Part shown: positions 1 through 64,000 of the stretch, piece after piece
How positions within the stretch are numbered: the stretch's first letter is position 1
How the letters are laid out: each line of letters begins with the position of its first letter
Source of the DNA: Haladaptatus sp. R4
GTDB taxonomy: Archaea; Halobacteriota; Halobacteria; Halobacteriales; Haladaptataceae
Assembly (NCBI RefSeq): GCF_001625445.1
Contig: NZ_LWHG01000011.1
Coordinates: forward strand, 372,001 to 436,000
Length of the DNA stretch: 64,000 nucleotides
Direction: 5' to 3'
Made by a program: the position numbers and the translations under genes
Notes under the pieces: generated by a model
The model's database searches: none
What the model was told of the DNA's origin: nothing
Seen by the model: only the letters and a program-made list of their open reading frames with translations

Positions 1-1946
1 TAAAAGCCGTTTTCGCCTCCGTCGGCCAGTTTCTCCACGATGAGTTCGGGTGTCGAACGAGCGAGGTGGTCCTTGACCGGCGAGCGCTCCACCACGAGTT
101 CGCCGTCGACCAACCCTTTCGCTTCGATTCCGTCGACCGCGACGTCGTAGTTCGCCACGGCCCGAATCTCGTCGGCGAGGTGTGAGACGAATACGCCGGT
201 CACGTCGCGCTCGCCGAGTTCCTCCAGAATCCCCGCGATGATCTTCGCGCTCGCGCCCGGTTCGGTGATGCTTTCGAGTTCGTCCACCAGCACGAGTCTA
301 CCCGTCTCCCCGTCGGCGAGGGCGGCGAACTGTCGGAGCGTGCTCTCGAACGCGCCAGCGTCCAAGGTACCCTGCGTCTTCCCGTGGTAGTGCAGTTCCT
401 CGAATCGCCGCAGTCGAACCGATTCAGCGGGAACTGGCAGGCCCATGTGGGCGAGGATGACGACGAGCGCCACCAGATCCAGCGTCGACGTCTTCCCGCC
501 GCTGTTGACGCCCGAGAGCAGTGCCACACCGGAAACGCCGTAATCGACAGGGTCCACGTCCTCGAACGCCACGTCGAGGAGCGGCGAGCGCCCGCCGACG
601 ATGTCGAAGCCGTCCCCGTCGAAATCGGGCATCGTGCAGTCGAAGTCGCGGGCGAACCGTGCGACGGCCAACTCGACATCCAGTTCGAGCGCGGCGCGAA
701 CCAGTTCCCTCGCCGCCTCCCGTTCGTCCGCGAGTTCACGCGCGAGTTCGCGCTTGTGTCGCGCCGCGCGGCGTGATTTCTCCGCCGTCAGTTGCTCCCG
801 AAGCCGCGAAATCACGCCCTCGTCGTGTTCGACGGGAAACGTCGGGTCGTCCGAGAACGCCTGTCGAGCGAGTTCGGATTCGCCCGCGTCCAGCGCCAGC
901 GTCTCGATCAGATGCTCGCGGGCGGCGTCAACCGCGGCGTCGTACTCGTCGTTCAGTTCGCGCGAGAGGAGCGAATCCACCCCCGCGCCGCGTTCGACCA
1001 GCGAGAGCAGGTCGGAGCCTTCGATGGTCACGTCCTGCTCCCGAATCGCCTCGCGGAGTCGGTCGTTGGCGACGTTTTCGGCCATCGAGACGCCAGCGTC
1101 CAGATCCGAAATCGCGTCGGTCAACCGGGAGAGTTCCTCGTCGCCCGTCACGCCGCCGTCCGCGGTGACGCGGGCCAACGCGGATTCGAGTCCGTCGATG
1201 TCGAGCGGTGCGTCCAATCCCGCGACGCGATGAACCTCGGCGGCCGCGAGCAACGTCTCCCGATTCTCGGCGAAGAAGGCCAGCGGTCGTTCGGGAACGA
1301 GTTCCACCGGGGTGTCCAACGCGTCGGGTTCGACGCGAACGTCGCCGTCGATGGCGACGCCCGTGAACGCCTCGTCCAGCGCGACGACGGTCGAGTAGCC
1401 ACGTGCGAGTTCCGCCAGTTCACGCGTGTCCTCCACGACCTCTATCGGCAGTTCCGGGATCGACTCGCGCGCTTCCGCGTACCGTTCGGCATCTGTCGTC
1501 GCCAGACAGCGGTCGTTGACTCGAACCCCCCGCGGACTCGATAGCGGTTCGACGCCCGCCAGCGCGTCGCGTACGTCGGCCGTCGGCGTTCGGTCCATCG
1601 CCCGACGGGTGAACTCGTGGACCTCCTCGATTCGGGACGCGGTGGAACTCGGGTACAGCGTTTCGAGGCGCTTCTCGGCGTACGTCGTGGCGGCGCGCGT
1701 TTGCACCAAGGAAAGCACGTCGCGGTACAGTTCGCGCGCTCTATCGGTTGCGAGAAAGCCACCGCCGTCGTCGTGTCGAATTCTGATGGCACCGCGCGCG
1801 ATGGCGGCGGCGCGTCCTTCCGTGATGCCCGGCGCTCGCGCGAGCGTGGCGACGTCGCCGGTCTCCAGCGCTCGCTCGGCGTTATCCAGTTCCGCGAGCG
1901 CGTCGGCCGTCTTCGCACCGACGCCGGGTACCGCCTCGAACTCCAT
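1..1946 (-). CDS. MutS-family ATPase, haloarchaeal MutS5-like type (3' end outside window)
   Basis: This is a MutS-related DNA-binding ATPase, probably acting in repair or recombination. The ATG at 1946 begins a helix-hairpin-helix segment (MEFEAVPGVGAKTADALAEL), followed by a long helical part. Near residue 479 lies the Walker A motif GVNSGGKTS and near residue 551 the Walker B segment LVLVDELES followed by ITEPGASAKI, which is the MutS ATPase pattern. The frame is open to the window edge, so about 648 residues are visible and the C-terminus is missing. The N-terminal mismatch-recognition domain of MutS1 is not seen, which favours the MutS4/5-like class over a canonical mismatch sensor. The family is clear; the exact role is inference. 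Confidence 0.88.
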   Translation of the reverse strand, partial: MEFEAVPGVGAKTADALAELDNAERALETGDVATLARAPGITEGRAAAIARGAIRIRHDDGGGFLATDRARELYRDVLSLVQTRAATTYAEKRLETLYPSSTASRIEEVHEFTRRAMDRTPTADVRDALAGVEPLSSPRGVRVNDRCLATTDAERYAEARESIPELPIEVVEDTRELAELARGYSTVVALDEAFTGVAIDGDVRVEPDALDTPVELVPERPLAFFAENRETLLAAAEVHRVAGLDAPLDIDGLESALARVTADGGVTGDEELSRLTDAISDLDAGVSMAENVANDRLREAIREQDVTIEGSDLLSLVERGAGVDSLLSRELNDEYDAAVDAAREHLIETLALDAGESELARQAFSDDPTFPVEHDEGVISRLREQLTAEKSRRAARHKRELARELADEREAARELVRAALELDVELAVARFARDFDCTMPDFDGDGFDIVGGRSPLLDVAFEDVDPVDYGVSGVALLSGVNSGGKTSTLDLVALVVILAHMGLPVPAESVRLRRFEELHYHGKTQGTLDAGAFESTLRQFAALADGETGRLVLVDELESITEPGASAKIIAGILEELGERDVTGVFVSHLADEIRAVANYDVAVDGIEAKGLVDGELVVERSPVKDHLARSTPELIVEKLADGGENGF

Positions 1947-2094
1947 TCGCTCCGTGATATTGCGGCATACATAAAAAACGTTCCCGACGCGCATCGATCG
2001 GCGGTCGTCCGCTACCGTGGGGAGTCGGATCGGTGGAATTCGATGTACTTTCCCCCTCCAACGTGTTTTTGCCGGTCCACAACAATCACGAGGT

Positions 2095-2985
2095 ATGTCG
2101 ACCATTGACGAGAAACTGACCGCCGCGAAAGCCGACCTCGCGGACCGCGACGGCGTGCTCGTCGCGTTCAGCGGCGGCGTCGATTCGAGCGTCGTCGCCG
2201 CCATCGCATACGACGCGCTGGGCGACGACGCCGTCGCCTGTACCGCGAAGAGCGAAACACTGCCGGAAGCCGAACTCACGGATGCAAAGCGGGTCACCGA
2301 TGAGATCGGCATCCGCCACGAAATCGCCGAATTCAGCGAGTTGGACGACCCGAACTTCGTCGAGAACGACGACGAGCGATGTTATCACTGCCGGACGATG
2401 CGCCTCGGTTCGATGTTCGAGGCGGCGGCGAAACTCGACATCGGGGTCGTCTGCGACGGGACGAACGCCGACGACGTGAGCGCGGGTCACCGCCCCGGCC
2501 TCCGCGCCGTCGAGGAACTCGACGCCTACTCGCCGCTTCTCCAGCACGACATCTCGAAATCGGAGGTGCGCGAAATCGCCGAGCGGTACGACCTCTCGGT
2601 CGCCGACAAACCCGCGATGGCGTGTCTCTCCTCCCGAATCCCGACCGGATTGGAAGTGACCGAGGAGCGACTTTCGCGCATCGAGCGCGCCGAAACCCTC
2701 CTTCGCCAGTGGGGGTTCACCCAGTTCCGCGTCCGCGACCACGACGGACTCGCCCGGATCGAACTCGGCGAGGCGGAACTGTCGCGGGCGCTGGACGAGG
2801 AGTTCGTTCGCACCGCCCGCGACCACTTCGCGGACCTCGGCTTCGACCACGTCACGCTCGACCTACACGGGTATCGGACTGGAAGTGTGAGTCCGGAGGG
2901 CGATGCGCGTGAACCGGATGGTGAGCGCGCGTCGGATAGTGAGCGGGGAGCGCGAGACTCCAACGGAGTCTCGTACGAGCGGTGA
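2095..2985 (+). CDS. larE: LarE-like ATP-dependent sulfurtransferase (PP-loop)
   Basis: LarE-family enzymes adenylylate and then add sulfur to the nickel-pincer cofactor precursor. The 296-residue product has the PP-loop motif SGGVDSS at residues 26-32 and a conserved ACLSSRIPTG segment that carries the sulfur-donor cysteine position of LarE, plus a second CYHC cluster. The ATG at 2095 is chosen over an in-frame upstream start at 2017 because the family begins at MSTIDEKL. The last 35 or so residues, after the normal family end near GYRTGSVSP, are low-complexity Ser/Arg/Glu. They are encoded by the start of a run of DNA hairpins that continues past the stop. No larB or larC lies nearby, so the substrate is not certain. 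Confidence 0.85.
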   Translation: MSTIDEKLTAAKADLADRDGVLVAFSGGVDSSVVAAIAYDALGDDAVACTAKSETLPEAELTDAKRVTDEIGIRHEIAEFSELDDPNFVENDDERCYHCRTMRLGSMFEAAAKLDIGVVCDGTNADDVSAGHRPGLRAVEELDAYSPLLQHDISKSEVREIAERYDLSVADKPAMACLSSRIPTGLEVTEERLSRIERAETLLRQWGFTQFRVRDHDGLARIELGEAELSRALDEEFVRTARDHFADLGFDHVTLDLHGYRTGSVSPEGDAREPDGERASDSERGARDSNGVSYER

Positions 2986-3095
2986 AATCGCCGAGCAAAG
3001 CTCGGCGGTCAGCCAGACTCCGTCTGGCAAAACCGCGAGTAGCGACCCGCGAACAAGAGGGCGATGTTCACTCGGCGACTGGCGAGTGAACATCG
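2953..3095. repeat. Run of perfect short hairpins overlapping the larE stop codon
   Basis: Four perfect inverted repeats follow one another. The arms are 2953-2961/2965-2973 (9 bp, loop AAC), 2989-2996/3000-3007 (8 bp, loop AAA), 3012-3018/3022-3028 (7 bp, loop TCC) and 3062-3074/3083-3095 (13 bp, 8-nt loop). The first lies inside the larE reading frame. The stretch 2986-3398 has no gene I can support. Beyond 3100 it holds weaker repeats, a TATA-like TTATATA at 3321, and a CCCATT/AATGGG dyad at about 3350-3377 that may end tatC transcription. Terminator, mRNA stabiliser or mobile hairpin element are all possible roles. Confidence 0.75.
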
Positions 3096-3398
3096 AAGAG
3101 CGAACGGTGTCCGAGGAAACGAATCTGACACGGTGAACCGCTGATCGAGGACGGGTTCAGTGCGGACTCGGGGACTGGCGATCCATAGAAAGCAGCGCCG
3201 GGCGTTCGCACCCAAAGGGTGGCAGTTTGCTGGCACGCGAACTGCGGTCTGTAGCTGCTGGCACGCGAGCTAAGGGCAGGTACGAACGCTACCACTACAT
3301 TGAGGGCTGATCCCCTTAGTTATATACCGATTACAGCTATCGAAAGCTCCCATTGTGTAGCTCAACGAGAATGGGTGGACCAAAACTGTGTCAAACGG

Positions 3399-4253
3399 TC
3401 ACCTGCCCGTCCATTTTAGGAGGAGCAGAGTTCCCTCGAACAGACCGACCATCGTGATCGCGACGAGGAACGGGGCCATTCCCGTCGGGTCGGGGCTGAA
3501 GAGGAAGGCGAACCCGGCGAACGCACCCCAGAAGTACAGGCGTTTGCTGGCCATCCACTGGCGTGTCGTCAGTCCCATCATGATGGCGAGCATGATGAGG
3601 AGCGGAATCTGGAAAACGATGGCCAACACGCCCATCATCATCAGGATGAGGTTGAACGTTTTCGTCAACCCGAAGGCGATGCCGACGTCCGCGCTCGACG
3701 TGTACGAGAGGAAGTATTTGAAGATGGCGGGCAGGATGAGGAAGTCGGCGAAACAGAGCCCGACGAACGCGAGGACGAGGCTGGTCGGGACCGCGGCGAG
3801 GTAGTAGCGTCGCTCGTTCGGGTAGAGTCCGGGGCGCATGAAGAGGTACGTCTCGTACACCATGACGGGGAGCGCCACGACGAGGCCGCCGAGGCTGGCG
3901 ACTTTGAGCTTCGTCATCACGAGCGCCAGCGGGGCGTAGATTCGCGGTCGGGTGTCCTTCGCGACCGGCAGGATTTGATACCAGAGGAAGTTGATGATGT
4001 GGTCCGCGGTCGGAAGGATGAGAAGGGTGACGACCGCCGCGATGACGATGACGACGGCGAGTCGTTTTATCATCTCCTCGACGTGGTCGGCCAGCGGCAT
4101 CTCCTCGTCCTCCATCGGCTGACTCGGCCGCTCGACTGCTTGCTCCGGGTCCTCTGGCTCGTACAGGTCTTCGTCCGGCGGCGCCGGCGCTTCTTCCGAC
4201 GCCGGGACTTTGGACAGATTACTACCTGCCGTCGCATCCGATTCTTCGCCCAT
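3399..4253 (-). CDS. tatC: Twin-arginine translocase subunit TatC
   Basis: This is TatC of the twin-arginine pathway, which carries folded proteins across the membrane and is heavily used by haloarchaea. The protein has 284 residues. An acidic, Pro-rich N-terminal extension of about 50 residues is typical of halophile TatC and precedes six predicted membrane helices. It is divergent from tatCt. On this strand a TATA-like CTATAAT is seen at about 4276-4285, some 25-30 nt before the ATG, so the message is probably leaderless or nearly so. Several proteins encoded in this window carry RR motifs and are likely substrates. Confidence 0.93.
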   Translation of the reverse strand: MGEESDATAGSNLSKVPASEEAPAPPDEDLYEPEDPEQAVERPSQPMEDEEMPLADHVEEMIKRLAVVIVIAAVVTLLILPTADHIINFLWYQILPVAKDTRPRIYAPLALVMTKLKVASLGGLVVALPVMVYETYLFMRPGLYPNERRYYLAAVPTSLVLAFVGLCFADFLILPAIFKYFLSYTSSADVGIAFGLTKTFNLILMMMGVLAIVFQIPLLIMLAIMMGLTTRQWMASKRLYFWGAFAGFAFLFSPDPTGMAPFLVAITMVGLFEGTLLLLKWTGR

Positions 4254-4347
4254 TCACCCGAGGATAAGCAGCCGTATTATTATAGGCTTTCTTCATCTCG
4301 CGAGACGGGAAGATTGATAACTGACACGGGGCTACCATCCCCAAGCA
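4254..4347. promoter_or_regulatory. Divergent tatC / tatCt promoter region
   Basis: This 94-bp region separates two divergent Tat genes. It holds a TATA-like element for tatC on the minus strand (about 4276-4285), an AT-rich stretch before tatCt (about 4311-4318), and between them the perfect 10-bp palindrome TCTCGCGAGA at about 4293-4302. The palindrome sits where one regulator could act on both promoters; that function is inferred only from position. Confidence 0.4.
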
Positions 4348-6582
4348 ATGTCTACCTCGGGGAACAGTCTCATCGGCGAGGATACGGCGAGAACGGTTGC
4401 TTCAGGCCGTGAAACCATTGGCGGCCTATTGAGAACGGCACAGAAGGAACTCCAGAAGGTTTTCATCGTCTTCGTCATCGGGTTTCTCGGCACGTTCTAT
4501 AGCATGTCGTGGGTGGTCATCCCGTTCCTCCGCCACGTGACGAAATCCGGGATGTCACCCGAGATACGGAGGCACGTCAACATCGTCGCCGTAACGCCAT
4601 TCGACGTCATCCTTCTTCAGGCAAAAGTTGCGATGTTCGCCGGAATCGCCGTCTCCATCCCCGCTCTCCTCTACCTCGGCCGAAATTCGATCCGGGATCA
4701 GGATTGGTATCCCGATGCCTCCATCTCCTACTGGAAAATCATCCCGCTGGTGTTGCTCGGAATCCTGTTGTTCGTCGGCGGGATCGCCTACGGCTACTCC
4801 GTCTATCTCCCGATAATGTTCAGCTTCCTGGCGAAAAACGCCGTGAACGCCGGTTTGAATCCAAAGTACGGTATCGTACAGTGGATCGAATTCGTCCTCA
4901 TCATCTCCCTTTCGTTCGGTCTCGCAGCGGAACTCCCGCTGATCATGAGTTCGCTGAGCTACTCGGGTATCGTGCGCTACGAGACGTTCCGTGACAAGTG
5001 GCGGTACGCCGTCCTCATCATCTTCGTCTTCGGTGCCGTGGCCTCGCCGCCCGACCCGTTCACGCAGGTGATGTGGGCGGTTCCGCTCTGTCTCCTCTAC
5101 GGGTTCAGCCTCTACCTGTCGAAGTTCCTCGTCACCATCAAACGGGGAAGCAACGAGGTGAGTCCGAGGACGGCGATTCGGGACAAGTGGAACTACATCG
5201 CCGGAATCACGCTCGTCGCGGCGGCGGCGGCGTACCTGTTCATCACGCAGAACGGCATCGACTTCGTGAACGAACAGCTCCTTTCGGGACTCCCGGCGAA
5301 GTACCGTCCAGCGCCGTTCCCGCCGATACAACAAGCCATCGGCGTCCCGCGCGAAACGGCCGTCGTCCTGACCGCCGTCGCGGTCGCGCTCGTCGCGCTG
5401 ATCCTCGCTACGCTCTACTTCCTGTTTACCTCCCTCGAAGAGAGCGCGGCCATCGGTCAGTCCACTGGTCTCGACCCGTACGAACTCGACGCGGCGGGTA
5501 TCCGTGCCGCTCCGCCGGAACTGTTCGCCGAGATGGGCGAGGGCGAGTCGGTCGAGTACGCCCGCGCCGCGATGGATTCCGACCAACCCGAGAAGGCACA
5601 GGCCATCCTCGACCGCTACGACGCGGCACAGGAAGCGAAGGAGGCCGACGCGGCGGTTCAGACGGGCGAGAGTGATCCCGACGCACCCGAGGGCGAAGCA
5701 CCACTCGCCGAGGACGTGGCACAACAGAGTACCGAGCAGGAGGGGAACGTCTTCCAGCGCACCACGGCGGGGATGGCGAGCGCGTTCACCGACGACGAGA
5801 CGACCGAGGACGACATCGGCGGCTACTACTACGACTTCGCGTTCATCGCCCAGAGCCTCATGTCGAAGATGTTCCGCATCGTCATCGTGTTCATGCTCGT
5901 GCTCGCGGGCGTCTTCGTCTACCTCTATCAGGGTGGTATCGGAACCATCAACGAGGACTTCACCAGTCGCGTCCCGGCGGCCGTGACGGCCGTCGCCGGT
6001 AACGGACAACTGCTCAACGTCGTGACCCTCCATCCGGTCGAGGCGCTCATCTTCGAAGTGAAGATCAGCACGCTGCTCGCCGTCGTGTCCGTGCTCCCGA
6101 TGGTGCTGTACTACGGATGGCCCGCGATGAAGGAGCGAAACCTCGTCCGCGGGAACCGAAACGTGTTCTTCGCGTGGGGTGGCGCGCTCTTCGCCGGTCT
6201 CCTCGTCGGCAGCTACATCGGCTACACCATCGTCGCGCCGGAGATCATCTCGTGGCTGGTCATGGACGCCCACCGCGCGGACATGGTCATTTACTACCGA
6301 GTGAAGGCGTTCTTCTGGCTGGTCTTCCTCACCACGGTCGGTATCGGCCTTCTCGCCGACATCCCCGTGACGATGTTCCTGTTCCACTGGGGCGGCATTC
6401 TCAACTTCAAGACGATGTTCGAACACTGGCGTCCGGCCATCATCGGCATCTTCGTCATCGCCGCGCTCGTGACCCCGGACAGCCTGTACACGCTGTTCCT
6501 CATCGCGATTCCCCTCTCGGTCGCCTACCTCATCGGTCTCGGCGGCCTCTGGGTCGGGACGCTCGGCGGTCGGCGCGCCTGA
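4348..6582 (+). CDS. tatCt: Double-length twin-arginine translocase TatCt
   Basis: TatCt is a haloarchaeal speciality in which two TatC-like halves are fused in one polypeptide with about 14 membrane spans. The 744-residue product shows a first TatC-like half (roughly residues 30-260), two extra helices (about 275-365), a long acidic cytoplasmic linker (about 370-490), and a second TatC-like half from about residue 505 to the end. It is divergent from the single-length tatC, so the pair probably supplies both receptor forms. The second half ends in Gly/Leu-rich helices and the stop falls just before an RHH gene. Confidence 0.93.
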   Translation: MSTSGNSLIGEDTARTVASGRETIGGLLRTAQKELQKVFIVFVIGFLGTFYSMSWVVIPFLRHVTKSGMSPEIRRHVNIVAVTPFDVILLQAKVAMFAGIAVSIPALLYLGRNSIRDQDWYPDASISYWKIIPLVLLGILLFVGGIAYGYSVYLPIMFSFLAKNAVNAGLNPKYGIVQWIEFVLIISLSFGLAAELPLIMSSLSYSGIVRYETFRDKWRYAVLIIFVFGAVASPPDPFTQVMWAVPLCLLYGFSLYLSKFLVTIKRGSNEVSPRTAIRDKWNYIAGITLVAAAAAYLFITQNGIDFVNEQLLSGLPAKYRPAPFPPIQQAIGVPRETAVVLTAVAVALVALILATLYFLFTSLEESAAIGQSTGLDPYELDAAGIRAAPPELFAEMGEGESVEYARAAMDSDQPEKAQAILDRYDAAQEAKEADAAVQTGESDPDAPEGEAPLAEDVAQQSTEQEGNVFQRTTAGMASAFTDDETTEDDIGGYYYDFAFIAQSLMSKMFRIVIVFMLVLAGVFVYLYQGGIGTINEDFTSRVPAAVTAVAGNGQLLNVVTLHPVEALIFEVKISTLLAVVSVLPMVLYYGWPAMKERNLVRGNRNVFFAWGGALFAGLLVGSYIGYTIVAPEIISWLVMDAHRADMVIYYRVKAFFWLVFLTTVGIGLLADIPVTMFLFHWGGILNFKTMFEHWRPAIIGIFVIAALVTPDSLYTLFLIAIPLSVAYLIGLGGLWVGTLGGRRA

Positions 6583-6589
6583 CGGTGCG

Positions 6590-6599
6590 CTTAAGTATT
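6590..6599 (+). promoter_or_regulatory. TATA-like element before the RHH gene
   Basis: CTTAAGTATT lies 20-29 nt upstream of the ATG at 6619. That is the spacing of a leaderless haloarchaeal promoter and suggests the RHH/transporter pair is transcribed separately from tatCt. Confidence 0.4.
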
Positions 6600-6618
6600 C
6601 TTCACGGAATACCACGGT

Positions 6619-6792
6619 ATGAGCAAGATAAGCGTCGAGATACCCGACGAACTGCTCGCCGACTTGGACGACCACGTCGGCGACGACGGTAAATTCGTGA
6701 ACAGAAGCGACGCCATTCGTGCGTCGATCCGGAAAATGCTGGATATTTTGGACGAGATAGACGAACGTCACGGACGACTCGAAGATGACTGA
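6619..6792 (+). CDS. Small ribbon-helix-helix (CopG/Arc-type) regulator
   Basis: This 57-residue protein begins MSKISVEIPDELLADLDDHV and continues with NRSDAIRASIRKML, the classic ribbon-helix-helix pattern: a beta strand for base contacts, then helix, turn, helix. It ends in an acidic tail. The ATG at 6619 follows a TATA-like box by about 20 nt. Its stop codon overlaps the start of the next gene by 8 bp (positions 6785-6792), so the two are translationally coupled. RHH proteins bind DNA as dimers, so it may control its own operon and hence the transporter; that is inference from the overlap. Confidence 0.8.
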   Translation: MSKISVEIPDELLADLDDHVGDDGKFVNRSDAIRASIRKMLDILDEIDERHGRLEDD

Positions 6793-7513
6793 GAGAGTGC
6801 AACCGGGGTCCGCGCTCGCAACCGGTCAACTCGTCCTCACCGGGTTGTTCGTGACGGCGCTGGTGACGGCACAGCTCACGGCGGCGAAAGTGCTCCAGTT
6901 CACGATTCCGCTCTCGCTTCCGGTCACGGGCGACGCGCTCGTTCTGCCGGGGGCGGCGCTGGCCTACGCGCTGACGTTCTTCGCGTCGGATTGCTACGCC
7001 GAAGTGTACGGGCGGAAGGCGGCCCAGCGACTCGTCAACGTCGCTTTCGTGATGATATTCGTCATGCTCGTGCTCGTCTGGTCCACCATCGAGGCACCCG
7101 CCGCACAGTCCAGCGTGGACCCCACGAAGTTCCAGACCGTCCTCAGCGCGAGCACGAACATCGTGATTGGAAGCCTCTGTGCGTACGTCGTCAGCCAGAA
7201 CTGGGACGTCATCGTCTTCCACGAAATCCGCGAACTCACCGACGGCGACCACCTCTGGGCGCGCAACATCGGTTCGACGGCGACCAGTCAGGCCATCGAT
7301 ACGGTCATCTTCGTCGGAATCGCGTTCTACGCGCTCCCCCGATTCGCCGGTATCGGTCCGGAAATACCGACGAGCGTCGTCCTGTCGCTCATCGTCGGCC
7401 AGTACGTCTTCAAGCTGTTCGTCGCACTCCTCGACACGCCCTTCGTCTACGCCGTCGTGGGCTATCTGCGTTCACAGACGAACGCCGGTCGAGTGCCGAG
7501 TTCGGCGGACTGA
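6785..7513 (+). CDS. Queuosine-precursor transporter family protein (YhhQ/DUF165)
   Basis: The 242-residue membrane protein has six or so predicted helices and the family hallmarks: a hydrophobic start ending in TAAKVLQF, the segment FFASDCYAEVYGRKAAQRLV, and NWDVIVFHEIRE. The bacterial family imports queuosine precursors such as preQ0/preQ1. Archaea use preQ0 for archaeosine at tRNA position 15, so uptake of a 7-deazaguanine is a sensible guess. The start overlaps the upstream RHH gene by 8 bp. Confidence 0.85.
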   Translation: MTERVQPGSALATGQLVLTGLFVTALVTAQLTAAKVLQFTIPLSLPVTGDALVLPGAALAYALTFFASDCYAEVYGRKAAQRLVNVAFVMIFVMLVLVWSTIEAPAAQSSVDPTKFQTVLSASTNIVIGSLCAYVVSQNWDVIVFHEIRELTDGDHLWARNIGSTATSQAIDTVIFVGIAFYALPRFAGIGPEIPTSVVLSLIVGQYVFKLFVALLDTPFVYAVVGYLRSQTNAGRVPSSAD

Positions 7514-7554
7514 AAATCAGACGGAAGTGATTCGGTGATGGACGACGAGAACCG

Positions 7555-8313
7555 TTAGTCCAGTCGCTGGGCGAAGCCGAACTTCGGCTTCACGTCCTCG
7601 ACGCGGATTTCGACGGTTTCCCCTTCCTCGGTGTTCGGCACGAACAGCGTGTACTCCTCGACTTTCGCCACGCCGTCGCCTTCGCTTCCCACGCCTTCGA
7701 TGGTCACTTCGAGTCTGTCGCCCGCTCTGACGGGTGCAGTGAGGCGCTTGCGGGCGACGAGGTAGACCTCGGAGGACTCGTCACGCGAGGCGTCGGGACT
7801 CATCGTTCGGACGTACTCGAATTCGGGTTCCATGTCGTCGCGCAGGTCGTCCAAGTCCGGTCCCTGAAACACTTTGACGACGAAGTCGCCGCCCGAATCG
7901 AGCAGTTCGAGTGCCGTTTCGAACGCCTGTCGGGCGAGGTACACCGAGCGAGCGTGGTCGAGGCTGTACTCGCCGGTCATGTTCGGTGCCATGTCGGAGA
8001 GGACGACGTCGGCCGAACCGGCGACGTCGATGACTTCCTGTTGGGTTTCCTCCTCGGTCATGTCGCCGCGGATGGTCTCGACGCCGTCGATGGATTTGAT
8101 TCGCTGGAGGTCGACACCGATCACGGTTCCGTCGTCGCCGACTTCCTCGGCGGCGACCTGCAACCACCCACCGGGGGCCGCCCCGAGGTCGACGACCGTC
8201 TCGCCCTCGTGGAGGAGATGTGCGGATTCGTCCAACTGCTTCAGTTTGTAGGCCGCCCGCGAGCGGTAGCCTTGCTGCTTGGATTTGTTGTAGTAGTGAT
8301 CTTTACGGGCCAT
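7555..8313 (-). CDS. rlmE: 23S rRNA (uridine-2'-O)-methyltransferase RlmE with C-terminal TRAM domain
   Basis: RlmE/FtsJ methylates a 2'-hydroxyl in the 23S rRNA A-loop using S-adenosylmethionine. The 252-residue product starts MARKDHYYNKSKQQGYRSRA with the first catalytic Lys. It has the SAM-binding DLGAAPGGWLQVA near residue 43, the catalytic Asp in LSDMAPN near residue 107, and the Lys in FVVKVFQG. The last 60 or so residues form a TRAM-like beta barrel (RAGDRLEVTIEGVGSEGDG), a fusion common in haloarchaea and expected to bind RNA. The ATG at 8313 matches the family start. Confidence 0.93.
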   Translation of the reverse strand: MARKDHYYNKSKQQGYRSRAAYKLKQLDESAHLLHEGETVVDLGAAPGGWLQVAAEEVGDDGTVIGVDLQRIKSIDGVETIRGDMTEEETQQEVIDVAGSADVVLSDMAPNMTGEYSLDHARSVYLARQAFETALELLDSGGDFVVKVFQGPDLDDLRDDMEPEFEYVRTMSPDASRDESSEVYLVARKRLTAPVRAGDRLEVTIEGVGSEGDGVAKVEEYTLFVPNTEEGETVEIRVEDVKPKFGFAQRLD

Positions 8314-8421
8314 TTGTTAGGAATGAGTTGTCTACGAGGATGTTTACGCCCTTCGTTGTCCGTCGCTCTCCGTGGCGTCCCACCGTTCAAAAATCGTAAC
8401 TGGCCGACGAGGAACGCCCCG

Positions 8422-8571
8422 TCAGCGGTATTCACACTCGTCCTGATGACGAACGAGGTCGGATTTGTTCTTCCCGCCGACGAAGACCTTCTTCTTGCAG
8501 TAGTTGCACACTCCCCATCGAGGGTCGTCTTCGTCGAGCGTGTATTCTTCTGGCCGCCACTCCTGCGACAT
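8422..8571 (-). CDS. Small C2HC zinc-finger protein (49 aa)
   Basis: The 49-residue product runs from ATG at 8571 to TGA at 8422-8424. It contains CNYC near residues 22-25 and H-x3-C at residues 42-46 (HQDEC), separated by a Lys-rich segment (KKKVFVGGKNKSDLV). That is a C-x2-C-x16-H-x3-C zinc site. Small zinc-finger proteins of this kind are common and mostly uncharacterised in haloarchaea. It is divergent from pcn across an AT-rich spacer. Confidence 0.72.
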   Translation of the reverse strand: MSQEWRPEEYTLDEDDPRWGVCNYCKKKVFVGGKNKSDLVRHQDECEYR

Positions 8572-8721
8572 ATTTCTTCAGAGTACCTTCTAGCGTAAAA
8601 AGTTTATCAAAAATCTGTATATTATCTCTTGTAATAATGGGGTAGCGGTGGTATGATTGTCCTCCGTTCGATGGCGTGGTGCGCCCTCAATATGCACATG
8701 CCGCGCGCGCGAACGGATGAC

Positions 8722-8728
8722 TTTTATG
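8722..8728 (+). promoter_or_regulatory. TATA-like element of pcn
   Basis: TTTTATG at 8722-8728 lies about 26-32 nt before the PCNA start at 8754 and is the best core promoter candidate. The spacer 8572-8753 also carries AT-rich sequence suited to the divergent zinc-finger gene. Confidence 0.45.
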
Positions 8729-8753
8729 CCACCCTTTCATACCCCCTATCAAC

Positions 8754-9497
8754 ATGTTCAAGGCTATCGTGAGCGCAGATACGCTCCGGACGACAATCGA
8801 TTCCGTGGGCGTTCTTGTGGATGAATGTAAAATCCACTTGGAGGAGGATGGCCTCACTATCAAAGCAGTCGACCCGGCCAACGTCGGCATGGTTGACCTC
8901 CAACTCGACGCCGAAGCGTTCGAGTCCTACGAGTCGAACGGCGGTATTCTCGGCGTCAATCTCGACCGCCTCGAAAGCGTCGCAGGCATGGCTAGCTCCG
9001 ACCAACTCATCGAGATGGAGTTGGACGAGGAGACGCGAAAACTCCACATCAAGATCGACGGCTTGGAGTACACCCTCGCGCTCATCGACCCCGATTCCAT
9101 CCGCCAGGAACCCGACATCCCGGACCTCGATCTCTCCGCTACCATCGTCGTCGAAGGGTCCGATATCGACCGTGCGGTCAAAGCGGCCGACATGGTGTCC
9201 GACCACATCGCCCTCGGCGTGGACGAGGACGACGAGTTGTTCTACGTCGAAGCGGAAGGTGACACCGACGACGTCGATCTGAAACTCGACCGCGACGACC
9301 TCATCGACCTCACGACCGGACCCGCCCACTCCCTGTTCAGTCTCGACTATCTCAAGGACATGAACAAGGCCATCCCGAACGACGGCGAAGTGAGCATCGA
9401 CCTCGGCGAGGAGTTCCCCGTCAAACTTCACTTCGAAATCGCGGAAGGCATGGGTCAAGTGACGTACATGCTCGCACCGCGCATCCAGAGCGACTGA
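8754..9497 (+). CDS. pcn: DNA polymerase sliding clamp PCNA
   Basis: PCNA is the ring-shaped clamp that tethers replicative polymerases and nucleases to DNA. The 247-residue acidic product has the usual two-domain archaeal clamp pattern: the start [19 protein letters not shown], the inter-domain loop around [15 protein letters not shown], and the C-terminal MTYML-like strand ([14 protein letters not shown]). Length and start agree with haloarchaeal PCNA. It sits next to priL, and rfcC is encoded about 10 kb away, so much of the clamp/primase set is in this window. Confidence 0.97.
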
Positions 9498-9529
9498 AAA
9501 CAGCCTCGACGACTCTCGTACCTCTCGTT

Positions 9530-10117
9530 CTACAGATTCCGGTCGATAACGGCCTTCGTCGCTTCCGCCTTCTCCTTCCAGCCATAGCCGACCTCGTAGA
9601 CGTGACGCTTGTTCTCGACCAGTTCTTCGGGCGTGGACTCCTCGAATCCGCCGCGTCCCCACGTTCCGCTCTTGTGCAGCCACTCGACCACGTTTTCACG
9701 CGTCTCGGGCCACGACAGGCCGACCATCTCGTACCACGCGACCATGGCGAAGACGGCGTTGTCGTGACACCCCGGTACGCTCCCCTTCTCGTAAATCGTC
9801 CGCATCGGCTCGAAACTCGGTTCGGAGACGGTTTCGCGGAACTCGTCGCCGGTGAGCAATCGGAGCGCACCGTCGCTCTCCACGACGCGCTTTTCGTGTC
9901 GAAGTCGGTCGAGTGCGGCAGCGTGGGTCGCATCCCACCGTCCGTGAACCGTTTCGCGGAGTTCTTCCTCGGGGAGGGAGTCGGCCGATAGGATCGAGAC
10001 GATGTCCGTGTACGCCTTTTCGATGTTCGTCCACGGCTCCCCGTCGAATCGGCAGTCGGGGCCGTGGAGGTTCGTCGTGGTCCGACAGTCGGGACAGGGA
10101 TAGTCGAAACGTGGCAC
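9530..10117 (-). CDS. Conserved haloarchaeal protein next to priL, N-terminal zinc motif
   Basis: I do not recognise a characterised family. The 195-residue product starts MPRFDYPCPDCRTTTNLHGPDC, which offers C8, C11, H18 and C22 as a zinc site. A helical, Glu/Arg-rich region and a Trp-rich C-terminal part (WYEMVGLSWPETRENVVEWL, then GTWGRGGFEE) follow. It lies between convergent pcn and divergent priL. That position suggests a replication-linked role, but nothing in the sequence proves it. Confidence 0.75.
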   Translation of the reverse strand: MPRFDYPCPDCRTTTNLHGPDCRFDGEPWTNIEKAYTDIVSILSADSLPEEELRETVHGRWDATHAAALDRLRHEKRVVESDGALRLLTGDEFRETVSEPSFEPMRTIYEKGSVPGCHDNAVFAMVAWYEMVGLSWPETRENVVEWLHKSGTWGRGGFEESTPEELVENKRHVYEVGYGWKEKAEATKAVIDRNL

Positions 10118-10260
10118 GCAATTCCGTTCTCACGCGTCGGTAATAGGTGATTGGATTCGGCCGAATCGAGGAAATGCGGCATTTCCGTCCCCTTTGTTCG
10201 AGAAATCTCTCGTTACTGGCGACCGTCGCGTTTATCCGCCACCGCTCGAAACGGCGAACA

Positions 10261-11326
10261 ATGAATTCGCTCCATGCCCGATACCCGTTCCTCGCGTCCG
10301 CCCGCGAGGCGGTTCGGGACGCAAACCTGGACCCTGCGGCGGTTATCGCGGGCGAGGGAGAGCGCCACCCCGCCGTCGAGCGTGGCGTGGAGCGCGTGCG
10401 CCGAGCACTGCTCGATGGAACCGTGCGCGCCCCTGACGACGGACGACGGTGGGCGACATCGACGGAGGTGCTTTCCTATCCCATCGCCCGACTGTTAGTG
10501 TCGCTCCTCAACGCACCGGGTGCGGTGGAAAAGTACGCCAGCGCCGAGGCGACGACGGCCTACGAACGGTTCACCGCCGATTTCGAGACGCCCGACGACG
10601 GCCTGAAGAGCACGGGCGGAACGTCGCTCACGCTCCAACAGTTGCTCGCGGATTTCGACCTCTCGGAGGACGTTCGTCGCGCGCGGCGACGACTTCGGCG
10701 TCGACGTCGTCACCTACATCTCGCTCGCGGGTGACTACGGCGACGATTGGCGACTCGTCACGCGCCAACTTTCGGACGGCGTCGTCACCGTCTCGCAGGC
10801 CGAACTGCACGAACTGCTCCGGACGGCGGTGGAGGTGCGAATCGCCGAGGATCTACCGCTTTCGGTCCCCTCGGAAATCGCGGCCGCACTCGACGAGGAA
10901 CTGTCGGAATTGGAGTCGTCGTTCACCGACGCGGACTTTTCACACGATATCGACACGCTCGCCCCGGAACTGTTCCCGCCGTGCATGACGGCGCTGCTCT
11001 CGCGGATGCGGGACGCGGAAACGCTTCCCGCCCACTCCGAGTTCACGCTCGTCTCGTTTCTCGCCAGCATCGGACTCGACGCGGACGAGATACTGTCGCT
11101 CTGTGAGGTTCGAGAATCGGGTCGAGGAGATCGGCTACGCGCTCGAATCGAGCGCGTCCGCGACGAGCGAACGACGCAGTTCGCGCCGCCGAGTTGCGCG
11201 ACGTTACAGGCGTACGACGACTGCGTGAACCAGGATCAGCGCTGTGAAACGGTGACGCATCCGCTCGTCTACTACGAGGATGCGCTGGATGAAAACGGGA
11301 CCGTGACCGACTGGCGCGACCGTTAG
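10261..11326 (+). CDS. priL: DNA primase large subunit PriL (one-base frameshift at about 10684)
   Basis: PriL is the large, Fe-S-containing subunit of archaeal/eukaryotic primase and controls primer synthesis by PriS. The start MNSLHARYPFLASAREAVRD and the family-like helical N-terminus are read from 10261. After EDVRRA the frame changes, and the sequence continues one base later as GDDFGVDVVTYISLAGDYG and on to the stop at 11326. One extra C at about 10684 explains this exactly. Cysteines in the C-terminal part (SLCEV, PPSCAT, DDCVNQDQRCE) fit the Fe-S cluster domain. With the extra base removed the protein has about 354 residues. The stop overlaps the convergent gene by 3 bp. Confidence 0.88.
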
Positions 11327-11526
11327 TGCTGATTCGCCAACCAGAATCCGACGCCAGTCATGACGAGAATGAAGAGTGCGATGACGCCGACGATTTCGAG
11401 CGCTCCCGCTCCAGTGATACCGCCGGTATCGTACTGAGATCCGACGATATACATCGCTACGATAAAGAATCCAACCGACACGACGGAGACGACGATGTCG
11501 CGGAGCGTATCGCCCTCGAGTTCCAT
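11323..11526 (-). CDS. Small two-span membrane protein (DUF7472-like)
   Basis: The 67-residue product has two predicted membrane helices, about residues 10-28 and 42-64, separated by a Gly-rich loop (SQYDTGGITGAG). It resembles a short conserved haloarchaeal membrane protein that I associate with the priL neighbourhood; the family name is from memory and not checked. Its stop overlaps the priL stop tail-to-tail. Confidence 0.6.
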   Translation of the reverse strand: MELEGDTLRDIVVSVVSVGFFIVAMYIVGSQYDTGGITGAGALEIVGVIALFILVMTGVGFWLANQH

Positions 11527-11710
11527 GCTCTGGATTTCCCGGGGTTACATCAAAAGTTCTCCGCTTCGCGGTCGGCGCTCGTCCGTCGTCGTGAGCCACA
11601 GATTTTCCTTCATTTTTGACGGCTCAGAAATACGAATCGAGGATTCAACGAGCCATTTCCGTCGAGTTCGCCGCCGAAACGGTCTCAGCTTGCGTTGACA
11701 GGTGAAAGCC

Positions 11711-11736
11711 TTAGGGTCGTTCGGCACGTACCCTAA
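11711..11736. repeat. Perfect 7-bp dyad upstream of the SWIM gene
   Basis: TTAGGGT at 11711-11717 and ACCCTAA at 11730-11736 form a perfect dyad with a 12-nt loop, 72 nt before the ATG at 11808. The gap 11527-11807 has no other supported feature. The dyad could be a hairpin in a leader or a regulator site. Confidence 0.45.
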
Positions 11737-11807
11737 TACGTCGAAACCACCGCTGAGGAGTCGCAACGTGCTGATTTTCGTCGCCGGGTTTCACGGAGGA
11801 AGCACCC

Positions 11808-12490
11808 ATGATAGACACAGCCGCTTCCAGAAAAGTATCGCTGGCTCCGCTGGCGGAGACGGAGGAGACGAATCCACGCTCACAACGTGCCAGAGCGGAG
11901 CGAATGTCCGTCACGCCGCTCGGTGGCGGACTGTACGAAGTCGAAAGCCAGAGCGACAACACGTACTTCGTGGACCTGATCGGGGGTCGCTGTACCTGCC
12001 CCGACCACATGATGCGGGGCGTCCGGTGCAAGCACATCCGGCGGGTCGCCATCGAAATCAACGAGGGGCGCGTACCCCCGCCGGGAAAGGAGGCCGTCGA
12101 GTGTACACGATGTGACTCGACCGTCTTCGTGGACGAGAAGACGGCCGCCGCCGGGCCGCACTTCTGTGACCACTGTCGGCTCGAACCCGGCGAACCCGTC
12201 GTGGACCGCGCGAGCGCGACCTGCTGGTCGTCGTTCGGATGACCGACTACAGGGCCGACCAGGTCGAGGTACCGGGCCGCGACTGCACCGTCGCCGAGTA
12301 TCCCACGAACGAGGGCTACCCGGCGGACGACCCGGTGGTCGAAGTGCTCTACCCGATTCCGTCGGGGCTTCGACCCGAACAGGTTGAGTCGCGTCACCTT
12401 CGGCGCTACTCGTTCCCGCGCTCGCGGCTCAAGCGGCCGGGACGCCCGAACGAGCAGTCCGAGTTGACCGACTTCCCGGACGCCGAGTAG
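11808..12490 (+). CDS. SWIM zinc-finger protein (one-base frameshift at about 12216)
   Basis: SWIM domains are CxCx(n)CxH zinc folds that bind nucleic acid or protein. The first frame gives CTCPDHMMRGVRCKHIRRVA, a clear SWIM motif, then a second zinc site (ECTRCDS with FCDHC). At VVDRAS the frame breaks. One missing base there would continue the protein as GDLLVVVRMTDYRADQVEV and then a conserved C-terminal region (VAEYPTNEGYPADDPVVEVLYP) to the stop at 12490. I therefore join what would otherwise look like a 144-residue and an 83-residue gene overlapping by 4 bp. The joined product is about 227 residues. Confidence 0.78.
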
Positions 12491-12536
12491 TCGGATCGAT
12501 TTTTCAGTATTTTCGAGCTTGACCGCGGAGCGACCG

Positions 12537-13025
12537 TTATTCCAAAATTTCCGTCGCCTCTTCCACCGAGAGAACGCCTTGATCGACCGCGTGCAGGATG
12601 TCCGAGACGCTGTGTTTCGATTCCTCGTCCTCGTCGTCGCTTTGGAGGTCGTCCATCGAGTCCCCGTCCTCCAGCGCTTTCTCCTTTTTCACCCGGTAGT
12701 TCCCGCCTTTCGTCTGGTGCACGTCGGCGGGGTGGAAGAAGTACCAATCCTCGCGGTCGAAGCGCACGCCGATCTTCGGTTTCGCGCCGAAGTTCTGCGA
12801 GAAGTAGACCAGCGCCTCGACTTCCTCCCCCGTGAGATAGATCGGGTCGCCGGAACTCGATTTCGCCTCGATGGCGTAGAAGACGTTCCCGTTCCCGGCC
12901 AGCACGTCCGGCAGTTCGCGCTGGGTCGCACCCCCGCTCGCGGGAGCGCGCATGACCGCAAATCCGACCTCGTCCAACCTGTTGACGAGTTCGCGCTCCC
13001 GTCTGTCGCCTTTCCGATTCGCCAT
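12537..13025 (-). CDS. hjc: Archaeal Holliday junction resolvase Hjc
   Basis: Hjc cuts four-way DNA junctions during recombination. The 162-residue product starts [20 protein letters not shown] and has the nuclease pattern Glu (in RERELVNRL), Asp (in RELPDVLAG) and E-A-K (in [15 protein letters not shown]), typical of this restriction-endonuclease-like fold. The C-terminal tail of 40 or so residues is acidic and goes beyond the catalytic core. The ATG at 13025 is preferred because an in-frame upstream extension has unlike, Arg/Cys-rich composition. Confidence 0.9.
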
Positions 13026-13185
13026 ATGGTCGATGGTCGGCGGTCGCGGGCAATAAAACGGCCGATAGCGCGGCGAAAGTGGAAGCGAGGACGTGATGAT
13101 TCTTGTTTTTGGTCGAGCAGGTCCATGGAAAGTCCCTAACCGTTCGCTACGATGAGACGTTTCTGATTCATATGCGATTTCAATA

Positions 13186-13320
13186 ACTGTGATGAAGACT
13201 TCGAAAGCCCCCGCCCGCTCGCGGTTGCTGTGCAGGATATTTTGGCCTCTCAACACCGCTCGGCCAAAATAGTGGCCCACACAGCAACCAAGTAAACGCG
13301 ACCGAGCGGCCCCTTTCAGT
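13186..13320. repeat. Nested hairpin element, copy 1
   Basis: This intergenic element begins ACTGTGATGAAG, continues CGAAAGCCCCCGCCCGCTCG, and folds as two stacked stems. The outer arms are 13223-13232 and 13280-13289 (GGTTGCTGTG/CACAGCAACC, 10 bp). The inner arms are 13238-13247 and 13262-13271 (TATTTTGGCC/GGCCAAAATA, 10 bp). It aligns along its whole length with the element at 24413-24550. The flanks and spacers are conserved while the stem bases differ and remain paired. No coding is seen in it. Confidence 0.75.
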
Positions 13321-13330
13321 CCACCCACAC

Positions 13331-13625
13331 ATCGCAACCGCCACCGCACCACGTCCTCCCCAACCGATTTCTCCTTCGTCGTTTCACTCCTCAGTCGTCA
13401 TCCCTCGCGCGGGCGCACTGCCGTGCGCCTTCGCGCGCCGTGCATCTGGTCCGTAGCACTCAGTCCATCCAGCCGGGCGGCGCGCGAGAAACGCGTGCGA
13501 GGGATGAGCGGAACGACTGTAGGGAGTGGAGTTCCCGTGAGTTTGCGAACGGGAGCAGGGGAGAGCAAAGCTCTCCCGAAGCGAATCGGTTGGGGAGGCG
13601 TGTGGTGCGGTGCGGTTGCGGTATT
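13331..13625. repeat. Large imperfect inverted repeat with inner hairpin
   Basis: CCTCCCCAACCGATT at 13355-13369 is the exact reverse complement of 13584-13598. The match extends outward, with one indel, through CGCAACCGCCACCGCACCAC and its counterpart GTGGTGCGGTGCGGTTGCG. Inside the 214-bp spacer is a perfect GGGAGAGC/GCTCTCCC hairpin (13559-13566/13570-13577, loop AAA). Together with the element just upstream it fills the gene-free stretch 13026-13796. No transposase gene or supported ORF lies inside. A non-autonomous mobile element or a structured RNA are both possible. Confidence 0.6.
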
Positions 13626-13796
13626 CGTGCGGCTCGGTCATTGCAATCACAACTGAATCAGATTCGTCTGTTCGTAGCGGGCGGATGGTGGTTTTCGAGG
13701 TTGTCCTTTCGGTAACTGTAATCGCAGAATGACAGAACTCAGCAACTCGTCGTAATCGGACGCGAAACCCCACAAAAATCCCCTTTCTATTCCTGT

Positions 13797-15080
13797 TTAC
13801 GTCCCATGCTGCCAGCTTCCCATGTACTCCGTCTGCTCGTCGGAGAGGGAATCGAACTCCACGCCGTCGGCGTCGAGTTTGATCTCGGCGATTTCCTTGT
13901 CGAGTTCGTCGGGCACGTCGTGGACGCCAGCGTCGTATTTCTCGCCGTTTTCGACCATCTCTCGCACACAGGCCGACTGCACGCCGAAGCTCTGGTCCAT
14001 GACTTCGACGGGGTGACCCAGCGCGATGGGTGCGGCGAGGTTGACGAGGCGGCCCTCCGCGATGACGTTGAGTCGGCGGCCGTCCGCCATCTCGTACTCG
14101 TGGACGCCGTCGCGGGCGTCTCGCTCGGCGACGGCGAGGTCCGAGAGGTCGTTGAGGTTGACTTCCACGTCGAAGTGACCCGCGTTGGCGAGCAGGACGC
14201 CGTCCTTCATGACCTCGAAGTGCTCTTCGGTGATGACGTCGCGGTTGCCCGTCGTCGTGATGAACACGTCGCCGACCTCGGCGGCCTCGGCCATCGGCAT
14301 CACGTCGTAACCCTCCATGTGGGCTTCGAGCGCGCGGCGCGGTTCGACTTCGGTGACGATGACGTTCGCGTTCTGGCCCGCCGCCTTCTTCGCGACGCCT
14401 TTGCCGCAGTAGCCGTAGCCGCCGACGACGACGTTCTTCCCGGCCCACGAGAGGTTGGTCGTCATGGCGATGGTCGCCAAGGACGATTCGCCCGTGCCGT
14501 GGACGTTATCGAACAGGCGCTTCATCGGCGTGTCGTTGACGGCGAAGACGGGGTAGTCGAGCGCGCCGTCCTCGTCCATCGCGCGGAGTCGGTGGACGCC
14601 GGTGGTCGTCTCCTCACACCCGCCGATGACGGTGTCGATGAGTTCCGGATAGTCCTCGTGGATGGCGGCGACCATGTCCATGCCGTCGTCCACGGTGATG
14701 GTGGGTTCGAGGTCGATAACGGATTCGATGGCCTCGTAGTAGCCCTCGTCGTCCACGCCACGCTTCGCGTAGCTGGTGATGTTCGGGTGTTCGTCCAGCG
14801 CGGCGCTCACGTCGTCGTGGGTCGAGAGCGGGTTACAGCCTGTGACGGCGACTTCCGCGCCACCCTCGGCCAGCGTCTCGACGAGGACGGCGGTCTTCGC
14901 CTCGACGTGCATTGCCATGCCGATTCGCTGCCCCGAAAGCGGTTTGTCGGCGACGAACTCCTCCTGAATCGTCGTCATGATCGGCATGTGCTGGCGCGCC
15001 CAGTCCATCTTGCGGTGCCCCTCGACGCGAGCGGACTCCAGGTCGTCCAATTGCTCGCTTATCGGCGGGTAGTCTGCCAT
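13797..15080 (-). CDS. ahcY: Adenosylhomocysteinase
   Basis: S-adenosylhomocysteine hydrolase splits SAH to adenosine and homocysteine, clearing the inhibitor made by methyltransferases. The 427-residue product starts MADYPPISEQLDDLESARVE. It has the family segments VAVTGCNPLSTHDDVSAAL, GCEETTTGVHRL, NVHGTGESS, and the NAD-binding VVGGYGYCGKGVA, followed by VIVTEVEPRRALEA. The ATG at 15080 is chosen over an in-frame extension to 15143 because the family starts here. The deaminase 0.7 kb away acts on the same or a related nucleoside. Confidence 0.95.
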   Translation of the reverse strand: MADYPPISEQLDDLESARVEGHRKMDWARQHMPIMTTIQEEFVADKPLSGQRIGMAMHVEAKTAVLVETLAEGGAEVAVTGCNPLSTHDDVSAALDEHPNITSYAKRGVDDEGYYEAIESVIDLEPTITVDDGMDMVAAIHEDYPELIDTVIGGCEETTTGVHRLRAMDEDGALDYPVFAVNDTPMKRLFDNVHGTGESSLATIAMTTNLSWAGKNVVVGGYGYCGKGVAKKAAGQNANVIVTEVEPRRALEAHMEGYDVMPMAEAAEVGDVFITTTGNRDVITEEHFEVMKDGVLLANAGHFDVEVNLNDLSDLAVAERDARDGVHEYEMADGRRLNVIAEGRLVNLAAPIALGHPVEVMDQSFGVQSACVREMVENGEKYDAGVHDVPDELDKEIAEIKLDADGVEFDSLSDEQTEYMGSWQHGT

Positions 15081-15149
15081 ACGTTCGAGATGGACGAGCG
15101 CGTTGAAAACGGTACCGAAGAAAACAGGGATTCGAATCGTCACCAGCGA

Positions 15150-15347
15150 TCAGTCGTCCGGCGCGTCGAAGATGTCCTCGATGGAACAGCCGAAGTATCC
15201 CGCCAGTCGAAACGCGAGTTCGAGGCTGGGGTCGTATCGCCCTCCCTCGATGGCGTTGATGGTCTGACGGGAGACATCGACCACGTCCGCGAGGTCGGCC
15301 TGCGTGAGGTCGGCTTTCGCCCGCCTAACTTTGAGGTCGTTTTCCAT
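15150..15347 (-). CDS. Small XRE-family HTH regulator
   Basis: This 65-residue protein is essentially one helix-turn-helix domain: VRRAKADLTQADLADVVDVSRQTINAIEGGRYDPSLELAFRLA with the recognition helix around SRQTINAIE, then a short C-terminal tail (CSIEDIFDAPDD). It matches the minimal XRE regulators that pair with a small membrane protein. Its gene starts 2 bp after the stop of the membrane-protein gene at 15350-15565, so the two form one operon. Confidence 0.88.
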   Translation of the reverse strand: MENDLKVRRAKADLTQADLADVVDVSRQTINAIEGGRYDPSLELAFRLAGYFGCSIEDIFDAPDD

Positions 15348-15349
15348 CG

Positions 15350-15565
15350 CTACATCACGCGTCTGTAGTACAGTCCCGACCCGAAGTAGACTGCCTGTCC
15401 GAGCAGAAACGCGAGAAATTCGAACCGAACCTTCTCGAAATTGTCGAAGCCGTGCTGGTAGACGTGGGCCACCACCACCGCCAACAGCAACGCCGATAGC
15501 GCGATGTACGCCGTCCGAGAACTTCGGCGACCGATTTCGAGCGCGCGTTCGTCTGCGGTTTCCAT
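15350..15565 (-). CDS. Small two-span membrane protein in operon with XRE regulator
   Basis: The 71-residue product has two predicted membrane helices (about 18-38 and 50-66, ending GLYYRRVM) with a short charged loop between them. It is the first gene of a two-gene operon with the XRE regulator. Small XRE/membrane-protein pairs are frequent in archaea and bacteria; the function of the membrane partner is not established here. Confidence 0.7.
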   Translation of the reverse strand: METADERALEIGRRSSRTAYIALSALLLAVVVAHVYQHGFDNFEKVRFEFLAFLLGQAVYFGSGLYYRRVM

Positions 15566-15581
15566 GTAAAGTACTCTTTAC
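15566..15581. promoter_or_regulatory. Candidate XRE operator abutting the start codon
   Basis: GTAAAG at 15566-15571 and CTTTAC at 15576-15581 form a 6-bp dyad with a 4-nt spacer, directly touching the start codon of the membrane-protein/XRE operon. A dimeric XRE repressor could bind here and block the operon. The role is inferred from placement. Confidence 0.45.
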
Positions 15582-15700
15582 TTGATGTCTGTAAAACTTT
15601 CCACCGGACTGGCTGTTCTGTCGCTACGTGGACCGGCTTTCCACTCGTGTCCTGTCGCTATCGAGTCGGCAGCAGGAAAATCGAGAGACCCTCCTCCGAA

Positions 15701-15780
15701 AGAGACGCCCTTCCAAAGACAGAGACGCCCTTCCAAAGACAGAGACGCCCTTCCAAAGACAGAGACGCCCTTCCGAAAAC
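15701..15780. repeat. Tandem repeat, four units of 20 bp
   Basis: The unit AGAGACGCCCTTCCAAAGAC occurs at 15701-15720, 15721-15740 and 15741-15760 exactly, and at 15761-15780 with two changes at its end. The array stops one base before the stop codon of the deaminase gene on the minus strand. The units are contiguous, so it is not a CRISPR. Confidence 0.9.
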
Positions 15781-17073
15781 TCACTCCGTCGCGCGTGCGA
15801 CCAGTTCGTGTGCCTTCTCCTCGGCGGTCTCCCGGACCGATTCCTCGTCCAGCGTCAGCACCTCGCGGTCTTCCATGAGGATGCGCCCGTCACCGATCGT
15901 GTGTCGAACGTCGCTCCCGTTGACGGCGTAGGCGAGGTGGCTGACGAGGTCGTGGTGCGGGGTGAGGTGCGGTGCCGATAGGTCGATGACGGCGAGGTCG
16001 GCGTTCGCCCCTTCCTCGATTCGGCCGCTGTTGAAGCCGATAGCGTCCGCGCTTCCGGCGGTCGCCATCTCCACGACCGCCTCGGCGGGGACGGCGCTGG
16101 CGTCGTTCGCGGCGAGTTTGCCGAGCATGGCCGCGTCGCGCATCTCGTCGAACATGTCGAGGTCGTTGTTCGACGCCGCGCCGTCGGTTCCGAGTCCGAC
16201 GGTGACGCCCGCGTCCAACATCGCCTGTACGGGAGCCATCCCGCTGGCGAGTTTCATGTTCGAGGCCGGGCAGTGGACGACGCCCGTGCCCGTCTCCGCG
16301 AGCAGTTCGATTTCCGCCGTGTTGACGTGGACGCCGTGTGCGATGAAATCCCCTTCCTCGGTCATGCCCTCGTCGCGAGCGTATTCGAGCGGCCGCTCCC
16401 CGCGCTCTTCGACGATGGGCGCGACTTCGTCACGCGTCTCGTTTGCGTGATAGTGCACGGGAACGTCCGCTTCCCGGGCGAGCGGGACGTACTCGTCCAG
16501 ATACTCCTCGCCGACGGTGGTCAGACTGTGTGGCATCACCGCGGTCGAGATGCGACCGTCCGCCGCGCCGTCGAACTCCTGGGCGATGTCGAGGCTCGTT
16601 TGGAAGTCCTCGCGCGCGGCGTCCTCGTCCCGTCCGATGGTGACCACGCCGTGGCCGATTCGGGCGCGAAGACCCGCTTCCTCGACGGCCTCCGCGACTT
16701 GTTCCATCTCGAAGTACATATCCGCAAAGCCGGTCGTTCCGGATTTGATCATCTCCAACAGACCGAGGTCCGTTCCGGCGCGAACGTCCTCCGGCGTCAG
16801 TTCGGCCTCGACCGGCCACACGTCCTCCCGGAGCCACGTGCCGAGCGGTTTGTCGTCGGCGTAGCCGCGCAGGAGCGTCATCGCGGCGTGGCAGTGGGCG
16901 TTCACGAGCCCCGGAATCACGAGGTCCCCCTCCGCGTCGAGGGTCTCGTCCGCGTCCGCGACGTCGCCGACGGAAAGGATCGTTCCGTCGTCCTGATTCA
17001 CCAGCACGTCCGCGCGTTCGACGGTCATGTCCGGTCGTAGTACCTTCCCACCAGAAATTTTGAGCGTCGTCAT
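15781..17073 (-). CDS. S-adenosylhomocysteine / 5'-deoxyadenosine / MTA deaminase (amidohydrolase)
   Basis: This amidohydrolase of the MtaD/DadD family deaminates adenosine-type by-products such as SAH, 5'-methylthioadenosine or 5'-deoxyadenosine to the inosine form. The 430-residue product has the metal motif NAHCHAAMTLLRGYADD (HxH), the substrate motif HYHANETRDEV, the metal His in FIAHGVHV, HCPASNMKLASG, and the Asp in GLGTDGAASNN. The start ATG at 17073 (MTTLKISGGK) is chosen over an upstream in-frame codon. With ahcY nearby it fits a SAM by-product salvage group. Confidence 0.9.
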   Translation of the reverse strand: MTTLKISGGKVLRPDMTVERADVLVNQDDGTILSVGDVADADETLDAEGDLVIPGLVNAHCHAAMTLLRGYADDKPLGTWLREDVWPVEAELTPEDVRAGTDLGLLEMIKSGTTGFADMYFEMEQVAEAVEEAGLRARIGHGVVTIGRDEDAAREDFQTSLDIAQEFDGAADGRISTAVMPHSLTTVGEEYLDEYVPLAREADVPVHYHANETRDEVAPIVEERGERPLEYARDEGMTEEGDFIAHGVHVNTAEIELLAETGTGVVHCPASNMKLASGMAPVQAMLDAGVTVGLGTDGAASNNDLDMFDEMRDAAMLGKLAANDASAVPAEAVVEMATAGSADAIGFNSGRIEEGANADLAVIDLSAPHLTPHHDLVSHLAYAVNGSDVRHTIGDGRILMEDREVLTLDEESVRETAEEKAHELVARATE

Positions 17074-17201
17074 GGGCCGAAATAGTTCACCCCCTCGCAT
17101 GACTCTGCTGGATTCCCCCGTGATACGGTACAGTATGGCACAATTTGCAGTTTGAACCGGGAAAGCAAGAGTAATCCGTCTGGCCGACCGAAGCCGAGAT
17201 A

Positions 17202-18050
17202 ATGCGAATCGCGGTCCCTAACAAGGGCAGGTTGCACGACCCGTCGATGGAATTGCTCGAACACGCCGGGCTGCATGTCGTGGACGGTGCGGACCGCAAG
17301 CTGTACGCGAACACAGTGGACCCGGACGTGACGCTGCTGTTCGCCCGCGCCGCCGACATCCCCGAGTACGTGAGCGACGGCGCGGCCGACCTCGGCATCA
17401 CCGGCCTCGACCAAATGCAGGAGGCAAACCCCGGCAACGTCTCGGACCTCCTCGATTTGGGCTACGGCCAGTGCCGACTCGTGTTGGCCGCACCCGAAGA
17501 GGGCGACATCAAAGAGGTAACCGACCTCGCGGGCAAGACCGTCGCCACCGAGTTCCCCAACGTCGCGAAGCAGTATTTCGCGGAAACCGAGGTCTCCCCC
17601 GAAATCGTGGAGGTCTCCGGCGCGACCGAACTCACGCCGCACGTCGACATGGCCGACGCCATCATCGACATCACGAGCACCGGCACGACGCTGCGCGTCA
17701 ACAGCCTCGGCATCATCGACGAGGTGTTGGCGAGTTCGGTTCGACTGTTCGCCCGCGACGACGTGGTCGGCGACGACAAGGTCGATCAGGTCACCATGGC
17801 GCTCCAGTCGGTCATCTCCGCCGAAGGCAAACGCTACCTCATGATGAACGCGCCCGAGGACAAACTGGACGAAATTCGAGAAGTAATTCCCGGCCTCGGC
17901 GGCCCGACGGTCATGGACATCGCCGGAAACGGCAAGGTCGCCGTCCATACCGTCGTGGACGAACAGGACGTGTTCGAGACCATCAACGAGGTCAAACAAC
18001 TCGGAGCCAGTGGCATCCTCGTGACGGAAATCGAACGCCTCGTGGACTGA
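17202..18050 (+). CDS. hisG: ATP phosphoribosyltransferase, long form
   Basis: HisG starts histidine synthesis by joining PRPP to ATP. The 282-residue length and the C-terminal ACT-like domain (about residues 210-282, [19 protein letters not shown]) mark the long, self-regulated form that needs no HisZ. The N-terminal part shows [19 protein letters not shown] and the PRPP loop [12 protein letters not shown]. It is divergent from the deaminase. hisH lies about 25 kb away, so the his genes are dispersed here. Confidence 0.96.
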
Positions 18051-18121
18051 ACGGCTCTTTTTGCGCTTCGTTGCGTTTTTGTGGGCAGAAAGAACTTATT
18101 TTCTGACGATCGATCACTGAT

Positions 18122-18439
18122 ATGGACGTGCTCGCAGTCTACGGATTTTCTGACGCCACCGTCGGTACCGTCATCGCGGTGGCGTGGTTCGCCCTCCTCG
18201 TCGTCGGTGTCGTTCAGTATCGGAAGGGTACCCGCTCGCGTCAGCGACTGTATCGAACGATAGCGCTCTCCTTCTTCTGGTTGGCATACGGTTTGTTTCA
18301 GATATCGACCGCGCTCGACGGCGTGTTGGACATCGTCATCGGCCTCTTCGGCATGGTTCTGATGATACTCGGTTTCGTCTTCGGCATCCGGTGGTGGCGA
18401 GGTCGGAGCAGTGCTGAAAATCCCGAAACATCCGGATAG
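18122..18439 (+). CDS. Small membrane protein, three predicted helices
   Basis: I do not recognise the family. The 105-residue product has predicted helices at about 15-33, 46-64 and 69-90 and a short, charged C-terminal tail (GRSSAENPETSG). The ATG at 18122 is the first Met after the hisG stop. It may be transcribed on its own. Confidence 0.65.
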   Translation: MDVLAVYGFSDATVGTVIAVAWFALLVVGVVQYRKGTRSRQRLYRTIALSFFWLAYGLFQISTALDGVLDIVIGLFGMVLMILGFVFGIRWWRGRSSAENPETSG

Positions 18440-18487
18440 ACTCCCGCGAAGAAATTACTCTCACTTCTGACCGACGGTTCTCATCGA

Positions 18488-18931
18488 CTACGCGCTTGCC
18501 GACGAACGTCGGCCGCTCCCCGCAGAGAGCATGTCTACTTCGATGGTGATTTTCTCGTACGGCACGAATGGGGCTTTTGCTCGCCCTTCCTCGCGGAAAT
18601 AGACGATTCCGTACTCGGCGAGGAGGTTCACATCTGCAACCACTTCGCTCGGGTTGCGGTCGAGTCGCTCGGCAAGTCGTCGGAGACTCATTGGCGGATC
18701 ATTCTTGATGCTCCGAAGGACTTGGAGCCGCCGCTGTGTCAGAAGTTTTCGCAAATCCTCGGGATTATCGAAATTCAGCAGGTGTGGTACCTGTTCGCCA
18801 CGCTCGAAGCGCTCCGCAAGTTCGATTTCCCGCTCGGTCGCTTTCTCCTGTGAATCCGCAGTGATGAGCAGGAGTTCGGGATATTCCGCTTCTTCAGGCG
18901 TTGGTTCGGTGGTGTGGTCGGTGTCAGTCAT
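18488..18931 (-). CDS. Winged-helix antitoxin-type protein (HVO_A0114 family)
   Basis: The 147-residue product has an acidic N-terminal part and a winged helix (about residues 65-135: LTQRRLQVLRSIKNDPPMS, then RRLAERLDRNPSEVVADVN), ending in a strand VPYEKITIEV. It matches the haloarchaeal DNA-binding family usually found beside DUF6516/TumE proteins and probably serves as antitoxin and repressor. Its ATG overlaps the stop of the upstream toxin-like gene by 4 bp (18928-18931), so the two are co-translated. The last 10 or so residues are Ser/Arg-rich. Confidence 0.75.
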   Translation of the reverse strand: MTDTDHTTEPTPEEAEYPELLLITADSQEKATEREIELAERFERGEQVPHLLNFDNPEDLRKLLTQRRLQVLRSIKNDPPMSLRRLAERLDRNPSEVVADVNLLAEYGIVYFREEGRAKAPFVPYEKITIEVDMLSAGSGRRSSASA

Positions 18932-19212
18932 CGGTCGTTCACTTCTTGTTTGAATTGCCGGACGTGGCTTGCGAGTCCCTCGAATTCGATTCCGTCGACG
19001 GTATCCGGTGTGTGGCGGTGATGCATCCCGACACCTTCCCGGTAGGGGCTGTTGTCGCATCGAAGCAAGGTAGTCCCATCGGCGGTCATATACTGAAATC
19101 GGTAGCGAATCCCGTTCGGATACGCTTCACTTTCGGGAACTTGCCATGCACGCATTTCGTATCGGCTCCCGTCTTCGAACTCTGTATCGGCTTTGTAGAC
19201 CAGCGTCGCCAA
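18928..19212 (-). CDS. TumE-type toxin-like protein (DUF6516)
   Basis: The 94-residue product resembles DUF6516/TumE proteins: a strand-rich start (ATLVYKADTEFEDGSRYEMR), the segment YPNGIRYRFQYMTADGTTLLRCDNSP, and a His-rich patch GMHHRHTP. The start is a TTG at 19212 preceded by AAGG. No better ATG is available, so the N-terminus is uncertain. Toxin first and antitoxin second, with 4-bp overlap, is the usual order in this family. Toxicity itself is inferred from family placement. Confidence 0.65.
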   Translation of the reverse strand: MATLVYKADTEFEDGSRYEMRAWQVPESEAYPNGIRYRFQYMTADGTTLLRCDNSPYREGVGMHHRHTPDTVDGIEFEGLASHVRQFKQEVNDR

Positions 19213-19231
19213 CCTTGTCGCACCTATGTAT

Positions 19232-19285
19232 GGGTGACACCCCTACACAGATAGTTGTTTGGGTGTATGCCAAACACCCAAACAA
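19232..19285. promoter_or_regulatory. Candidate operator of the TumE-type module
   Basis: A perfect 12-bp dyad, TTGTTTGGGTGT at 19255-19266 and ACACCCAAACAA at 19274-19285 with a 7-nt spacer, lies 43 bp upstream of the toxin-like start. A second, smaller dyad with the same core (GGGTG-A-CACCC, 19232-19242) sits between it and the gene. Two sites with a shared half-site are what an autoregulating antitoxin would use. Confidence 0.55.
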
Positions 19286-19333
19286 TCTCCCCGCTCCCCT
19301 AAATCCCTGTTGAACTCCAACCCGTCCTCCCCT

Positions 19334-20386
19334 CTACGCCGTCCCCAACTCCGCCAACAGGTGTGAAATCTGCAACCTGTCGCTCGTCCCTTGTGCCAAG
19401 TCCATGTCCACCTCGGCGGCGAGGACGACGAGTTCGGCGAGTTCCTCCCCTGAATAGCGGTTCTGCCGGAAGGCGTCCATGATGGCTTCGAGCACTTCCT
19501 CGCCGCTGTAGCCGTCGTCCACGAGCAGGTCGTCCAAGTCCTTGCGGGCGTCGTTGAAATCGCCGCGTTCGGCCTTGTCGAGCATGTCGCCGATGCGGCC
19601 GCTGATACCGAAGTTGCGGATGATTTCGTAATCCTCGCTGCTGACTTGGCCCTCCTGTTCGTAGAGCAGTTGCGCGTAGAGGATGGCCTTCCGCACGTCG
19701 CCTTTGACGTACCCGGAAATGAGTTGCACGCCGCCTTCGTCGTACTCGACGTCCTCGGCGTCGAGAATCCTCGTGAGAACTTCCTCTATCTCCGTGCTGG
19801 TCGGTTTTCGCATCGCCACGGGGAAACACCGCGACTTGATCGGCGGGATGAGCTTCGTCGGTTGGCGCGTGGTGATGACGAACTGCGTCGTCTCGTGATA
19901 CTGTTCCATCACCCGGCGAAGCGCCTGCTGGAAGTCCTCGCGGATGGATTCGGCGTTGTCGAGGACGATGGTCTTGTAGCTCCCGGTGGAGGGCGCATAG
20001 CCCGCGTACTCCTTGAGGACGTGGTTTATCATCTCGCGCTTCGACCAGTTGCGCTTGTACTTGTTCTTCCCCGACCCCTGTCGGTACTGCTTGGAGAACT
20101 CCGTCTGCCCCTGGAGGAAATTAGAGAACCGCGGGTCCTCCCGAATCTCCTTCTTCGTTCGGTCGAAGAAGTCGGCGACGTTGATCTCCACGAGGTCGTT
20201 GTCCGGGTCGTCGTGTGCCTCGCGGGCCAGTGCTCGCACGGCGGCGGTCTTCCCACTCCCCTCCGGGCCGTGGATGACGAGGTTTATCGGCTCGTTCACC
20301 GCCCGCTCCAGATAGTCGCGGACTTCGGGTTGGGGCAGGTCGGCGAGGTCCGGCGCGTGCGTTTCAGTCCACAGCGGCGACTCCAT
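19334..20386 (-). CDS. rfcC: Replication factor C small-subunit paralogue, RfcC type
   Basis: This is a clamp-loader AAA+ subunit. The 350-residue product has Walker A GPEGSGKT (residues 40-47), the SRC arginine-finger motif (185-187, PPIKSRCFPV) and the C-terminal collar domain. Walker B reads VLDNAES (141-147) instead of the usual DEAD, so the catalytic Glu is replaced by Asn. An insert of about 50 residues (roughly 75-125, Lys-rich) lies between Walker A and B. I recall both features from the second small-subunit type of haloarchaea. It probably has a structural or ATP-sensing role within the clamp loader. Confidence 0.85.
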   Translation of the reverse strand: MESPLWTETHAPDLADLPQPEVRDYLERAVNEPINLVIHGPEGSGKTAAVRALAREAHDDPDNDLVEINVADFFDRTKKEIREDPRFSNFLQGQTEFSKQYRQGSGKNKYKRNWSKREMINHVLKEYAGYAPSTGSYKTIVLDNAESIREDFQQALRRVMEQYHETTQFVITTRQPTKLIPPIKSRCFPVAMRKPTSTEIEEVLTRILDAEDVEYDEGGVQLISGYVKGDVRKAILYAQLLYEQEGQVSSEDYEIIRNFGISGRIGDMLDKAERGDFNDARKDLDDLLVDDGYSGEEVLEAIMDAFRQNRYSGEELAELVVLAAEVDMDLAQGTSDRLQISHLLAELGTA

Positions 20387-20472
20387 TGCCGTTTTCTACG
20401 AAGTCGCCGGACAAGAATCGGTCGGTTGCGCCGCACGCTGAATCGATCCCGACAAAAGAAGCGGTTGATGAC

Positions 20473-22770
20473 TTATAGCAGGTTCCCGATGGCGCTGAAG
20501 ACGGAACCGATGACGCTCGAATTCGTCGCGTTGGTGCTGGTCGTTCCTGCTTGGGTCGTCGTCTGCTCGGTCATCGTCGCGTTTCCGGCACTCGTCGTTT
20601 CGCTCTGGGTCGTCGCGGTACCGGCACTCGTCGTCGGTTGTGCAGTCGCGGTCGCTTGCGACGTCGTCGTCGCAGTCGTGCTCGTTCCTGCACTCGTACT
20701 CGTCGTGGTTCCTGCCTGTGTCGTCGCCCCTGCTGTCGCGGTCTCCTGCGACGTCGTTGCGGCCGACGTCGTGGTCGTCGCGTTACCGGCCGACTCGAAC
20801 GTTATCGTCGCTATTTTGCCGAAGTTACGGGTGTACACGCCGTGCGTGTACGTTCCGGGTTCGACACCGGTGCTGTCGACCTCGTAGCTCACGCCCGTCT
20901 GTTGTCCGGGCGAGAGGGTGACGTTCTTCCGCTGAACGACGTTCCCTTCGATTCGGAAGTCCACGGCCTGCGTGAGCGTCTGGTCGGTCGGGTTGTTGAT
21001 CGTCGCTTTCACGGTGAACGTGTCACCGGCCGTCACGTTCTCCGGTGCGCTGAGACTCTGCACGTCGAACGACGGGCCGAGGTCGTTGACGTTCTCCATG
21101 TTCCCACTCGTGGTCGTCGCGGTCTGCGTGGTCGTCTGCTGTGCCGTAGTCGTCGTCGCTGGCGACGTGGTCGTCGTGCTCGTACTCGGCGTGCTCGTCG
21201 TTGTACCTGCCTGTGTCGTCGTCGGCGACGTAGTCTGCGTGGTCGCCGCTCCACCACAGCCACAGTTGGCCCCGCTGGTCGTGGTTGCTTGCGACGTGGT
21301 CGACGTGGTCGTCGGCGTCGCAGTCGTGGTCGCAGCGGTCGTCGTTGCGGCCGTCGTGGTCGCGGCCGATGTCGTGGTCGCACCACCGGCCTGCGTCGTG
21401 GTCGACGTGGTCGTCGGTTGTTCCGTCGTAGTCGTCGTCGCGCCGCCGCCCTGCACCGTCACGTAGGCCGGGTCAATGACGATGTTGTTGTCCACGATGT
21501 ACGGGATGTCCGCAGTGCCGCCCGACGTGACGAAATCGTACACACGATTTCGGTTGGTGTCGAGATGCGGCATGGCGATGAGCGTCTGGCTCTCGGTCAA
21601 CGGTTTGTCGAGCGTCACGGTGACGTCCTTGTGCGTGCCCGGCCCGAGGTACTGCGAGGTGCCGACCACGCTACCGATGACGTTCCCGTCCGCAAGACTC
21701 GCGTCGTGGATGGTGACGAAGCCACCCTCCGACATGGTGACCGAATCGACCGTCACCGTCTGCCCGTCGCTAGTCTGGTTGTCGAACGTAACGTTCGCGT
21801 TCAACTTCGACGGGGACGTCGGTCCTTCCGGAATCCCCGGCCCGCCCGGCATGTAGGGCGCGAGGTTGGGAAGGCTCACGTTCCCCGGCGCTTCCACGAC
21901 GAACGTCGTGTTCTGCACCGAGATGTCGCGGAGCACCACGCGAACGCTACTGACGTTGCCCGCTGCCGCCGCTTTGGCGTGTTCGGACGCCCGCTTCAGG
22001 TCACCCTCCGAAACGCTCGGTCCGTTCTGAACGACGTCGTTTGCCGATTTGTTTTCGAGCAAAGCGGTCGCGTTGATGCGGACCGTCTCGTCCTTCAGGT
22101 GAACTCCTTCGACGACCTCGGTTCGGTCCGGGGTCGAGTCGGTCCCGACCACGAACGACCAGTCGGCGATGGAGAACGATTTGACGTGGAAGACGAACTG
22201 CTGTCCGGTCGCGTTCGTCTCGTTCGTCGCGTTCCCCGCTCCGCCTTGCTGGCCGACCGAGATCTGCGCCTGGTCGATCACGACCGTGCCGTTCGCGGTG
22301 TACGGCCCATCGACGGACCCGTTACCGATGACGAAGTCGTACACTTGGTTCGAGTTCGTGTCCATGTGCGGCATGGCGATGAGCGTCTGGCTCTCGTTGA
22401 TGGGACGTGCGAGCGTCACGGTGACGTTCTTGTGCGTTCCCGGTGAGAGGTAGACGGAGTTGCCCACCACGCTGCCGACGACGTTCCCGTCGAGCAGGCT
22501 CTGGTCGTGGATGGCGACGAAGCCACCCTTCTCCATGGTCACGGACGAGATGACGATCGTCTCGCCGTCACTTTGTTGATTGTCTATCGTTACGTTTGCC
22601 TGCGATGTATTCATCTGAGTGACATCGTTCAGGCTCGTAACCTGTGTTTCCGATGCTGTATTTGCTCCCCCACCACCGCCCGACGTCGCTAGCGATGTCG
22701 CAACACCGCCGGCGAAGACGACGAGAAGGGACACGAGTACAGCACTCACTGTTCTCGGGATTCGTGTCAT
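20473..22770 (-). CDS. Secreted Thr-rich cell-surface protein with two DUF7282-like repeats
   Basis: The 765-residue product has a Sec-type signal (MTRIPRTVSAVLVSLLVVFAGGVATSLA). Two homologous beta domains at about residues 58-170 and 326-438 share the pattern SDGxTxxxxSVTMxxGGFVxIHD, GNVxGSVVG, PGTHK and MPHxDTN. Long Thr/Ala/Ser stretches (about 443-560 and 655-745) flank a CARDB-like Ig domain (NVTAGDTFTVKATINNPTD). The Thr-rich parts look like O-glycosylated stalks. No C-terminal membrane helix or PGF-CTERM signal is seen. The start at 22770 is chosen because the signal peptide begins there. Extracellular adhesion or envelope function is inference. Confidence 0.8.
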   Translation of the reverse strand: MTRIPRTVSAVLVSLLVVFAGGVATSLATSGGGGGANTASETQVTSLNDVTQMNTSQANVTIDNQQSDGETIVISSVTMEKGGFVAIHDQSLLDGNVVGSVVGNSVYLSPGTHKNVTVTLARPINESQTLIAMPHMDTNSNQVYDFVIGNGSVDGPYTANGTVVIDQAQISVGQQGGAGNATNETNATGQQFVFHVKSFSIADWSFVVGTDSTPDRTEVVEGVHLKDETVRINATALLENKSANDVVQNGPSVSEGDLKRASEHAKAAAAGNVSSVRVVLRDISVQNTTFVVEAPGNVSLPNLAPYMPGGPGIPEGPTSPSKLNANVTFDNQTSDGQTVTVDSVTMSEGGFVTIHDASLADGNVIGSVVGTSQYLGPGTHKDVTVTLDKPLTESQTLIAMPHLDTNRNRVYDFVTSGGTADIPYIVDNNIVIDPAYVTVQGGGATTTTTEQPTTTSTTTQAGGATTTSAATTTAATTTAATTTATPTTTSTTSQATTTSGANCGCGGAATTQTTSPTTTQAGTTTSTPSTSTTTTSPATTTTAQQTTTQTATTTSGNMENVNDLGPSFDVQSLSAPENVTAGDTFTVKATINNPTDQTLTQAVDFRIEGNVVQRKNVTLSPGQQTGVSYEVDSTGVEPGTYTHGVYTRNFGKIATITFESAGNATTTTSAATTSQETATAGATTQAGTTTSTSAGTSTTATTTSQATATAQPTTSAGTATTQSETTSAGNATMTEQTTTQAGTTSTNATNSSVIGSVFSAIGNLL

Positions 22771-23029
22771 ATCTCTCCCATTCCGCGTCCGACGTGACGA
22801 CGAGATGTCGGATAAACCGGTTCGACCGTTCACGCGTTAAGACGCCGATTCGCCGGGTTAAGTCGAAGTTGCGGCGGTTCCCTCGAACGCCCCCGAAACG
22901 CGGCGAAGCGGGACAATTCGGAATTTCACTCGCTACGTTCCGACCGACAACGGTGATTTCGAACGACGAGGACGGCTTCGGAAGCGGTTTCGAAGGCTGT
23001 TTAATCGTCCGCCCGCGAATTGCGAGTAG

Positions 23030-23956
23030 ATGTCGATGCGCGTTACCTTCCTCGGAACCAGTGGGGCAGTGCCGACGACGGAGCGAAACCCGAGTTCTAT
23101 TCTCGTCAACCGGGAAGGCGACCGCTTGCTCTTCGACGCCGGGGAGGGCACCCAGCGCCAGATGATGCGCTTCGGGACCGGATTCACCATCTCCGACCTG
23201 TTCGTCACGCACCTCCACGGCGACCACATCCTCGGGATTCCCGGTCTGATCCAGACGTGGGACTTCAACGACCGCGACGACCCGCTCATGATCTACACGC
23301 CGCGGGGGACCGGCGACGCCATCGACTCGCTCGTCCGAACGGCGGGCCACCAGCCCTCGTTCCCCATCCACATTACGGAAGTCGCACCCGGCGAGGTCGC
23401 CGTCCGTCGCGACGACTACGAGGTTCGCGCCTTCCGCACCGACCACGACGCCAACTCGCTCGGCTACGCGCTGGTCGAGGACGAACGAAAGGGCCGCTTC
23501 GACCGCGACCACGCCGAGGAATTGGGCGTTCCCGTCGGCCCGAAATTCCAGCAACTCCACTCCGGCACCCCCGTCGAGTTGGAGGACGGCACCGTCGTTC
23601 GCCCCGAACAGGTCGTCGGCGAACCCCGTCCCGGCCGCCGATTCGTGTACACCGGGGACACCCGCCCCACGGAGCAGGCCGTCGATGCCGCCGAGGACGC
23701 TGACCTGCTCGTTCACGACGCCACGTTCGCCGACGACCGGGCGGACCGCGCGGCAAAAACGGCGCATTCGACCGCACGGCAGGCCGCCACCGTCGCCCGC
23801 CGCGCTGAAGCGAAACGGCTCGCCATCACCCACGTCTCCTCGCGGTACGCCGGGAACGTCTCGGATCATCTGGCGGAGGCCCACGAGGAGTTCGACGGCG
23901 AAATCTTCGCCCCCGACGACGGGGATACGGTCGAGATTCCGTTCCCGGACGAGTAG
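23030..23956 (+). CDS. rnz: Ribonuclease Z (tRNA 3' endonuclease)
   Basis: RNase Z trims the 3' trailer of tRNA precursors. The 308-residue product has the metallo-beta-lactamase motif THLHGDHILGIPGL, the GTSGAVPTTERNPSS start, the Asp of VYTGDTRPTEQ and the His of AITHVSSRY. A TATA-like GTTTAATC at 22998-23005 lies 25-32 nt upstream, so the mRNA is likely leaderless. A second in-frame Met (23036) would also give a full-length enzyme. Confidence 0.96.
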   Translation: MSMRVTFLGTSGAVPTTERNPSSILVNREGDRLLFDAGEGTQRQMMRFGTGFTISDLFVTHLHGDHILGIPGLIQTWDFNDRDDPLMIYTPRGTGDAIDSLVRTAGHQPSFPIHITEVAPGEVAVRRDDYEVRAFRTDHDANSLGYALVEDERKGRFDRDHAEELGVPVGPKFQQLHSGTPVELEDGTVVRPEQVVGEPRPGRRFVYTGDTRPTEQAVDAAEDADLLVHDATFADDRADRAAKTAHSTARQAATVARRAEAKRLAITHVSSRYAGNVSDHLAEAHEEFDGEIFAPDDGDTVEIPFPDE

Positions 23957-24040
23957 CGGAACTGGCATTTCGGCGGTCGTTCTTTCGAATTTGAAACCCG
24001 TCAGAACCAATAGAATTAACTCCCCATAGTCAATACTCCC

Positions 24041-24121
24041 ATCCGAAGCATGCGGGGTAAAGCCGCAAAAGGCCAGTGCAGGAACACTGACCCCGTCTGC
24101 TTCGGAGCCTACCGAAGCATG
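24041..24121 (+). promoter_or_regulatory. Candidate RNA switch: three-way-junction leader with alternative start-codon hairpin
   Basis: The sequence can form a three-way junction. P1 pairs 24042-24050 with 24098-24106 (9 bp), then a 2x2 internal loop, then 24053-24058 with 24090-24095 (6 bp). P2 pairs 24062-24064 with 24071-24073 (loop GCAAAA). P3 pairs 24074-24078 with 24085-24089 (loop CAGGAA). The 3' strand of P1 (TGCTTCGG, 24098-24105) can instead pair with a second copy of CCGAAGCA at 24112-24119, making an 8-bp hairpin that ends on the A of the ATG at 24119. The two folds exclude each other. A TATA-like TAGAATTAA about 25 nt upstream would start transcription near 24041. The structure is seen; regulation is inferred. 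Confidence 0.55.
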
Positions 24122-24328
24122 TCGGACAACGAACCTTCTAATGAAAAGCGTATCGCCACCACACAAACCGTTCTCTGTCTCAAAGGCATCGACCGCGAGG
24201 ACGTGGACGAGCAGTTGTTGGAACTGATCCACGAGCATTTCAAGCAAAAGGGGCTGGTCGTGCGAGATATCTCGGTTCACGCCCAGCGACGGTACGCGTC
24301 CGGTCGTTCGTGGCGTGAAACACCGTGA
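24119..24328 (+). CDS. Small protein of unknown function downstream of the candidate RNA switch
   Basis: I do not recognise this 69-residue product. It has an acidic, disordered start, then TTQTVLCLKGIDREDVDEQLLELIHEHF, which should form a strand and an amphipathic helix, then a basic C-terminus (HAQRRYASGRSWRETP). The ATG at 24119 is chosen because the codon sits just after the leader hairpin. An in-frame ATG at 24050 lies in an identical CCGAAGCATG context and would add 23 residues that overlap the predicted stems. Confidence 0.55.
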   Translation: MSDNEPSNEKRIATTQTVLCLKGIDREDVDEQLLELIHEHFKQKGLVVRDISVHAQRRYASGRSWRETP

Positions 24329-24412
24329 AGAGGACAGCGAGTGGTAGAATTCTTCTGTTTTTTGTGAGTTGCTCAGTCACGGCTCGTTGATTCTGGTGGA
24401 GTAAGTGCAGCA

Positions 24413-24550
24413 ACTGCGATGAAGTCCTCGAAAGCCCCCGCCCGTTCGCGGTCATTGCGCGGGATATTCGCGCTCTCCACAACGCCCGCGCGAATACTGG
24501 CCCGCGCAAGCGACCAAGCAAGCGCGAGCGGACGGAAGCTTTCGGGGTCT
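24413..24550. repeat. Nested hairpin element, copy 2
   Basis: This element aligns along its length with 13186-13320. It starts ACTGCGATGAAG and shares CGAAAGCCCCCGCCCG, GGATATT, the TCTC loop region and ACCAAG. Its own stems are outer 24455-24463/24501-24509 (TTGCGCGGG/CCCGCGCAA) and inner 24465-24473/24488-24496 (TATTCGCGC/GCGCGAATA). The 5' segment CGAAAGCCCCCGCCCG also pairs imperfectly with CGGACGGAAGCTTTCG at 24528-24543, giving one hairpin of about 120 nt. It fills most of the gene-free stretch 24329-24679; nothing else is supported there. Confidence 0.75.
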
Positions 24551-24679
24551 GCCTCTCAGTAGCTGCAATCGCAATAGAATCAAAACTAAACGCATCATTT
24601 CGCCACAAGCGCAGTCTAGTCCCTCCCGCCGTTCGTGTTGCGCGTCGGATTTATATTTCGAGAGACCCTACCACGAATC

Positions 24680-26679
24680 GTGAGCGAGCGAACGAGTGCC
24701 CTCGACGCCCTCGTTTTCGGTGTCGATATCCAAAGCGGGGACGTTCGGGGTGATTCTCCCTCTTACGCGCTCGTCGTCTACGACGGCGAGGGAATAGACC
24801 GCGATGTCGTCTCTTACCGCAAACTCCGGCGGCTCATCCACCGCGACGAACCGACGTTCGTCGCCACGGACAACATGTACGAACTCGCCGCCGACAAGAA
24901 CGCTCTCGTCCACTTCCTCGGCTCCCTGCCGGACGACACCCGCCTCGTGCAGGTGACCGGCGCGGAGCGACCCGAACCGCTTTCCCGGGTCGCCTCGCGC
25001 CACGGCGTTCCATACGGCAAGAAACCGATGCGCGAAGCGGAGGCTGCGGCCCGCCTCGCGGCCATGAACGTCGGCCAAGAAGTCTCGGCGTTCACGAACA
25101 CCACACAAGTCAAAGTCGCACGTGGGCGTTCGACCGGAAAGGGTGGCTGGAGTGCCGACCGCTACACCCGCCGGATTCACGGCTCGGTGAAGGAGTACTC
25201 CCGGAAAGTCGAATCGAAGCTCAAGGAGGCTGGACTCGACTACGAACGCGACGTGACCGAGAAGTACGGCGGCTACTCGAACGCGATTTTCAGCGTGGAG
25301 GCCCGGCCGAGCGACATCCCGGTCTCGGCCCGGCGTTCCGGCGACATCCGCGTCGAAGTCGAACGCCTCCGCCGCGACGGCATCGAGTTCGAACCGCTGG
25401 CGAAGCGCCGCGATCACGTCATCGTTGGGATCGACCCCGGTACGACCACCGCTGTAGCGATGACCGATTTGGACGGCAACGTGCTCGACGTGTTGAGCAC
25501 GCGAACCGCCGACACGGCCGACGTCATCGAGTGGATCATCGAACGCGGGCGCCGGTCATCATCGCGGCGGACGTGACGCCGATGCCCGAGACGGTCGAGA
25601 AGTTCCGCCGGAGTTTCGACGCGGCCGGATGGACTCCCGACACGGACCTGCCGGTGGACGAGAAGCAACACCGCACGAGAGAAGACGGCTACGACAACGA
25701 CCACCAGCGCGACGCGATGGCGGCCGCGCTGTTCGCCTACGACAGCCACGAGGACCAGTTCGGGCGAATCGCCCGGAAGGTCCCGCCGGGAATCAGCCGC
25801 GGCGAGGTAACCGCCCGTGTCGTCGCGGGCGACGAGAGCGTCGAAAGCGTCCTCCGTGACCTGTCGGACGACCCGGAACCCGAGGAGGAACAGTCCGAAC
25901 ACACCGTCCGCGAACTCTCCCCCGAGGAGAAACGCATCAAACAACTCGAATCGCAGGTCGAACGCCTCCAGTCGCACGCGGACGATTTGAACGAGAAAGT
26001 CGAGCGAAAGGACGAGCGAATCGACGAGTTGGAGACGGAACTCTCGGACACGCGGCGGAAGGAACGGCAGAGCGCCCGCGAACGCAGGGAAATCTCGCGC
26101 CTGCAACGCGAGAACAACAGACTGGAGGACGAACTCGACGACCGCGACGAGACCATCGAGGCGCTGGAAGGCAAACTCGCGCGACTCAAGGAACTGTGGA
26201 AACTCGACCACTCGAACTTCAGCGACGTGTCGGAGAAGCAGGCCGGACTCGTCGCCGTCAAACCTATCGAGAAGTTCACCAACGACGCCATCGACGCCGC
26301 CGACGAGAGCTACGGCCTCGCCGACGGCGACGTGATTTTCCTCCGCGACGCGAGCGGCGCGGGACATTCGACCGCCGAGCGGTTAGCGGACATCGCTCCC
26401 CGCGTCGTCCTGAAAGCGGGTGGCATCTCCGACGCGGCGGACGAGGTACTGTTCGAACACGACGTTCCGGTCGGCCCCGCCGACGGAGTGACGATTCAGG
26501 AGATAGACGAACTCGCCGTCGCACGCGAGTCGGAAGTCGAAGCCGTCATCGACGACTGGCACGACCGGGCCGAGGAACGCCAGAAACAGGAAAAGGCCGA
26601 CCAACTCGACCAACTCATCAGCGAACATCGGGCTGAGAGTCGAGCGGACGGTCGCGGGTCGTCCTCGCTCGGGAACTGA
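24680..26679 (+). CDS. DUF460 protein: RNase-H-like fold plus coiled coil (frameshift at about 25550)
   Basis: This is the conserved archaeal DUF460 family, of unknown function. The first part (from the GTG at 24680) contains an RNase-H/RuvC-like segment, VIVGIDPGTTTAVAMTDLDG, near residue 250. After IIERG the frame breaks and continues one base short as PVIIAADVTPMPETVEKFRRS, which is the same fold's later strand. A long coiled coil follows (about residues 410-510, rich in Glu/Arg/Leu), then a C-terminal domain ending EKADQLDQLI. Restoring one base at about 25550 gives a product of about 666 residues. I infer nucleic-acid-linked work from the fold only. Confidence 0.85.
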
Positions 26680-26681
26680 TC

Positions 26682-26882
26682 TTACGTCGTCCAGTCGGTC
26701 GTCAGCGTTCGCAGGACGCTCAATCCCCAGATGGCGACACCGAATCCGAGTACCAGCACGGTCGCATACAGAAGCACGTACTCCGGGAGCGTCGTCGAAA
26801 CTCCTTCCTGAAATCGAATGGCAGGATACAGCGCGAGGGCGCCGACGACGGTCATCCAGAGACCGATCCGTTTTCCGTTCAT
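26682..26882 (-). CDS. Small two-span membrane protein
   Basis: The 66-residue product has predicted helices at about 7-25 and 32-55 and ends SVLRTLTTDWTT. The start MNGKRIGLWMTVVG at 26882 is preferred; an in-frame ATG at 26939 would add 19 residues of unlike composition. Its stop lies 2 bp from the convergent DUF460 gene. The family is not recognised. Confidence 0.6.
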   Translation of the reverse strand: MNGKRIGLWMTVVGALALYPAIRFQEGVSTTLPEYVLLYATVLVLGFGVAIWGLSVLRTLTTDWTT

Positions 26883-26981
26883 ACCTCCGGGTTTTTCTTC
26901 CGACGACTTGGCTGTTGGGAGTGCGATTCCCAGTAGCATGATGACGCAACCCTAAAGCCGGTGAACCATCTTTTCCCGAGC

Positions 26982-27959
26982 ATGGATGCCTACGAGTTAA
27001 TCTCACGGAACGCCGAGGAGTTGGTGACCGAGGAGGAAGTGCGCGAACTCGCGGCGGACCCCGAGGGCAAGCGCGCCTACGTCGGCTACGAACCCTCCGG
27101 CGTGCTCCACATCGGGCACATGCTCACCGCCAACAAACTCATCGACTTGCAGGAAGCCGGCTTCGAGGTCGTCATCCTGCTCGCGGACGTGCACGCCTAC
27201 CTGAACGACAAGGGAACGTTCGAGGAGATTCAGGAGACCGCGGAGAAGATGAAAGAGCAGTTCATCGCCTACGGACTGGACGAGGAGAACACGGAGTTCC
27301 GATTCGGGTCCGAGTTCCAGATGGACGACGACTACGTCCTCGACCTCCACTCGCTCGAACTGGAGACGACGCTCAACCGTGCGAGCCGCGCGATGTCGGA
27401 AATCCAGAGCGGCGAATCCACGAAAGTATCACAGGCGGTCTACCCGCTCATGCAGTCGCTCGACATCGAATACCTCGACCTCGACCTCGCCATCGGTGGG
27501 ATGGAACAGCGTAAAGTCCACATGCTCGCCCGCGACACGCTACCGAGCATCGGCTACGACGCGCCGACCTGCATGCACACTCCGCTCATCGCCGAACTCT
27601 CCTCCGGCGAGGGCAAGATGTCCTCCAGCAAGGGCGTCACCATCTCGATGGAGGATTCGACCGAGGACATCGAGGAGAAGGTCAACGGTGCGTTCTGCCC
27701 GCCGACCCGCGACCCCGAGGGTGACCTCGAAAACCCCGTCCTCCAAATCTTCGAGTACCACGTCTTCCCGCGCTTCGAGCAGGTCGTCGTGGAACGCCCC
27801 GACAAGTACGGCGGCAACCTCGAATACGACGACTACGAAACTCTCGAAGACGACTTGGAGAGCGGCGAACTCCACCCCGCCGACGCGAAGGGCGCGCTGG
27901 CGACCTATCTCGACGAACTCATCGCACCGGGCCGCGAGAAGATTCGACAGGCCGAGTAA
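26982..27959 (+). CDS. tyrS: Tyrosyl-tRNA synthetase
   Basis: This class I synthetase charges tRNA-Tyr. The 325-residue, archaeal-length product has the HIGH-type motif VLHIGHM within GYEPSGVLHIGHMLTANK, the tyrosine-pocket region IGGMEQRKVHMLAR, and the KMSSS motif GEGKMSSSKGVTIS near residue 213. The start MDAYELISRN at 26982 matches the family; an upstream in-frame Met at 26961 is less likely. Confidence 0.96.
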   Translation: MDAYELISRNAEELVTEEEVRELAADPEGKRAYVGYEPSGVLHIGHMLTANKLIDLQEAGFEVVILLADVHAYLNDKGTFEEIQETAEKMKEQFIAYGLDEENTEFRFGSEFQMDDDYVLDLHSLELETTLNRASRAMSEIQSGESTKVSQAVYPLMQSLDIEYLDLDLAIGGMEQRKVHMLARDTLPSIGYDAPTCMHTPLIAELSSGEGKMSSSKGVTISMEDSTEDIEEKVNGAFCPPTRDPEGDLENPVLQIFEYHVFPRFEQVVVERPDKYGGNLEYDDYETLEDDLESGELHPADAKGALATYLDELIAPGREKIRQAE

Positions 27960-28136
27960 CGCGTTCTAATTGCAGCGCTTTTGACCGTCCGTCGTGGATT
28001 TCCGTACTACTTCCCTTCCATACACACCGAGACGCTATACGAAATCCCGTATCTGGACGGCAGTGGCGGGGTGACCGTTTCGGCGTTGTCTGATGGTGGG
28101 GAAGAATAATATCGCCTGAAAGTCTCGCCTCAAACA

Positions 28137-28817
28137 ATGACCACATCCCTACCGGATGGCGTCCGCCACGTCGACTGTCGAACACGGGACAAACCGAACG
28201 TGTACATCGTCGACGACGGTGAAATTACGCTCGTAGATGCCGGTTGGCCCGGCGACGAAGCGACCGTACGGGACGGCGTTCACGATGCCGGTCTCGAACT
28301 GGCGGATATCGACCGCGTTCTGTTGACCCACTACGACGGCGACCACGTGGGAACGCTCTCGCGGTTGACGCCCGACTTGGATGCACCGGTGTACATCCAT
28401 CGGTTGGAAGCACCGTACGTCGCCGGGGACCAACTCCCGCCGTGGACCGCTCGCCACGGGATCGAGGCGCTGCAACGATTGTATTATCGGCGGCTCACGC
28501 TTCCCGACCTTCCGATTCGTTCTATCGAGGACGGGGAAACGATCGGCGACTTTCGGGCGTACCACACGCCGGGGCATACGCCCGGCCACGTGGTTTACCT
28601 TCACGAGGACCTCTCCGCCGCGTTTCTGGGTGACCTCGCGTACGGGCTCGGGGACAGTCTTCGTTCGTCCGGCAGGATCACCAGTTACGACACCACCCAA
28701 GTCACCGAAAGCATCGAATCACTCTGTGAACGAACCGAGGAGTTTCAGTACGCGTGTCCCGGGCACGGTCCCCCGCTCGAAGACGGTCACGACCTGTTGG
28801 CGAGCCTCGTCGCGTAA
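28137..28817 (+). CDS. Metallo-beta-lactamase-fold hydrolase
   Basis: The 226-residue product has the metal-binding set of the metallo-beta-lactamase fold: LTHYDGDHVGTL (HxxxDH), HTPGHTPGHVVYL, the Asp in FLGDLAYG and ACPGHGPPL. The first metal His position reads H-Y-D rather than H-x-H, as in many members of this group. Family members include glyoxalase II-type thioesterases. The substrate is not evident and no neighbour points to one. Confidence 0.85.
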   Translation: MTTSLPDGVRHVDCRTRDKPNVYIVDDGEITLVDAGWPGDEATVRDGVHDAGLELADIDRVLLTHYDGDHVGTLSRLTPDLDAPVYIHRLEAPYVAGDQLPPWTARHGIEALQRLYYRRLTLPDLPIRSIEDGETIGDFRAYHTPGHTPGHVVYLHEDLSAAFLGDLAYGLGDSLRSSGRITSYDTTQVTESIESLCERTEEFQYACPGHGPPLEDGHDLLASLVA

Positions 28818-29097
28818 TCTGCGGCCTGCTGTCGTCTTATTCTCCCGAACTCGACGCTTTCCGAATCATTTCGACTACGCCCTCCCCTCGAAACGACGTT
28901 CCAACCCGGACCCCGTTCTCCCGTGATGTCGATTTGATATCGCTGATTTGGGTTTATCGACGATGGGATTCGGACCGCTTTTCCGGCATCTACGATCAGG
29001 AACGGTGTTCGAAAAGAAGAAAACAGCCCTTGAGAACGGATATATCGACGGAATCCCTGGATTACTATCCGCTGCCGGAATGAAAACCGCCCGTCGA
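28818..29097. other. Gene-free spacer
   Basis: About 280 bp with lower GC than the genes around it. A forward open frame crosses it but its second half is antisense to the gene at 29098-29301 and its codon use is unlike the neighbours. I see no hairpin, promoter or RNA gene that I would defend. Confidence 0.4.
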
Positions 29098-29301
29098 TTA
29101 TTCGAATCCGCCGCCCATCATCCCGCCCATTCCGAAGTTGGCGAGCAGGCCCGAGACCAGTCCCCACGCGGTCAGCACGAAGCCGACGACGACGAGCGCG
29201 ATTCCGGCGGCGATAATGAGGCTCTGAACGGCGATGACGCCGATTCCGACGATGAGGACGAGTAGTCCCGCGATACCTTTCGTGCCGAGTTTTCCGAGCA
29301 T
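29098..29301 (-). CDS. Small hydrophobic protein (DUF7470-like)
   Basis: The 67-residue product is almost wholly two membrane helices (about 9-27 and 29-52) with a Gly/Met-rich tail (GMGGMMGGGFE). The start MLGKLGTKGIAGLL at 29301 matches a short conserved haloarchaeal family; the DUF number is from memory. An upstream in-frame extension crosses the end of a decayed acetyltransferase and is not taken. Confidence 0.7.
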   Translation of the reverse strand: MLGKLGTKGIAGLLVLIVGIGVIAVQSLIIAAGIALVVVGFVLTAWGLVSGLLANFGMGGMMGGGFE

Positions 29302-29326
29302 AGCCCGGATTGTGTCTGCCACGGCC

Positions 29327-29560
29327 TTAAAACCGACAGTTGGAGAGATGAGCCTTACAGCTCCCCCATCGCTTGACGCCGACCAGTTCGTCGTCGGCGT
29401 ACATACCGAACAGGCGGTAATCCGGTTCGTCTTTCCATTCACGAATCGCGGACGCGTCTGTTTCCGCCCACAACTGTTGAATGACCGGAATCGCGGTTGC
29501 CCACTCTCGGGTCGTCGTCAACTCTTCGACGCTCGTCGTTTCCACGTTCAACTGTCCCAA
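29327..29560 (-). pseudogene. N-terminal remnant of a GNAT acetyltransferase
   Basis: The reading frame starts MGQLNVETTSVEELTTTREWATAIP and runs through WKDEPDYRLFGMYADDELVGV, which is how one class of GNAT proteins begins (substrate-side strands). Straight after GV the sequence becomes unlike the family and stops within 15 codons. The acetyl-CoA-binding half is missing and is not found in another frame downstream. I take it as a truncated gene; a short domain protein is the alternative. Confidence 0.5.
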
Positions 29561-29570
29561 TGGACGGCGG

Positions 29571-29580
29571 ATTTAAAAGC
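29571..29580 (+). promoter_or_regulatory. TATA-like element of the aIF1A gene
   Basis: ATTTAAAAGC at 29571-29580 lies about 28-37 nt before the aIF1A ATG at 29608, the position expected for a near-leaderless archaeal promoter. Confidence 0.5.
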
Positions 29581-29607
29581 ATACCAACCGAATATACACG
29601 GTGAGAC

Positions 29608-29892
29608 ATGAGTGACAGCAGTGGACGGAATAACCTCCGAATGCCGGACGACAACGAGGTATTCGCCACAGTCACGAACATGCTCGGTGCCAACCGGGTG
29701 AAAGTGCGCTGTGCGGATGGTAAGGAACGAACCGCTCGTATTCCGGGCAAGATGCAAAAACGCGTCTGGATTCGTGAGGACGATATCGTTCTCGTCGAGC
29801 CGTGGGACTGGCAGGACGAGAAGGCCGACATCACGTGGCGCTACGAGAAGCAACAGGCCGACCAACTTCGACGCGAAGGCCACATCAACTGA
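29608..29892 (+). CDS. eif1a: Translation initiation factor aIF1A
   Basis: aIF1A binds the small-subunit A site and helps start-codon choice. The 94-residue product is a single OB fold: [43 protein letters not shown] and [17 protein letters not shown], all typical of the family. The nearby genes for RIO1 kinase and a Dim2-type KH protein make this a ribosome/translation neighbourhood. Confidence 0.96.
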
Positions 29893-30032
29893 GCCGAATC
29901 GGGAGCGTTTTACCCGTAATCCGTTGCCGAGAGTACCAACGCGGTCTCACTATGATTCCTGGTATCATACTGCAACCGGAAAGCGCGGCCGTTTCCGCTG
30001 TTCGGTTAAATACGTGGTTCCTCCGTCCCTCT

Positions 30033-30692
30033 ATGTCCGAACAGATCACTGTCCAAGACGTTGCACACGATGCGGAGTTCCCGGAACTCATCGAAGGGAT
30101 TCGAAGCCGACGCTCGGGTCACAACTACGACCCGGACGAGGACATCTCCGACGAGACGCTCGAAGAACTGATCCGGGATGCGGCGATTGCGCCGTCGTCG
30201 TACAACCTCCAACCGTGGGAGTTCGTCGCCGTTCAGGACGACGAACGACTCGACGAAGTCGTGGACATCGCCTACGGGCAAGAACACATCCGCGACGCCG
30301 GAACGGCCATCCTCGTCGTCGGCCACACGAACGCGAAGACGGCCGACCGCGTCTTCGAGGAGTGGGCCGAGGCGGGTCGAATGGACGAGGAAACCGCACA
30401 GCAGACGAAAGCGCAGACGGCGGAGATGTACGAGGGCGACGCGATGGGCCGTGACTACGCGATTCGGAACGCGAGCCTCGCCGCCCAGAACCTCATGCTC
30501 TCCGCGCACGCACGCGGGCTGACGGCCACGCCGATGATCGGTTTCGATCAGGAACGCATCGCGGAGTTCCTCGACCTGCCGGACGACGAGATTCCGGTGA
30601 TGTTGCTCGCTGTCGGTCCAAGTGGCGGCGATGAACCCGAACGTCTCCCCCGCCGTTCGGTCGACGAAATTCTCCACCGCGAAACGTACTAA
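30033..30692 (+). CDS. Nitroreductase-family FMN oxidoreductase
   Basis: The 219-residue product has the FMN-binding pattern of the nitroreductase fold: RSRRSGHNYDPDEDI, AIAPSSYNLQPWEFVAV, and a C-terminal MLLAVGP strand. Such enzymes reduce nitro compounds, quinones or flavins with NAD(P)H; the physiological substrate cannot be read here. The ATG at 30033 (MSEQITVQDV) is chosen over longer in-frame extensions that overlap the aIF1A gene in another frame. Confidence 0.88.
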   Translation: MSEQITVQDVAHDAEFPELIEGIRSRRSGHNYDPDEDISDETLEELIRDAAIAPSSYNLQPWEFVAVQDDERLDEVVDIAYGQEHIRDAGTAILVVGHTNAKTADRVFEEWAEAGRMDEETAQQTKAQTAEMYEGDAMGRDYAIRNASLAAQNLMLSAHARGLTATPMIGFDQERIAEFLDLPDDEIPVMLLAVGPSGGDEPERLPRRSVDEILHRETY

Positions 30693-30738
30693 CCGAACAG
30701 GCCATCCTTTTACGGTTCCTCCACATAGTCCGGTGTAG

Positions 30739-31602
30739 ATGAACGAGGAGTACGGATTACTCGACCCTGACAACGCTGACGCCCCCGGCGACGAGTGGGA
30801 GGAAATCGACGTTTCCGACACCGAAGCGGACCGCATCGCGCGCCGTCGTGACCGGGAGTTCAACCAGTTCAGAAAACGGGTCAAGGATTCCGACCAGTTC
30901 AAAGTCGAACAGTCGGTGTTCGACGACGCGACACTGGCCGCGCTGTACAAACTCGTTCAGGACGGCTACGTTCAAGCCTTCGGCGGGCCGATTTCGTCCG
31001 GAAAGGAGGCGACGGTTTACTCCGCACTCGGCGGCGACGGAGAGGAAGAAGTCGCCGTCAAAATCTACCGCATCAACGCCAGCGACTTCCGCGACATGCG
31101 GGAGTATCTCGTCGGAGACCCCCGATTCGAGGAACTCGGCGGGAACAAACGGCGAGTCGTCGTCGCGTGGGTTCGCAAGGAATTCGCCAACCTCGAACGC
31201 GCCCGTAAAGCCGGGATTCGGGTTCCGGAACCGGTCGCCGTCCAGCGGAACGTACTCGTGATGGAGTTCATGGGCAACGACGGCAAGCGTGCGCCCACGC
31301 TCGCCGACGCCCACCTCGAAAATCCCCAAACCGCGTTCGAAGTCGTTCGGGAGTACATGCGGCGGTTGTTCGACGCGGGCCTCGTCCACGGCGACCTCTC
31401 GGAGTACAACATCCTCGTCAGCAACGGCGAACTCTGCATCATCGACGTGGGACAGGCCGTCACCTTCCACCATCCGAACAGCGGCGAATTCCTCACGCGC
31501 GATTGTGTGAACATCGCCTCGTTCTTCCGCCGACAGGGGCTGGAGATTCAGGGCGACGAACTCGAAGAGTGGATTCGGGAGAATGCCGAGACGGAACGCT
31601 GA
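30739..31602 (+). CDS. rio1: RIO1-type serine/threonine protein kinase
   Basis: RIO kinases act in maturation of the small ribosomal subunit. The 287-residue product has the P-loop-like ISSGKEATVYSALG, the Lys of VAVKIYRI, the catalytic loop LVHGDLSEYNILV and the metal-binding IIDVGQAVTF (D of DVG), plus the family segment KEFANLERARKAGIRVPEP. The acidic N-terminus of 45 or so residues is typical. It is followed by an acetyltransferase gene and then the KH protein; in archaea RIO1, aIF1A and the KH protein often cluster. Confidence 0.95.
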   Translation: MNEEYGLLDPDNADAPGDEWEEIDVSDTEADRIARRRDREFNQFRKRVKDSDQFKVEQSVFDDATLAALYKLVQDGYVQAFGGPISSGKEATVYSALGGDGEEEVAVKIYRINASDFRDMREYLVGDPRFEELGGNKRRVVVAWVRKEFANLERARKAGIRVPEPVAVQRNVLVMEFMGNDGKRAPTLADAHLENPQTAFEVVREYMRRLFDAGLVHGDLSEYNILVSNGELCIIDVGQAVTFHHPNSGEFLTRDCVNIASFFRRQGLEIQGDELEEWIRENAETER

Positions 31603-31627
31603 TCTCTCATTAGTTGACAGCTAGGGT

Positions 31628-32134
31628 ATGAGCGACATCGAGATTCGCCACGCGCGCCGCTCCGATGTTCCCCACATTCGCCGTGTGGCGAGACGCGGTT
31701 GGCAAGAAGCCTACGCCGATTTTCTCTCGGAGACCGTCATCGAAGCTGAACTCTCGACGTGGTACACGTCGGATGCGGTCGAAGCCGCCATCAGGGACGA
31801 GACTCGTCCGTACTTCGTCGCGACGCACGACGAAACCGTCGTCGGCTATTCGAAAGCGGTTGCCGACACACCAATCGCTACTCTCTCGACGTTGTACGTG
31901 TCGCCCGATTGCTGGAGCGGCGGTGTCGGAACGCGACTGCTCGACGCCGCCACGACCGAACTCGAATCCCGTGGCGCAACGGCACTCGAACTGACCGTCT
32001 TCGCCGAAAACGGCGCCGCGATTGGATTCTACGAATCGAACGGCTTCGAGCGCGTCGGCGAGCAAATCTCAGAACTCGAAGCGGGAAGCGCCCCGGAGTA
32101 CGTGTATCGGAAGTCGATCAACCGCCCGAAATAG
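31628..32134 (+). CDS. GNAT-family N-acetyltransferase
   Basis: The 168-residue product is a complete GNAT fold: MSDIEIRHARRSDVPHIRRV, the central strand TLSTLYVSPDCWSGGVGTRLL (acetyl-CoA pyrophosphate loop in GGVGTRLL), and the end ELTVFAENGAAIGFYESNGFERV. RimI-like N-terminal acetylation is one possibility given the ribosome neighbourhood. The start is 25 bp after the RIO1 stop, so it could be co-transcribed. Confidence 0.9.
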   Translation: MSDIEIRHARRSDVPHIRRVARRGWQEAYADFLSETVIEAELSTWYTSDAVEAAIRDETRPYFVATHDETVVGYSKAVADTPIATLSTLYVSPDCWSGGVGTRLLDAATTELESRGATALELTVFAENGAAIGFYESNGFERVGEQISELEAGSAPEYVYRKSINRPK

Positions 32135-32195
32135 GCCGGTGACACAACCGCTAGAAATCAGCAAGCTACTCAGCCACCAGTCACTAGCGTTTTCT

Positions 32196-32350
32196 CCGGA
32201 AAATCGCAGATTTTCCGGGCCGACGACCGAATGGAGCGCAGCGAAATGAGGGAGGAGCGCTTTTGCTCCAGCTGTTACAGGGAGACTGCCAGCGGGTGCG
32301 CGCTATGGCACGCACCCGCTGGCTCTCGACCGTCGTAAAAGGTGGCAGTC
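32196..32350. repeat. Hairpin cluster upstream of the KH-protein gene
   Basis: Two strong perfect hairpins are seen: 32196-32205/32209-32218 (CCGGAAAATC/GATTTTCCGG, loop GCA) and 32288-32300/32311-32323 (13 bp, GCCAGCGGGTGCG/CGCACCCGCTGGC). A small GGAGC/GCTCC stem lies between them, and an outer pair GACTGCC/GGCAGTC (32284-32290/32344-32350) competes with the second hairpin. It fills the gap 32135-32399 and ends near a TATA-like CTTAAACC before the next gene. It may be a terminator for the upstream genes or a mobile hairpin. Confidence 0.6.
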
Positions 32351-32399
32351 AAAAGGTCGTGGGGAAGGGCTTAAACCGTCTCAAGTGATAGAATTTTCC

Positions 32400-32948
32400 A
32401 TGAAGCACGTGACGATTCCGCAGGACAGGATTGGTGTTCTCATCGGCCAAGGTGGTGAGACGATGCGAGAAATCGAAAGCCGTGCAGAGGTGCGTCTCGA
32501 TATCGACTCGGACGACGGTTCCGTGCGCGTCGAACAGACCGGCGACCCGCTTCAGGGGTTGAAAGCACCTGACATCGTGAAGGCCATCGGTCGAGGGTTC
32601 TCGCCCGAGGAGGCGCTTGCGTTGCTCGACGACGACTTGATGCTGTTCGATCTCGTGGATATCGAAGCCGCAGCGCGGAACAAGAACGACCTTCAACGAC
32701 AGAAGGGCCGTCTCATCGGCGAGAACGGTCGAACACGGCAATTGCTGGAGGAACTATCGGGTGCGAACGTCGTCATTTACGGAACGACGCTCGGCATCAT
32801 CGGCCAACCACAGCAGGTCGAAGTCGTTCGAAGCGCAGTCGAGATGCTCCTCGACGGTGCGCCACACGGCTCGGTGTACTCCTTCCTCGAACGCAAACGC
32901 AACGAGATGAAGCGCCAAGGGATGGAATACCACCAGTTCAGCGGTTAA
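32400..32948 (+). CDS. Dim2/Krr1-type KH-domain RNA-binding protein
   Basis: The 182-residue product carries two KH domains: VTIPQDRIGVLIGQGGETMREIE (first GxxG in GQGG) and the second around QRQKGRLIGENGRTRQLLEEL (GENG). It corresponds to archaeal Dim2/Pno1, which helps 16S rRNA maturation and contacts RIO1-type factors. The ATG at 32400 (MKHVTIPQDR) is chosen over an in-frame start 5 codons upstream. Confidence 0.92.
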   Translation: MKHVTIPQDRIGVLIGQGGETMREIESRAEVRLDIDSDDGSVRVEQTGDPLQGLKAPDIVKAIGRGFSPEEALALLDDDLMLFDLVDIEAAARNKNDLQRQKGRLIGENGRTRQLLEELSGANVVIYGTTLGIIGQPQQVEVVRSAVEMLLDGAPHGSVYSFLERKRNEMKRQGMEYHQFSG

Positions 32949-33041
32949 ATCCGATTTTTCACATATAAACAATTCGTGTTACTCCGTGGCACTCCCCGTC
33001 GAGAGGCTCGTGTGCCTCGTTCTCATAGCACCAAGGAAAGA

Positions 33042-33049
33042 TTTATATA
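33042..33049 (+). promoter_or_regulatory. TATA box of the thermosome gene
   Basis: TTTATATA at 33042-33049, preceded by the purine-rich AGGAAAGA that fits a BRE, lies 28-35 nt before the ATG at 33077. It is one of the best-formed core promoters in the window and agrees with strong, heat-shock-linked expression of the chaperonin. Confidence 0.7.
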
Positions 33050-33076
33050 GAATCGCAATCAACGGATGTGATGACT

Positions 33077-34763
33077 ATGTCACAACCAATGGGCAACCAG
33101 CCACTTATCGTTCTTTCCGAGGACAGTCAGCGAACCTCCGGACGGGACGCACAATCGATGAACATCACGGCCGGGAAAGCGGTCGCAGAGGCCGCACGTA
33201 CCACACTCGGCCCGAAAGGGATGGACAAGATGCTCGTCGATTCGACGGGCGACGTCGTCGTAACGAACGACGGTGTAACCATCCTCAAAGAGATGGACAT
33301 CGAGCACCCGGCGGCGAACATGATCGTCGAAGTCGCCCAGACGCAGGAAGACGAAGTCGGCGACGGGACGACCAGCGCCGTCGTCGTCGCTGGTGAACTC
33401 CTCCAGAAGGCGGAGGACCTGCTCGAACAGGACATCCACGCCACGACCCTCGCACAGGGGTACCGTCAGGCCGCCGAGAAGGCGAAGGAAATCCTCGAAG
33501 AGAACGCGATCGAAGTCGATTCCGACGACACCGAGTATCTCGAAAAGATCGCCGCGACGGCGATGACCGGCAAAGGCGCGGAGAACGCCAAAGACCACCT
33601 CGCCGAACTCGTCGTTAGCGCCGTGCAGAGCGTCGCCGACGAGGACGGCGTCGACACGGACAACATCAAAGTCGAGAAGGTCGTCGGTGGCACCATCGAC
33701 AACTCCGAACTCGTCGACGGCGTCATCATCGACAAGGAGCGCGTCCACGACAACATGCCGTACTTCGCCGAGGACGCAAACGTGGCCCTCGTCGACGGTG
33801 CGCTCGAAATCGCCGAGACGGAAATCGACGCGGAAGTCAACGTCACCGACCCCGACCAACTCCAGCAGTTCCTCGACCAAGAGGAATCCCAACTGCGTGA
33901 GATGGTCGATTCGCTGGTCGAGTCGGCCGCCGACGTCGTCTTCGTCGACGGCGGTATCGACGACATGGCACAGCACTTCCTCGCACAGGAAGGCATCCTC
34001 GCCGTCCGCCGTGCGAAATCGAGCGACATGCAGAAGCTGGCCCGCGCGACCGGTGCCTCCCTCGTCAACAACGTCAACGACATCACCGAGGACGACCTCG
34101 GATTCGCCGGAAGCGTCGCCCAGAAGGACGTCGGCGGCGACCAGCGCATCTTCGTCGAGGAAGTCGAAGAGGCGAAATCCTGCAGTCTCATCCTCCGCGG
34201 CGGCACGGAACACGTCGTCGACGAAGTCGAGCGCGCAATCGAGGACAGCCTCGGTGTCGTTCGCGTCACGCTCGAAGACGGCAAAGTGCTCCCCGGCGGT
34301 GGCGCTCCGGAAACGGAACTCGCCCTCTCCCTGCGTGACTACGCCGACAGCGTCGGCGGCCGCGAACAGTTGGCCGTCGAAGCGTTCGCTGACACGCTGG
34401 AAGTCATCCCGCGCACCCTCGCCGAGAACGCGGGTCTCGACCCCATCGACTCGCTCGTGGACCTCCGTAGCAAACACGACGGCGGTCAGAAGAGCGCAGG
34501 TCTCGACGCATACACCGGCGACATCGTCGACATGGAAGAGGACGGCGTCGTCGAACCGCTCCGCGTGAAAACGCAGGCGGTCGAAAGCGCCACGGAAGCG
34601 GCCGTCATGCTCCTCCGCATCGACGACGTCATCGCGGCCGGTGACCTCTCCGGCGGCAAAGTCGGCGACGACGATGACGAAGCGGTCGCCCGGCGGTGCC
34701 CCCGGCGGAATGGGTGGCATGGGCGGTATGGGCGGCATGGGCGGTATGGGCGGTGCGATGTAA
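33077..34763 (+). CDS. Thermosome (group II chaperonin) subunit (frameshift at about 34691)
   Basis: This is the archaeal chaperonin subunit, which folds proteins in a closed double ring. The start [22 protein letters not shown], the ATP-site motifs [14 protein letters not shown] and [15 protein letters not shown], and the C-terminal ATPase segment are intact. After GDDDDEAVA one extra C in CCC (34689-34691) throws the frame. With it removed the protein ends in GGAPGG followed by repeats of GGM and a TAA at 34763, the usual haloarchaeal chaperonin tail. That gives about 561 residues. Read literally, the frame would instead run to 34870 with an unlike Arg-rich tail. Confidence 0.95.
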
Positions 34764-35030
34764 GTTTCGACGAAAGGAGAAACTTCATCGACGGCCGAGG
34801 GAACCTCGGCCAAGGCTATGTAAGAGAGGTTTCGAAGACACCTCTACTGTCGAACGGGCTGTGCCCGTGAGACAATTTCGACGAAAGGAGAAATTCATCG
34901 CACGACCGAGACCCCCTCGGTCGAGGCTATTGAAAATCGGTCAACGACCGGTTTTCATAGTCCGTCAGGCTCTGCCTGACGGAGACGATGTAACCGAGGT
35001 TCGTTCCGAACCTCGCTCCATAGAAGTGAC
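34762..35030. repeat. Two tandem multi-hairpin modules behind the thermosome gene
   Basis: Module 1 (34762-34873) and module 2 (34874-35030) share an order. First comes a stem around the loop GACGAAAGGA (arms 34762-34768/34779-34785, AAGTTTC/GAAACTT in module 1; AATTTC/GAAATT near 34875-34895 in module 2), then CATCG. Next is a stem whose arms contain the CCGAG motif, the linker GGCTAT, and two more stems. In module 1 these are ACGGGC/GCCCGT and AGAGGT/ACCTCT. In module 2 they are AAAATCGGTC/GACCGGTTTT and CCGTCAGGC/GCCTGACGG, with an added CGAGGTTCG/CGAACCTCG. The gap 34764-35071 has nothing else. Confidence 0.7.
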
Positions 35031-35071
35031 GACTGCCCATTCGACGATCGAAACGAATCCCGTTTCGAACG

Positions 35072-35401
35072 TTATTTTTCGCGCATCGATTCGTATCGTT
35101 CCGCCAGCACCAGGTACGGTTCGATAGCTTCGATACAGTTTCCGAGCGTGACGATATCGTCCTCGACTGTGACCATTCCCGAATCTTCGAGCTTGGGGAG
35201 ATGGCTGTGATGTAACTGGGCGAAAATACGCCTGGAGTCGGTATCCGGGTGCTCGTCCGAAATATTCTCCGAGAGGGCTGTTACTGTCAACGATGGGCCA
35301 TTCTTGATGAGTTCTCGAAGCACGACTCGGCGTCGTGCACTCGCCAGTGTGGAGAAGATGACGGACGGTGCGGGCCTATCGACGTTGTCTAGTGAGGGCA
35401 T
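35072..35401 (-). CDS. Winged-helix protein (DUF7344-like)
   Basis: The 109-residue product is a single winged helix of the type common in haloarchaea: PSVIFSTLASARRRVVLREL, then LTVTALSENI, IFAQLHHSHLPKLEDSGMV and a short wing VEDDIVTLGN. It probably controls transcription; no target is evident. The region 35402-35585 upstream is AT-rich with no other gene. Confidence 0.72.
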   Translation of the reverse strand: MPSLDNVDRPAPSVIFSTLASARRRVVLRELIKNGPSLTVTALSENISDEHPDTDSRRIFAQLHHSHLPKLEDSGMVTVEDDIVTLGNCIEAIEPYLVLAERYESMREK

Positions 35402-35585
35402 CGGTGGAATATCGTGGAATTCGTAGTTACTGGTATCTCCCGTCGCTGGATATCTATGTACTAGAATGTATTCGCACGAATCGATCTGAACCTTGGCCTT
35501 ATATTTCAGGCTTTTTATGACGTGTTTTCACCCTGCCGCGAATCTCTTTTTTACTAAAATAATTATGAATGCACTTTCCTCGGCT

Positions 35586-36245
35586 CTATCGTGGTTTACC
35601 CTTTTCTCCGAGGACGGTGTTCTCGACGAGGCGTGATTGTGCCCGTCGCAAACGCTCCGAAACGGACTGTTTGCTGATGTCCAGCGTGGTACTCAGGTTC
35701 GTAAGGGTGGCGTCGCGAGGAACTTCGAAATACCCGGATTCGTAGGCGGCGACGAGGGCTTCGCGCTGTGGCTCGGTGAGGTGAAACGCCGTTTCGTTGT
35801 CGCCCGGCGTGTACAATCGCTTGAGGGAAAAATCGACGTGCTCTCGTCGGCAGAACTGTTGAAATTCGATCAGGGCGGATCGCTCCGGAAACCGGACCCG
35901 TCGCGTCCACGTTCCCGACGTGCCGTGACCCGCCATCGGAACCGCACCGAGTTCCTGATAGGTGGGATAGACGGGAAGGATCGATTCCCGTTCCAGTCGA
36001 AGCCGATAGAGTTTCCGAACGTCCAACTCTTCGACGATGGAGTACGACTCGATCGTCGGGTCGGTGCGAAGGGAATCGTCGAACGCGTCGAAACACCCTC
36101 CGGTTGCCCAAACGATGAGGAGCGCGGACCCGGCCGTGCTCGCCATCTGCTGTTCGAGTTCGACGGTCATTTCCGGAACTGCTTCGAGCGTCTCGGTAAG
36201 AACGAGGTCCGGAGCACGTATCGTAAACTCCGCGATGACGCTCAT
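35586..36245 (-). CDS. Bacterio-opsin-activator-type HTH_10 regulator
   Basis: The 219-residue product has a variable N-terminal sensor-like part and the C-terminal HTH_10 domain typical of haloarchaeal Bat-like regulators: FHLTEPQREALVAAYESGYF, VPRDATLTNLSTTLDISKQS and VSERLRRAQSRLVENTVL. A target is not visible. It is tandem with a DUF7344-like gene and separated by only 42 bp from the end of lrp. Confidence 0.82.
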   Translation of the reverse strand: MSVIAEFTIRAPDLVLTETLEAVPEMTVELEQQMASTAGSALLIVWATGGCFDAFDDSLRTDPTIESYSIVEELDVRKLYRLRLERESILPVYPTYQELGAVPMAGHGTSGTWTRRVRFPERSALIEFQQFCRREHVDFSLKRLYTPGDNETAFHLTEPQREALVAAYESGYFEVPRDATLTNLSTTLDISKQSVSERLRRAQSRLVENTVLGEKGKPR

Positions 36246-36287
36246 GACCGGTGGAACTCGCCCCGGGGTCTAAGTAGTATTGGTCGG

Positions 36288-36746
36288 TTACCGGGACTCG
36301 TCCAGTTTGAACTGTTCGTGCTCGCTCGCAGCGTTGAGCACGACGCTCGTGTTACTCTCTTTGATATCGGGGTCGATGAGCAGCTTTTTGATCTGTTCGT
36401 TCATTCCGTCCGTGTCGGTAAATTTGCCGATGGCGATGATATCATAGTCCCCGGTAACCTCGTACACACTTATCATCTGATCATGGTCTTGCAACCGTTC
36501 GGTCACTTCCGGCAGGGCGTTCCCCTCGACTTTCAGTTGGACGACTGCCGTCACGTCGTATCCCAACTCGTCGTAATCGACGAGCGGAGAGTACCCTTGA
36601 ATGACCCCCTGTTCTTCCAAGTGGGTCAAGTGATTCGAAATCGTCGTCACCGAGACGTCCAGTTCCTCCGCGAGGCTTCGGAGACTCGCTCGTCCGTCGC
36701 CGAGTAGTTCGTTTACGAGCTTCGCATCCAGATTTTCGTACGTCAT
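36288..36746 (-). CDS. lrp: Lrp/AsnC-family transcriptional regulator
   Basis: The 152-residue product has an N-terminal HTH ([40 protein letters not shown]) and a C-terminal ligand-binding RAM domain ([20 protein letters not shown]). It is divergent from glnA across 124 bp, an arrangement common in haloarchaea, so it most likely senses an amino acid such as glutamine and controls glnA and itself. The ATG at 36746 ([10 protein letters not shown]) is chosen over one four codons upstream. Confidence 0.92.
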
Positions 36747-36772
36747 TACACCAACCAACTCACTCCACCCAT

Positions 36773-36798
36773 TAGAATTTAACGAATATCCAATTCTA
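36773..36798. promoter_or_regulatory. Candidate Lrp site between lrp and glnA
   Basis: TAGAATT at 36773-36779 and AATTCTA at 36792-36798 make a perfect 7-bp dyad with a 12-nt AT-rich spacer in the shared promoter region. Lrp-type regulators bind loose AT-rich dyads, so this is the natural candidate operator; the inference rests on position and symmetry. Confidence 0.45.
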
Positions 36799-36870
36799 GG
36801 TCTAAATCGTACAGTTGACTAACCGATACTGTTTTAATGGTGGATGTATTTGCATACGGTGTCTATAAAG

Positions 36871-38240
36871 ATGACAGACGGAAATATTGCCACCGAAAAG
36901 GATACAGGGTTATCCGCTGAAGAACAGGAAGTTCTCGACGCAATCGAGACCGAAAACGTCGATTTTGTCCGTCTCCAGTTCACCGACATCACTGGGACGG
37001 TGAAAAACGTCAGCATCCCGGCCCACCAAGTCGAAAAGGCGTTCGAGGAGGGCATTTGGTTCGACGGGTCGTCCATCGAAGGATTCGTTCGCATTCAGGA
37101 GAGCGACATGCGTCTCGAACCCGACCCATCCACGTTTGCCGTCCTCCCGTGGCGCTCCAACGGTGACTCTGCAAGTGCACGTCTCATCTGTGATGTCGTC
37201 AACACCGACGGAACGCCGTTCGACGGCGGTCCACGCCAGGTTTTGAAGCGTGTCCTCGACCGTGCGGACGAGATGGGATATACCGTCAGCATCGGTCCCG
37301 AGCCCGAATTCTTCCTCTTCGACAAGGACGAGGACGGAAACGCGACCACCGTCCCGCACGACTCGGGCGGCTACTTCGACCTCGCACCCAAGGACATGGC
37401 GAGCGACGTCCGCCGAGAAATCATCTTCACGCTGGAGGAGATGGGCTTCGAAATCGAGGCCAGCCACCACGAAGTCGCCGACGGTCAGCACGAGATCAAC
37501 TTCAAGTACGAGGACGCACTCGCTGCAGCGGACAACATCGCCACCTTCCGTGCCGTCGTCCGCGCCGTCGCGGAACAGAACGACATCCACGCGACGTTCA
37601 TGCCCAAGCCGATCAGCGAAATCAACGGCTCGGGTATGCACAGCCACATCAGCCTCTTCGACGAGGACGGTAACGCGTTCGACGACCCCGACGACGAGTT
37701 CAACCTCTCCGAGACGGCCTACAATTTCATGGGCGGCATCCTGAACCACGCCGAGGCGTTCACCGCCGTCACGAACCCGACCGTCAACTCCTACAAACGT
37801 CTCGTTCCCGGCTACGAAGCACCCGTCTACGTCGCGTGGAGCGACACCAACCGCTCGGCGCTCATCCGCGTCCCCGACGCCGCGGGCGCGAGTTCGCGCT
37901 TCGAAATCCGGAGTCCGGACCCGTCGTGCAACCCCTACCTCGCGCTCGCGCCGTCATCTCGGCCGGTCTCGAAGGTATCGAAAACGACGCCGACCCCGGC
38001 GAACCGGTTCGTGAGGACATCTACGAGTTCGACGACGAGAAGCGTGAGGAGTACGGTATCACGACGCTCCCCGGTTCGCTCGACGAAGCGGTCGACGCGC
38101 TCGAAGCCGACGACGTCGTCACCGAAGGACTCGGCGAGCACGTCACCGAGAAGTTCATCGAGGCCAAGCGTGCGGACTACGCCGACTACCGCGTGTTCGT
38201 CTCCGACTGGGAGAAAGAGAAGTACTTGGAGAAGTTCTAA
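36871..38240 (+). CDS. glnA: Glutamine synthetase, type I (frameshift at about 37949)
   Basis: GlnA makes glutamine from glutamate, ammonia and ATP. The start [20 protein letters not shown] and the family signatures [33 protein letters not shown] and [17 protein letters not shown] are intact. One missing base at about 37949 then breaks the frame. The continuation is [20 protein letters not shown] and ends [10 protein letters not shown] at 38240. Repaired, the protein has about 456 residues. I saw no adenylylation-site motif of the bacterial kind. The stop overlaps the convergent PAP2 gene. Confidence 0.95.
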
Positions 38241-39082
38241 GCGCGAATCCCTCTCCGTCCAACTATTTTTGGATACGCGACGATTACACCCTGTACTACC
38301 GCGTTGATGGCGAAGATGGCGGCGAGCGGCAGCGATGCTTGGAGTCCGATGTACGAGAGGACACCGAGGGAAAAAAGCCCCACGACGGCCGTCGAACGGG
38401 ACACCGTTCCGTCCGGTGGTCCGACCGACTCCCACGCGATCAACGCCCCGACGGTCCCGCCGAGTGCGGTGACGGCATCCACCAGGTCGGTTTCCGCGAG
38501 TGCGGCAGTGACGGGTGGCATGAGGACGACGATACAGAGCGCCGCGAAGGCCCAGAGGACGGCGAGGGCGAACGCCGGTCTCGGCCGTCGCTTGAAGCCA
38601 CCGATGAGGACGGCGAGATAGACGAGGCCGATTCCGACGCCCGCGATCACGTCGACGGTGAAATGAACGCCGAGAACGAGTCGTGTGAGACAGATGAGCG
38701 CAACGATGACGCCCGCAACCGCCAGCCGTGTCGCTCTGCTCCCGCGGTCGAACGTCAGCGCGAGGAGGACCCAAAACACGGTCGAACCGAGCGCGTGACC
38801 GCTCGGAAAGCCGTATCCCGACGCGTTCACGACGTGATACGTTTCGGGCGGCCGTGCCAACGCGAAAAATCCTTTCAGCGCGAGCGTCAACGACAGTGCC
38901 CCCAACGTCGCGGCGAGGAGGAATCCGTACTTCTCGCGGTCGTCGCTGGTCCAGTAGAGCAGCGCACCGAGGACGAAAAACAGCCCCGCATTACCGAGTT
39001 GGGTGACGTAGGCGAACACCTGCGGTATCCAATGCGGTAATACTTGATGGAAGAACTCCACCACTCCCAAACCACGGGACAT
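38237..39082 (-). CDS. PAP2-family membrane phosphatase
   Basis: The 281-residue membrane protein has the three PAP2 motifs: [11 protein letters not shown] (KxxxxxxRP), FPSGHA (PSGH) and [16 protein letters not shown] (SR/TRxxxxxHxxxD), all in predicted loops between helices. Such enzymes remove phosphate from lipid phosphates or isoprenyl diphosphates. The start [11 protein letters not shown] at 39082 is chosen over a longer extension. It lies 2 bp from the YihY gene, so the two are probably co-transcribed. Confidence 0.87.
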
Positions 39083-39084
39083 GA

Positions 39085-40311
39085 TTACGAGCGCCAGTCC
39101 TGAATCCGACCGCCGACGCGTCCGGGGACCATCGCGGCGTTCACGCCGAACCCGACGAGCATCATCAGGGTGTATAGCCCGAGCGTCGAGAGCCAGATGA
39201 TGAACATGGCGAGGATGGCCCACCAACTTTTGAGCCACCAGAACGCGCCGAGCGTCATCGCCGTCCCGTACAGGAGAACGAGATACGGACCCCATCCGCG
39301 CGCGTGCCCACGGCGCATCCGCCTCCGGACGTATCCCTTCAGTTCCGACTCCAACTTGGATTTCTGAACTGTGCGCTCATCGACATCGTGTTCGAACTCC
39401 TCGAACTCCGACTGTAGACGTTCCACGTCGTCTCGGAGGTCGAGGATGTCCGGTGCGGACTGCTCTGTATCGTCGGTCATGTCCTCTCCTTTGACTTCCT
39501 GCTGTCTTTCCCTGGTGCCTGCCACGCCTTTAGTTTTCCTGAAATGCCGTCCCGCGAGAACCGCGTTGATGACCGCGCCGAACAGGAGGACGATGCCGCC
39601 GAGGTAGAGCCACGTGACCAACAACAACGCGCCGCCGAGAACGCCGTATGCGGAGAACTGCGCCGCTGAATCGACGTAAATGCTGAACACCGCTTGGAGC
39701 GCCGTCCAGCCGAGTGTCGCAAATATCGTTCCGGGAAGTATCTCACGGACCGTAACGTCGGTGTCGGGGAAGAAATAGTACAGGGGTAAGAACACCGGAA
39801 CCAAAACGAACAGGAGGGCAATCGACGTGAGCGTTCGCTCGAACGGCAGCCACGCCATGGACGGAAGGAGGATGTTGACCACCGCGACGCCCGAGACTCC
39901 CACGGCGATGACGGCCAACACGAGGCCAGCATCGGTCAGCGTCTCGGTGAACGGTTCCGCGACGTTCACGCCGTAGACCCGTGAAAACGCCTCGTCCAAT
40001 CCACGAAACACCCGCAGGGTACTCCAAACGAGGACGAGAGAACCGACGACCGTCGCGCTTCCGCGTCCCGACGCGCTGGAGAGCGAATCCTGGACGATGT
40101 CCTGTGCCTTCGGGGAGAGGAGGGTCTGGACCGTGCCGACGACGTGATTCGCGAACGCGTCCCCGCCGACGAACGACGCGATGGCGAGCGCCAACAACAG
40201 CGCCGGAAGGATCGAGACGAAGGCGTAGTAGGCGATTCCCGCCGCGAGAAACGTGATCTCCTGTTCACGCGCGTAACCGACGGTTTCCCGTGCCGTAGTT
40301 CCGATATTCAC
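39085..40311 (-). CDS. YihY/UPF0761 family membrane protein with C-terminal coiled coil
   Basis: The 408-residue product has the YihY (formerly ribonuclease BN-like) core: six helices with FLAAGIAYYAFVSILPALLL and LLLVTWLYLGGIVLLFGAV. After the core come a charged linker, a Glu/Asp-rich coiled coil (about residues 285-335) and two further membrane helices. The last part resembles a separate haloarchaeal domain, so this may be a fusion. The start is a GTG at 40311 (read as Met, MNIGTTARETVGYA); a TTG at 40338 is also possible. Confidence 0.8.
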   Translation of the reverse strand: MNIGTTARETVGYAREQEITFLAAGIAYYAFVSILPALLLALAIASFVGGDAFANHVVGTVQTLLSPKAQDIVQDSLSSASGRGSATVVGSLVLVWSTLRVFRGLDEAFSRVYGVNVAEPFTETLTDAGLVLAVIAVGVSGVAVVNILLPSMAWLPFERTLTSIALLFVLVPVFLPLYYFFPDTDVTVREILPGTIFATLGWTALQAVFSIYVDSAAQFSAYGVLGGALLLVTWLYLGGIVLLFGAVINAVLAGRHFRKTKGVAGTRERQQEVKGEDMTDDTEQSAPDILDLRDDVERLQSEFEEFEHDVDERTVQKSKLESELKGYVRRRMRRGHARGWGPYLVLLYGTAMTLGAFWWLKSWWAILAMFIIWLSTLGLYTLMMLVGFGVNAAMVPGRVGGRIQDWRS

Positions 40312-40364
40312 GGGGTGTACTTCGGCGAAATCAACCAAAAGCGTTGGCCACTATCGAATCCGTG

Positions 40365-41471
40365 CTACGGTCGCGTCGCTTCACGTATCTCGGCGACGTT
40401 CGCGGGCGTCTTGAACGTCGTCCCGCCGTAGTGGGTGCGGGAGGCTTCGTAGCCCGCGTCCCGAAGGCGCTCCAGGAACTCGTCCATGCCAGAGGCCGAG
40501 CGCGTCCACTCCTTACAGAGTCGGTGTTGGTCGTAGTGGGTCGGTCGGTGGAGTTCGCCCGAGAGTTGGGTTAGGAGTTTGTTCGCCTTCTTCGCGGTAC
40601 CCATCTCCTCGGTGACGTTCTCGGCGACCGCGTCCACGAAGTCGGCGTCGTGGGTCGGTCCGAGCCAAACGGGACCCGCGGTCAGCAAGCGGTTGCTCTC
40701 ACACGCCGGGCAGGTTTCGGGCGGGTTCGCGATGAGGCCGTACTCGTGCTCGCGGTGAAGACAGTCCTCGCAGTGATAGAGGTGGCCGAGTTCGTCGATG
40801 GCACCGTTCGCGGTCGTCGCGCCCTCGTCCAGTTCGAGGTAGGTTCGGACGTAGTGGCTCGTCGCGTGGGTGAGCAGCGGCGTGACGCCCTTGTCGTACC
40901 GGGCGGCGGTGCGGGCCAGCGCGGAGAGGAGAATCCTGACGCCCATCTCGGCGTGGTAGTCCGTGTTGCGCGGGGTCGCGCCGTACTTTCGAACCCCGCT
41001 GTGGAAGTGCGCGCCACAGAGCGGTGCGGTGTCCGTCGCCGTGACACAGACCAGATCGCGCGTGTTGGCGAACGCCGCGTCGGCGAACGGAATCGGCGTC
41101 CCGAACGGGTCGATGTCCACCACGTCGAACACCTCCTCGTGCATGAGCGCGTTGGCGTTCCTGTGGAGCACTTCGCCCGGCAGGTCGTTGCGCTCGAAGT
41201 TCTCCCGACAGAGTTCGATGGCGTCCGGGTCGATGTCGGCACACGTCACGTTCCAGCCGTTTTCGGCGGCGCGGACGCCCCGAATCCCCGTGGCCGCCAT
41301 CGCATCGAGGTAGTACTCTGCTCGCGGTTCTCTGTCGACGTACGTTCGCAGGACCGCGACCGTGAGGTCGCGGTTCAACTCCTGTACCGGGTTGAAAAAC
41401 ACGTCGTCGATGATGGCGTCCCCCTCCTGTTCGGGGACCTCCACCTCGACGTTCCCTTCGCGGACGTTCAT
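40365..41471 (-). CDS. trm1: tRNA (guanine26-N2)-dimethyltransferase Trm1
   Basis: Trm1 puts two methyl groups on G26 of tRNA. The 368-residue product has a SAM-binding [25 protein letters not shown] and [13 protein letters not shown], and the zinc-binding pairs CEDC and CPAC near residues 240-270. The start [19 protein letters not shown] matches archaeal Trm1 and the length is normal for the family. Confidence 0.95.
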
Positions 41472-41764
41472 ACGTCGAGTCGGCGTTCAGCCCCGAAAAG
41501 GAATGCGGGTTACGGGCGACGACGGGAACGTCGGAGATGACCCTCCGGGAACTGTCCTGTGAACCGATGGATCGCAGAAACTGGGCGAAAGACACGGCCG
41601 AACGACGAGCGGGCCAGTACTGCCCCGCCCGCCGATCCTACGCTAACAAGCCGCTTTTCGTCGTCGCTATCGGAACCGGTTTATTTCGCCCCTCCGAACC
41701 GATGGTCCGTGCGTTCGGTTTCCACCGCCATCGACCGTTCACTGATGCTCGCGGAGTTGATACT

Positions 41765-42109
41765 GTGAACAGCGTCGAGGCGTGGGAATCCGAACTGGCG
41801 GAGGTGGGGACGCTCACGCCGGATGTCGTCAGTCGAATCCTCTCGGTTCACGACGACAGGGGACGACAGGCCATCGAGGCGGTGTCCGAGCGGCGGGTCA
41901 AGGAGTATCGAGACTTCGTCGTGGTCGTCGGGTTCGAGGACGAGTACATCGTGGAGGAGGGGTGTACCTGCCGCGATAGCGAGTACAATCTGGATCCGGA
42001 CGACCCGACAGACCTGTGCTGGCACGTCCTCGCCGCCAAAATAGCGCGTCGGATCGACGCGATGGATCACCACGACATGTGGTACTCCGACGTGCGCGAG
42101 TTCCTGTAG
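41765..42109 (+). CDS. Small SWIM-type zinc-finger protein
   Basis: The 114-residue product ends with CTCRDSEYNLDPDDPTDLCWHVLA, a CxC...CxH SWIM motif with a long inter-Cys insert. The N-terminal part (VEAWESELAEVGTLTPDVV, QAIEAVSERRVKEYRDFVVV) is helical. The start is a GTG at 41765; an ATG at 41702 lies nearer a TATA-like TTTATTTC at 41678, so the true start could be earlier. It is the second SWIM protein in the window, after the one at 11.8 kb. Confidence 0.65.
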   Translation: MNSVEAWESELAEVGTLTPDVVSRILSVHDDRGRQAIEAVSERRVKEYRDFVVVVGFEDEYIVEEGCTCRDSEYNLDPDDPTDLCWHVLAAKIARRIDAMDHHDMWYSDVREFL

Positions 42110-42119
42110 CGTATGCAGT

Positions 42120-42778
42120 TCAGGACTGCTGGCAGATATCTACGAAGTTTTGGAGGATTTTCAGGCCGGTCTCGCCGCTCTTTTCCGGGTGGAACTGCGT
42201 GCCGAAGACGGTTCCCGATTCGTCGGCGATGACGCTCGGGAAGTCCGTCCCGTAGTCGGTCGTCGCCACTATCGCGTCGTCGTCTTCGGGGACGGCGTAG
42301 TAGGAGTGCACGAAGTAGGCGTGCTCGCCGTCGACGCCCTCGACTAGCGGGTGGTCCCGTTCGACGGAGAGTTCGTTCCAGCCCATGTGCGGCACCTTCT
42401 GTTCCCCGGTGAATCGAACGTTCGTTCCCGGGATCAGGTCCAGTCCGGTGACTTCGCCTTCCCCGGCGTGTTCGGCTTCCTCGCTCGTCGTCAGCAGCAT
42501 CTGCATCCCGAGACAGATGCCGAACACCGGCGTTCCGTCGTTCGCGGCGTCGGCGAGCGCCTCCCGGTACGGTCCGGCGTTCTCCATCCCTTCGCGGAAC
42601 GCGCCGACGCCCGGCAGGACGATGCCGTCCGCCGTCCCGAACGTGGCCGGGTCTCGGTGATTTCGACGTCCGCTCCCGCACGTTCGAGGCCGCTGACGGC
42701 GCTCCGGAGGTTTCCGAGCCCGTAATCGACCACGACGACGGATGCGGTACGCTGTTTTGCGTGCGTACTGGCTTCCAT
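42120..42778 (-). CDS. hisH: Imidazole glycerol phosphate synthase glutaminase subunit (frameshift at about 42650)
   Basis: HisH releases ammonia from glutamine for HisF in histidine synthesis. The start MEASTHAKQRTASVVVVDYG continues to EITET, where one missing base in a C/G run (about 42649-42651) breaks the frame. It resumes as PATFGTADGIVLPGVGAFRE, then GICLGMQMLLTTSEEA with the catalytic Cys, and GTQFHPEKSGETGLK with the His/Glu. Restored length is about 219 residues. No hisF was seen in the window. Confidence 0.92.
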
Positions 42779-42883
42779 ACCGTCATCTACCAACTCGATC
42801 TACAAACGGTTTCGCGTTTGCGCGAAATTTGACCTCTAATCGTGACTATGTATCACATTGTTGGGCCAAATGGTTTGAATAGG

Positions 42884-42891
42884 AAGATTTA
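42884..42891 (+). promoter_or_regulatory. TATA-like element of the phnDCE operon
   Basis: GATTTAAC in the context AGGAAGATTTAACC lies 35-42 nt before the phnD ATG at 42926. The purine run before it fits a BRE. It is the only good core promoter ahead of the three-gene transporter operon. Confidence 0.5.
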
Positions 42892-42925
42892 ACCTACAAG
42901 TACAGAACGAATAACATGTATTCAG

Positions 42926-43864
42926 ATGGTAAATCGACGCACGTTCATCAAATCCGCGAGCGGGGCGGGACTCGTCGGCCTTTCGGGCATGGCCGGGTGT
43001 ATCGGAACCTTCGGAAAGCAAGCCTACAAGGACGGCAAAATCAAGTTCTTGATGTCTCCGACCGAGCCGCAGGAACAGATGATGGCACAGTACACGCCCA
43101 TCAAAAAGCGTCTGAACAACTACATCGACGCTATTGACACCGTGAACATGAAGTACGCGAGCGACTACAGCGCGACGCTTACCGCACTCGACAGCGGAAC
43201 GGCGGACATCGCGGAAAGCGGTCCCTTCGCGGCCGCACTCGGCGTCAAAAACGACCGTGCGGACATCATCCTTCAGCGCCACGCATACGGAACGTGGACG
43301 TACTACAGCGTGATCATCACGCGCGAGGATTCGGACATCTCGTCGCTGAAGGAACTGAAGGGGAAGACCATCGCGTTCGCCGACCCCCTGAGCGCCAGTG
43401 GGTCACTCTACCCGCTGTACATGCTGAAACAGGCGGGCCTCTCGATTCCGGAGTCGCCGGGCGACCCGAAGGGTGCTGACTTCACCCCAAAGTGGTCCAC
43501 CCACGACAAAGCGTACAACGCGCTGAAAAGCGGTCAAGCCGACGCCGCCGGTGTCGGTCGATTCATCGTCTGGGACTACGACACGAACGATTACGTCAAG
43601 GGCGTCAAGGAACTCGATATTCGCTCCGAAATCCCGCGTGCGCCGATCATGGTTTCCCCGAAACTCGCGGACGACGAGAAGGAGAAGATCACGAAGGCCT
43701 TCACCGAAGCGCCGGACAAGATGTACTATGGAGCGGACGGCAAGCAGGACACTGACGACGACATTTGGTTCGATGGCGTGAAGAAAGCCGACGCCTCGAC
43801 GTACCAACCCGTCGTCAAGGTGGCCAACAAACTCGGTTACGGCGAGGACATCTTCAAGAACTAA
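42926..43864 (+). CDS. phnD: Phosphate/phosphite/phosphonate ABC transporter substrate-binding protein
   Basis: The 312-residue product is a PhnD-type binding protein. It has a Tat signal (RRTFIKSASG, residues 4-13) followed by a lipobox with Cys at residue 25 (GMAGC), so it is a Tat-exported lipoprotein. The binding domain shows LTALDSGTADIAESGPFAAAL and FADPLSASGSLYPLYML, with the anion-binding Ser cluster. With phnC and phnE downstream it forms a full importer for phosphonate, phosphite or related anions. Confidence 0.9.
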   Translation: MVNRRTFIKSASGAGLVGLSGMAGCIGTFGKQAYKDGKIKFLMSPTEPQEQMMAQYTPIKKRLNNYIDAIDTVNMKYASDYSATLTALDSGTADIAESGPFAAALGVKNDRADIILQRHAYGTWTYYSVIITREDSDISSLKELKGKTIAFADPLSASGSLYPLYMLKQAGLSIPESPGDPKGADFTPKWSTHDKAYNALKSGQADAAGVGRFIVWDYDTNDYVKGVKELDIRSEIPRAPIMVSPKLADDEKEKITKAFTEAPDKMYYGADGKQDTDDDIWFDGVKKADASTYQPVVKVANKLGYGEDIFKN

Positions 43865-43936
43865 CCCTGTCGAAGAATGGATCAACGACAGTAAATAATA
43901 AACTATTAGATTTCAGGACTTCGTTCAAATAATCAC

Positions 43937-44689
43937 ATGGCATCATTGACGGTATCGGACATCACCAAGGTTTACGGTGGCGAGACGGTGGCGCTCGACG
44001 ACGTTTCGTTCGAGATTCCCGACGGGGAGTTCGTCATCCTTCTCGGTCCGTCCGGGGCGGGGAAATCGACGTTGCTTCGTCTCCTGAACGGTCTCGAACG
44101 GCCGACGGAGGGAGAGATTCGGATCGGAGACGACCGGGTTTCGGGTACCCGTAGCGACGTGGCGATGGTGTTCCAGATGCACTACCTCGTCGAAAGCATG
44201 AGCGCGTACCGAAACGCGCTCACCGGGGCGCTCAACCGGACCGACACGGTCGATAGCGTCTTCACACGGTACGACGAGGAGGACAAGGAAATGGCGTTGC
44301 GGTCGCTCGAAACCGTCGGGTTGCTCGAAGAAGCGAACCAACGAGCGGACAGCATGAGCGGTGGCCAACAACAGCGCGTCGGCATCGCTCGCGCACTCAC
44401 CCAGGACCCGCAGCTCCTTCTCGCCGACGAACCGGTCGCGAGTCTCGACCCGAAAGCCGCCCAAGACGTAATGCACTACATGAAGCGTGCGGCGGAGGAA
44501 CGGAATCTCACGTCCATCGTGAGCCTCCACCAGGTCAACATCGCCCGCGAGTTCGGCGAACGGTTCATCGGGCTCAGGGACGGGAACGTGGTGTTCGACG
44601 GCGGTAAAGACGACCTGACGATGGAAGACGTCGACCGGATCTATTACGGCGAATCACCGGAGGATTCGGCCATCAACAACATCGCATAA
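43937..44689 (+). CDS. phnC: Phosphonate-type ABC transporter ATPase
   Basis: The 250-residue ATPase has Walker [10 protein letters not shown] (residues 37-45), the Q-loop in VFQMHYLVE, the signature [19 protein letters not shown], and Walker [14 protein letters not shown]. It powers the importer with PhnD and PhnE. It starts 72 bp after phnD and ends 1 bp before the phnE start. Confidence 0.95.
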
Positions 44690-44690
44690 C

Positions 44691-45701
44691 ATGGCTACGG
44701 ACATCACCGAAATCAAACAGCGAATCGAACACGAACAGCGCATCCGGCGAATATCCGGCGGCTTGGGAATCCTCGCGGTCCTTCTGATAACCGGACTGGG
44801 GATGACCTATCTCGGCTTCCTGCTGGCGGACCTCGTCCGCCAGTTCGGAACGTGGATCAACTTTATCGGTGCGTTCCTCAAGCCCAACTTCGTCGATTTC
44901 ACGAGCTATACTCACCAGCACGATATCGGCGGCCTTCGTGCGATCTGGGTCAGTTTCACACATCCACAGTATTTCGTCAGCACCATCGCCGACGCGTCCG
45001 TTTCGAGCGGCTCCGTACTGGTTTCGGCGGCGTTCGTGACGATTCTCGTCGGCTTCTGTGGTACCGTGATCGGGTTTCCGCTCGCGCTCGTCTTCGGTAT
45101 CCTCGGTTCCGAACGCGTGACCCCGTTCCCGTTCAACTTCATCTTCCGCGGGGCGATGAGTACCATCCGCGCGGTTCCGGCGTTGGTTTGGGTGCTCATC
45201 TACATCCCGCTGACGGGCATCAATCCGTACGGTGCGGTGCTCGCCATCGCAACCGATACCATCGGCAATCTCGGACGACTGTTCACCGACGAACTCGAAG
45301 AGATCGATAACGGCCCGATAGAAGCGATTCGCTCGACCGGCGCAAAGCGCCCGCAGGTAGTCATCTTCGGCATGCTCAGTCAGGTGTCGAACTCGTTCAT
45401 CGCGTGGACGCTCTACGTCCTCGAAATCAACACCCGAATCGCCGTCAGCCTCGGCGTTGTCGGTGCCGGTGGGTTGGGGATGTACATCAACCTCCGCCTG
45501 CAGACCGTGAGTTCCGCCTCGTACGCCCGTGCAGCGGCGGGACTCGTTACGGTCGTCGTCATCGTCGTGACCGTCGAACTCCTCTCCTCGCGCATTCGTG
45601 CCCGCCTCCGCCCGGGCGAACACGAACGCTCGGGATTCTTCGAGACGATACGAGGACTCGGAGATACGAGTCGTTGGCTCGGTTCCGGCAACAAAAATTA
45701 A
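44691..45701 (+). CDS. phnE: Phosphonate-type ABC transporter permease
   Basis: The 336-residue permease has about six membrane helices and the coupling motif around EEIDNGPIEAIRSTGAKRPQ, with the PhnE-type signature GGLGMYINLRLQ later. It is the membrane part of the phnDCE importer. The start ATG at 44691 follows the phnC stop by one base. The C-terminal 30 residues are polar. Confidence 0.93.
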   Translation: MATDITEIKQRIEHEQRIRRISGGLGILAVLLITGLGMTYLGFLLADLVRQFGTWINFIGAFLKPNFVDFTSYTHQHDIGGLRAIWVSFTHPQYFVSTIADASVSSGSVLVSAAFVTILVGFCGTVIGFPLALVFGILGSERVTPFPFNFIFRGAMSTIRAVPALVWVLIYIPLTGINPYGAVLAIATDTIGNLGRLFTDELEEIDNGPIEAIRSTGAKRPQVVIFGMLSQVSNSFIAWTLYVLEINTRIAVSLGVVGAGGLGMYINLRLQTVSSASYARAAAGLVTVVVIVVTVELLSSRIRARLRPGEHERSGFFETIRGLGDTSRWLGSGNKN

Positions 45702-45755
45702 CGCCACTCGTTCCAAATCTCCAACTATAAATAACTCCGTCGACTGGGTTCGTGT

Positions 45756-47954
45756 ATGAATCCCTCGCCCTCCTCCCTCTCCAGACGCGGATTTTTGGCG
45801 ACCGCCGGAACGCTCGGGACGGCCGTCGGTCTCGGCGATGCTCAAACGACGACGACCACGATAGGCACCACCACGTCCTCGAAGGACGCACCGAAACCCG
45901 ACTGGACGTTTCCCGAGAATCCGGACGACTCGTCTTCCGACGACGAAGAGACGGTTCGATTCGCCTATCCCATCGTCGTGGAAGACGGACTACTCATCGT
46001 TCTCAGCGCCTACTCGGGCGAGAATCGCGGACAATCACGCTATTCGCTTCAGGCGTTGAATACGGACGACGGTTCCGTGAAATGGTCCAACGACGACTTT
46101 TTTCCGGTGACGCTTCCCGTCGTCGAGGATGGGACGGTCTATCTTTCGGCGCAACTCGAACAGGGTGACGGGTCATCCCGGCGGTTCGTGGCGCTCGACC
46201 TACGGACGGGGGACGAACAGTGGCACAATTCGGTGTCCGCCGCGTCCTCCGTGGTGAAGGTCGATGACAGTCACGTGTATCTGTTCGCGGAGCAGGACGC
46301 GCGATTCGTCGCGCTCGATGCGGAGTCCGGGAAGCAGGCGTGGACCTACGAAGTGACGGGGGATTATGCCTCCCAGATTTTCCTCCTCGACGGCACCGTG
46401 TACTTCCGAGTGAAAAGCGGCCTCTACGCGCTTTCGGCCGAGGACGGGTCCGAACGATGGAAACTGCAGAGTTCGAACACCAGTTTGTCCTCCGTCACCG
46501 AAGAGGGGATATTCTGTCGCAGACGTGACTCGTTCGTCGCTCTCGACCGCAAGAACGGGGACGAACTGTGGTCGGTGCAGGGCAGCGGTACCGCGACCGT
46601 CGAGGACGGACGGGTCTACCTGTGGGGTGAGACGCTACGAGCCATCGATCCGGAGAACGGGTCGGTGGAGTGGCAGTACGACGATGTCCACTCTATCACT
46701 AACGAACCCGTCGTCGCCGATGGAATGGTTTTGGGTGTCAGTGGAGATGGAACGTTCTCCGCGGTAAACACGGACGGGACGAAGGCGTGGACCTTCGAGA
46801 CGGAGACGCAGACCGACTACTATTCCACCGTTTCCGAGGTCAGCGACGGGGAGGTATACTCGATGATCGGGCAAACGCTCTACGTCCTCTCCGCCGAAGA
46901 TGGCTCCCTGAAGTGGTCGTTTTCTGCAGCGAAGAGGGGCATCCACATGCTCGTCACGTACGACAACGTCTTTTTCGGGACGTACGACGGTCTTTACACC
47001 TTCGAGCGCCATCATTCGCTGCTCGATACGGCCGTCGACGGGACGAGCGAGTTCCTCACGTCCGCTCCCGGGTTGGGATTGTCCGGAATCCTCGTCGGAA
47101 CGGCCGCGTTCGTGGCCTACCGACGATTCAACGGCGACGACGATTCGACGGCGGCCGCCGTCGAATCGCCCGCGGAACCGGAACCGGAACTGGAGTACGG
47201 CCGCCTCGAACGGCTTTCGGCGGACGAGTTCACCGAGACGTATCGGGTGAGAAAACGGACCGACGACGGGCCGAAACTCGTCGCCGAACGGCAACTGACC
47301 GAACCACGGGTCGCCGGAACGTTCCGCTCGGCGGTCGAACGGTGGGCGGAACTGAACGACCGTCCCGGCGTCGTGCCGGTGCTCGAAATCGACGGCGACA
47401 GCATCGAACTGCCGTACTACGAGGACGGTTCGCTCGCGGATTCAGACCGGCCGTTCCCGGAGCGACTCGACGCGCTCTCGGCCGCGGGTGCGGTCGTTCA
47501 CGACGCCCATGCCGACGGCATGATTCACGGAGGCATGACACCGGCATCGGTTTTCTCGGACGGCGACGACGCGTTCGTCGCCGACTGGGAACTCGGCTCT
47601 GCCCTCGCCGAGTTCCGCGACTCGGCCGACCCGTCGCCGTACGATGCGCCGGAGCAGGTCGCGGGAACGGAAGCGGACGAACGAACCGACGTGTACCGTC
47701 TCGGCGCGATTGCGGCGTTCGTTCTGACCGGAAAAAGCCCGGACGAAGGATCACTTCGTGCCCTCGACCCGGAACACAGGGAAGTCATACTAGCACAGGC
47801 GGGTCCACAGGAGTTCGAGTTGCTTCGTGACGACCCCATCTCGGAGGACCTGTACGAAATCATTTCGAAAGCGATGGCCGAGGACCCCGCGGACAGGTAC
47901 GAGTCGGTCGTGGCGTTCGACGACATGCTCCGCTGGGCGGCATTTCGTGCGTGA
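45756..47954 (+). CDS. Exported PQQ-type beta-propeller joined to a pseudokinase domain
   Basis: The 732-residue product begins with a Tat signal (SRRGFLATAG, residues 9-18). Residues about 50-420 are PQQ/WD-like repeats (for example ALDAESGKQAWTYEVTGDY and ALDRKNGDELWSV). One membrane helix follows near residues 440-458 (GILVGTAAFVAYRRF), then a protein-kinase-like domain (about 485-728). The kinase motifs are degenerate. The catalytic loop reads IHGGMTPASV (about 590) instead of HRDLKPEN, and the DFG site reads ADWELGS (about 608), while APEQ (about 631) remains. I infer an outside propeller sensing a ligand and a catalytically weak inside domain. It sits between phnE and pit. Confidence 0.82.
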   Translation: MNPSPSSLSRRGFLATAGTLGTAVGLGDAQTTTTTIGTTTSSKDAPKPDWTFPENPDDSSSDDEETVRFAYPIVVEDGLLIVLSAYSGENRGQSRYSLQALNTDDGSVKWSNDDFFPVTLPVVEDGTVYLSAQLEQGDGSSRRFVALDLRTGDEQWHNSVSAASSVVKVDDSHVYLFAEQDARFVALDAESGKQAWTYEVTGDYASQIFLLDGTVYFRVKSGLYALSAEDGSERWKLQSSNTSLSSVTEEGIFCRRRDSFVALDRKNGDELWSVQGSGTATVEDGRVYLWGETLRAIDPENGSVEWQYDDVHSITNEPVVADGMVLGVSGDGTFSAVNTDGTKAWTFETETQTDYYSTVSEVSDGEVYSMIGQTLYVLSAEDGSLKWSFSAAKRGIHMLVTYDNVFFGTYDGLYTFERHHSLLDTAVDGTSEFLTSAPGLGLSGILVGTAAFVAYRRFNGDDDSTAAAVESPAEPEPELEYGRLERLSADEFTETYRVRKRTDDGPKLVAERQLTEPRVAGTFRSAVERWAELNDRPGVVPVLEIDGDSIELPYYEDGSLADSDRPFPERLDALSAAGAVVHDAHADGMIHGGMTPASVFSDGDDAFVADWELGSALAEFRDSADPSPYDAPEQVAGTEADERTDVYRLGAIAAFVLTGKSPDEGSLRALDPEHREVILAQAGPQEFELLRDDPISEDLYEIISKAMAEDPADRYESVVAFDDMLRWAAFRA

Positions 47955-48002
47955 GATCGGACGCTGATTCGGACGGGCAAAAAGGGATAGTCCTCGCTCC
48001 CG

Positions 48003-49294
48003 TTGTACGATTGGGGGAACAGCGTGGTTAGTGTACTACTGTTAGTTGGATTGTTCGTCGCCGTGTTCGTCGGCTACAACATCGGCGGTTCCTCGACCGG
48101 GGTCGCGTTCGGTCCCGCGGTCGGAAGTAGAATCATCGGGAAGGTCGGAGCGGCGGCACTCTTCACGGGCTTTGCGCTCTGGGGTGGTTGGACGGTCGGG
48201 AGGAACGTGATCGAGACGATGAGCAACGGTATCGTCCCGGCCAGTCAGTTCACGCTGGGGACGAGCATCGTCGTCCTCTTTTTCGCCGGGTTTGCGCTGC
48301 TCATCTCGAACCTGTTCGGCGTCCCTGCGTCGACGTCGATGACGGCCGTCGGCGGCACGTCGGGTTGGGGTTGGCGACGAACTCGCTCAACGAATCGCTG
48401 ATGTTCACCATCGTTTCGGCCTGGATCGTCGCACCGCTCTCGGCGTTTCTCATCGGGTTGATCGTCGGCCGCTATCTCTATCCGTATCTCGACGCCCACT
48501 TCTCGTTCTCGCGAATCGAGGGTGGGCTGATTACGTTCGACCGCTCGGGGTCGATTCCGCGACCCGAACTGGGCAGTGGCGTCGGTGGGCGCGAGGCTGG
48601 CGGTGCGGCCTCGGTGCTCATCATCGCCTGCTACATGGGGTTCAGTGCGGGTGCGTCGAACGCGGCGAACGCCGTCGCACCGCTCATCGGGAACGGATCG
48701 ATCACGGCGAGTCAGGGAATCCTGCTGGCTATCGGTGCGATCGGTCTCGGTGGCTTTACCATCGCTCGGCGGACGCTCGACACCATCAGCGACGGGATCA
48801 CGGATCTACCGATCCTGGCGGCGCTCATCGTCTCGCTCATCGGTGCGACCATCATCACGATCCTTTCACGGCTCGGCATTCCGGCGAGCCTCGCGGTCAG
48901 CACCACCTCGTGTATCATCGGCCTCGGATGGGGACGAGCGAGCAGAGCGGTGACGGTCGCCGAGGTCGCGGATGCCGCGATACAGGGGGAACAAACGCCC
49001 GTCGCCGAGCTTTCATCGGGTGCACTGATCGCCGAGACGAGCGAAACCGAGGTGCCGCCCGGTCCGACGATCGGCGAGATGGCGGAGGGGGAAACACCCG
49101 AACCGCCCGCGGCGCGGGACGGCGGCGAACCCGGCCAGGTCGCGCCCATCGGTGAGGAGAGCGTCGAGGAACTGGCCGCGGAGAACTTGTTCGACCCGGC
49201 GGCGACGAGTCGTATCGTCCTTCTCTGGGTTCTCTCGCCGACGCTTTCGGCAGTCGGGTCGTTCCTCATCTTCGAGTTCATCCTGCACACCTGA
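48003..49294 (+). CDS. Pit-family inorganic phosphate permease (frameshift at about 48358)
   Basis: Pit-type carriers import phosphate with a cation. The visible parts are the first half (VGYNIGGSSTGVAFGPAVGS, then GVPASTSMTAVGG) and, after one missing base at about 48358, GLGLATNSLNESLMFTIVSA, the paired signature GFSAGASNAANAVAPLIGNG and IPASLAVSTTSCIIGLGWG. A cytoplasmic acidic loop (about residues 320-390) precedes the last helices. Repaired length is about 430 residues. The start is a TTG at 48003. Its neighbours phnDCE and uspA suggest a phosphorus-related cluster. Confidence 0.88.
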
Positions 49295-49391
49295 TGGGTT
49301 TTGTTCTGTGCGACCGATGGGTTCGTTTTTACGCGGTTCCTGATTGGGACAGAGAAAATCGTTTTACCTCCCTTCTGTCGTCTCGTGTTCC

Positions 49392-49835
49392 ATGAGCGAA
49401 CACGTTCTCGTTCCGCTCGATGGTTCGCCCAAATCGATAGAAGCGTTCGAGTACGCACTCGAAATACCTGACGCGGAACTCACCCTTATCACCGTCGTCA
49501 ATCCGTTCGACATCGATCCGTTGTCACCGGGATACCAGTCACCGCTCGGCAAAGCCGGGATGCCCGCTTACTCACAGGAATGGTATCAGAAGGAGTGGGA
49601 CAGCGCCCACGAACTCCACGACGGACTACGGGAAAAAGCGGACGACGTTCCGATCGAAAGCGTCGTCAAGATGGGACAGCCCGCCCGTCAAATTCTTACC
49701 TACGCGCGCGAGAACGATATCGACCACATCGTCATCGGAACCCACGGACGGGACGACATCTCGCACATCCTCCTCGGGTCCGTCGCCGACAGGGTGATGC
49801 GCCGTGCGCCGATGATGGTGACGGTCGTTCGCTGA
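49392..49835 (+). CDS. Universal stress protein, UspA family
   Basis: The 147-residue product has the UspA fold: HVLVPLDGSPKSIEAFEYAL, then VVNPFDIDPLSPGYQSPLGK, and the ATP-binding GTHGRDDISHILLGSVADRVMRR. It lies 97 bp after pit and may respond to phosphate or salt stress; the link to transport is only by position. A TATA-like GTTTTACC sits 26-33 nt before the ATG. Confidence 0.92.
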   Translation: MSEHVLVPLDGSPKSIEAFEYALEIPDAELTLITVVNPFDIDPLSPGYQSPLGKAGMPAYSQEWYQKEWDSAHELHDGLREKADDVPIESVVKMGQPARQILTYARENDIDHIVIGTHGRDDISHILLGSVADRVMRRAPMMVTVVR

Positions 49836-50092
49836 GGTCGTTTGGGTTTCGGTGACGAAAAGAGCGGGAGTGACGACGCCGGGTCGGACTCCGTCGCTTC
49901 CACGTCCTGCCCTCCTCGACTCCACCAGCGATGGCCGCAAACGACGCGCTCACCCGTCACGTCTCCACTGATCGAACCGAACGCCACGCCGACGACGGTA
50001 CTTCCGAAGCCCACTGACTCACCATTTTCACGCCCGCTTGACTTGCTATCATATCCCATCGATGGCGTGTAACGATCCTCATACGTTTACTT

Positions 50093-50110
50093 AATAGACA
50101 TATATCTATT
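50093..50110. promoter_or_regulatory. Palindromic AT-rich promoter region upstream of the repeat protein
   Basis: AATAGA at 50093-50098 and TCTATT at 50105-50110 flank CATATA, giving a palindromic TATA-like element about 115-130 nt before the ATG at 50224. The stretch 49836-50223 has no gene and is the most AT-rich part of the area. A second TATA-like GGTTATAG near 50140-50147 is closer. A long 5' leader is therefore possible. Confidence 0.4.
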
Positions 50111-50223
50111 TACTCGGACGAAATTTTTGTCCCGATTTCGGTTATAGTGAGCTCCTACTGGATTAGTATTCTCATCAGGTAGCTCATAACGAAATGTGAA
50201 TCGCTGTTTTACCAGGATGCGCT

Positions 50224-51792
50224 ATGCGAGGAAACAACCGCTCTCTCGACAACGTCAAACGCAGAGGTTATTTGAAAGGAATCGCGGCTGCCGGTATCAC
50301 TGCCGGTGCTGTTAGCAGGGTCCCCGGTGTGGCGAACGCCGTATCGGGCGACACCGTTCACGCGGACGGGGATAACGTCTATCTCATCTTCGGCGTGGAC
50401 ACCAGCTCGACGGACCTCGAATCGTGGCTCGCGGATCACAAGGGCGACGTGCATTCGAGTTCACAGACGTCCTCATCGGATGTCATCCAGTATCAGGACG
50501 TTTCCCAGTTGAACGTCAACCAGCAGCAGAAGGCGGTCGCAATTTCGATCGACGGTGGGAACGCCAGCGCGATTCAGCGCACCTACCAGCACAACAAGAA
50601 CGAGCAGGTGGGGAAAGCGTGGTCGATCAACGCGAGCGCTGAAGAAAAACAGCGGACGTTCACCGACCTCAAGGACGTGTACATCGTCTTCGCACACGAG
50701 ACGGAGTCACGCGACTTCTCCGGTTGGGTCGTCAGCGACCACGAGTACGAAAGCGAACAGCACGCGGAAGCCGAGATCGATCAGGAACAGGACGTCGAAC
50801 AGGCCAACATCAGCAGCCAGAACTTCGCGATCGCTCTCGCCGAGGACAGCAGCTACGCCCGGTCGTACCAGCGAAGCTTCCAGATCAACAAGAACGTTCA
50901 GGACGCCGAAGCCCTCGCGGCGAACGTCGGCGACGGCGACGACCAGAGCGCCGACTCGTCCGTCGATCAGTCACAGGAAGTCGACCAACTGAACTACAAC
51001 CAACAGGGCGTCGCCGTCGCAGTCGCCGTCGGCGACACCAGCAAGGCGAAAGCGTGGCAGGTGAGTTGTCAGTTCAACCGGAACCAGCAGATAGCGAGCG
51101 CCGCTGCGCTGAACTTCGACCCGAAACTCGTCGACGAGTTCATGGCGACGGCCAACATGACCGGCGACTACTCGGACTCGGACGTGAAATGCGGCTCGGA
51201 CGGGTCGGCGCAGGCGAACGAGCAGGGTGCTGAATCCAACATCGATCAGTTCCAAGCCGTCAGCCAGCTCAACAGGAGCTCCCAGAAAGCCGCGGTCGCT
51301 ATCGCGCTCAGTAACAGCGAATCGAAGGCCACGCAGGCGAGCTACCAGGGCAACTTCAACGCACAGATCGCGTCGGCGACCTCCGTCAACGTCGACGACG
51401 GCTGGTACAAGCTCGACGGCGTGACCAAGGGTACGGACGCGAAGGGCGACGGTTCGTGGGCAGTCGCCTACGACAACGGCGGCAAACAGGTCAACGAACA
51501 GACCGCCCTCTCCGAAGTCGAGCAGGAACAGTACATCAGACAGCTGAACGTGAACGAACAGAACAGCGCCGTCGCCTTCTCCGCGAACGACGGGACCGCG
51601 ACGGCGGAACAGCTGAACTACCAGCGAAACGAAAACGTCCAGTACGCCGAATCGAATTCCGGCAACGAGAACGACCAGGACGACCCGAACGACGACTGCA
51701 AGGACGGCGAGAAACGCCACCACCACGACGACGATTGCCGCGACGGGAAGAAGCGCCACCACAAGCGCAAACACCACAAAAAGTGCGACTGA
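50224..51792 (+). CDS. Secreted protein with five curlin-like Gln/Asn-periodic repeats and a metal-binding tail
   Basis: The 522-residue product has a Tat signal (KRRGYLKGIAAAGITAG, residues 12-28). Five units of about 53 residues (near 85-137, 183-235, 246-297, 337-389, 430-482) share the pattern xIDQxQxVxQLNxNxQxxAVAIA and QxNxNxQxAxA, with Gln and Asn at fixed steps. That periodic Q/N layout is what curli subunits use to form amyloid. Before units 1 and 2 lies a second repeated segment, VYLIFGVDT and VYIVFAHET. The last 34 residues are His/Lys/Asp/Cys-rich. I cannot assign a known family. An extracellular fibre or adhesive role is inference. Confidence 0.75.
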   Translation: MRGNNRSLDNVKRRGYLKGIAAAGITAGAVSRVPGVANAVSGDTVHADGDNVYLIFGVDTSSTDLESWLADHKGDVHSSSQTSSSDVIQYQDVSQLNVNQQQKAVAISIDGGNASAIQRTYQHNKNEQVGKAWSINASAEEKQRTFTDLKDVYIVFAHETESRDFSGWVVSDHEYESEQHAEAEIDQEQDVEQANISSQNFAIALAEDSSYARSYQRSFQINKNVQDAEALAANVGDGDDQSADSSVDQSQEVDQLNYNQQGVAVAVAVGDTSKAKAWQVSCQFNRNQQIASAAALNFDPKLVDEFMATANMTGDYSDSDVKCGSDGSAQANEQGAESNIDQFQAVSQLNRSSQKAAVAIALSNSESKATQASYQGNFNAQIASATSVNVDDGWYKLDGVTKGTDAKGDGSWAVAYDNGGKQVNEQTALSEVEQEQYIRQLNVNEQNSAVAFSANDGTATAEQLNYQRNENVQYAESNSGNENDQDDPNDDCKDGEKRHHHDDDCRDGKKRHHKRKHHKKCD

Positions 51793-51929
51793 ACCGACCC
51801 CGGTTCAGTCGACTCCGCCATAGGTAACGCTGACATTCGTCTCCGCCACGACGCTTCATTCGCCTCCGTGATCGTTTTCTTTCCGTTATTTTCCCAGACC
51901 CCTAGTGACGACACTCTTCCCGTCCGAAA

Positions 51930-52516
51930 TCAGAAATCGCCGAGGTTCGACTGGCCGCCGTTCGACCCCGCCATCGTCGCGGCTTTGTCGAGCGCGTTCT
52001 CGAACGTGGACTCCTGACTCCGGTCGTAGAGCGTGGCCGCCGGGTGTAGACAGATGAGCACGTCCCGTTTTGCCCCGCCGAGTTCGACGGCTTCTATCGA
52101 TCCTGCTTCGTTCGTCACGGCCACGTCCCTGTCGAGGACGTGCTGACTCGGTACCTTCCCGAGCGTGACGATGACCTCTGGATCGACGAGTTCGATTTCC
52201 CGCTCCAGATACTCCCAGCAGTTCCCGAGTTCCTCCTTCGTCGGGTCGCGGTTCTCCGGCGGCCGACAGCGCACGCAGTTGGTGATTCGAACGTCCGCCC
52301 GCGACAGCCCCCTGTCGCGGAGTTTCTCGTCCAGCACCGACCCGCTCCGACCGACGAACGGTTCGCCTCCCTCGTCTTCCCGTGCGCCGGTGCTTCCCCG
52401 ATGAACAACACGTCCGCGTCCTCCGGGCCGACTCCGTTGACGATTTGGCTCCGACACTCGACCAGCGCCGAACAGCGCGTACAGTCGGTGACGTTCAAGC
52501 CATCCATCGTTCCCAT
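51930..52516 (-). CDS. Uracil-DNA glycosylase, family 4 (frameshift at about 52386)
   Basis: Family 4 glycosylases remove uracil and carry a 4Fe-4S cluster. The N-terminal frame gives MGTMDGLNVTDCTRCSALVE, with the first Cys pair CTRC, and VLFIGEAPA. One missing base then breaks the frame, which resumes as REDEGGEPFVGRSGSVLDEK. The second Cys pair lies in ITNCVRCRPPENRDP, and LICLHPAATLYDRS holds the conserved HPA. The repaired protein has about 195 residues. The start at 52516 could instead be a Met three codons later. Confidence 0.9.
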
Positions 52517-52678
52517 GCTCGCTCGAACGAACGGGACACACTAAGTAACCTCGGCCTACGCCGCCACAAGCGCGCGGAGAACGGGAGTGGACGCTCCGTA
52601 CTCGTCACTTTCGACGACGGTTACGAGATGGTGGGATTCTTGCGAGATGGTGTGAATCGGTACTCGCCGATGGTTTTC

Positions 52679-52888
52679 TTACTCCAGTTGAGCGACGCCG
52701 ACGTACACTAGCACGGAGTAGACGAACAGTCCCACGAGAAGCGCGAAGGCGAGGAACATCGTCGGTGCGGAGAGGTAACGGGCGGTTCGGTAGGAGAGCA
52801 GGAGTCGTCCGAAGCCGAGCAGAACGAAACTGACGATAGTGAGCGCGAACGCGCCGAGGCCGAGCAACGTGAACGTTCGCTTTCGCAT
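52679..52888 (-). CDS. Small two-span membrane protein
   Basis: The 69-residue product has two predicted helices (about residues 7-29 and 43-65), separated by YRTARYLSAP, and ends VYVGVAQLE. The family is not recognised. It lies just downstream of a zincin-type membrane protein gene on the same strand (40-bp gap), and the two may be co-transcribed. Confidence 0.6.
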   Translation of the reverse strand: MRKRTFTLLGLGAFALTIVSFVLLGFGRLLLSYRTARYLSAPTMFLAFALLVGLFVYSVLVYVGVAQLE

Positions 52889-52927
52889 CGGTTCGTACGT
52901 GTTTTTCGGGGGCTATAGCGGTGTCGT

Positions 52928-53506
52928 TCACGGTTCGGGGTTCGCAGGACGGAAGAGGTAGCTGTGCCGGACGTCGGCGTCGTAACAGAGCGTCCCGTCG
53001 GGTAGTCGCCATAGCCGCCACGCCATGTAGCAGTCGCCCACCCCGCCCGAGGTGTTGACGAGGAGGGCGAGATAGGCCACTAGCGCGATGGGAATCGGCG
53101 CGGCGAGCAGGGGAATCCCCACGACGGTCACGACGACGAGCGGAGCGACTCCGGTGAGCAGGTTGTCTCGACGCGTGACGAACTGGTCGAACGCAGCGGT
53201 GTAGAGCGCCGGGACGCTTGCAGCGAACCCGAAGGAGACGCGGTAACCAAGCAGTCGAAAGACGACCCCGTGAATCGCTTCGTGGATGACGAACGTACCG
53301 ATCACCGTGAGGAACGCGACGACCAGTTCGACGAGGCCGAAGGTGATCGAACCGCCTTCTGGCCGTCCCTGAAACACCCAGAGGATCGCACCGAACCCGA
53401 CGACGGAACCGACGAGGGCGAGGACCGAGGCGACCCCCAGGAATCCCGACGGGTAGGTGAACGGTTCGGGCGGTCGATATCCGGCGGGGGTGTCCGGCGC
53501 GCTCAT
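52928..53506 (-). CDS. DUF3267-type membrane metalloprotease-like protein
   Basis: The 192-residue product has several membrane helices and the zinc-protease motif HEAIHG (in VIGTFVIHEAIHGVVFRLLG), typical of DUF3267 zincins. The third zinc ligand is not obvious; candidates are later acidic residues. Site-2-type cleavage of membrane proteins is the likely role, but not shown. The start MSAPDTPAGY at 53506 is preferred over a longer extension. Confidence 0.75.
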   Translation of the reverse strand: MSAPDTPAGYRPPEPFTYPSGFLGVASVLALVGSVVGFGAILWVFQGRPEGGSITFGLVELVVAFLTVIGTFVIHEAIHGVVFRLLGYRVSFGFAASVPALYTAAFDQFVTRRDNLLTGVAPLVVVTVVGIPLLAAPIPIALVAYLALLVNTSGGVGDCYMAWRLWRLPDGTLCYDADVRHSYLFRPANPEP

Positions 53507-53590
53507 TGTGCTGGAATGGCGGTCGGTGGCCTTCGTCCTTTCGTGACGGCCGTGGACGGCGACGGTCGACCCCATCGATTCGGTGGAATT

Positions 53591-53848
53591 ATGTCGAAAA
53601 GACGACCGTCTTCACGCATGGCCGACCCCGATTCCGAATCCGCTCCGGACTCTGGCCTCGCGGCGATACGTCGAAAGCTGAATTGGCTCACCGCGGCGGT
53701 TATCCTCCTGTTCGTCATCGAAATCTCCCGCTTCGTCGTCGGTACCGTTTCCATATCCGGGAACGGATCGACGCTTATCGTCCTCCTCGGCGGCGGGATT
53801 GTCGCCCTCGCGGCACTGCTCGTGCGTCTCACTCCGAAATACGAATGA
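53591..53848 (+). CDS. Small membrane protein, two helices
   Basis: The 85-residue product has a charged N-terminus and two predicted helices (about residues 33-52 and 61-79). The start may be MSKRRPSS (53591) or MADPDSES nine codons later. The family is not recognised and no operon partner is seen. Confidence 0.55.
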   Translation: MSKRRPSSRMADPDSESAPDSGLAAIRRKLNWLTAAVILLFVIEISRFVVGTVSISGNGSTLIVLLGGGIVALAALLVRLTPKYE

Positions 53849-53918
53849 GTTCGAACGGTTGACTCCTCACCCTGTGACATCGATTCGCACGATCTGCAAA
53901 GGTTGCCGTAACTATTGG

Positions 53919-53927
53919 TTATAAAAT
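53919..53927 (+). promoter_or_regulatory. TATA box of the metY-metX operon
   Basis: TTATAAAAT at 53919-53927 is a near-consensus archaeal TATA box, 25-33 nt before the metY ATG at 53952. It is the only good promoter ahead of the two methionine genes. Confidence 0.65.
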
Positions 53928-53951
53928 TCTGGGGAAATATGCGTACTACAC

Positions 53952-55259
53952 ATGAGCAACGACCAGCCCCGGTTCGATACTCGGAGCGTTCATGCGGGGC
54001 AACGTCCGGACCCCGCGACAGGGGCGGTTGCGCCCCCACTCTATCAAACCACGTCCTATGCGTTCGAAACCGCCGACTACGCCGCCGAACTGTACGCGCT
54101 GGAGCGGGACGGCCACATTTATTCCCGCCTGAGCAACCCGACCGTCGAGATGCTGGAGGACCGCATCGCCTCGCTCGAAGGCGGAACGGGTGCGGTCGCC
54201 ACCGCGAGCGGCATGGCCGCGTTGGACTCCCTGACGCTGGTCCTCGCCGAAGCGGGTGACAACGTCGTCCTCTCCACCGACACCTACGGCGGCACCACGG
54301 CCTACTTCTCTCACACCGCGTCCCGCCGGGGAATCGACGCCCGTCTGGTGGACACGCTCGATTACGAGGCGTACGAGGAGCAAATCGACGACGACACGGC
54401 GTTCGTCCACGTCGAAACGGTCGGCAACCCGTCGCTCGTCACGCCGGATTTCGAACGCGTGGCCGACATCGCCCACGAACACGGCGTTCCGCTGGTCGTG
54501 GACAACACCTTCGCCACCCCTGCGCTGTGTCGCCCGCTCGAACACGGCGCGGACGCGGTCTGGGAGTCGACGACGAAGTGGCTCCACGGGAGCGGAACGA
54601 CGGTCGGCGGCGTCCTCGTGGACGGCGGCGACTTCGACTGGGACGCGGACGATTACCCCGAAATCGGCGGCGAGAACCCCGCGTATCACAGCGTGAACTT
54701 CTCCGAGGACTTCTCCGACGCGCCGCTCGCCGCCGCCGCCAGACTCCGTTCGGTTCGAAGCCTCGGTAACCAGCAATCCCCGTTCGACGCGTGGCAGACC
54801 CTACAGGGACTCGAAACCCTCCCGCTTCGAATGGACCGCCACTGCGAGAACGCCGCCGTCGTCGCGGAGTACCTCGCCGACCACGAGGACGTGTCGTGGG
54901 TCGCCTACCCCGGCCTCGACGACCACCGCACGCACGACAACGCGGAGCGGTATCTGTCGGGTGGATTCGGCGGTATGATCGCCTTCGGCCTCGGCGAGTT
55001 TGAGGCCAGCAAGACGTTCTGCGAGGACGTCGAACTCGCCTCCTTCCTCGCCAACATCGGGGACGCGAAGACGCTCGTGATTCACCCCGCGAGCACGACG
55101 CACGCACAACTCTCGCCCGACGAACAGCGCGCGGCGGGCGTCACCCGCGACCTGATTCGACTCTCCGTGGGCATCGAGGACCCGGCCGACATCCTCGCCG
55201 ACATCGACGCGGCAATCGAGACGGCGACAACGACACGAACGGAGGAACCGACACGATGA
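53952..55259 (+). CDS. metY: O-acetylhomoserine sulfhydrylase (Cys/Met-metabolism PLP enzyme)
   Basis: MetY makes homocysteine from O-acetylhomoserine and sulfide with PLP. The 435-residue product has the family segments [57 protein letters not shown] and the PLP Lys in [16 protein letters not shown] related cystathionine gamma-synthase activity cannot be excluded from sequence alone, but the overlap with metX (ATGA at 55256-55259) supports MetY. The acetyl donor step is thus encoded next door. Confidence 0.92.
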
Positions 55260-56449
55260 CCGATTCGGGAACCTCGTCGGCCGACGGAATTTCGAACGGA
55301 TCGTCACGCTCGCTCGGTTCGTTCGAGTTCGAGTGCGGCGAGCGCCTTCCCGAACTCGAAGTCGCGTACGAAACCCACGGCGAGTTCACTGGCGACAACG
55401 CCGTCCTCGTCTGCCATGCGCTGACCGGAAGCCACCGCGTCACCGGGGCGGTGGACGGACAGGGCGAAGGCTGGTGGGACGAGGTCGTCGGCCCGGGCAA
55501 ACCCATCGACACCCACGAACAGTTCGTCATCGCCGCGAACGTCCCCGGATCGTGCTACGGAACCACCGGCCCGACGAGCACGAACCCGGAGACGGGCGAA
55601 CCGTACGGTTCCGACTTCCCGACCGTCACCGTCGGCGACTGGACGCGCGCCCAGCGCCGACTGCTCGACGACCTCGGCATCGACCGACTTCGCGCGGTCA
55701 TCGGCGGGAGCGTCGGCGGCATGAACGCCCTCGAATGGGTGAAGCGATACCCGGACCGCGTCGAGCGCGTGATTCCCGTCGCCACGGCGGCGCGCCTCGA
55801 CCCGCAACTGCTCGGTCTATCGGCGGTCGCACGCCGAGCGATCACGTCCGACCCCGTCTGGCAGGGTGGCGATTACTACCCTGACCATCCCGATTCCGGC
55901 CTCGCGTTGGCTCGCCAACTGGGTCACATCACTTACCTCTCGAAGGAATCGATGGACGAGAAGTTCGGCCGGGACCTCGCCGATTGTCGGCCCCGGTCGT
56001 TCCCGTCCAGCGTCGGGGAGAACGACGGCCAAACCGCCGACTTCGCGGCCGACTCCTACCGCGACGTCGAGAGTTATCTCGACTATCAAGCACAAAAGTT
56101 CGTCAAACGATTCGACGCCAACAGTTATCTCCACCTCACGAACGCCATGGAGAACTACGACCTCGCCGGAGACTGTGATTCGGACGCCGAAGCCCTCTCG
56201 AAGTTCGACGGGGAAGCGCTCGTGGTTTCGTTTTCCGGCGACTGGCACTTCACGGTCGAACAGTCCGACCACCTCGCGGACGCGTTTCGACGCGCCGGTG
56301 TCGAAGTCACGCACCGCTCCCTCCACAGCAACCACGGCCACGACGCCTTTCTCGCCGAACCCGAACTCGTCGGCCCGCCGATTCGGCGATTCCTGTCGAA
56401 CGACGCCGGACGGTTCGCGCCGGTTCACGCCAGTCTGTTCGCACAGTGA
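55256..56449 (+). CDS. metX: Homoserine O-acetyltransferase
   Basis: MetX acetylates homoserine to feed MetY. The 397-residue alpha/beta-hydrolase has the oxyanion region [28 protein letters not shown], the nucleophile Ser in [19 protein letters not shown], and the late catalytic Asp/His ([21 protein letters not shown]). The start overlaps metY by 4 bp, so translation is coupled. An in-frame upstream start is unlikely. Confidence 0.95.
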
Positions 56450-56550
56450 GTCGAATCCGATTTTCCGCCGTCTCTCCCTTGTGACCCCGACGCGGGCCGC
56501 ATCGCGTCGGCCGTGGCACTCATTAACATTCGTGTCGTCCAACGTTCGGG

Positions 56551-57405
56551 ATGGGAAATCGACCGTCGCGGCCGCTCGTCGCACTCGTCGTGGTTTCGCT
56601 CGCCCTCGGTAGCGTCGCGTTGGTTCCGAACGTGACCGCGCAGACGCAGGATACGCAAACGCAGGGTACGCAGGTGGGGGGTACGCAAACGCAGGCGGGA
56701 GGACGGACCGCGACCTGTGATTTCCCCGCGCTCTACGACCGGAGCATCAACTCGGTCGTCTCCGTCGGCGTCCGAACGCCGCGCGGCGCTGGCGAAGGCT
56801 CGGGGTTCGTCTACGAACGCTCGGGTTCGACGGGTTACATCGTCACGAACAACCACGTCGTCGCCGGTGCAACTCGTCTTCGCGTCCAGTTCAATCGCGG
56901 ACAGATGCGCGATGCGGAAGTCGTCGGCACCGCACCGAAGCGCGACCTCGCGGTACTGGGGGTTCGAAACGTTCCGTCCTACGTTGATACTCTCCCGATC
57001 GCAAAAGGAGAGGCCGAACCCGGGCAAGCCGTCGCCGCACTCGGAAGCCCGCTCGGCTTGCAGGGAACCATCACGGAGGGCGTCGTCAGCGGGGTGAATC
57101 GGACGCTGCCGTCGCGCCACGGGGCGACGATTTCAGGCGTCGTCCAGACCGACGCGGCCATCAACCCGGGTAACAGCGGCGGCCCGCTCGTAAGCTGTGA
57201 GGGCAGGGTCGTCGGCGTCAACACCGCCGGAATCGTCGGCGGGGAGAACCTCGGCTTCGCAATCTCGTCGCGGATGCTCCGAAAGACGGTGCCGCCGCTC
57301 GTCCGTGACGCCCGAAAAAATCAGTCCGAAATCTCGATGCGGTCACCGTCGTCGGTTTCCGTCTCGGCGATGGGGAGTCTGACTTCGAGGACGCCGTTGC
57401 GGTAG
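56551..57405 (+). CDS. HtrA/DegP-like secreted serine protease without PDZ domain
   Basis: The 284-residue product has a signal peptide (VALVVVSLALGSVALVPNVTAQ), a Gln/Thr-rich linker and a trypsin-like domain with the triad His in TNNHVVAGA, Asp in KRDLAVLG and Ser in NPGNSGGPL. After AISSRMLRKTVPPLVRD, where HtrA proteins usually run into a PDZ domain, there are only about 30 residues. These are encoded on the antisense of the hsp20 3' end (85-bp overlap), so the native end may be just after LVRD. Extracellular quality control is the likely role. Confidence 0.8.
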   Translation: MGNRPSRPLVALVVVSLALGSVALVPNVTAQTQDTQTQGTQVGGTQTQAGGRTATCDFPALYDRSINSVVSVGVRTPRGAGEGSGFVYERSGSTGYIVTNNHVVAGATRLRVQFNRGQMRDAEVVGTAPKRDLAVLGVRNVPSYVDTLPIAKGEAEPGQAVAALGSPLGLQGTITEGVVSGVNRTLPSRHGATISGVVQTDAAINPGNSGGPLVSCEGRVVGVNTAGIVGGENLGFAISSRMLRKTVPPLVRDARKNQSEISMRSPSSVSVSAMGSLTSRTPLR

Positions 57406-57734
57406 GTCGCCTCGATGCCGTCCTTTTCGACCGACTTGGGCAGGGTCACGCGTTCCGAGAGTTCGCGGGCACGGTTGAAGTCGTCACCCGACACCTCGTG
57501 TTTTCCGGCGACAGTCAGCGCGTCGTCGTTGAATGAGACTTCGATTTCCTCCTTCTCGAATCCGGGGAGGTCGGCCACGAGGATGAATTCACCGTCGTGC
57601 TCTTTCAGGTCCAAGTGCGTGCCGCCGTGGGAGTGGCCTTGTAGGTCCTGCCGCAGGTCGCTCACGCCCCACATGCGGGCGCGCATCTGTTCGAACATTC
57701 GGTCCATGTCCTCGAAGGGAGTGTATCGTTCCAT
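57321..57734 (-). CDS. Hsp20-family small heat-shock protein
   Basis: The 137-residue product is an alpha-crystallin-type chaperone: a short helical N-terminus (MERYTPFEDMDRMFEQMRAR), then the beta-sandwich (ILVADLPGFEKEEIEVSFND, VTLPKSVEKDGIEATYRNGV) with the conserved LEVRLPI end. It keeps unfolding proteins soluble. The ATG at 57734 is preferred; a GTG three codons earlier is in frame. It is convergent with the HtrA-like gene and the two overlap at their ends. Confidence 0.93.
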   Translation of the reverse strand: MERYTPFEDMDRMFEQMRARMWGVSDLRQDLQGHSHGGTHLDLKEHDGEFILVADLPGFEKEEIEVSFNDDALTVAGKHEVSGDDFNRARELSERVTLPKSVEKDGIEATYRNGVLEVRLPIAETETDDGDRIEISD

Positions 57735-57766
57735 GACAATCACCGAATGTATTAGACGCTCGCTGA

Positions 57767-57776
57767 GATATTAAAG
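57767..57776 (-). promoter_or_regulatory. TATA box of hsp20
   Basis: On the minus strand CTTTAATATC, preceded by the purine/pyrimidine mix CGCTAT, lies 33-42 nt before the hsp20 ATG. The spacing suits a heat-inducible archaeal promoter. No separate operator is recognised. Confidence 0.5.
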
Positions 57777-57842
57777 ATAGCGAGATACGGAATATCACGC
57801 GTCTCTGGACTTCTACTACAACATCTCCGATTCAGATATCGA

Positions 57843-58478
57843 TCAGATAGCGTTCTTATCGACCAACACGTCGTGCAGTTCGTTCATGTGCGTGACGATG
57901 GTATCACAGGCGGGTGCGACGGCCGGTTTGGGGTCGAAGCCGACGGCCAATCCGGCGACTTCGAGCATCGGCAGGTCGTTCGCGCCGTCGCCGATAGCGA
58001 TGGTGTTCACCATATCCACGCCCAGTTCCTCGGCGAGCGACCTGAGCGCCTTGTCCTTCGTCCCCTCGATGAGCGGGCCCTCGGTTTCTCCCGTGAGTTT
58101 CGTGCCGTCGTCCACGACTCGGTTGGCGACGATGGTGTCCACCGACACGCCCTCGCGGTCGAGCGCGACTTTGACGCCGCGTTCGAACCCTCCCGTGAGG
58201 ATGGCGACGTGGGTTTCCTTGTCGGCCAAATCGTCGAGGATGTCGGCCGCGCCGGGTCGGAGCGTCACCTCCGAAAACGCGTCGGCGGACTTCTCCAGCG
58301 ACAACCCTTCGAGGAGGGAGACCCGGTCGCGGAGGCTCTTCGCGTAGCTGATTTCGTCGTTCATCGCACGAGCGGTGATGTCGGCCATCTCGTCGGCCGC
58401 ACCGACCTGTTTCCCGAGCAGGACCGTCATCTCCGAATCCGAAAGCGTTCCGTCGAAGTCGAACGCGACTAGCTTCAT
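57843..58478 (-). CDS. serB: Phosphoserine phosphatase
   Basis: SerB makes serine from phosphoserine. The 211-residue HAD-fold enzyme has the nucleophile motif FDFDGTLSDSEM, the Ser/Thr motif ILTGGFERG and the metal-binding IGDGANDLPML. It is the last step of the pathway that begins with SerA, encoded about 3 kb downstream on the other strand. Confidence 0.95.
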   Translation of the reverse strand: MKLVAFDFDGTLSDSEMTVLLGKQVGAADEMADITARAMNDEISYAKSLRDRVSLLEGLSLEKSADAFSEVTLRPGAADILDDLADKETHVAILTGGFERGVKVALDREGVSVDTIVANRVVDDGTKLTGETEGPLIEGTKDKALRSLAEELGVDMVNTIAIGDGANDLPMLEVAGLAVGFDPKPAVAPACDTIVTHMNELHDVLVDKNAI

Positions 58479-58557
58479 TCGAATCGAGGTTCGCGCTTTT
58501 GGTTGTTAAAGGAGTGTGGTCGTCGTGGAAATTGCCACGGTCTACTGCCCGAACGGC

Positions 58558-58962
58558 TTACCGTCCCAATCTCACCAACGTCATCAGTTCCCGCGCATCG
58601 TCCAACTTCTTCCGTCGCATCTGCTCGCCGATACTCGGTGAATCCAGTCCCTCCAACGCGTTGTACGCCCGGTCGATGCCCCGGATGCTCTCGACCAGTT
58701 GCTCGCCCTCTACGTACGAAATGTCGTCCCGTTCTATCCGGTGTTTTCGTTCGAGGCGTTCCCGCTTGAGTTGCCGTTTCACCTCCTCGATACGGTCGCG
58801 TTCGCCGTCCGGAATCGTTTCGAGTCGTTTGCACTCGAAGACGAACGCGTTCAGGTCGACGGTCGTTCCTTGGATGGTGATCTTCTCGGGGATTCTCTTC
58901 CCGATGGTTCCCGAGGGGCGGTCGACTTCGTCGAGGAGTCGCTCCCGCTGTCGCTCGTTCAT
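58558..58962 (-). CDS. DUF5788-family protein
   Basis: The 134-residue, highly charged product starts MNERQRERLLDEVDRPSGTI and has KITIQGTTVDLNAFVFECKR and a long helical Arg/Glu part (RQLKRERLERKHRIERDDIS). It belongs to a conserved haloarchaeal family of unknown function. No catalytic motif is visible; RNA or protein binding is possible given the charged helices. Confidence 0.78.
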   Translation of the reverse strand: MNERQRERLLDEVDRPSGTIGKRIPEKITIQGTTVDLNAFVFECKRLETIPDGERDRIEEVKRQLKRERLERKHRIERDDISYVEGEQLVESIRGIDRAYNALEGLDSPSIGEQMRRKKLDDARELMTLVRLGR

Positions 58963-59068
58963 ATCTCGTCTTCACCTGACAGCAAGATAGGGGTTCGGAG
59001 CACGGACATACTCCAAAATATCTGACAAACACCCACGATTTATTTTCCAACCGGACGACGTTCGAACG

Positions 59069-59911
59069 ATGAGCGACGAGGTACCGAGTTCGACCGAACT
59101 CCTCGGACGGGTCGATAACGCGACCCGGTTCGAAATCCTGCGGTCGCTGGCGAACGCGTGCCACGAGTCGCCGCCCGACCCGTGGCTCGAATACTCCGAA
59201 CTCCGCGATGCGGTCTCCATCCGCGACAAGGGTAACTTCAACTACCACCTCGACCGACTCGGTGACCTCATCGAGAAGGGACCGGCCGGATACTGCATCT
59301 CGTCCTTCGGCATGCAGGTCGTTTCGGCCATCGCGTCCGGCACCCTCGACCCGGATTGGACGTGGGGTCCGATCGATGCGCCCGGCGAGTGCGTCTTCTG
59401 TGGCGATTCGGTGACCTTCCGCTACGAAGACGGTGCGCTCCGTCTCTCGTGCGGAACGGACGACCACACGCTGTTGCTTCCGGGTTCGCCGAGTTTGCTC
59501 GATACGGGACCGGAGGAAACCATCGTCGAGCGTATCGCGCTCTCGTCGTACCACGAGTTCGCACTGACCTACCGCGGTATCTGTCCCGGATGCGAAGGGT
59601 ACGTCGACGGGACCATTCATCGTGACGACGTACGACCGGAGCATTACCACTACCACGCAGACTGCCCGCGGTGTGGATTCCAATCCGGGTTTCCGGTCGG
59701 AATCATCGCCCTCTTCCATCCGGACGTAATCTCGTTCTTCGCCGAACACGGAACGGACGTTCGCTCGACGCCGTTCTGGACGCTGGACTTCTGTCGTCCC
59801 GGACACGAAACGGTGCTGTCTACGGACCCCCTCCGCTTCCGCGTCGACGTGACCAAGGGGGACGAGACGCTCTCGGTCGTGCTGAACGACGGGGAGGACC
59901 GTTGTTTCTGA
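59069..59911 (+). CDS. ArsR-type winged helix with zinc-ribbon C-terminal part (DUF7351-like)
   Basis: The 280-residue product has an ArsR-like winged helix (NATRFEILRSLANACHESPP, EYSELRDAVSIRDKGNFNYH, LDRLGDLIEKGPAGYCI). A C-terminal sensor follows with zinc-ribbon pairs (ECVFCGD; GICPGCEGY; DCPRCGFQS) and a His-rich strand HYHYHADCP. It is a haloarchaeal transcription regulator probably sensing redox state or a metal. The target is not known; its neighbours are divergent DUF5788 and the downstream SPFH gene. Confidence 0.83.
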   Translation: MSDEVPSSTELLGRVDNATRFEILRSLANACHESPPDPWLEYSELRDAVSIRDKGNFNYHLDRLGDLIEKGPAGYCISSFGMQVVSAIASGTLDPDWTWGPIDAPGECVFCGDSVTFRYEDGALRLSCGTDDHTLLLPGSPSLLDTGPEETIVERIALSSYHEFALTYRGICPGCEGYVDGTIHRDDVRPEHYHYHADCPRCGFQSGFPVGIIALFHPDVISFFAEHGTDVRSTPFWTLDFCRPGHETVLSTDPLRFRVDVTKGDETLSVVLNDGEDRCF

Positions 59912-59960
59912 ACCCACCCCCTTCGATACACGTCCCTGGCGACAAACACCAAGAGCTATA

Positions 59961-59980
59961 ACATATCTGTCGAGATATGT
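59961..59980. promoter_or_regulatory. Dyad at the start of the SPFH gene
   Basis: ACATATC at 59961-59967 and GATATGT at 59974-59980 form a perfect 7-bp dyad with a 6-nt spacer. It ends 12 bp before the SPFH ATG at 59993 and directly follows a TATA-like AGCTATAA (59954-59961). A regulator bound here would block transcription start. The ArsR-type protein encoded just upstream is an obvious candidate. Confidence 0.45.
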
Positions 59981-59992
59981 GGCTACATCTGA

Positions 59993-60967
59993 ATGAGTTC
60001 CGATAGTGACATTCCGATAGACCCTGACGGTTCCTCGGGACCGAGCATCCCCGATATCGATCTTCGAAGCATCTTCGGCAACACCCTCCTCATCGTCCTC
60101 GTCATCCTTCTCATCGCCGCTCCGGTGGTCGGATTTCTCTCGTGGACGCCCACTGATGAGGGGAACGTTCAAGTCGTGAAAAAGTGGGGTGCGGCGACGG
60201 GAACGGTGTTCGAACCGGGTGCCCACTTCATCAATCCGGTTTCACAGGACACCGTGTCGCTCTCCACGCGCCCGCAGTCCTACACGATGTCCAGCCAACA
60301 GGGCGAAGGGAGCAAGTCCGATACCGACGACTCCATCACCGTCCTGACGGAGGACGGACTCCGCGTGGACATCGACATCACCGTCCGGTATCGCGTGGAT
60401 GCGGGACAGGCCGTGAAGTTCTACAAGAACTATCGGACGCTCGGGTCCGCGGAACAGCGACTCATCCGGCCGAGCATTCGGTCCGTCCTCCGAACCGAGG
60501 CGGGTGCCCTCCCGGTGACCGAAATCTACACCGGAAAGGGCCAAACGAAGCTGAAACAGACCGCACAGAGCGCCCTGAAGAAGGATTTCAGCCGTGACGG
60601 CCTCATCCTCGAAGCGGTTCAGATTCGGAAGGTCAACCTGCCCAAACAGTACGAGCAGGCGGTCGAACAGAAGGAGATCACGAAACAACGCCGCCAGCAG
60701 AAGGAGAACGAACTCGAAGTCGAGAAACTCGAAGCCGACCGGAAGAAAATAGAGGCGAACGGTGAGGCGGAAGCGAACCAGATATTGAGTCAATCGCTCG
60801 ACCAGAAAGTCCTCACGCAGCAGTACATCGACAAACTGGACGACACCGATACGGTGTACATCCCGGTCGGCGACGGCGGTTACCCGCAGTTCGTGCGGAA
60901 CATCGGCGGGTCGAACGACGATTCGCCGTCGGGAACGACCAACAACTCGACGAACGCGTCGGCCTGA
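59993..60967 (+). CDS. SPFH/band-7 (stomatin/prohibitin-like) membrane protein
   Basis: The 324-residue product has one N-terminal membrane helix (about residues 25-45) and a band-7 domain: VKKWGAATGTVFEPGAHFIN, LTEDGLRVDIDITVRYRVDA, then the coiled coil QAVEQKEITKQRRQQKENE. SPFH proteins form large membrane-bound rings. The stop overlaps the next gene's ATG by 1 bp, so they are co-translated. Function here is unknown; membrane-domain organisation or protease control is typical. Confidence 0.88.
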   Translation: MSSDSDIPIDPDGSSGPSIPDIDLRSIFGNTLLIVLVILLIAAPVVGFLSWTPTDEGNVQVVKKWGAATGTVFEPGAHFINPVSQDTVSLSTRPQSYTMSSQQGEGSKSDTDDSITVLTEDGLRVDIDITVRYRVDAGQAVKFYKNYRTLGSAEQRLIRPSIRSVLRTEAGALPVTEIYTGKGQTKLKQTAQSALKKDFSRDGLILEAVQIRKVNLPKQYEQAVEQKEITKQRRQQKENELEVEKLEADRKKIEANGEAEANQILSQSLDQKVLTQQYIDKLDDTDTVYIPVGDGGYPQFVRNIGGSNDDSPSGTTNNSTNASA

Positions 60968-61485
60968 TGACGGACGACGCCACGACCCGATTGGCGAAGT
61001 GGGTCCTCGTCGCGGTCGGATTCGCCTCGCTCGCGGTGCTCCTCGGCGTCGTCGTCAGGTCGTTCGTGAGTTGGAAGGCCCTCCTCCTCTCTCTCGTCGT
61101 TCTCGTCCCGGCGGCGCTGCTGTCATATCGCCTCAGTCGGGCGGAACGCGCCTACGACCGAGGTCGGTACGGCATCGGCCGCCGCGTCGTGGCGGAGCGA
61201 ACCTCGCTCGGCGACGAGGAGTGCGACGTCTGTGGCACCCACGGAGGGAACGGCGTTCGGCGGCGGTTCGTGAAGGAACTCGTCGTCGATGGCGTTCCGG
61301 TCGCGTTAGTCGAAAGCGGTTACAACGACTACTGTCGGGAGTGTTTCGCTGCCGAATCCACGAGGGTCGTAGCCGACCGGAACGATGAGAATCGTGAGGA
61401 CGGAGAACCGGCCGAACCTGTCGGGAAGCGTGAAAGAGACGATCCCGAACGGTCCACATCGAGCGGACACGAACGAAGCGAATAA
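60967..61485 (+). CDS. Two-helix membrane protein with zinc-binding CxxC pairs
   Basis: The 172-residue product has two N-terminal membrane helices (about residues 9-28 and 33-52), then a domain with the Cys pairs CDVCGTHGG and YCRECF that could bind zinc, and a polar, Glu/Arg-rich tail. The start shares one base with the SPFH stop, so it is likely a partner of that protein, filling the place NfeD holds beside many SPFH proteins. No sequence similarity to NfeD is evident to me. Confidence 0.7.
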   Translation: MTDDATTRLAKWVLVAVGFASLAVLLGVVVRSFVSWKALLLSLVVLVPAALLSYRLSRAERAYDRGRYGIGRRVVAERTSLGDEECDVCGTHGGNGVRRRFVKELVVDGVPVALVESGYNDYCRECFAAESTRVVADRNDENREDGEPAEPVGKRERDDPERSTSSGHERSE

Positions 61486-61511
61486 CCTTCCTGACCGCGA
61501 TTATGGTCCAA

Positions 61512-61559
61512 ATTGCCAATATTTTTTCAAAAGTGAAAATAAGAAAATAAATTGGCAAT
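61512..61559. promoter_or_regulatory. Dyad flanking an AT-rich core upstream of serA
   Basis: ATTGCCAAT at 61512-61520 and ATTGGCAAT at 61551-61559 are perfect inverted 9-mers, 30 nt apart, with an A/T-only-like spacer that holds a TATA-like AAAATAAA (about 61542-61549). The serA ATG is at 61611. They could be paired operator half-sites or, in RNA, the arms of a hairpin. Confidence 0.5.
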
Positions 61560-61610
61560 CTTCGCTGTGAGAGAAAGGGTTAACGGGTGTGGGGTGTATT
61601 CTCTCCAGCA

Positions 61611-63193
61611 ATGAAGGTACTCGTCACGGACCCGATCGCGGACGCGGGTCTTGATCGACTTCACGAAAGCGGTTACGAGGTAGAGACGGCCTACGACGTA
61701 GAGGGCGACGCACTTTTGAACGCTGTTTCCGACGCCAACGGGCTCATCGTCCGCTCCGGGACGGACGTGAACCGCGACGTGTTCGAGGCCGCTTCCGACC
61801 TCGTCATCGTCGGTCGTGCAGGTATCGGCGTGGACAACATCGACATCGAGGCCGCCACCGAACACGGCGTCATCGTGGCGAACGCGCCGGAGGGCAACGT
61901 CCGCGCCGCCGCGGAACACTCCGTGGCGATGGCGTTCGCCGCCGCACGCTCCATCCCGCAGGCTCACGCTCGACTCAAGGACGGCGAGTGGGCGAAGGGA
62001 GATTACCTCGGGACGGAACTGAACGGCAAGACGCTCGGCATCGTCGGCCTCGGCCGCGTCGGGCAGGAAGTCGCCAAGAAGCTCGACAGCCTCGGGATGA
62101 ACCTCGTCGCGTACGACCCGTACATCAGCGAGGACCTCGCCAGACAACTCGGCGCGGAACTGGTGGACCTGGACGACTGTCTCGCCCGTGCCGACTTCCT
62201 GACGGTGCACACGCCGCTCACGCCGGAAACGGAGGGGCTCATCAGCACCGAGGAACTCGCGCAGGTCGAGGGCGGTTACCTCATCAACTGCGCCCGGGGT
62301 GGCGTCGTGGACGAGGACGCGCTCGCCGAAGCGGTGGACGACGGAATCCTCGCGGGCGCGGCGCTGGACGTGTTCGCCCAGGAGCCGCTCCCCGAGGACA
62401 GCCCGCTGCTCGACGTGGAGGACGTCATCCTCACGCCGCACCTCGGCGCGAGCACGGAGGCGGCACAGGAGAACGTCGCCACCAGCACGGCCGACCAAGT
62501 GGTCGCCGCGCTCCGCGAGGAACCGGTCATCAACGCGCTGAACGCGCCGTCCGTCGAGGAGAGCGCGTTCCCCCGCGTCCGTCCGTACATCGAACTCGCG
62601 GAGACGGCGGGCAAGATCGCCACGCAACTGCTGGACGAGCGCATCGAGCGCATCGAGATCGGCTACGAGGGCGACATCGCGGAGGAGACCGTGGACCTCG
62701 TCACCGCGAGCGCCCAGAAGGGCGTGTTCGAACCGCTCGAATGGCAGGTCAACGCCGTCAACGCCCCGCAGATCGCCGAGGAGCGCGGCGTCGAAGTCAC
62801 CGAGAGCAAGACCCGCCAGGCCGCCGACTTCCAGAGCCTCATCACGGTCACGGTCGAGAGCGACGACGAACACATCTCGGTCGAAGGGACCCTCTTCGCC
62901 GACGACGACCCGCGAATCGTCCGCATCGACGGCTACCGCGTGGACGCCATCCCGCACGGCCACATGCTCGTCGCCCGTAACCAGGACAAACCCGGCGTCA
63001 TCGGGTTCGTCGGAACCGTCCTCGGTGAACACGACATCAACATCGCGGGCATGTTCAACGCCCGCGAAACCGACGGCGGCGAGGCGTTGTCGGTGTACAA
63101 CCTCGACAGCGAGATCAATTCGGCGGCGAAGGAGCGCTCGAAGCCGACGAGCGCATCATCGAAGTGCGGAACATCGCGCTGAACGGAAACTGA
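61611..63193 (+). CDS. serA: D-3-phosphoglycerate dehydrogenase (frameshift at about 63135)
   Basis: SerA starts serine synthesis. The start MKVLVTDPIADAGLDRLHES, NAD-binding GLGRVGQEVAKK, catalytic-region NCARGGVVDEDAL, and the HLGAS loop are intact. An intervening domain and a C-terminal ACT domain follow (KPGVIGFVGTVLGEHDINIA). Near the end one base is missing (about 63135); the repaired tail reads EALEADERIIEVRNIALNGN and stops at 63193, as in the family. The product has about 527 residues. It pairs functionally with serB nearby. Confidence 0.95.
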
Positions 63194-63329
63194 ACCGCGA
63201 TCGTCAGCGGCGAACCTTTTTGTACGAAAACGGGACCAGAAGCGGATGTGATGATCGCAACGGAACCCCGCTGACCATCCCCCTGCCGAGAAAGCCGGAC
63301 TCAAGTAGCCCCCATTCCACCGTCGAACC

Positions 63330-64000
63330 GTGAGTTCCGTCGAATCTCTCCCATCTGACGAACGAACTTCGCACGAGGAACGACTCGTGACGGGGTATTC
63401 TGGACGGTTGCTGCTCGTCGTCTCGGTCGGCTGGATGATGATTCAGGCCGGTCGTCTCGTCCTCTCGCCTATGCTTCCGACCGTGATGGGTGAACTCCAC
63501 ATCACGGAACTACAGGCTGGCATGGCGCTCTCCCTGCTCTGGGCGCTGTACGCGCTCGGTCAGTATCCGAGCGGTCGGCTCTCCGACCGCTTCTCGCGGA
63601 AGACCCTGCTCGTCTCCGGACTCGCGCTCCTCTCCGTCGGGTTCACGTCGTCGCTGGCGCGCCGACCTACGCGGTCTTTCTGGTCGGCATGGCCGTCGCT
63701 GGCGTCGGTGCCGGACTGTATCCGACGCCCGCGCGGGCGCTCGTCTCCGACCTGTTCGTCTCCCGCCGAGGGCAGGCGTTCGGGCTTCACGGCGCGTCGG
63801 GCGACTCGGGGGGCGTCGTCGCAGCGGGATTGGCGGTGGCCGTCCTCGCCGTCGCAACGTGGCGGGCCGCGTTCGCCCCGGTCGTCTTGGTGGCGATACT
63901 GGCGCTCGTCCTGCTCCACCGCTGGAGTCGGGAATCGTACACCCGACCGACCATCGACGCGGGCGCTGGACGGGCGGTCGTGGCGGACATCACGACGACC
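63330..64000 (+). CDS. Major facilitator superfamily transporter (frameshift at about 63658; 3' end outside window)
   Basis: The product starts at a GTG (63330, MSSVESLPSDERTSHEERLV) and enters membrane helix 1 (LLLVVSVGWMMIQAGRLVLS). The MFS loop motif is GRLSDRFSRKTLL. One missing base at about 63658 breaks the frame, which resumes as APTYAVFLVGMAVAGVGAGL and runs through GLYPTPARALVSDLFVSRRG to the window edge. About 224 residues are visible, roughly half of a normal MFS carrier. The substrate cannot be told. Confidence 0.85.
   Translation, partial: MSSVESLPSDERTSHEERLVTGYSGRLLLVVSVGWMMIQAGRLVLSPMLPTVMGELHITELQAGMALSLLWALYALGQYPSGRLSDRFSRKTLLVSGLALLSVGFTSSLARRPTRSFWSAWPSLASVPDCIRRPRGRSSPTCSSPAEGRRSGFTARRATRGASSQRDWRWPSSPSQRGGPRSPRSSWWRYWRSSCSTAGVGNRTPDRPSTRALDGRSWRTSRR

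Follow-up and report, generated by a model that had tools for sequence, protein, structure and literature searches.

A folded mRNA leader probably opposed by antisense RNA: a recurrent control module of haloarchaeal plasmids, viruses and chromosomes

The closest described relatives of the element considered here are two transcripts of the halophage phiH (information from PMC4284463, PMC3674436 and PMC6210493, with coordinates from the phiH1 record MK002701). The early lytic transcript T4, divergent from repR, has a mapped start at 34556, and transcript T1 has one at 38582. An antisense RNA, Tant, mapped at 38732, begins one base before the T1 ATG; PMC4284463 and PMC3674436, citing PMID 7683366, describe Tant as pairing with the initial 151 nt of T1 and the duplex as cut by a host RNase, with loss of the ribosome-binding region. 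Haloarchaeal antisense control long rested essentially on this one phage transcript.

A related arrangement is found in Haladaptatus sp. R4, in a 64,000-nt stretch of contig NZ_LWHG01000011.1 (the window, to which unlabeled coordinates refer). Here, CCGAAGCATG occurs twice, at 24043-24052 and 24112-24121, with the complementary TGCTTCGG at 24098-24105 between the two copies and an ATG at 24119. The original prediction was that the middle strand pairs with one copy or the other in mutually exclusive folds, and both pairings were recovered. The region 24035-24135 folds with -42.8 kcal/mol (z -5.05; none of 200 shuffles equaled the native sequence), and 24043-24106, which contains P1, P1b and two inner hairpins, reaches a z of -7.1. 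Upstream pairing forms P1a (5' strand CCGAAGCA, 24043-24050, with 24098-24105), extended by P1b (24052-24058 with 24090-24096), and closes a three-way junction around P2 (GCC-GCAAAA-GGC, 24062-24073) and P3 (CAGTG-CAGGAA-CACTG, 24074-24089), with the two inner loops that had been proposed. Downstream pairing, of 24098-24105 with 24112-24119, gives an 8-bp hairpin of -12.4 kcal/mol when folded alone, its last pair on the A of the ATG, again as anticipated; the middle strand thus serves P1a as its 3' strand and the start-codon hairpin as one of its two arms.

A sense promoter block, AACCAATAGAATTAACTC, lies at 24005-24022 on the forward strand, and a TATA-like AATTAA (24014-24019) is found 24-29 nt 5' of the fold. 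Transcription is predicted to start at 24041-24043, at the base of the fold as originally suggested, judging from the TATA spacing and from the phiH1 T4 and T1 starts, which also lie at fold bases; a weight matrix of sense promoters scores best in the window for a fold start at 24045-24046. Promoter spacing agrees with a start at the fold base across the family as well, the mapped cases being those of phiH. The ORF at 24119-24328 (forward strand) encodes a 69-aa protein with homologues in Haladaptatus. The protein had been called unrecognised, and it matches no Pfam or NCBIfam family above cut-off; the structure model (pLDDT 71, pTM 0.45) was of insufficient quality for fold comparison. A run of T at 24358-24363, 3' of the ORF, may be a terminator. 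The other reading offered at the outset, alternative start use, is unsupported because other copies lack the upstream ATG that here shares both the frame and the 10-nt context of the second.

The window copy is flanked upstream by rnz, in the same direction, and on the other side by a DUF460 gene; no copy was seen beside rnz in eight other species. The DUF460 gene (24680-26679) is split over two ORFs, the first matching positions 3-76 of the Pfam domain and the second 76-135, and therefore a frameshift, whether a mutation, a sequencing error or recoding, lies near 25530-25576. Between the module and this gene, a dispersed intergenic repeat (24390-24570) has 49 matches in its own genome, and two further genomes of the genus have 34 and 14; the same repeat also occurs downstream of several other chromosomal module copies, in either orientation.

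The locus belongs to a family. A search of 40 related genomes with a 296-bp region returned several copies per genome within Haladaptatus. Most chromosomal copies have promoter block, junction, hairpin and first codons in common, but beyond these the proteins differ: some belong to a 62-69-aa family, others are zinc-ribbon-like proteins of 50 aa or short peptides, and most products are 50-70 aa long. A covariance model built from 20 copies (R1) matched all nine Haladaptatus genomes and 51 of 392 Halobacteriales genomes; one built from 55 copies (R2) matched 105 of the 392, in 45 of 95 genera. Across a phylum-wide sample, every match fell within Halobacteriales. Carriers include Haloferax mucosum, Halosimplex salinum, Halorubrum persicum, Natronomonas aquatica, Haloarcula japonica and Halovenus salina, as well as three IMG/VR contigs. 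Many bacterial genome contigs match an exact DNA pattern; none of those tested was accepted by the covariance model. The idea that the Haladaptatus chromosomal copies were recently mobile was rejected: three copy pairs between two genomes (G003 and G004) have common flanks, and these copies are therefore vertically inherited, even though the one beside rnz was missing from that place in the eight other species. Rfam 15 returned nothing on the element at gathering or relaxed thresholds, and phage records yielded no blastn match to either of two consensus sequences. The three-way-junction family, its distribution, its strand assignment and the backward promoter signature described below were not found in the open-licence literature searched. 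The module constitutes a previously unrecognised, haloarchaea-wide control element whose folded mRNA leader probably faces an antisense RNA, which would generalise the control known from phiH.

Covariation among homologues, on which the original prediction had staked its stems, was found for both helices; of the grounds for rejection set out with that prediction, none that could be checked applied. For the junction, 83 matches (the majority from other genera) were compared: 20 of its 21 pairs changed on both sides, and the covariation score was 0.310, compared to 0.114 when shuffled and at most 0.044 when slid. Covariation is strongest in P3, which is 99.5-100% paired; the P2 tip carries AGAA or GAAA in 72 of the 83. 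The start-codon hairpin scored 0.245 vs. 0.066, in an alignment fitted to the junction and not to the hairpin, and its compensatory changes are concentrated in hairpin-only pairs, one of which is GC in 41 copies, UA in 24, CG in 8 and AU in 2. An outer pairing past the ATG, GTCGGAC/GTCCGAC, appears in some Haladaptatus folds; on inspection, it is not kept in other copies.

Two covarying pairings, together with a leader that lies directly 5' of the ATG in nearly all copies, would suit a translational switch confined to the sense mRNA, in which a ligand, an ion or folding time toggles the middle strand and the hairpin blocks initiation; when each is forced on the sense strand, the median gap between junction and hairpin is just 0.75 kcal/mol. 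The pattern of substitutions points elsewhere. A G-U pair on one strand is an A-C mismatch on the other, so wobbles report the strand on which a helix is used. With 24 G-U and no A-C, P1a must be under selection in the sense RNA. The start-codon hairpin departs from Watson-Crick pairing once as G-U and 11 times as A-C, and is therefore mainly favoured in the antisense RNA, although the 11 are not all independent: five come from five genomes and the rest from Haladaptatus chromosomal copies that may be related. Partition-function folding with approximate natural ends gives P1a a pair probability of 0.66-0.73 in the sense RNA and the hairpin 0.60-0.68 in the antisense RNA (Wilcoxon p < 1e-7); in the window copy with natural ends, the extended P1 junction wins on both strands. 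The hairpin at 24098-24119 is read on the reverse strand, mainly as the 5' hairpin of a predicted antisense RNA. A switch acting in the mRNA alone does not account for these A-C departures, nor for a motif in codons 9-13 or the phiH antisense RNA, and the genes it would control are unrelated; we consider it unlikely. The same asymmetry, unrelated genes, backward promoter signature and T1/Tant precedent disfavour the ligand riboswitch covering the start codon that was first envisaged. More generally, a covarying "alternative fold" can belong to the opposite strand, and counts of G-U vs. A-C can reveal it.

The P3 loops carry YUNR in 68 of 116 cases, vs. 15% expected. YUNR is a U-turn motif of antisense recognition loops.

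Evidence for the opposing transcript comes from the beginning of the coding region. Across 99 family ORFs, position +37 is G in 97%, and +26, +27, +29, +33 and +36 are likewise constrained; codon 13 is GNN in 97%, yet residue 13 may be D, G, E, A or V. The nucleotide motif at +26 is present in 75 of the 99 family ORFs vs. 5 of 372 control ORFs, and in all 19 chromosomal copies. Read on the other strand, the motif consists of CG and then a T-rich, TATA-like stretch, and matches the promoter spacing of about -36 and -26 at haloarchaeal antisense starts (PMC6523106); in the window, it is GAAAAGCGTATCG (forward-strand letters) at 24143-24155. A weight matrix built from sense promoters only, when slid along the antisense strand, gives a single peak, at the place from which RNA would begin at the ATG, with a mean of 1.1 bits vs. 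-10.6 for controls. Four phage leaders outside the training set of the matrix peak at -1, -1, -2 and -4 among 70 positions. The window copy peaks at -6, not -1, and is therefore a less typical example. Judged by sequence, the family thus carries a candidate antisense promoter that would start RNA at the ATG, convergent with the sense promoter; in the window, the predicted antisense RNA would start at about 24115-24121 and span 24042-24120 on the reverse strand.

The matrix scores this backward promoter as weak, 1.1 bits vs. 9.4 for sense promoters, and some copies have N-terminal residues in common, as might be expected if the motif were instead an operator, an RNA-binding site or a translation enhancer, with antisense RNA made only against phiH T1. 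This is highly improbable, given that the GNN of codon 13 persists while its residue varies, that the single sharp matrix peak falls at promoter spacing, and that the phiH T1 antisense start has been mapped at the predicted place. The T4 ORFs of phiH1 (34730) and phiCh1 (34209) also carry the backward signature, with best positions at -1 and -4; on this basis, T4 too is predicted to have an antisense RNA, one not yet described.

The wider set of 100 copies comprises those of other genera and the plasmid-type ones of Haladaptatus; 88 of them have a small divergent gene upstream, and none has such a gene on the same strand. This layout is that of the halophage phiH immunity region. Fifty-two of the divergent genes encode phiH-repressor-like wHTH proteins, and 36 belong to a family beginning RALLTERERE that has no Pfam match. 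The latter (RALLTERERELI...RYQAISRVR...ELTTDVEVL), standing in place of the wHTH gene, may represent a novel family of repressor type. In the plasmids of Haladaptatus, the element has a small HTH-like gene diverging on one side and an operon of hypothetical genes on the other; directly after the leader (at about 5070-5140 in plasmid copies L074-L078), an unannotated 23-aa ORF (MTSNTLSVEKRIDYQ...GG) ends in TAATG, overlapping the start of the conserved hypothetical-gene operon. Downstream genes encode SWIM proteins, zinc ribbons, short peptides and unmatched proteins, with no common pathway and no evident shared function. In Natronomonas aquatica (L206) and in L086, the module precedes a protein of about 290 aa beginning (I/Y)RIRTELLVIGDSI, which may resemble CRISPR Cas7/Csf2 proteins.

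The frequency of the divergent gene, and a junction whose conserved hairpin tips could serve as a protein site, would be compatible with autoregulation by a product of the first or the divergent gene that binds the leader. Yet the same RNA accompanies divergent genes of two families with no relationship to each other and a host of equally unrelated first genes, the divergent gene is absent at the window copy, where the upstream neighbor is rnz, and phiH Rep works on DNA, at the T4 promoter. A protein-binding leader is thus very unlikely.

The reading that we favor, and hold to be probable on the strength of these signatures, is a sense/antisense leader of the phiH T1/Tant type, here driving the 69-aa protein. 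Transcription from the sense promoter would begin with the first bases of the leader, which would close as a three-way junction just 5' of the start codon, while the backward promoter in codons 9-13 would start an antisense RNA near the start codon. By analogy with phiH, this RNA would be made in Haladaptatus too; it would cover the leader, and its own 5' hairpin would be the second fold of the original prediction. The two RNAs probably meet via their hairpin loops and then pair, and the duplex may be cleaved and the leader removed, as in phiH. Expression would thereby be lowered, or changed if the product is a leaderless mRNA. In plasmid, virus and island copies, the module heads an operon divergent from a small repressor-like gene, resembling a lysogeny-style double lock; on Haladaptatus chromosomes, the copies stand alone and drive small proteins.

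With an antisense start at the AUG, the border of double- and single-stranded RNA, the reported site of a haloarchaeal RNase, would lie at the start codon. A cut there would turn the structured, leadered mRNA into a leaderless one beginning at or beside the AUG, and the antisense RNA could then activate, or change the mode of translation, and not silence. This outcome is doubtful; if true, the mRNA would take the form of most haloarchaeal transcripts, by a route common to the plasmids, viruses and chromosomal small-protein genes of haloarchaea.

Like the module, translational riboswitches combine a junction in the 5' leader with a second, alternative pairing that involves the start codon; unlike them, the module is not followed by a common pathway, carries an antisense promoter signature and uses its hairpin mainly on the other strand. 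Type I toxin-antitoxin loci such as hok/sok, and the antisense-controlled leaders of plasmid replication, combine small ORFs, a structured leader and an overlapping antisense RNA. Like hok/sok-type loci, the module has several copies per genome, small ORFs and putative recognition loops. By contrast, the module proteins tested match no toxin family and have no evident membrane segment, and many copies head operons.

The T4 leaders of phiH and phiCh1 are closer. T4 RNA from 34556 folds as the same kind of junction (z -7.4; phiCh1, z -4.2), the phiH start is mapped to its first base, and a repressor gene diverges from it. R2 gives about 20 bits to each leader, with an E value of 0.02 for phiCh1 in an unrestricted search; the link to T4 thus draws on position and fold in addition to score. 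These leaders are longer, with a second large hairpin after the 3' copy of the repeat and the ATG about 170 nt from the start, and no antisense RNA has been reported for them.

The T1/Tant pair (Stolt and Zillig, 1993) matches in other respects. The T1 start is the base of a leader fold (z -4.1), and the RNA carries GAGCA ... TGCTC ... GAGCATG, i.e., a repeat before the ATG with its complement between the copies. T1 likewise has the backward promoter motif at +26 to +37, a small divergent HTH gene (imm) and, as mapped in phiH, an antisense start at the ATG. Its leader of 151 nt has other inner helices, whereas the module has about 75 nt in a compact three-way junction; R2 does not report the T1 leader, so that the layout is common to both and the compact junction is not. 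T1 is known from one phage, with its antisense RNA and cleavage reported there and predicted here, while the module is found on plasmids, proviruses and chromosomes. The layout of T1 now extends to about half of the sampled haloarchaeal genera, with both folds covarying and a fixed backward promoter signature, and offers a compact system in which to study antisense RNA action in archaea, the role of an RNase at double-/single-stranded borders and the locking of early operons in viruses and plasmids.
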